A DNA stretch of 28,669 nt, taken from NCBI GenBank assembly GCA_034687125.1, contig JAQGBZ010000591.1, positions 1 through 28,669 of the forward strand, read 5' to 3'. The stretch comes from Neelides folsomi (lineage: Eukaryota > Arthropoda > Collembola > Neelipleona > Neelidae). This document shows, piece after piece, positions 1 through 28,669 of this stretch (within the stretch, counting starts at the first letter, position 1; every line of letters begins with the position of its first letter). Under the pieces are notes generated by a model, which saw only the letters and a list, made by a program, of their open reading frames with translations, did no database searches and was not told the DNA's origin. Made by a program: the position numbers and the translations under genes.

Positions 1-16
1 TCTCGGGTTCCACCCC

Positions 17-68
17 CGGACATAAATTGGGCCCGGACATAAATTGGGCCCGGGACAAATCATGGGCG
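17..68. repeat. GC-rich ~17-bp tandem repeat (minisatellite edge)
   Basis: Two exact copies of a 17-bp unit beginning CGGACATAAATTGGGCC (17-33 and 34-50) are followed by a degenerate third copy starting at 51. The block is far more GC-rich than the surrounding intron and ends about 35 bp before the splice acceptor at 101-102. The array may extend left of the window. Confidence 0.75.
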
Positions 69-102
69 AATACGGTAAATAATTAACTCATTTATTTTTT
101 AG

Positions 103-3100
103 GAATCATTTCCTTCCAAGATTTGGATTGTTATGAAGATTTGTGCAAACATGTTCCCATTGAACTACGACCGCTTCTCAGGGATCCTTATTTTTATGGA
201 TTCAATAAGGAAGTTTTCAAATCCAAGTATTTCAACGAAATGAGAGTTTTCGAAGAATGGTTTAAACTGAAAGCGCCAGTTCAAGTGGCAGATCCACAAA
301 TATTCAAAAATGTTCCACATGTCATAGAGGAAGATTCAGATGATGAGGATTACGATTTGGAAGAAATTCATGCAAATCGGATAATTGAAGAAGCCATCGA
401 TCTTAAACTCGACCCGATCAATTCAGATTATGTAGTCGCATATTGTCCGATGTTGTCGATCGCTGTGTGTGAATTTCTAGCGAAGAATTCTCTTAAAAGG
501 AAAAATCAAATAAAGGAAAATGTCCAATTCTCCAAAGCAGTGAAAGATACATTTTTAGCAAATGCAGAAAGTGAAATTGTGAAAGCTAGGAATTCGGCCA
601 AATTGCTTCACCTTATCTTTGACTGCTGGAACAATCAGACTTTAAATCTCCCAAATGTCAACTTTATGAATGAAGCCATGAATGAAAATGGAGGAAATCT
701 CAATTATTTAAACATGAGGATCGAAGAGAGATTTGCCATTTATTTTTGGGTTGTTAAAAAGGCGAGGGATTTAACGGCCATAATGATTCATGACATTGAA
801 AGTAATCTTGCCAATGCCCATAAAGAATTCAAACAAGCGATGGATTTAAGTGATGCTGTTATTTTAAAACAAGCGAGATTTGTCGGGTAAAACACAAATA
901 TAGATATAATAGCTTATATATTATAAATATTACAAATATTATATATATAATTATTTTTTTAAATTTATTGGCGAATAAAAGAAGTTAAAAATTATAATGT
1001 TTTAAAGTGCAAATCCGATTTTGTAGGATGACGACAACAGGGGCAGCAAAATACAATACGCTTGTCCGTTATATGAAATCGAAAATTGGTAATAAAATAT
1101 TTAAATTGACATATATATTTACACTGTGTATATTTCAGTAATAGTCGAAGAAGCAGCTGAAGTTCTCGAATCACACATTACAACATGTATTACTCCTCAT
1201 TGTCAACAGCTCATATTGATTGGTAATCATTAATTTAATTAAATTGCTACCCAAATATAATGCTTGGTAAAAAATAATTAAATTTTACGCATCATTAAAA
1301 AAATCTTTTATTATTTACAAGGGGATCATCAACAATTGAAACCAAGCACAACAGTTTACGATCTTTCTGTCAGATTCAATTTGGACATCTCGTTATTCGA
1401 ACGAATGTTGAACAATAACTTGAACTGCTATCGTCTCAAAGTAATTCAAACATTATACAAAATATTCGATTCATTCCATTTACTGATAATTAACCTTAGA
1501 TATTCATATTCTTATGGACGTAAGTATGCCCGATGTACATACATAACCACCCTACCTATTCTAGGTTCAACATCGAATGAGACCTGAAATCGCAGATTTG
1601 GTTGTCGGAACAATTTATAACGAGCTTGAAAATCATCCTTCTGTATTGAATTACCCAGAAATTCGAGGAGTTGAAAAATCATTGTTTTTCATAGATCACA
1701 ACATGTTTGAAAAATCTGTAAGTTCCATTTAAATATTTTATAAAATATACAGATTCATATATTGAATATTGGCTTAACTATTATGATTTATAATAAGTAA
1801 TTATGGTAAAACATTATTCCATATAGTTAATGTACTTTACCAATTACCATATCTATTTATTTAATAATTAACATTTTATTGTTTTTAAAGGTGTCTGATA
1901 CGATGAGCAAATCCAATGAACATGAAGCAAGGTTCTTGGTTCATTTTTGCCGCTATTTAATTCAACAAGGATATACTCAAGACAAAATCACAATTCTCAC
2001 CACTTACACCGGACAAATGTTTTTATTGAAAAAATACATTGGAACGATCCCCTCGTGTAAAGGTGTTCGCGTCACTGTTGTTGACAATTTCCAAGGAGAA
2101 GAAAACGACATCATTTTACTTTCACTTGTTCGAAGCAATGAACAAAAGAACATCGGATTTCTCAAAACTGACAATCGAATTTGCGTAGCAATTTCCCGAG
2201 CAAAGTAAATTATTATTGAATCAAATCATTACTGAAAACTTCTTAATTTAAAATACTTAAATATAATTATTATTAATTAATTTCATTTTATTAACAAATG
2301 TTAAACCGGATTGTATTAAATTGTTCTACCATTTTCAGACATGGACTTTACATCATTGGCAACATGAGCAATTTGAATACAAGTGACACATGGAAGTCGA
2401 TCAAAGAGAAACTTCAAAAGAGAAGTGAAATTGGTGAAAAACTCGTGTTAATTTGCAAATATCATGAGAAGGAAAGTGCAATTGGGAAATGGGAAGAATT
2501 CACTGCAATGGTTCCTGAAGGTGGCTGTAATTTAATTTGCGACACGGATTTGGAATGCAGCCATAAATGCAAGCGAATTTGCCACGTGGAAGACCGAATT
2601 CACCAACAATACAAATGCAAAGAACCCTGTGAAAAGAAATGTGCAAATTTTCACCCATGTCAATCTTGCTGTTATCAAAAATGTCCTCCCTGTGGAGAAA
2701 AAATGGAAAAGGAACTTTTGTGCGGGCATGTGAAAACCCTTCCTTGTCATCGAGATGTCACAGCTTACGAGTGCGTGGTTGTTGTTGAGAAAACCCTGCC
2801 TTGTGGACATGTCACACAAATGGCTTGCTCAAAAAATCCATCTGAGTATCTGTGCAAAGAGCAAATGGACAGAGTGCTCCATTGCGGACTTCACAATAAA
2901 ATTCTTGAATGTCACATTGACCATCTTTCAGCTCCATGTCGGACTTATGTATCCAAGGAACTTTCCTGTGGACATTTTCAACCAAATGAGGAATGTTGGT
3001 GTCCCATTGATAAGATTAAATGTCTAACAGAAGTGGAGAAAACATTGAGTGGATGCGGCCATAAAGTTTTTTTTACATAAATAAATTCAATTTACATAAA

Positions 3101-6100
3101 ATAATTAATATCATTGATCTTATCGAATCTCAAAATACTTTAAATTACATAAGGTTAGTTAAAATTTGCTAACAATAAATGTAATGTCATTCTAATTTAA
3201 TTCATTTAGGTCAAAATTCCTTGCCATAAATCTTCAGACGAGAATGTGAAATGTCAGAGTAAATGTACAACAAGGTTGGAATGTGGACATGCTTGCAATA
3301 AGAGATGTCACTTCGATAATGATAATGAGCACATTTATATTAAATGCTTCAAACAATGTCAGAAGCTTTGTGAAAATGGTAAGAATTAAGTAAAATTTGA
3401 ATTTAATTTATTAATTTGATTTATTAATTTATCTTCAAATATTTAATATAATATTAATTCCAGGACACAATTGTGGAGTACGACATGAATGTCATCTTCC
3501 TTGTCGACCATGCTTAAAGGATTTCATTAAGCAACTCGAATGTGGACATGAAACGAACGCCGTTTGCTCTTATTCTAATGAGCCAACGTTTTGTAATGCT
3601 CGATGTGAAAGTATGCTTGATTGTGGTCATCAATGCTTGGATAAATGCAGCGTTGCTTGTGGCCCTTGCAAGGTGAAGTTTATATAAATTAAAATTCCTA
3701 CTAATATAATTTTTATTTTCTTAACCTAACCTAACCTAAATCTTTTAGGCTCCAGTGTTGAAAAAGGGGATTGAGTGTGGTCATGAACAAAATGTACCTT
3801 GCAGTGTTCCGTATAAGACCGAGATTTGCAATTCACCAGCTAGACCAACAAATGCTAGTGCTTGTTTCCATGGATACAACACACGAGTTCCATGCAAAAT
3901 TAAATTAACTGGTAATTAAATAAACCTATAACCCATTCCACAAACTTGTGAAGCTTAGTTCTGCATAGTTACATAAGCAACACATGTAGAGTAATTTTGG
4001 ACAATCTCAGCTTCACAAGTTCATGGAATGAGGCTTAATATTTTTTTTGACTCATTGGATGTTTTTTATCTTTATTAACTTGTATTTATATAAATGAATT
4101 AATGTTTTATTATTTTATTAGCAAACGCGAAACAAATTGCAGAACTATGCAAAGAACCATGTAAATATCAATTTGAGAAGAAAACAGATGGATGTGATCA
4201 TGCTTGCAAAGGAAATTGCAAATCATGCTTCAATGGTCGAATTCATCGGAAATGTGGAGAGAAATGCGGGCGACAGTTGTTTTGTGGGCATGCGTAAGTT
4301 TTAATTTAATTTATTCCTCAATATCTTTAATTGGTCTTTCTTCTTTAAATTTTTCTTTTCGTCTCATTACATATCGATTATATTTACCAATTTATTTCAA
4401 ATTTGAATTTTATGTATACTTAGGTGTACTTATCCGTGCTCAACTAATTGCCCGCCGTGTGAATCAATGTGCATGATGAAGTGTGAGCATTCTGAATGCA
4501 AAAATAAGTGTGGAACTCCTTGTACTGGCTGTGCTGTAAGTAGTCAAATAATAATTAAATTATAAATAACAATAATATTACTTACATTAATTTTATATTT
4601 AAACCCCAATTGGTAATTGACTAAGTGACCACAGACAATAGAAAAACCCAAAAGAATTATTTGAGTCTTTATTTAATTAAAGGAAAAATGCACATGGAGT
4701 TGCGTTCACAAACAGTGTACCAAACTTTGTAGCGAGATTTGCGATCGATCTCCTTGTAATGAACCTTGTCCAAGAATGTTGAAGTGCAATCATCCATGTG
4801 TTGGATTTTGTGGCGAACCTTGTCCACCGCTTTGCAGAATTTGCGATCATGAAATTCTAACTGAAATCTTTCTTGGAAATGAAGATGATGAAGACGCTAG
4901 GTAAAATATTAGTAAAATTGAATTATTTTTAACACCATTTTAATTAAATTTTCATTTTAATTTTAATCCCATAATTTTGTTTTTAGGTTTGTCTTACTTG
5001 AAGATTGCAAACATGTTATTGAAAAAGAAGGAATGGACCATCACATTAAAGTTGAACGAGGAAAAGAAATCACTGCTTTGAATTGTCCCAGATGCACGGC
5101 GGTCATTCGTACTTCAAAGATATATGGAAATATTATCAAGGAACATTTGATTGACATCATCAAAGTAAAAAGGAAAATATTTGGAGACGAAAAAAATCTT
5201 AAGATCTTTAAAGATAAAAATAAAATGATCCAAACTTTGCTTTATGATGATTTTTGGCTGAAGAATTTCACCGATGTTCGGAAATACTTGCTAGATCTTC
5301 TCATTACTCAAAACCCTAGTGCTAAAGATGCTAAAAACCCTAAAATGGTCGAATATTATGCAAAAAGGGTATTTAACCATTAATTTTCCAAGACTAAAAT
5401 AAATCAATCGTAAATCGTAAATATCATTTTCTAATACATTTAATCATATCCGTTACAGATCGACAAAAACATCTTGACGAGCATCGGGATTATTTTCGCC
5501 TTTGGCAATGAAGCGATTAAGATAATTGAAAATTTCATAAAGTTTATCTAGCTCAAAGGGGGAGTTATTCATTGGAAAGTATCTATCAAGAAATTAAATC
5601 TAAATGTGATTGGTTTTTTGGTTTGCTCATGAATTGCCGATTGCCGTTGAGCATAAAAGAAATAAATGACTTCAAGAATGAGTTCAATCGAATCAATCAG
5701 ATGCAAAAAGTTTATGCAATTCAAATGGACCCCAAATTCAACGTTAATGTTCCAGCCGTCAAGAAATTGTACGATGAGATTCTGGATATTATGAATACTT
5801 TAGCTCCGTACAATTCACAGATTGAGAAAGCTGCCAATGAAAAGATCAAAGTACGTTTTTTTGCTATTTGTATTAATTAATTCTATAACTCGTAGCATTG
5901 ATATATGGACATTAAAGTAAATTTAAGTTTAAAATTTTCTTATTATCTTATAACACTAATACTAATAATGTTTAATAATAATATTTTATAAAATAAATTA
6001 ATTTCAATTTTTCTATTTCAGGAACTCGAAAATTTGACCAAAATTCCAGGAATTGGAGTTTCTGATATTGAATTGAAACAGATTTTGAAAGCACTTGAAG

Positions 6101-6631
6101 CTGATGGAATATCTCAAGGAACTGGTAAGATGAAGAACTTTATTCCTAACATATTCAAATATTGTTATGTCTATTAAACTAATATTCAAGATTAAAATAT
6201 TTTATATTAATTCCTTACATAATTTTATGTTTTTGAATATTATAATTTATAAAGTATTTACCGAGGTTTGAACTTATAATTTAGTTTCTTATTTGATATA
6301 ATGCTAATAAATTAAAATTTTGTTTTTATTAAGGTCGATGATGGTATAAGTGTCCCAATGGTCATTTCTACGCAATTGGCGAATGCGGAGGAGCTATGCA
6401 AACTGGTAAAATTCCATTTCTTTAACTTTATAAACTTAAAGCTTAGGTTAAGCTTATTTGATTACAAATTTTTACTATTTTATTTTGTTGGATATGTTTT
6501 AATATTTCGTGTGAATTTCAGGTAAATGCAATGAATGTGGGTCTGCGATTGGCGGAACTTCGCATCGAGTTCTACCAACAAATACTTTTGGAGGCGAAAT
6601 TGATGGAGCGCGGCAACCACTTTGGATATGA
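103..6631 (+). CDS. ZNFX1: ZNFX1-like SF1 helicase / NF-X1 zinc-finger protein, 5'-partial, with two lesions near the 3' end
   Basis: NFX1-type zinc-finger protein 1 family: UPF1-like SF1 RNA helicase followed by Cys/His-rich NF-X1 fingers and a C-terminal RZ finger; in animals it acts in RNA surveillance, antiviral sensing and small-RNA inheritance. Exons: 103-886, 1027-1088, 1139-1222, 1322-1440, 1565-1717, 1891-2204, 2339-3065, 3210-3378, 3464-3672, 3749-3911, 4122-4293, 4424-4535, 4683-4900, 4987-5368, 5459-5850, 6022-6124, 6334-6405, 6522-6631. About 1450 codons are visible. Seen: motif II VEEAAEV, motif [25 protein letters not shown] and the motif VI stretch VAISRAK, then many C-G-H / C-x3-C fingers (about 2500-4890), and an RZ finger with CPNGH and CNECG at the end. 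Walker A must lie left of the window. Exon 5459-5850 is 392 nt and breaks frame (TAG at 5549-5551); a TGA lies in exon 6334-6405. This could be a decaying copy or assembly error. Family assignment is very secure. Confidence 0.93.
3725..3739. repeat. Short telomere-like (CCTAA)3 run in a ZNFX1 intron
   Basis: Three perfect CCTAA units precede the acceptor at 3747-3748. TTAGG is the canonical arthropod telomere repeat, so this could be an interstitial telomeric scrap. The same bases contain CTAAC, a good branch-point sequence at the right distance from the splice acceptor, so splicing function is an equally good explanation. Confidence 0.5.
3934..4030. mobile_element. Small inverted-repeat element (MITE-like) in a ZNFX1 intron
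   Basis: The left arm at 3934-3955 and the right arm at 4009-4030 are inverted copies of each other, 22 bp long with 20 matches, separated by about 53 bp without coding potential. It lies wholly inside the 210-bp intron 3912-4121, the longest intron of this gene. The size and structure fit a non-autonomous terminal-inverted-repeat element. No clear target duplication is visible and no transposase is in the window. Confidence 0.6.
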
Positions 6632-7942
6632 TTGGATTATTTTTACATTACCCAATTGGTGATAAATTGTGAGATAATTAAATTGCAATTTATAATAGAG
6701 ACAAAAGAATGATTACTTTGAAAATTTGTCTACTGTTTTCTGATAGGATATTATTAATTTCATTTAATTTATCGTATTTTTCAGTTTCATATTTACCTTT
6801 TAAAACTAAATTTCATGAAAGTTATTTATTTCGTATCTTTGTATCTTTTATTTCAATTCTGAAAAATTTCAAGTTTGATTAAAATGAATAAAAATATCTC
6901 TTGTTTTTTATCAAATGGTAATCATACTTGCACAATTTCATTTCACTATTAGTGTGTAATGAAAATCTTGATCCAAATCACCATTTATTTAAAATGCGCC
7001 GTTGGTAACAGGCGAATGAAAAGATTCCATTAGGATGACAAATTACAAGTTAAAAATTACATCAAACGTACAATTATTTAATACGGAAATTTAGAAATTA
7101 ACCCAAATACTAAGAATCTATACGTCAATTACTATCAATTGCAGTTACAATATTTTAATAATAATAAATCCCTATAGACTGTTAGTGTTGCACAATAACA
7201 AAAAATGCCGTTCAACTCAATTTATTATCCACAATCCACAATTAATTTACATAATCTTTATCCTTATCTTATCTTTACAATATTCGTGATATCATCACTA
7301 AATAAATCCCATTGATAAAAAAATTTATTACATTAAAATTATTAAACCAAAAAAATTATAAATGTATTAAAAATAATATATTACTGTTATTCAATAAATA
7401 TAAATTATAGCATTCAAACCGAATATTTAGATATTTAAGAATAATATGAATTAAATGGAAATTGAGCTCGTTGATATAATACATATTTACACAAGTGTAT
7501 ATTATAGATGTCTGAATTTGAATTTGAAGGTGACTTCCATTATGAGATTATTAAAAATTTCCTCAGCCTATGACTGATAATAAATTTGATAATTCCACCA
7601 AATATACTTACGTAGTTATTAACTCATTGTTGAGCTTAAAGATAGTTCAATGGAAGATAAATGGAATTTAAAGAGATAATTGTAAACTCCCACTTTTTAT
7701 AGCGAGTCATTGACATTGACAATCCTCCAACTGCTTATCATTGGCAGGTAATTAGTAAAAGACAAATTTCAAAGTTTGTTTGCTAATGTACCTCACAACT
7801 TATTCCTTAAATGAACATTGGGTTAACATTATAGGAAATTTAATATTATTCAAGTCCAATTATTAACTAATAGCTTTTTATATAGGTAGTAATATTAGTA
7901 ATTGAATAATTAATGAATATAGGAATTATAACTGTATAAATA
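6632..7942. other. Intergenic, AT-rich, between ZNFX1-like and MFSD8-like genes
   Basis: About 1.3 kb without convincing coding sequence on either strand. It holds the ZNFX1-like 3' UTR, with AATAAA at 6887-6892, and then AT-rich sequence that must include the promoter of the MFSD8-like gene. I see no tRNA-like fold, transposase remnant or clear TATA/initiator pair. Confidence 0.6.
6887..6892 (+). promoter_or_regulatory. Poly(A) signal AATAAA, ZNFX1-like gene
   Basis: AATAAA lies about 255 bp after the ZNFX1-like stop codon on the same strand, the first canonical hexamer in a good position. Confidence 0.45.
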
Positions 7943-10393
7943 ATGTATTTAATTAATGACATCAAATCTTTTTTCACAACTTTTTCACCAACTTTTGAAA
8001 GCTCTGAAGAAGGGAAAAGGCGGAGAATTTCAAGATGGGCTGTTTATGGCATTGTTTACATTCAGACACTTTGCATGTCGCTTCTCGTTCCTTCACTTTG
8101 GCCTTTTTTGGAAAAAGTAAATCAAACATTATTTAAAACCATTATGAATTCCATTTATTTAATTTACGAAATTTATTTATATAAATTAATTACTATATTA
8201 AATAAAATTTACTTAAAGTCTATAAAGATCTAAATGTGATTATTTTAAATGTATTTAAATTATAGCAAGTTGGAAGTGAAGATAAAACAGAGTTTTTTGG
8301 TTGGCTTCTTGTTGCCCATCAATTGACTCAATTTGCATTCAGCCCCATTTTGGGTTATTGGGTTCAAAAAATTGAAAATTGCCGCCCGGCCTTTGTTTTC
8401 TGTATTGTTACACTAGCGCTGTCAAACATTTGGTACGCGTTAATTCCACTTCATGGATGTGGATCTAAAGTTATATGGGTATTTTTCATGGTCAAACTCT
8501 TATATGGAGCTTCATCGGGTAAATTAATCAATTAATTATAATTATTATTAATCTTAGTGTCAATAATCTCAATAATTAAAATGTTTAATAATCTTATATT
8601 TGTTTTACTCAATAGCTTCCTTTACTGTTGTTCTTCTTTACATGGGACGAGAAACAACCAAATCTGAAAGAACTTCTTCAATCATTTTATTTACCTTAAC
8701 TGCATCATTTGGTTACATAAGTGGATTATGTAAATAAACTTTTTAAAATCATAAAATATGTAATATTAATTTTGACAAGAGGCTAAATATTGCATTATTT
8801 GATAGAAATGTTTAAAACTATTAAATTTTAAATATTGACTGATTTTAGTCCTCAATCCACTTTTGGCGAAATTTGATAAAAATGGAATTGAAATTACTAA
8901 CGGATACTATTTGTCAATGTACACAAGCGTTGGATGGACGGGAGCTTTACTAGCAATATGTTCATTTGCCTTCCTTCACCCAAAAATCTATAACGAATGC
9001 GGAATTGCAATTAAGGAATCAAAATCATTAATTGAAAGTATAAATGAAGGTATATCGATTAAGATTAAAATTTTCAATTAAAAAATATTAAAAGTTAATA
9101 TTGTTATTGTTCTCAATATAAATATTAATATATTGTTCAATTTATAAGCTGAAGAAAAGGAAAAGGAAAATGTTAAGCCAAAGAAAATAATTCTTTATGC
9201 AACCATTGCTATTGTTGCTGCTCAGATAGCTTCATCAATGCAGATTTCAGTACTTGAAACGTATGAATATTCATTTATATTAAAACAATCTTTATTTTAA
9301 ATTAAATAACTCAATATTTAATAATTTAAATTCTCCTCATTCAGTTTAGCCGTTCCTATAGCAATGGATCAATTTGGATGGTGCGCGGAGAAAGCAGTTT
9401 CCAAAGTGAGTCTTTTCATGGGAATTGGTTCAATCGCTACTTGGCTCTCATTCCTAATGCTTTATTTTCTAATTAAAAGGTAAATAAATTAATTTAACTA
9501 TAACACTCCCAAAATACATAACTGTACATATTAACATTAACCATAAAACCATAATTAATAAAATAATTAACAAATTAATATACAGATTTATAATGATTGT
9601 ATAATAATTTGCTTAATTGATATTTTGGATTTTTTTTATCGCTTAGGGGACACGAAGAACGGAAATTATTAATTGTGGTTGGATTTATTCCAATGATTTT
9701 GGGGCGATTTTTTTATTTCCCATATTTTGGGCATTCAATCAGTCCAAAGAGGGGATGTAGCGTCAATGGTACAACTTATGATGAAAGTTATTGTGGAGGG
9801 CTAAATGAAACGGTTGTGGATTTCAAACATGGTTGTTCTTATAATATTCAACCATGGTGCGAATCAATGAATGCGTTGGATCCTTATGTTGTTTACACTG
9901 GACATATAATCTCAAGTTTTGGTTACAACGCCGTCATTATCATCGTTCAGTCTTTTATGACTAAACTATTAGGAAAAGAACCAAATGTAATTTTCTTATT
10001 TATAATGTAATTTTTAATTTTCAAATTGTAATATAATTTAAACTATCTTGATTTTGTTTTTAATATTTTTAATTAAATGCAATTTCAGGGAATAATGATT
10101 GGAATTGTTTCATCTTCATCTGCACTAGAGAATATGGTCAGGTATAACATTATCGAATTAAAAATTTTATTATTAATTTAAATAAAGAAAAGCTTATTCT
10201 TATTGAAAATTAATTTTAATGTTTTGTTTGTTTTAATTAAAGTCCGCAAATCTTAACGGAGCTTTATACACATTATGGGACCTATGCAACCAATGCATAT
10301 TCATTGGCTATAATGATATTGGGACTATCAATTGTTTTAATATTTTATAAAAGTCTGAAGATACCTCACAAAACTCCGTCACAATCACAATGA
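7943..10393 (+). CDS. MFSD8: MFSD8 (CLN7)-like major facilitator superfamily transporter
   Basis: Polytopic transporter of the MFSD8/CLN7 type; in vertebrates a lysosomal membrane protein acting as a chloride channel or transporter. Nine exons: 7943-8116, 8266-8518, 8616-8729, 8849-9049, 9149-9260, 9345-9479, 9647-9986, 10089-10141, 10243-10393. Together they give 1533 nt, a complete 510-aa protein (human MFSD8 518 aa). Start: first ATG after an in-frame TAA at 7937. Seen: basic N-terminus, hydrophobic helices throughout, the MFS loop after TM2 (FSPILGYWVQK, then a conserved RP), a GASSG helix, and a large late loop with sequons N370-G-T and N383-E-T plus paired cysteines. Human MFSD8 is glycosylated in the matching loop. 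No acidic dileucine lysosomal signal is evident at the N-terminus, so location in the cell is uncertain. Arthropods have several MFSD8-like paralogues; strict orthology is not established. Confidence 0.88.
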
Positions 10394-11039
10394 ATCTTAT
10401 TAAATACAAACATAGATAGTTAAAATAAATATTTTATTCGACGAATTTGACACTTAAACTTTAATTAAATATTCAAAAAAGTATCTGATAGTAAAGACTG
10501 ATATTATATTTAAACGTGATTATGATATGAACATTATATATAGATATATTGTGACTATTTCAAATACAATACATACTTAAACGACTTGCGACTAATTATA
10601 TTTTAATTTAATAATAATGAAAAATTCAATAAAGAAATAATGTAAAAAACACTTTGAAATGATTCGATTACTGCCCGACAACATTTAAACCATAGTTTAT
10701 AGTCTTCATTAAATGAACATATTAGGAAATAAATCAAATTCATATCTCATATCATAACTATAAATACATATAGGTAGCTATCTATATTATAAATTGCAAC
10801 TCTTATAATATGGACGATACATCAAAACAAAGAAGAAAAGAATTCTGATTTAACATTTATTCGTTATTTGATTATTTGGTAATTTGGTATGGTTTCAATT
10901 CTCTCTCCTATCTCTATCTCCGTCCCTGTCCCAATCACATCCAATTCCCAAGGTTAACTTCAAACGATCATATGTCCCCTTCATTCCAATATTATTTATT
11001 AAGTTATTTCCCTCTATAATTGTCGATATTAGTTTTAAA
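10394..11039. other. Intergenic between MFSD8-like and ABCC genes, with a pyrimidine-rich tract
   Basis: AT-rich spacer of 646 bp. AATAAA at 10424-10429 probably ends the MFSD8-like transcript, 31 bp after its stop. A CT-rich tract (about 10897-10940, with CTCTC and TCTATCTC repeats) precedes the ABCC start by about 100 bp and may be promoter or 5' UTR. The frame of the ABCC exon stays open upstream through this tract, but it looks non-coding. Confidence 0.55.
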
Positions 11040-17006
<5,967 letters not shown>

Positions 17007-17172
17007 TTTTAATCGTTGAATTACCATAATTGAGATTTGTATTAACAAAAAATGAAAAATAAACAAGTGAAAAAGGAAAGATGAACGGACAAATATAATT
17101 TGAATATATAATTTGCATTTATTTCAATTTGTAATTTTGTGTTTAATGTTCATTTGGTACTACGTAAGATAC
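17007..17172. promoter_or_regulatory. Compact tail-to-tail 3' region with poly(A) signals for both genes
   Basis: Only 166 bp separate the stop of the ABCC gene (+) from the stop of the PDE12-like gene (-). A plus-strand AATAAA at 17058-17063 suits ABCC, and a minus-strand AATAAA at 17118-17123 suits PDE12. The 3' ends probably nearly touch or overlap. Confidence 0.6.
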
Positions 17173-19484
17173 TTAACAATTAAATTTAAAATCAGCAATA
17201 AGGGCAAAATGATCAGAAGGAGAAAAATTGTTCGGGAGGCCTATGTCTTTGACCTCCGTTTTTGTTAAATCTCCAATTGTCTCTTTGCTTAATGGGGGAT
17301 AAATTTTGCGTAATTTTAAACCTTTTTCTTGGAATAAAATATAGTCGATACATCCTTCAAATCCAGTCACGATATTTGTCAATTCATGATTTGGGTGAGA
17401 ATTTCTTAAATTTAGCTGATGAGAAAAATTGATTCCGGGCGAAAGTTTCTCTGGTTCATCTGCAAATAAAAAATATTCATTTTTTTTAATTTTATTCTTC
17501 ATAATATTCTTAAGTTAAGAATTAATTGTAAGTAGATGGATTATAAAGAATCTTAAACTTAAGTGTAATTATGAAAAAATTAAATTAAATTATTTCTTAC
17601 GACTGCTCCAATCTTCATCAGTGTCATTAATTTCACCGGACGTTAGGAGACGATACGATGCGAAAGGAGGCGTACAATTGAAATCTCCACCGAGAATCAG
17701 CGTAATCATCTTACCGACAAATTCCTTTTCTAATGATTTAATCTTTGACTCGAGAAATGAAATTGAAGCAATTGTTTGGTAAAGACGAATGTGATCAGCA
17801 TTGGGATGAAAGTACAAATGTGTTGTTGCTAAAAATTAAAACAATTATCAACTTACAACATTTAACCGAGAAAGTTAAATTTTAAATATTCATATTAAGT
17901 AATAATAATAATGGTTTTCTATTAATGTAATTGACTAATTGTAACTTAAATTAAAATCTTACCAACAATGAAAATGTCATTTTCTGATTCTAAACTTTGA
18001 AGAACTGTAGCTTGAAGAATTGTATTCCGATCCAGAAGTCTTTCTTTCAATTTCTCATTCTTTTCAAAATAGTCCCAAAAAGGAAGTGTTTGCATGAATT
18101 CTTTCAAAATTACAGTTTCTGTATTTATCATTGAGAATTTGTCCTTGTTGAAAAAGATCGCAACTCCTTCTTTGATATTCCCAAATTTGCAAGAAAAAAT
18201 TCCTTCCAGGTTGCAGGAACTTTTCAGAAATGGATTGTAAATTGTCTTAAAACAAAAACATTAATAATTAATTTCACAAATTCACAATTAAATAACTATC
18301 CAATAAATACAATACAATAAATACTTGTCCAATGAAATAATTTCAACGTTAAGTTAATCCCTATTTTATAATTAAATTAATAAAATAAAAAATAAATATT
18401 TAAATACCTCGAATAAACTTTGGTCCACTTCTTGTAAACAAAGGATGTCAGGGTTGTATAAAAGCAATTCTTTATTGATCAAAGGAACTCTGTATTCTGC
18501 ATCGAGACATCCTTCAGGTCTGTTAGTGAACCATTCCGGTGTGGCACATGCATCGGCCAAAATATTGTAACTCACAACTCTTAAACAATCTCCTTTGGCT
18601 TCGATTCCACGATGTTCAAATAAAAATTTGTCAACTGGCGGTTTAACAACCGGATTTGTTGTAATTGAAAAACTTTCCCCTAATCGAATTCCATTTGAAG
18701 GTGTCATTGTAAATCTGAGATTTGATCCAACAACTGAAAACGGTGGAATAAATGAAAGTGACGTCGATGGCGAAATTTCCCATTTATTTTCCAATTTCAA
18801 TTTCTGTTTTCCTTCTTTCTTCGAATTGGTCAAATTACTGTCGGAAAACATTTGGGAAATGTCTAAATATTCCCATTTGAACAAAGACTCGTCATAAATG
18901 ACATTTGAACTCGTTTCAATTTTAATTGGCAAAATGGGACAACCCGCAATGACTTTGTTCCCAAATTTAATGACGTTGACTTCAGGGGGATTTAAATCGA
19001 TTTCAAAGATTTCTTCACCAACCTGGAGCTTCAGAGCTGAAATTGAATCTTCGGAGGATTCTCGCACAATTTGATTTATTACATCCAGGAGTTTCGAGGA
19101 TTTGCCGAATTGCGGGGAAAGCAAAATATTGACTTCGCCATCGAATTTCTTCCATTTTTTCTGGACATTTGCTCGGATTCGATCTTCAAACGATGTGATG
19201 GTTTCTTGGACATTTCGATCAAAATTGTAAATTTTTCCTTTGGGGGGGAGATTGAATGAGAATGTGCATCTTTCTTGATCGGCTTGGAATCTCAGAATCA
19301 TCGTTTTCCTTTTTTCTTTTAATTCGCATGGGTTCATTTTGAGAAGTGAATTCAGACGGTTTGTGTTAAAGCTTAGGGGTTGAATTCGTTGAAGAAAACT
19401 GAAGTTAAATGGAATTGGAATTGCCTTGGTAAGAATTGGAATTAAACTAATAATGTTCTTACTGGAACAATTTGAGATATGCAT
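17173..19484 (-). CDS. PDE12: 2',5'-phosphodiesterase 12-like (EEP-family, mitochondrial)
   Basis: Mg-dependent exonuclease/phosphodiesterase of the endonuclease-exonuclease-phosphatase family. PDE12 removes poly(A) from mitochondrial RNAs and degrades 2'-5' oligoadenylate. Four exons read right to left: 19484-18408, 18245-17963, 17828-17601, 17459-17173, giving 1875 nt and 624 aa (human 609). Seen: an N-terminal stretch low in acidic residues that could be a mitochondrial presequence; a long N-terminal region of about 300 aa, then LRVVSYNILAD, LCLQEVD with metal-binding E352, TTHLYFHP with H457, GGDFN with D502 and N504, GCIDYI, and SDHFAL with D612-H613 near the C-terminus. All catalytic motifs are intact. 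The third intron uses a good GTAAGA donor (next to 17601), joined so that Ser-His-Glu-Pro follows DWSS. Start is the ATG at 19484; M50 is an alternative. Confidence 0.92.
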
Positions 19485-20311
19485 AAGTCGAAATCCTTTA
19501 GTCGAAACAGAAATCTCGTATTTTGATTGAAAATTGAAATCTTTTTAATTCCATGGATTCATTTTCTTTGGCGAATTTTGGTCTTGTCAATCTATGATAA
19601 ATAAATTAAATATAAAAGTCTTTAATTTAATAATAGATTAAACTTATGGGATTGCAAATATTATTTAGACATTGATTTAGACATAAATTAAGTCATAATT
19701 TTATAATTATAATTAATTTATATTAATAATACGCAATTTATTACAAAATTGACGAAGAAATGAACAAACCTGAAATCTGAAGTGGTAAGGTCAGGTTCAG
19801 ATTTAACCCGTAACTTGGTGTGAGGGAAGTTGGGTCAATCCGATTGAGAAATTTGAGGATTATAAGGTCGAATAGAACTAGGCAACTATGACTCTGACTA
19901 TTGACCTCGACTGCTCTACTCCGTCGTCCTTGTCAGTCGTCGGCTCGTCTTCTCTTGCATACGGCAGACCGAATCTCGGTCGGATCGGTGATCGGAATCG
20001 GAACAAACTACCGCCAATGACTCAAATAGGAGTACAGGAACTAGCCATTTGCTACGTACTTTGATACATTAATACATAATTCGGCGAAGGCGTATAATTA
20101 TTCCATTTACTAGTTAGACTTTAACACACATGGTAAATGGTAATGATACACGCATTAATATGTGTATGCAATATTTAAATCTACGATTGGTCAATGAAAA
20201 TAAATGATAGTAGAAATTAAACTTTTTAATTAATATAATATAATTAAATTATATTAGTATGTAAGCAAATCTTTTAATTAGAATCATCATATTATTATTA
20301 AACAATTAATT
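19485..20311. other. Intergenic between PDE12-like and trypsin genes, with a locally GC-richer block
   Basis: 827 bp without a supported gene. It should carry the PDE12 promoter and 5' UTR (minus strand). The part from about 19770 to 20060 is clearly richer in G and C and in CpG than its surroundings and contains clustered TCGG/ATCGG motifs near 19971-20000. It may be the promoter or a non-coding first exon of the PDE12-like gene. The rest is AT-rich, with nothing recognisable. Confidence 0.5.
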
Positions 20312-21403
20312 TTATTCAGTATTCATTAATTGTTTAACAAATGATTTTGCATCTATGGCTCTTGAATAAACTCCAGGATAATTTTCTCGACCACATCCTA
20401 TTCCCCATGAGACAATTCCAACTACAAGATCTGGTTTACTTTTGGAAAACAAAGGACCCCCAGAATCCCCTTGGCAGGAATCTTTGCCCTTTGCAGCCGC
20501 ACAAATCATCGCTGGTGAAATGTTCCCTTGATAAGCTTTGTTGCACGTTTTTCTGTCCACAAGTTTCAAATGAGCTTTAAGTAAATGGGGAGAAGGCGAA
20601 CCGCTCTCAGAAGTAAGGCCATATCCAATCGTTGTCACAGCATTTGAACCAATTTCATCTTCCGATGCGATTCGAGCTTTATTGACATTTTTATTGAATT
20701 TCATTTCACTTACTTTTAATACAGCAACATCATAGTTAGCAGTACTAAATAGTTATAAAATAAACTCAATTAATTTTTAATTGTTATATAAAACGATGCC
20801 ATATACATAATTAATGAGTTAATAAGATTTAAAATAAAGATAAGTACAGGGTGGGATAATACGATTGTTAATTTAAAAAAAGAAAGATACTTATGGTCCA
20901 CCCTGTATTTATACTTTAGGTCGTATTCAGGATGGATAACTATTTTATGAACTTTGACCGCATGTCCCGCTTTCCAATCGTTTTTTGTAATTCCCACCAA
21001 GACATTCAAATCCTGTGGTTTATAACCATATTCTTTTAGCCAATCAACGCAATGGGCTGCTGTGACGATTAATGTTTTTTCAATAATAAATGACCCACAG
21101 AATGGAGATTTGCGATTCTTCAAGAACAAAGAACCGAAAAATGGAAATTCCCCATCATGAGCTTTTTCGCCTCCGATAATTCGAGTGTCATTTTCCATGT
21201 AATTCACTAAAATAATTAAATATTCTACAGATAATGTTAATGTTATACAGACAATGTACTTGCAATTTATAAGTTAAAATTAATGTTATCATTTCTACAG
21301 TGTAGTTATTATATAAATTACATATGAGTTACTTACGGATGAATTGAGGTAATGCTTTTGCAGATGCGATTATTAAAATAAAAAGTAGAAATATAGTTTT
21401 CAT
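20312..21403 (-). CDS. Secreted trypsin-like serine protease (S1A, chymotrypsin fold)
   Basis: Probably a digestive or extracellular endopeptidase cleaving after Lys/Arg. Three exons read right to left: 21403-21337, 21206-20915, 20744-20312; 792 nt, 263 aa, a complete single-domain trypsin. Seen: hydrophobic signal peptide (MKTIFLLFILIIASAKA), a short pro-segment, activation site R31 before IIGG, catalytic H74 in TAAHC, D125 in NYDVAV, S214 in GDSGGP, and D208 six residues before the serine, the S1-pocket Asp of trypsin specificity. The glycines of VSWGIGCG, which leave the pocket open, are present. No clip domain, so a role as a melanization-cascade clip protease is unlikely. The AATAAA nearest the end (minus strand, 20311-20316) overlaps the TAA stop. 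The second intron carries a small inverted-repeat insertion just after its donor. Confidence 0.94.
20847..20905. mobile_element. ~59-bp TA-flanked inverted-repeat element in the trypsin intron
   Basis: CAGGGTGG at 20847-20854 and CCACCCTG at 20898-20905 form inverted ends, each flanked by TA (20845-20846 and 20906-20907). A looser complementarity continues inward (GGATAAT versus ATTATGG-like). TA flanks are what Tc1/mariner-type insertion leaves. No room for coding sequence: a very short MITE or a solo remnant. It starts 8 bp inside the intron from the splice donor. Confidence 0.55.
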
Positions 21404-21837
21404 TGTGCTGGGAAGCTTTTTTTAATTAAAAGTAAGTTCAAAATATGTAATGTGTTAAACATGGGTTTATATACCAAGTGCTTTGATTAATGTTCAATTT
21501 TATTAACAATTACGACTTTGCATTAAGTTACATTTTTATCCAGTAGAAAATATCAAATATTTAATAAATATTTAAATGAAGTTGAGGGTTAATTAGCCAT
21601 TATTAGCACGCTTTTCTGTTAATATGAAATGAATTTCAAAACTCTGTTATTTACGATTTGTTTAAAGCTTTATGTGCAGTTTATGTATGAAGAATTAATT
21701 TTCAATTAGAATTTCCAATTTAAATAAATCAATACAATTTTCACTAAAAAAAGTTTTAAAAGATTCATTTATTCAAGTTAACTAACAAGTAAGTACAGAT
21801 ATTTAAATTAAGTACATATTATTAAATAGTGTAGTTT
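21404..21837. other. Intergenic between trypsin and P450 genes
   Basis: 434 bp, AT-rich. It holds the trypsin promoter (see the TATA box) and the 3' UTR of the P450 gene, with a minus-strand AATAAA at 21768-21773. No gene or repeat recognised. Confidence 0.6.
21466..21473 (-). promoter_or_regulatory. TATA box (TATATAAA) of the trypsin gene
   Basis: On the minus strand TATATAAA sits about 62 bp upstream of the trypsin ATG. This leaves room for a start site 25-30 bp downstream and a short leader, typical of strongly expressed digestive protease genes. Confidence 0.55.
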
Positions 21838-23944
21838 TTATTGTCGGAGTTTTATGAGGGCGTTAAATTTCTTAGGTACATTGGCAATTCCAACTTCAGG
21901 AAATGGATCAGGCATTTGTTCCCCAGGTGGCAATTCAAAAGTATAGCGTTGCAAAAGATATGCAAAATAAGTAAAACTGGAAATTCTAGCTAAAACCTCA
22001 GCAGGACAAATTCGTTTTCCAGCTCCTATAAGAAAACATCAAAATTAATAAAAATTATATCCAATTGTATAACAATATTGTATAATAATATTCAATAATA
22101 ACAATAACATAAAACTCAAGACAATTAAATAAATTGACGTCACATACCAAAAGGCATTATTGTATCTTCATTGCAAATTTTTCCATCTTGGTCTAAAAAT
22201 CTTTCTGGTCGAAATTCTTCAGGTTTATCCCAAACATCAGGATTATTATGAATGTTCATTATATTTACAGCACAAATTGAGCCCTAAATGATTAAAAAAA
22301 CAATTTTTTTATTCCAAATAATTAAATTCTTTACAAATTAAATTCTAATTGAATTCTGCTTTATTATAAAAATAACATGTAATTTGAATATTTCATAAAT
22401 TATGATATTAATTACCTTAGGAACAAAACATCCATCAATTGTCGTATCTCTATCTGCATGTCTAACCGTCACAGGAATGAACGTCGCACGTCTCAGAACT
22501 TCCATAGCTGTTGCTTGAGTGTAAGGCATTCTCTCGTTGTCATTCATTGACGGAGGTCTCAAACGCCCAACAACGTCGTCAATTTCCTGTTGGCATTTCT
22601 TTTGGATTTCCGGATTCAAAATCATAAACATGACCAAATATTCAAGACTTGAAGCAGTTGTGATAAACCCAGTAATGAAAAGATCCAAACAGACCATGAT
22701 AAATTGTTCATCTATAAAATTAATTTAATTAATTAAAATGAAATTAATTATTTTAATTAATACCAACTTTAAGTAAATAATTATTAATTAATTAATTTAT
22801 AATTACCTGTGTAATAATTTGGATTGGCAGATTCTTTCTTATGTTTGTCAATTTCATATAAAAACGTGTCCATTAAATCCTCTTGGTTATTTTGATATTT
22901 ATTCAACGCTCGTCGTTCGCTGAGAACTTCTTGGAAATAAGCTTGGAGTTTGTAATGAGCTCCATACGCCGTGTGGACTTCGGTGGCTCCTGGAATGAAT
23001 CGAAGCCAAGGGAAAGCGATGAACGTCAACATTCTTGGATTCATCGTTGCGGAGAATTCGTCAATCAATCCGGTGAGTCTTTTCACTTTATCTGTGTCGT
23101 AAGGAAATCTCGTTCCCGCCACCATTGTCCAAAGGTTGTTAAGGACAGTGACGTTGAACAAAGTTTGCATCTTCACAACATCTCCATTTTCACTTCTTTT
23201 CTTGTCCAGGAAATTGAAGAAAATCCCAATTTCTTCTTCAAGATACAAATCCAATTTCCTTGTTCTTCCGTATCCGTATTTGGTTAAGGTTTTATGAACA
23301 AATTTTCGCATTTCCCGCCATCCTTCTCCATTTGAAACAAATAGACCTAAAACATAATTGGTTAATTAACATTTAAATAAATAAATATACCTATATAAAC
23401 ATTATATTGATTAAATAAACATTAATTTAATTAAATAATAAACATTTTAACTTTTAATATTTTTTATTTAAAGGTTGGAATTGAAATTACCTAGGTGTTT
23501 GTTGAAAGATCTTTTATACCACATTGGGCTTTCATCAACTCGATCAGCCCATTCTTCTGAACTTAAAATTTTCCGAGCCATGTGGATATTGTCACAAATC
23601 ACTATTTAATAAACATTTACTTAGTTAATTGTGATTAAATGCAATTATTAATCAATTTAATATTAATTAAAATGAAATTTTATTTGTTAATGTTCATTAC
23701 CTAAATAATATCTCCCAGCTTGAAGTGCCATTGTTGAACCCCATTTACTTGTGAATTCCCTAAACATGTCAAATCCTGGCTTAAGTCGATGGTTTTTAAT
23801 TAAACCCAAATGGAATAAACTTCCAATAATTGGGTAAATTGGTGGACCTGGAAGTAATTTCCGTTTTGGTCCTTTGGAACCCTTTAAGGCATAATAACAT
23901 ATTGTTCCAAATATTAATCCTAATAATAAATATCCTGAAATCAT
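21838..23944 (-). CDS. Cytochrome P450, microsomal, CYP2-clan-like, with an atypical I-helix
   Basis: Heme-thiolate monooxygenase of the ER membrane, dependent on NADPH-P450 reductase. Six exons read right to left: 23944-23701, 23601-23491, 23346-22807, 22711-22416, 22283-22148, 22025-21838; 1515 nt, 504 aa, full length. Seen: N-terminal anchor (LLLGLIFGTICYYAL), proline hinge LLPGPPIYPIIGS, C-helix W128-x3-R132, ExxR E369-V-L-R372, PERF-type FRPERF, and heme loop F442-GAGKRI-C449-PAE. In the I-helix the usual [AG]Gx[DE]T reads T312-G-F-I-T-T317: the acidic residue that helps protonate bound oxygen is Ile315. The PGPP hinge and the C-terminus resemble the CYP2 clan; I cannot assign a CYP family. 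It lies head-to-head, 1.4 kb away, with the fused terpene/prenyl synthase gene, making it a candidate tailoring enzyme (inference). Confidence 0.92.
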
Positions 23945-24056
23945 TTTTATTTAACTTTGAATATTAAATCAAACTTAAATATTAAATGTTGAGGTAGTCG
24001 GAGCTCCCAATTTGTTGTTTTATGAAGGCAAACGCTTCCCTTCTCTTTAACAAACG

Positions 24057-24064
24057 TTTATATA
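24057..24064 (-). promoter_or_regulatory. TATA box (TATATAAA) of the P450 gene
   Basis: Minus-strand TATATAAA about 113 bp upstream of the P450 ATG. Immediately upstream (minus strand) lies TGCGTCA, resembling a CRE/AP-1-type bZIP site. Position and match are good; there is no direct evidence of use. Confidence 0.45.
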
Positions 24065-25203
24065 AGTTAGTGATGACGCAAAATAAAAAGGTTGAAATTC
24101 TGTCAATTATTCCTAAAAGCAAGATTCAAGTTTTAAACCTGTTTGGCAACAAATGAAAGATAAATAGAGATATAAAAGAGATATAAAAGTTTGGCCAATT
24201 CTATGAATATTTATAAGTTATTAAAAGTTTCCTCGAAGGGACGAAACAGGAATTTTTTCGAATTTACGTTTTACATATTTACAAAGAAATAATACTTGTT
24301 TCACATTTTTCCAAATTTTTAATCCATTATAAATCATATCTTGCAATTTCGATTTCTCGGAAATGTTTTTGATTTAATGTGAACTCAGTAATAAATAAGG
24401 ATAAAAATATAAATAGTAAAGTTTTTTTATTACACTTTATTGATATTCATCAAGAATTATTGAACAGTTAAAGGAAAAAATGATTTTTATAATATAAGTT
24501 CATTAACATTTTACCATAAATAATAATAAAGACTTCATTTCTAGAAACCTCTAAAAGTGATTCTTGGAATCTTGGTGTAGATCCAAATACACTTACTTTA
24601 CACATAGGTACATATAAATTCTTTACCGTTTATAACATTGTAAAAAGTTGAAGGGCTTGATAGAATACAAATGGGATAGATGTAAACACAAATGTTTGAT
24701 TTTTCTTCTCACTTCCATTTCTACTATAAATTATTCTTGTTTTTATTATCGTTTGATTTCTTTTATTATTAGTTCTTTCTTTAATGCTTTAGCAATTAAT
24801 TCGTAAATTCATAACATAACAATGTGTATAATTTAGGTACAACTTGTACAGAAAAATGTCAATTTTTATTTGTAATTTATATATAATTAATGTCTGTATA
24901 ATAGTTGAATTAAAATATAATAACTATCTTAACATTAAATAGCATCAATTATTTACTTTAAATATTCATTGATATATTTTTTTCTCAATGGCTGTAGTGT
25001 ATATGTAATTTTAACAAATATTTAAGATGGTACTGGGTATACAGTCTTTTAATATAATACGTAGTCATATTATCATACTACGTCATTAGTTCAATTCAAT
25101 AGAAACTGGTCGATCGCAAGTTCACAAAAATTCAAGTTCTTTCAGAGCAATTAGCATACATTTGTATGTACCTCATTCCATTCCTCTGCCAAAGTTTCAT
25201 TGG

Positions 25204-25237
25204 TATAAGGAAGTACGTAAAGATTCTTAAATTCAGT
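25204..25237 (+). promoter_or_regulatory. Candidate core promoter (TATAAG + TCAGT initiator) of the fused synthase
   Basis: TATAAG at 25204-25209 is followed by the arthropod initiator TCAGT at 25233-25237. The initiator A lies about 31 bp from the TATA box, the normal spacing. A second TCAGT follows at 25248-25252. The predicted leader is about 110 nt to the ATG at 25344. Confidence 0.5.
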
Positions 25238-25343
25238 ATGTTGAGCGTCAGTGCGCAATAAAGAAGATAGGCAATTTTATCACATTAAATCTAACATTTT
25301 ATTTAAAATATTAAAAAATATAAATAAATAAAACATAAATAAA

Positions 25344-28321
25344 ATGAAGGACGTAAAAATTTTAAGTTCAAAAAATGTCCAAGGATATTTGTCAACATTT
25401 ACTGAAATGGTTTGCGACATGTTAGAAGATAAGAAATTTATGAATATGGGAATAACCAAACAATGGATTGCTCGACTTCTTTTTCAAAATGTTCCAAATG
25501 CTGAAGCACTTCAGTAAGATAATATTATTCAACCAAACGTCAATTAATTTAATAACATTTACTTAATTGTAATTTACTTAAATGTTATTTAAATTTTAGT
25601 GGTTTAGCTACAACAGTGGCTTATAAACATTTAGTCGAAAACCCTTCAGAGAAAAATCTCCAAGAAACTTATATTCTTGGTTGGTGCTTGCAAATGGTAA
25701 TTAATTAAATTGCATAATAAAATTAATTTTTTAACTACTTTAAATGAGGATTTTATTTTATGTTTAACATAATTTTAATTATTTATTATAAATTTTAGTA
25801 TGCAACTTGTTATTTTATTCTCGATGACATGTTTGACAAATCCAAAGAACGTCATTTCAAACCATGTTGGTATCTCGTTGACAACATGGGAAAGGAAGCT
25901 TTAAATGATGTCATTATTATGGAATCCTGTGTTTACTATTTAATCAAAAAACACTTTGAAACAAGAGAATTTTATCCTGAATTGGTCTCAACATTACACG
26001 ACCTGTCTTTAAAAATGGCAATGTCACAAACATTGGAAAGTAAATTGAGCAAAGATGAAAGTCTTGAGAGTTTTACAATGGAAACTTATAACAAACTTGT
26101 CAAATACAAAATGTGTTATTATCCTACCTATATTCATGTCAAAATAGCAATGCTTTTGGTAAGTAAATACACAAAAATTAATCTTAAAATTAGTTAACCA
26201 TTTAAGTAAGCCAAATTAATAATAAGTTTATAAACCGCGACTTTATAGGCGGGAATTAGAAACGAAGAGTTAATTAAAGAAACAAAAAGAATTTTCTCAA
26301 AAATTGATTTCCATTTTCAACCCCGCGATGATTTTTTGGATATTTATGGAGACAATGAAAGCCACGAAGCTGAAACCGGAAATGACATTGAAGAACGAAG
26401 ATGTAGTTGGATTATTTGCAAAGCATTGGAACTAGCAACCCCAAACCAAAAAACGTTATTAAAAGTAAAGTAGACATTCAATATACTTATAAAGTTTAAA
26501 AGGAAAACTTGATTATAAATTATAAGATTTAAATTAATGTTTTATTTCCATTTTAGGAAAATTATGGGAAAGGAGATTTTGCAAGTATTGAAACTGTTAA
26601 AAACTTATTTGTTGATTTGGGAGTTAAAGAACAATTTGAACAATATGAAAATTCTCAATATTGTGACATTCTTAACGAGATTGAGAACCTTAATGAAAAT
26701 CTTCCCAAGTCATTGTTTAAAGACATGATGTGGGCTTCTTTTCCAAATAAAATATCAACCCAATTAGGAGAGGGAAGTTCAAATGTCTCTCTGAATGATG
26801 TTAAGCGTTTGACAAAAAACATTCCCGATTTTCTTGGAATCTTTCCACAAATAATCGAAGATTTAATTCACGATCCACAAACATGTGAAGATTTGGGTGA
26901 ATTGAATTCCTCAATTAGTCGACTCATGTTGTACAATGTTCCACATGGAAAGAAAACAAGGTTTTATAATTAAATTACTAAACTAATTTTCATAATAGCT
27001 TTAATAATTTCCTAAATTTAAAATTCAAATTTTGAGAAAATTTATTTTTTAAATATTCAAGGGGTCTCACAATTGCATTTGCATACAAAGCATTGGGGAA
27101 TGAAGAAACTGAAGAAGCTGTGAAGAAATCTTACATACTTGGATGGTGTTTAGAGATGGTATTATAATTAATTTAAATATATATATAAGTTAAATAATCA
27201 AATAAATAATATTAACGTTCCTTTTTAAGCTCCAAGCTGCTGCATTAGTTGCCGATGACGTAATGGACAAATCATTAAAACGGCGTGGATTAACATGTTG
27301 GTACAAATTAGAAGAAGTTGGACTTTCTTCCTTAAATGATGCCATCATATTGGAATCATCTCTGTATCGAATATTGAAAAAGTATTTTAGCAATGAGGAA
27401 TATTATTTGCAACTTCTCGACCTCTTCCAAGACAACACGTTTAAAACAGCTTATGGTCAAAGTTTGGATATTTTAACTGGAACGGAAATGAACATTGACA
27501 CGTTAGAAATAACTTAATAATTAACTACTTAATGTTAATATACCAATATTAATATTAATGAATCAATTAAAGTTTAATTAATTGCAATAATTAATAAGAT
27601 ATGTTATATTTATATTAGATTTACAATGGAGCGATATACATCAATTGTGAAATATAAAACAAGTTACTATACATTTTATTTACCAGTGGCTTTATCATTA
27701 ACGATGGTAAAATAATAAAATAATAGTTTCTTAAATTTGAAATAACTGATTTGTAATTAAAAAAATATTATTTATAAAATTAAATATTTAAATTTAGAGC
27801 GGAGTCCAAGCCAAAATGTTCCTTGAACAAACCACAGCGTTTCTCCTTGACATTGGTCATTTTTTCCAAGTTCAAGATGATTATTTGGATTGCTTTGGAG
27901 ATTATGAAACTATTGGGAAAATAGGGACCGACATTGCAGATGGCAAATGTTCATGGTTGGTCGTCTCAGCATTAGAAATTGCGACTCAAGAACAACGAGA
28001 GTATATAAAGGTAATAACAAAAATTAATCTTTAATTTTATGCATCCTTGCAAATGATAATTATTTGTTTATTATGTTTAAATAATCATCTGATTTTTATT
28101 CCAATAAGGAAAACTACGGTAAAGGGCTGGCCAATCAAGAAAAAATCGACAATATGAAAAAACTTTATAGGGATTTAAAACTTCCCCAAAAATATGCTCA
28201 ATATGAAAATGAAACTTACGAATTACTTCAAAATACAATTGAAAATATTTCATTTGTCGAAGATGCCCACAAGAATTTATTTATTGAGATCTTAAAAACT
28301 ACTTATAAGCGAAAATCATAA
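25344..28321 (+). CDS. Fused two-domain isoprenyl diphosphate synthase (FPPS-like): N-terminal terpene-synthase-like half plus C-terminal prenyltransferase half
   Basis: Ten exons: 25344-25513, 25600-25696, 25799-26158, 26249-26464, 26557-26960, 27062-27158, 27230-27501, 27619-27706, 27798-28010, 28109-28321; 2130 nt, 709 aa, twice the usual ~350 aa of FPPS. Domain 1 (about 1-350): first Asp-rich motif DDMFD 98-102, second DDFLD 236-240. It lacks GKxxR (NAEALH, 52-57), has His108 for the second Arg after the first motif, Met194 for Thr, and Arg235 for Gln. Domain 2 (about 355-709): GKKTR 412-416, DDVMD 457-461 followed by R466-R467-G, KT 552-553, Q594-DDYLD 595-599, GKIGTD and KCSW, C-terminal YKRKS. 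Ala452-Ala453 replace the Phe pair of FPP synthases. Exon 26557-26960 is open across the domain junction. Known: domain 2 motifs are those of trans-prenyltransferases. Inferred: domain 2 makes a prenyl diphosphate, possibly longer than C15, and domain 1 ionises it to a terpene. Cytosolic; no targeting peptide seen. Confidence 0.92.
26740..26790 (+). other. Domain junction of the fused synthase
   Basis: Domain 1 ends with a segment matching the C-terminus of domain 2 (LFKDMM... versus LFIEIL..., ending near NKIS versus KRKS). It continues, with no stop, through a short Gly/Ser-containing linker ([11 protein letters not shown]) into the N-terminal helix of domain 2. Both lie in the same 404-nt exon, so no splice event is needed to join them. 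Confidence 0.85.
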
Positions 28322-28669
28322 GAAATTAACTTAATTAATGTTTCACGAGATTGTTTTTAGTATTATTTAAATACATATGATGTACGATTTAATATATATG
28401 TATACTGTATAATTTTATTAATTACTGATATATAATATAAAAACTTGAATATTACAAACTTTTATTTATTAACTTTTATTATTAAATACCAACAAAAACA
28501 ACAAAAGTTTTATTATTATCTAAATGAAGAATTAAATAAGGATAAACACTTTAAATTGACCAACTGACCAATAAAACAATAAAATGAATGGATCATTCTG
28601 TTATCTTTGTAAAATAAAAAAACTCCGACAATGTCGCATATTTCCCCAAAACTTAAAATCCGCGCACAG
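28322..28669. other. 3' flank of the fused synthase and right edge of window
   Basis: AT-rich 3' region. AATAAA occurs at 28571-28576, about 250 bp past the stop. From ATG 28584 a frame is open for 28 codons to the window end, starting MNGSFCYLCKIKK with a C-x2-C pair. It is too short to name; it could be a new gene's first exon or chance. Confidence 0.35.

Follow-up and report, generated by a model that had tools for sequence, protein, structure and literature searches.

Does a single gene of the springtail Neelides folsomi encode two complete farnesyl diphosphate synthase (FPPS)-type domains in tandem, and, if so, what might the resulting protein do? The question is raised by positions 25344..28321 (+) of the window, which is the whole of one contig (C591; 28,669 nucleotides) in an assembly of 75.1 Mb and 840 contigs, the one genome examined here. 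Rebuilt from the sequence, the two-domain gene has 10 exons (25344-25513, 25600-25696, 25799-26158, 26249-26464, 26557-26960, 27062-27158, 27230-27501, 27619-27706, 27798-28010, and 28109-28321), which sum to 2,130 nt and encode 709 amino acids plus a stop; the model agrees with the coordinates of the original prediction, which had claimed 709 codons in phase over ten exons. This splice model is based on sequence only. All nine introns (71 to 117 nt) have GT-AG boundaries, their GC content is 15% versus 33% in the exons, and retention of any one of the nine would introduce an in-frame stop. With a probability of about 2e-26 for 709 open codons at the exon base composition, the reading frame is not a product of chance. 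A Pfam search with the 709-aa protein recovered the polyprenyl synthetase family (PF00348) in two stretches (E value of 3.2e-117; 390.6 bits against a curated cut-off of 27), and this was the sole family matched. The DDxxD motifs begin at residues 98, 236, 457, and 595; hence, both sets of Asp-rich motifs stand where they had been predicted, and the rebuilt model and the two PF00348 stretches likewise bear out the claim of two complete FPPS-type domains in one frame. The gene model is real, intact, and in frame and has two domains.

The two halves meet within exon 5 (26557..26960), which, as had been predicted, is a single uninterrupted exon of 404 nt without an internal stop. It joins the counterpart of the last exon of domain 1 (D1) to the counterpart of the first exon of domain 2 (D2), merging the last-exon and first-exon equivalents of a single-domain gene. 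The BLAST alignment starts by pairing D1 residue 1 with residue 360 of the protein and ends at D1 residue 343, opposite the third-last turn of D2, while MAFFT extends D1 to residue 348, giving a linker of about 11 to 16 residues that comprises at least residues 349 to 359 (26758..26790, counted from the D1 end in the MAFFT alignment to the D2 residue aligned with D1 Met1). Either half is almost complete at the junction, with hardly any residues missing.

D2 (residues 360 to 709; 26791..28318), a prenyltransferase-like domain with a free basic C-terminus, carries the Asp-rich motifs DDVMD (residues 457 to 461; 27254..27268) and DDYLD (residues 595 to 599; 27876..27890). Its best solved match is 1ubx (328.6 bits), which has Ala-Ser at the positions of the capping phenylalanines, compared with 324.4 bits (E value of 8e-96) for the wild type, 1fps; these two chains, both of which we take to be avian FPPS, differ in length, and the gap in bits says little. 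Residue roles were taken from human FPPS as set out in the cited sections of two reviews (PMC4106277, PMC7815940) and mapped onto the sequences studied here by alignment, with the 1ubx chain as intermediary, K57, N59, R60, E93, Q96, R112, R113, Q171, K200, D243, K257, and R351 falling on the expected letters. We scored nine residues of the IPP site, namely, the direct contacts K57, R60, Q96, and R113, the contacts via water N59, E93, and R351, and the hydrophobic L100 and F239, and 12 residues of the allylic/Mg site, namely, the six aspartates, R112, K200, K257, Q171, T201, and Q240; R112 and K257 are counted here as allylic, and both are also described as having a water-mediated role in the IPP site (PMC4106277, PMC7815940). 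D2 has the site residues of an FPPS, with 12 of 12 in the allylic/Mg site and eight of nine in the IPP site; the single change, N59 to T, is common to paralogue D (see below) and the solved isoprenyl diphosphate synthase 8a6u. It departs from FPPS at the capping residues that set the C15 limit, the Phe98/99 positions being Ala-Ala. Human GGPPS is described as having Ala-Ser at these positions (PMC4106277), and the avian F112A/F113S mutant as yielding products of C20 and longer (PMC10563020) that stay under C50 (PMC7887238). Given this likeness, the product of D2 is probably C20 or longer, a chain-length reading that rests on two residues. Since the same positions are Ala-Ala in paralogues A and B, Ser-Ser in D, and Ser-Leu in 8a6u, the absence of Phe-Phe is by itself no proof of a longer product.

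D1 (residues 1 to 348; 25344..26757) is cyclase-like, with the allylic/Mg site mostly kept and the IPP site lost. Both Asp-rich motifs are present (DDMFD, residues 98 to 102, 25823..25837; DDFLD, residues 236 to 240, 26327..26341), and 10 of the 12 allylic/Mg-site residues are retained (the six motif aspartates, R112, K200, Q171, and Q240), the losses being T201 and K257, a residue for the allylic pyrophosphate. D1 does not have the IPP-binding residues of an FPPS: one of nine is kept, and none of the four direct contacts. At the positions of human K57 and R60 it has E54 and H57 (25503..25600), the codon of the latter being split by intron 1, and the R351 position lies in a region of weak alignment. 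The contrast between the two sites (Fisher p value of 0.0019) is descriptive, the D1 motif having been noticed before the residue list was chosen. Eight of the nine human-FPPS IPP contacts are thus substituted, a count over these contacts rather than over the published list of 15 IPP-binding-motif residues, which is reportedly that of Rebholz 2023. In the literature, insect IDS-derived terpene synthases are recognized by a lost IPP site together with both Asp motifs retained (PMC10962984, PMC12376265), and sobralene synthase is described as retaining three of 15 IPP-binding residues (PMC10962984). As its IPP site is lost while both the FARM (DDMFD) and the SARM (DDFLD) are kept, D1 appears to follow the residue pattern of these enzymes; given the loss of K257 and T201, it could also be weak or inactive. 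All 53 solved sequences matched by D1 at E values up to 0.001 are named as FPPS, isoprenyl, geranylgeranyl, or polyprenyl synthases, among them a plant monoterpene synthase-FPPS chimera. Neither these matches nor Pfam, which returns PF00348 only, place D1 with the cyclase half of the fungal terpene synthase lineage. The predicted order, cyclase-like first and prenyltransferase-like second, is supported at the residue level (10/12 allylic and 1/9 IPP in D1; 12/12 and 8/9 in D2).

The halves are 35% identical over 348 aligned columns (E value of 1e-80), and all four D1 introns are matched in D2 in the same place and phase, with one extra intron in D2. The original prediction implied a recent duplication, and in this it does not stand: a recent tandem origin of D1 and D2 is ruled out by the 35% identity, and their grouping as sisters in trees has a support of 56/46, with D1 on a long branch (1.4 to 1.6 changes per site). 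An intron at K|EN, considered as a mark common to D1 and D2, is also present in paralogues D and E. A clade of D1 with paralogue E (p-AU of 0.33) is neither shown nor rejected, and identities to the canonical FPPS gene of the genome, paralogue C, are 51% for D2 and 36% for D1. D1 and D2 may have arisen by an old duplication or by the joining of different paralogues.

A PF00348 profile search of the assembly found at least 20 exon matches on at least 8 contigs, and C591 alone among the matches found has two motif sets within 3 kb. Gene models place paralogues A and B next to each other on C468, C on C364, D on C275, and E, a divergent single-domain FPPS-like gene whose second motif is DDFTE, at L015:1442-3717 (C42); an FPPS-like remnant with an in-frame stop lies at L016:2876-3158 (C177). 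The IPP site is complete in A, B, and C (nine of nine each), with eight residues kept in D and one in E, and the allylic/Mg site is complete in A to D (12 each), with nine residues kept in E. Paralogue C, with Phe-Phe and both sites intact, is likely the true FPPS of the genome, and E, in which the IPP site is also lost, is a second terpene-synthase candidate. By eye and from their motifs, open reading frames (ORFs) on C319 and C26 presumably correspond to the PDSS1 type and to GGPP synthase, respectively.

Several other loci of the assembly touch on terpenoid metabolism. At 23.07 to 42.1 kb of C468 (L041, L009, L017, L010), two divergent pairs each set a match to squalene/phytoene synthase (PF00494) on the minus strand beside the Ala-Ala-type A or B on the plus strand, an arrangement suggestive of a terpenoid gene pair that was duplicated. 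Here, a 560-aa stop-to-stop frame (L010:1260-2942, about 37.26 to 38.94 kb of C468, minus strand) has two joined regions, of which residues 104 to 217 match the end of a solved drimenol synthase/HAD-family protein (9m7d, 9mhs; E value of 3.5e-5) and residues 224 to 541 match 3wca, named a farnesyltransferase (E value of 1e-46), squalene synthases (from 3e-41), and PF00494; this is perhaps another fused terpenoid enzyme. In the window itself, cytochrome P450 exons (PF00067; 22338-22724 and 22784-23365, minus strand; locus 22338-23950) are divergent to the two-domain gene, at a distance of about 1.4 kb if the P450 starts in the ORF 23687-23950, for which Pfam gave no match. A 254-aa open frame on C415 (L021:1382-2146, minus strand) matches the terpene synthase family PF19086, of bacterial type, with 82 bits and was possibly acquired horizontally. 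A 2-oxoglutarate oxygenase at C223, considered as isopenicillin N synthase, is closer to other members of its family and is therefore no springtail marker. The only COX1 match of the assembly is on C742 (15,157 bases), which by eye has ORFs for nad2, cox1-3, atp6, and nad3 and in which ARAGORN predicted 22 tRNAs, 21 of them with an amino acid assigned (Asn being absent); Leu(UUR) lies between cox1 and cox2, which we take to be the pancrustacean order. A mite origin, suggested by the bacterial-type terpene synthase (PMC12105342, PMC6275457), is set aside on account of this order; a search for the Blo t 5 family gave nothing, and neither did its controls. Squalene-synthase-like genes are present in the assembly, and the C-terminal domain of squalene-hopene cyclase was not found in it. 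Insects had been believed to be without the triterpene genes, and squalene synthase is reported from Folsomia candida and as absent from two other springtail genomes searched (PMC11321324).

Taking the two halves together, we propose, with somewhat better than even confidence, that the gene product is a single bifunctional terpene enzyme in which the prenyltransferase D2 feeds the cyclase-like D1. In such an enzyme, the C-terminal D2 would extend allylic diphosphates with IPP and, having an opened chain-length pocket, might reach products of C20 or longer, and the N-terminal D1 would take an allylic diphosphate, most likely the product of D2, ionize it with the kept Asp/Mg cluster, and then cyclize or quench it, since IPP should no longer bind there. 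Held together by the short tether, both sites would belong either to a pseudo-dimer formed within one chain or to FPPS-like dimers strung into a chain; the former, D1:D2, is the built-in heterodimer of the original prediction, which is possible. The basic C-terminal tail of human FPPS is described as closing on IPP binding, with the terminal carboxyl pairing with Lys57 (PMC4106277, PMC7815940), from which it follows that the IPP-using half should be the C-terminal one. Indeed, D2 alone has a free C-terminus, whereas the tail of D1 continues into the linker, and D1 lacks Lys57 and, to judge from the weak alignment in this region, also the tail Arg.

Parallels are offered by several known systems. 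The fungal fusicoccadiene synthase PaFS has the same order, an N-terminal cyclase and a C-terminal prenyltransferase in one chain, both of the alpha-fold, but joins them by about 70 residues (PMC8190136), whereas both halves of the animal gene are of the FPPS type, 35% identical, and more closely tethered. Hence, an animal cyclase-prenyltransferase fusion, convergent with the fungal bifunctional terpene synthases, is our best reading of the sequence. The insect IDS-derived terpene synthases (sandfly sobralene and nephthenol synthases and flea-beetle TPS) are, like D1, FPPS-like with both DDxxD motifs and a lost IPP site, but are described as separate proteins rather than fusions (PMC10962984, PMC12376265), sobralene synthase being a homodimer by native mass spectrometry (PMC10962984). 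In the springtail Folsomia candida, the terpene synthases are said to resemble those of flea beetles (PMC6275457). Animal FPPS is closely matched by D2 and differs from the two-domain protein in having one domain per chain, capping phenylalanines, and an IPP site such as D1 has lost. In the heterodimeric polyprenyl diphosphate synthase HexA/HexB, two unequal subunits likewise act together (PMC7839719), but as separate chains, whereas here the halves are covalently joined and D1 has kept its aspartate motifs.

The proposed enzyme has to be weighed against readings in which the halves are not one protein. D2 could be transcribed as a gene of its own from an internal promoter, for which the in-frame ATGs at codons 338/339 could provide the start of a D2-only protein and an AATAAA at 26746, just 5' of the junction (one of 17 AATAAA/ATTAAA hexamers in 25344-28669), an end to D1; the related A and B are, moreover, separate neighbors. 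However, D1 has no stop of its own, and a stop in the exon frame would arise only if intron 4 or 5 were retained, in which case D1 would be truncated or part of D2 taken in. Further, the halves are separated by some tens of coding nucleotides, with exon-like GC (42/46/23% by codon position over codons 340 to 365), and we consider two genes improbable. An assembly error uniting two paralogues appears to us very improbable: the contig is short (28.7 kb), the gene ends 348 nt from its end, and the junction is seen once, but the error would need an in-frame join inside an exon that left the D1 C-terminus and the D2 N-terminus nearly whole, and an unjoined copy was not found in the assembly. Searched as DNA against the assembly, exon 5 matched its own locus and no second copy or allele that would confirm or contradict the junction.

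Other readings accept the single chain and assign D1 a different role. It might be noncatalytic or regulatory, tuning the chain length or stability of the catalytic half, as if the two subunits of a heterodimeric prenyl diphosphate synthase had been covalently joined. The long D1 branch, the agreement of D1 with 38 of the 67 columns that do not vary among the seven other sequences, and the loss of K257 and T201 are consistent with this, and one subunit of HexA/HexB may set chain length; yet, both Asp motifs are credited there to the catalytic subunit HexB (PMC7839719), and D1 has retained all six motif aspartates with R112, K200, Q171, and Q240, which makes such a role rather unlikely in our view. 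Alternatively, D1 might not be a cyclase but an irregular coupling enzyme, linking the D2 product with a second prenyl chain into branched terpenes of the kind carried by springtail cuticle. It has an ionization site and lacks the normal IPP site, and we know of no residue that marks irregular prenyl coupling. Springtails do produce the prenylated open-chain terpenes viaticene and nitidane (PMC11321324, PMC11129290), but the ubiquinone pathway has been suggested instead as the source of the cuticle terpenes (PMC11321324), and coupling by D1 seems distinctly unlikely.

Returning to the bifunctional enzyme that we favor, no animal two-domain IDS protein is listed within the reach of our literature searches, and unpublished or unannotated homologues could exist. 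If expressed as one protein, it would be an apparently unreported animal architecture, in which one chain unites two FPPS-type halves, one a prenyltransferase and the other terpene-synthase-like; bifunctional prenyltransferase-terpene synthases are already known, and the new element would be FPPS-type halves in an animal. If this is true, the fungal assembly-line layout would have re-evolved from different parts with an identical domain order, and the protein would readily lend itself to testing whether the intermediate is channeled by tethering. Springtail cuticles are described as bearing linear [7-9]-terpenes (C35 to C45), some of them head-cyclized and others prenylated (PMC11321324, PMC11129290), and the cited portions of this literature name no dedicated enzyme for the epicuticular terpenes. 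Speculatively, a prenyltransferase with an opened pocket and a cyclase-like partner fused to it would be a candidate source of such products. More specifically, D2 might build a chain of C20 to about C45 whose head D1 cyclizes or couples, an independent animal invention from FPPS twice over, although we hold this version to be doubtful. The two-domain gene, if expressed as one protein, is a concrete candidate for the making of springtail cuticle terpenes.
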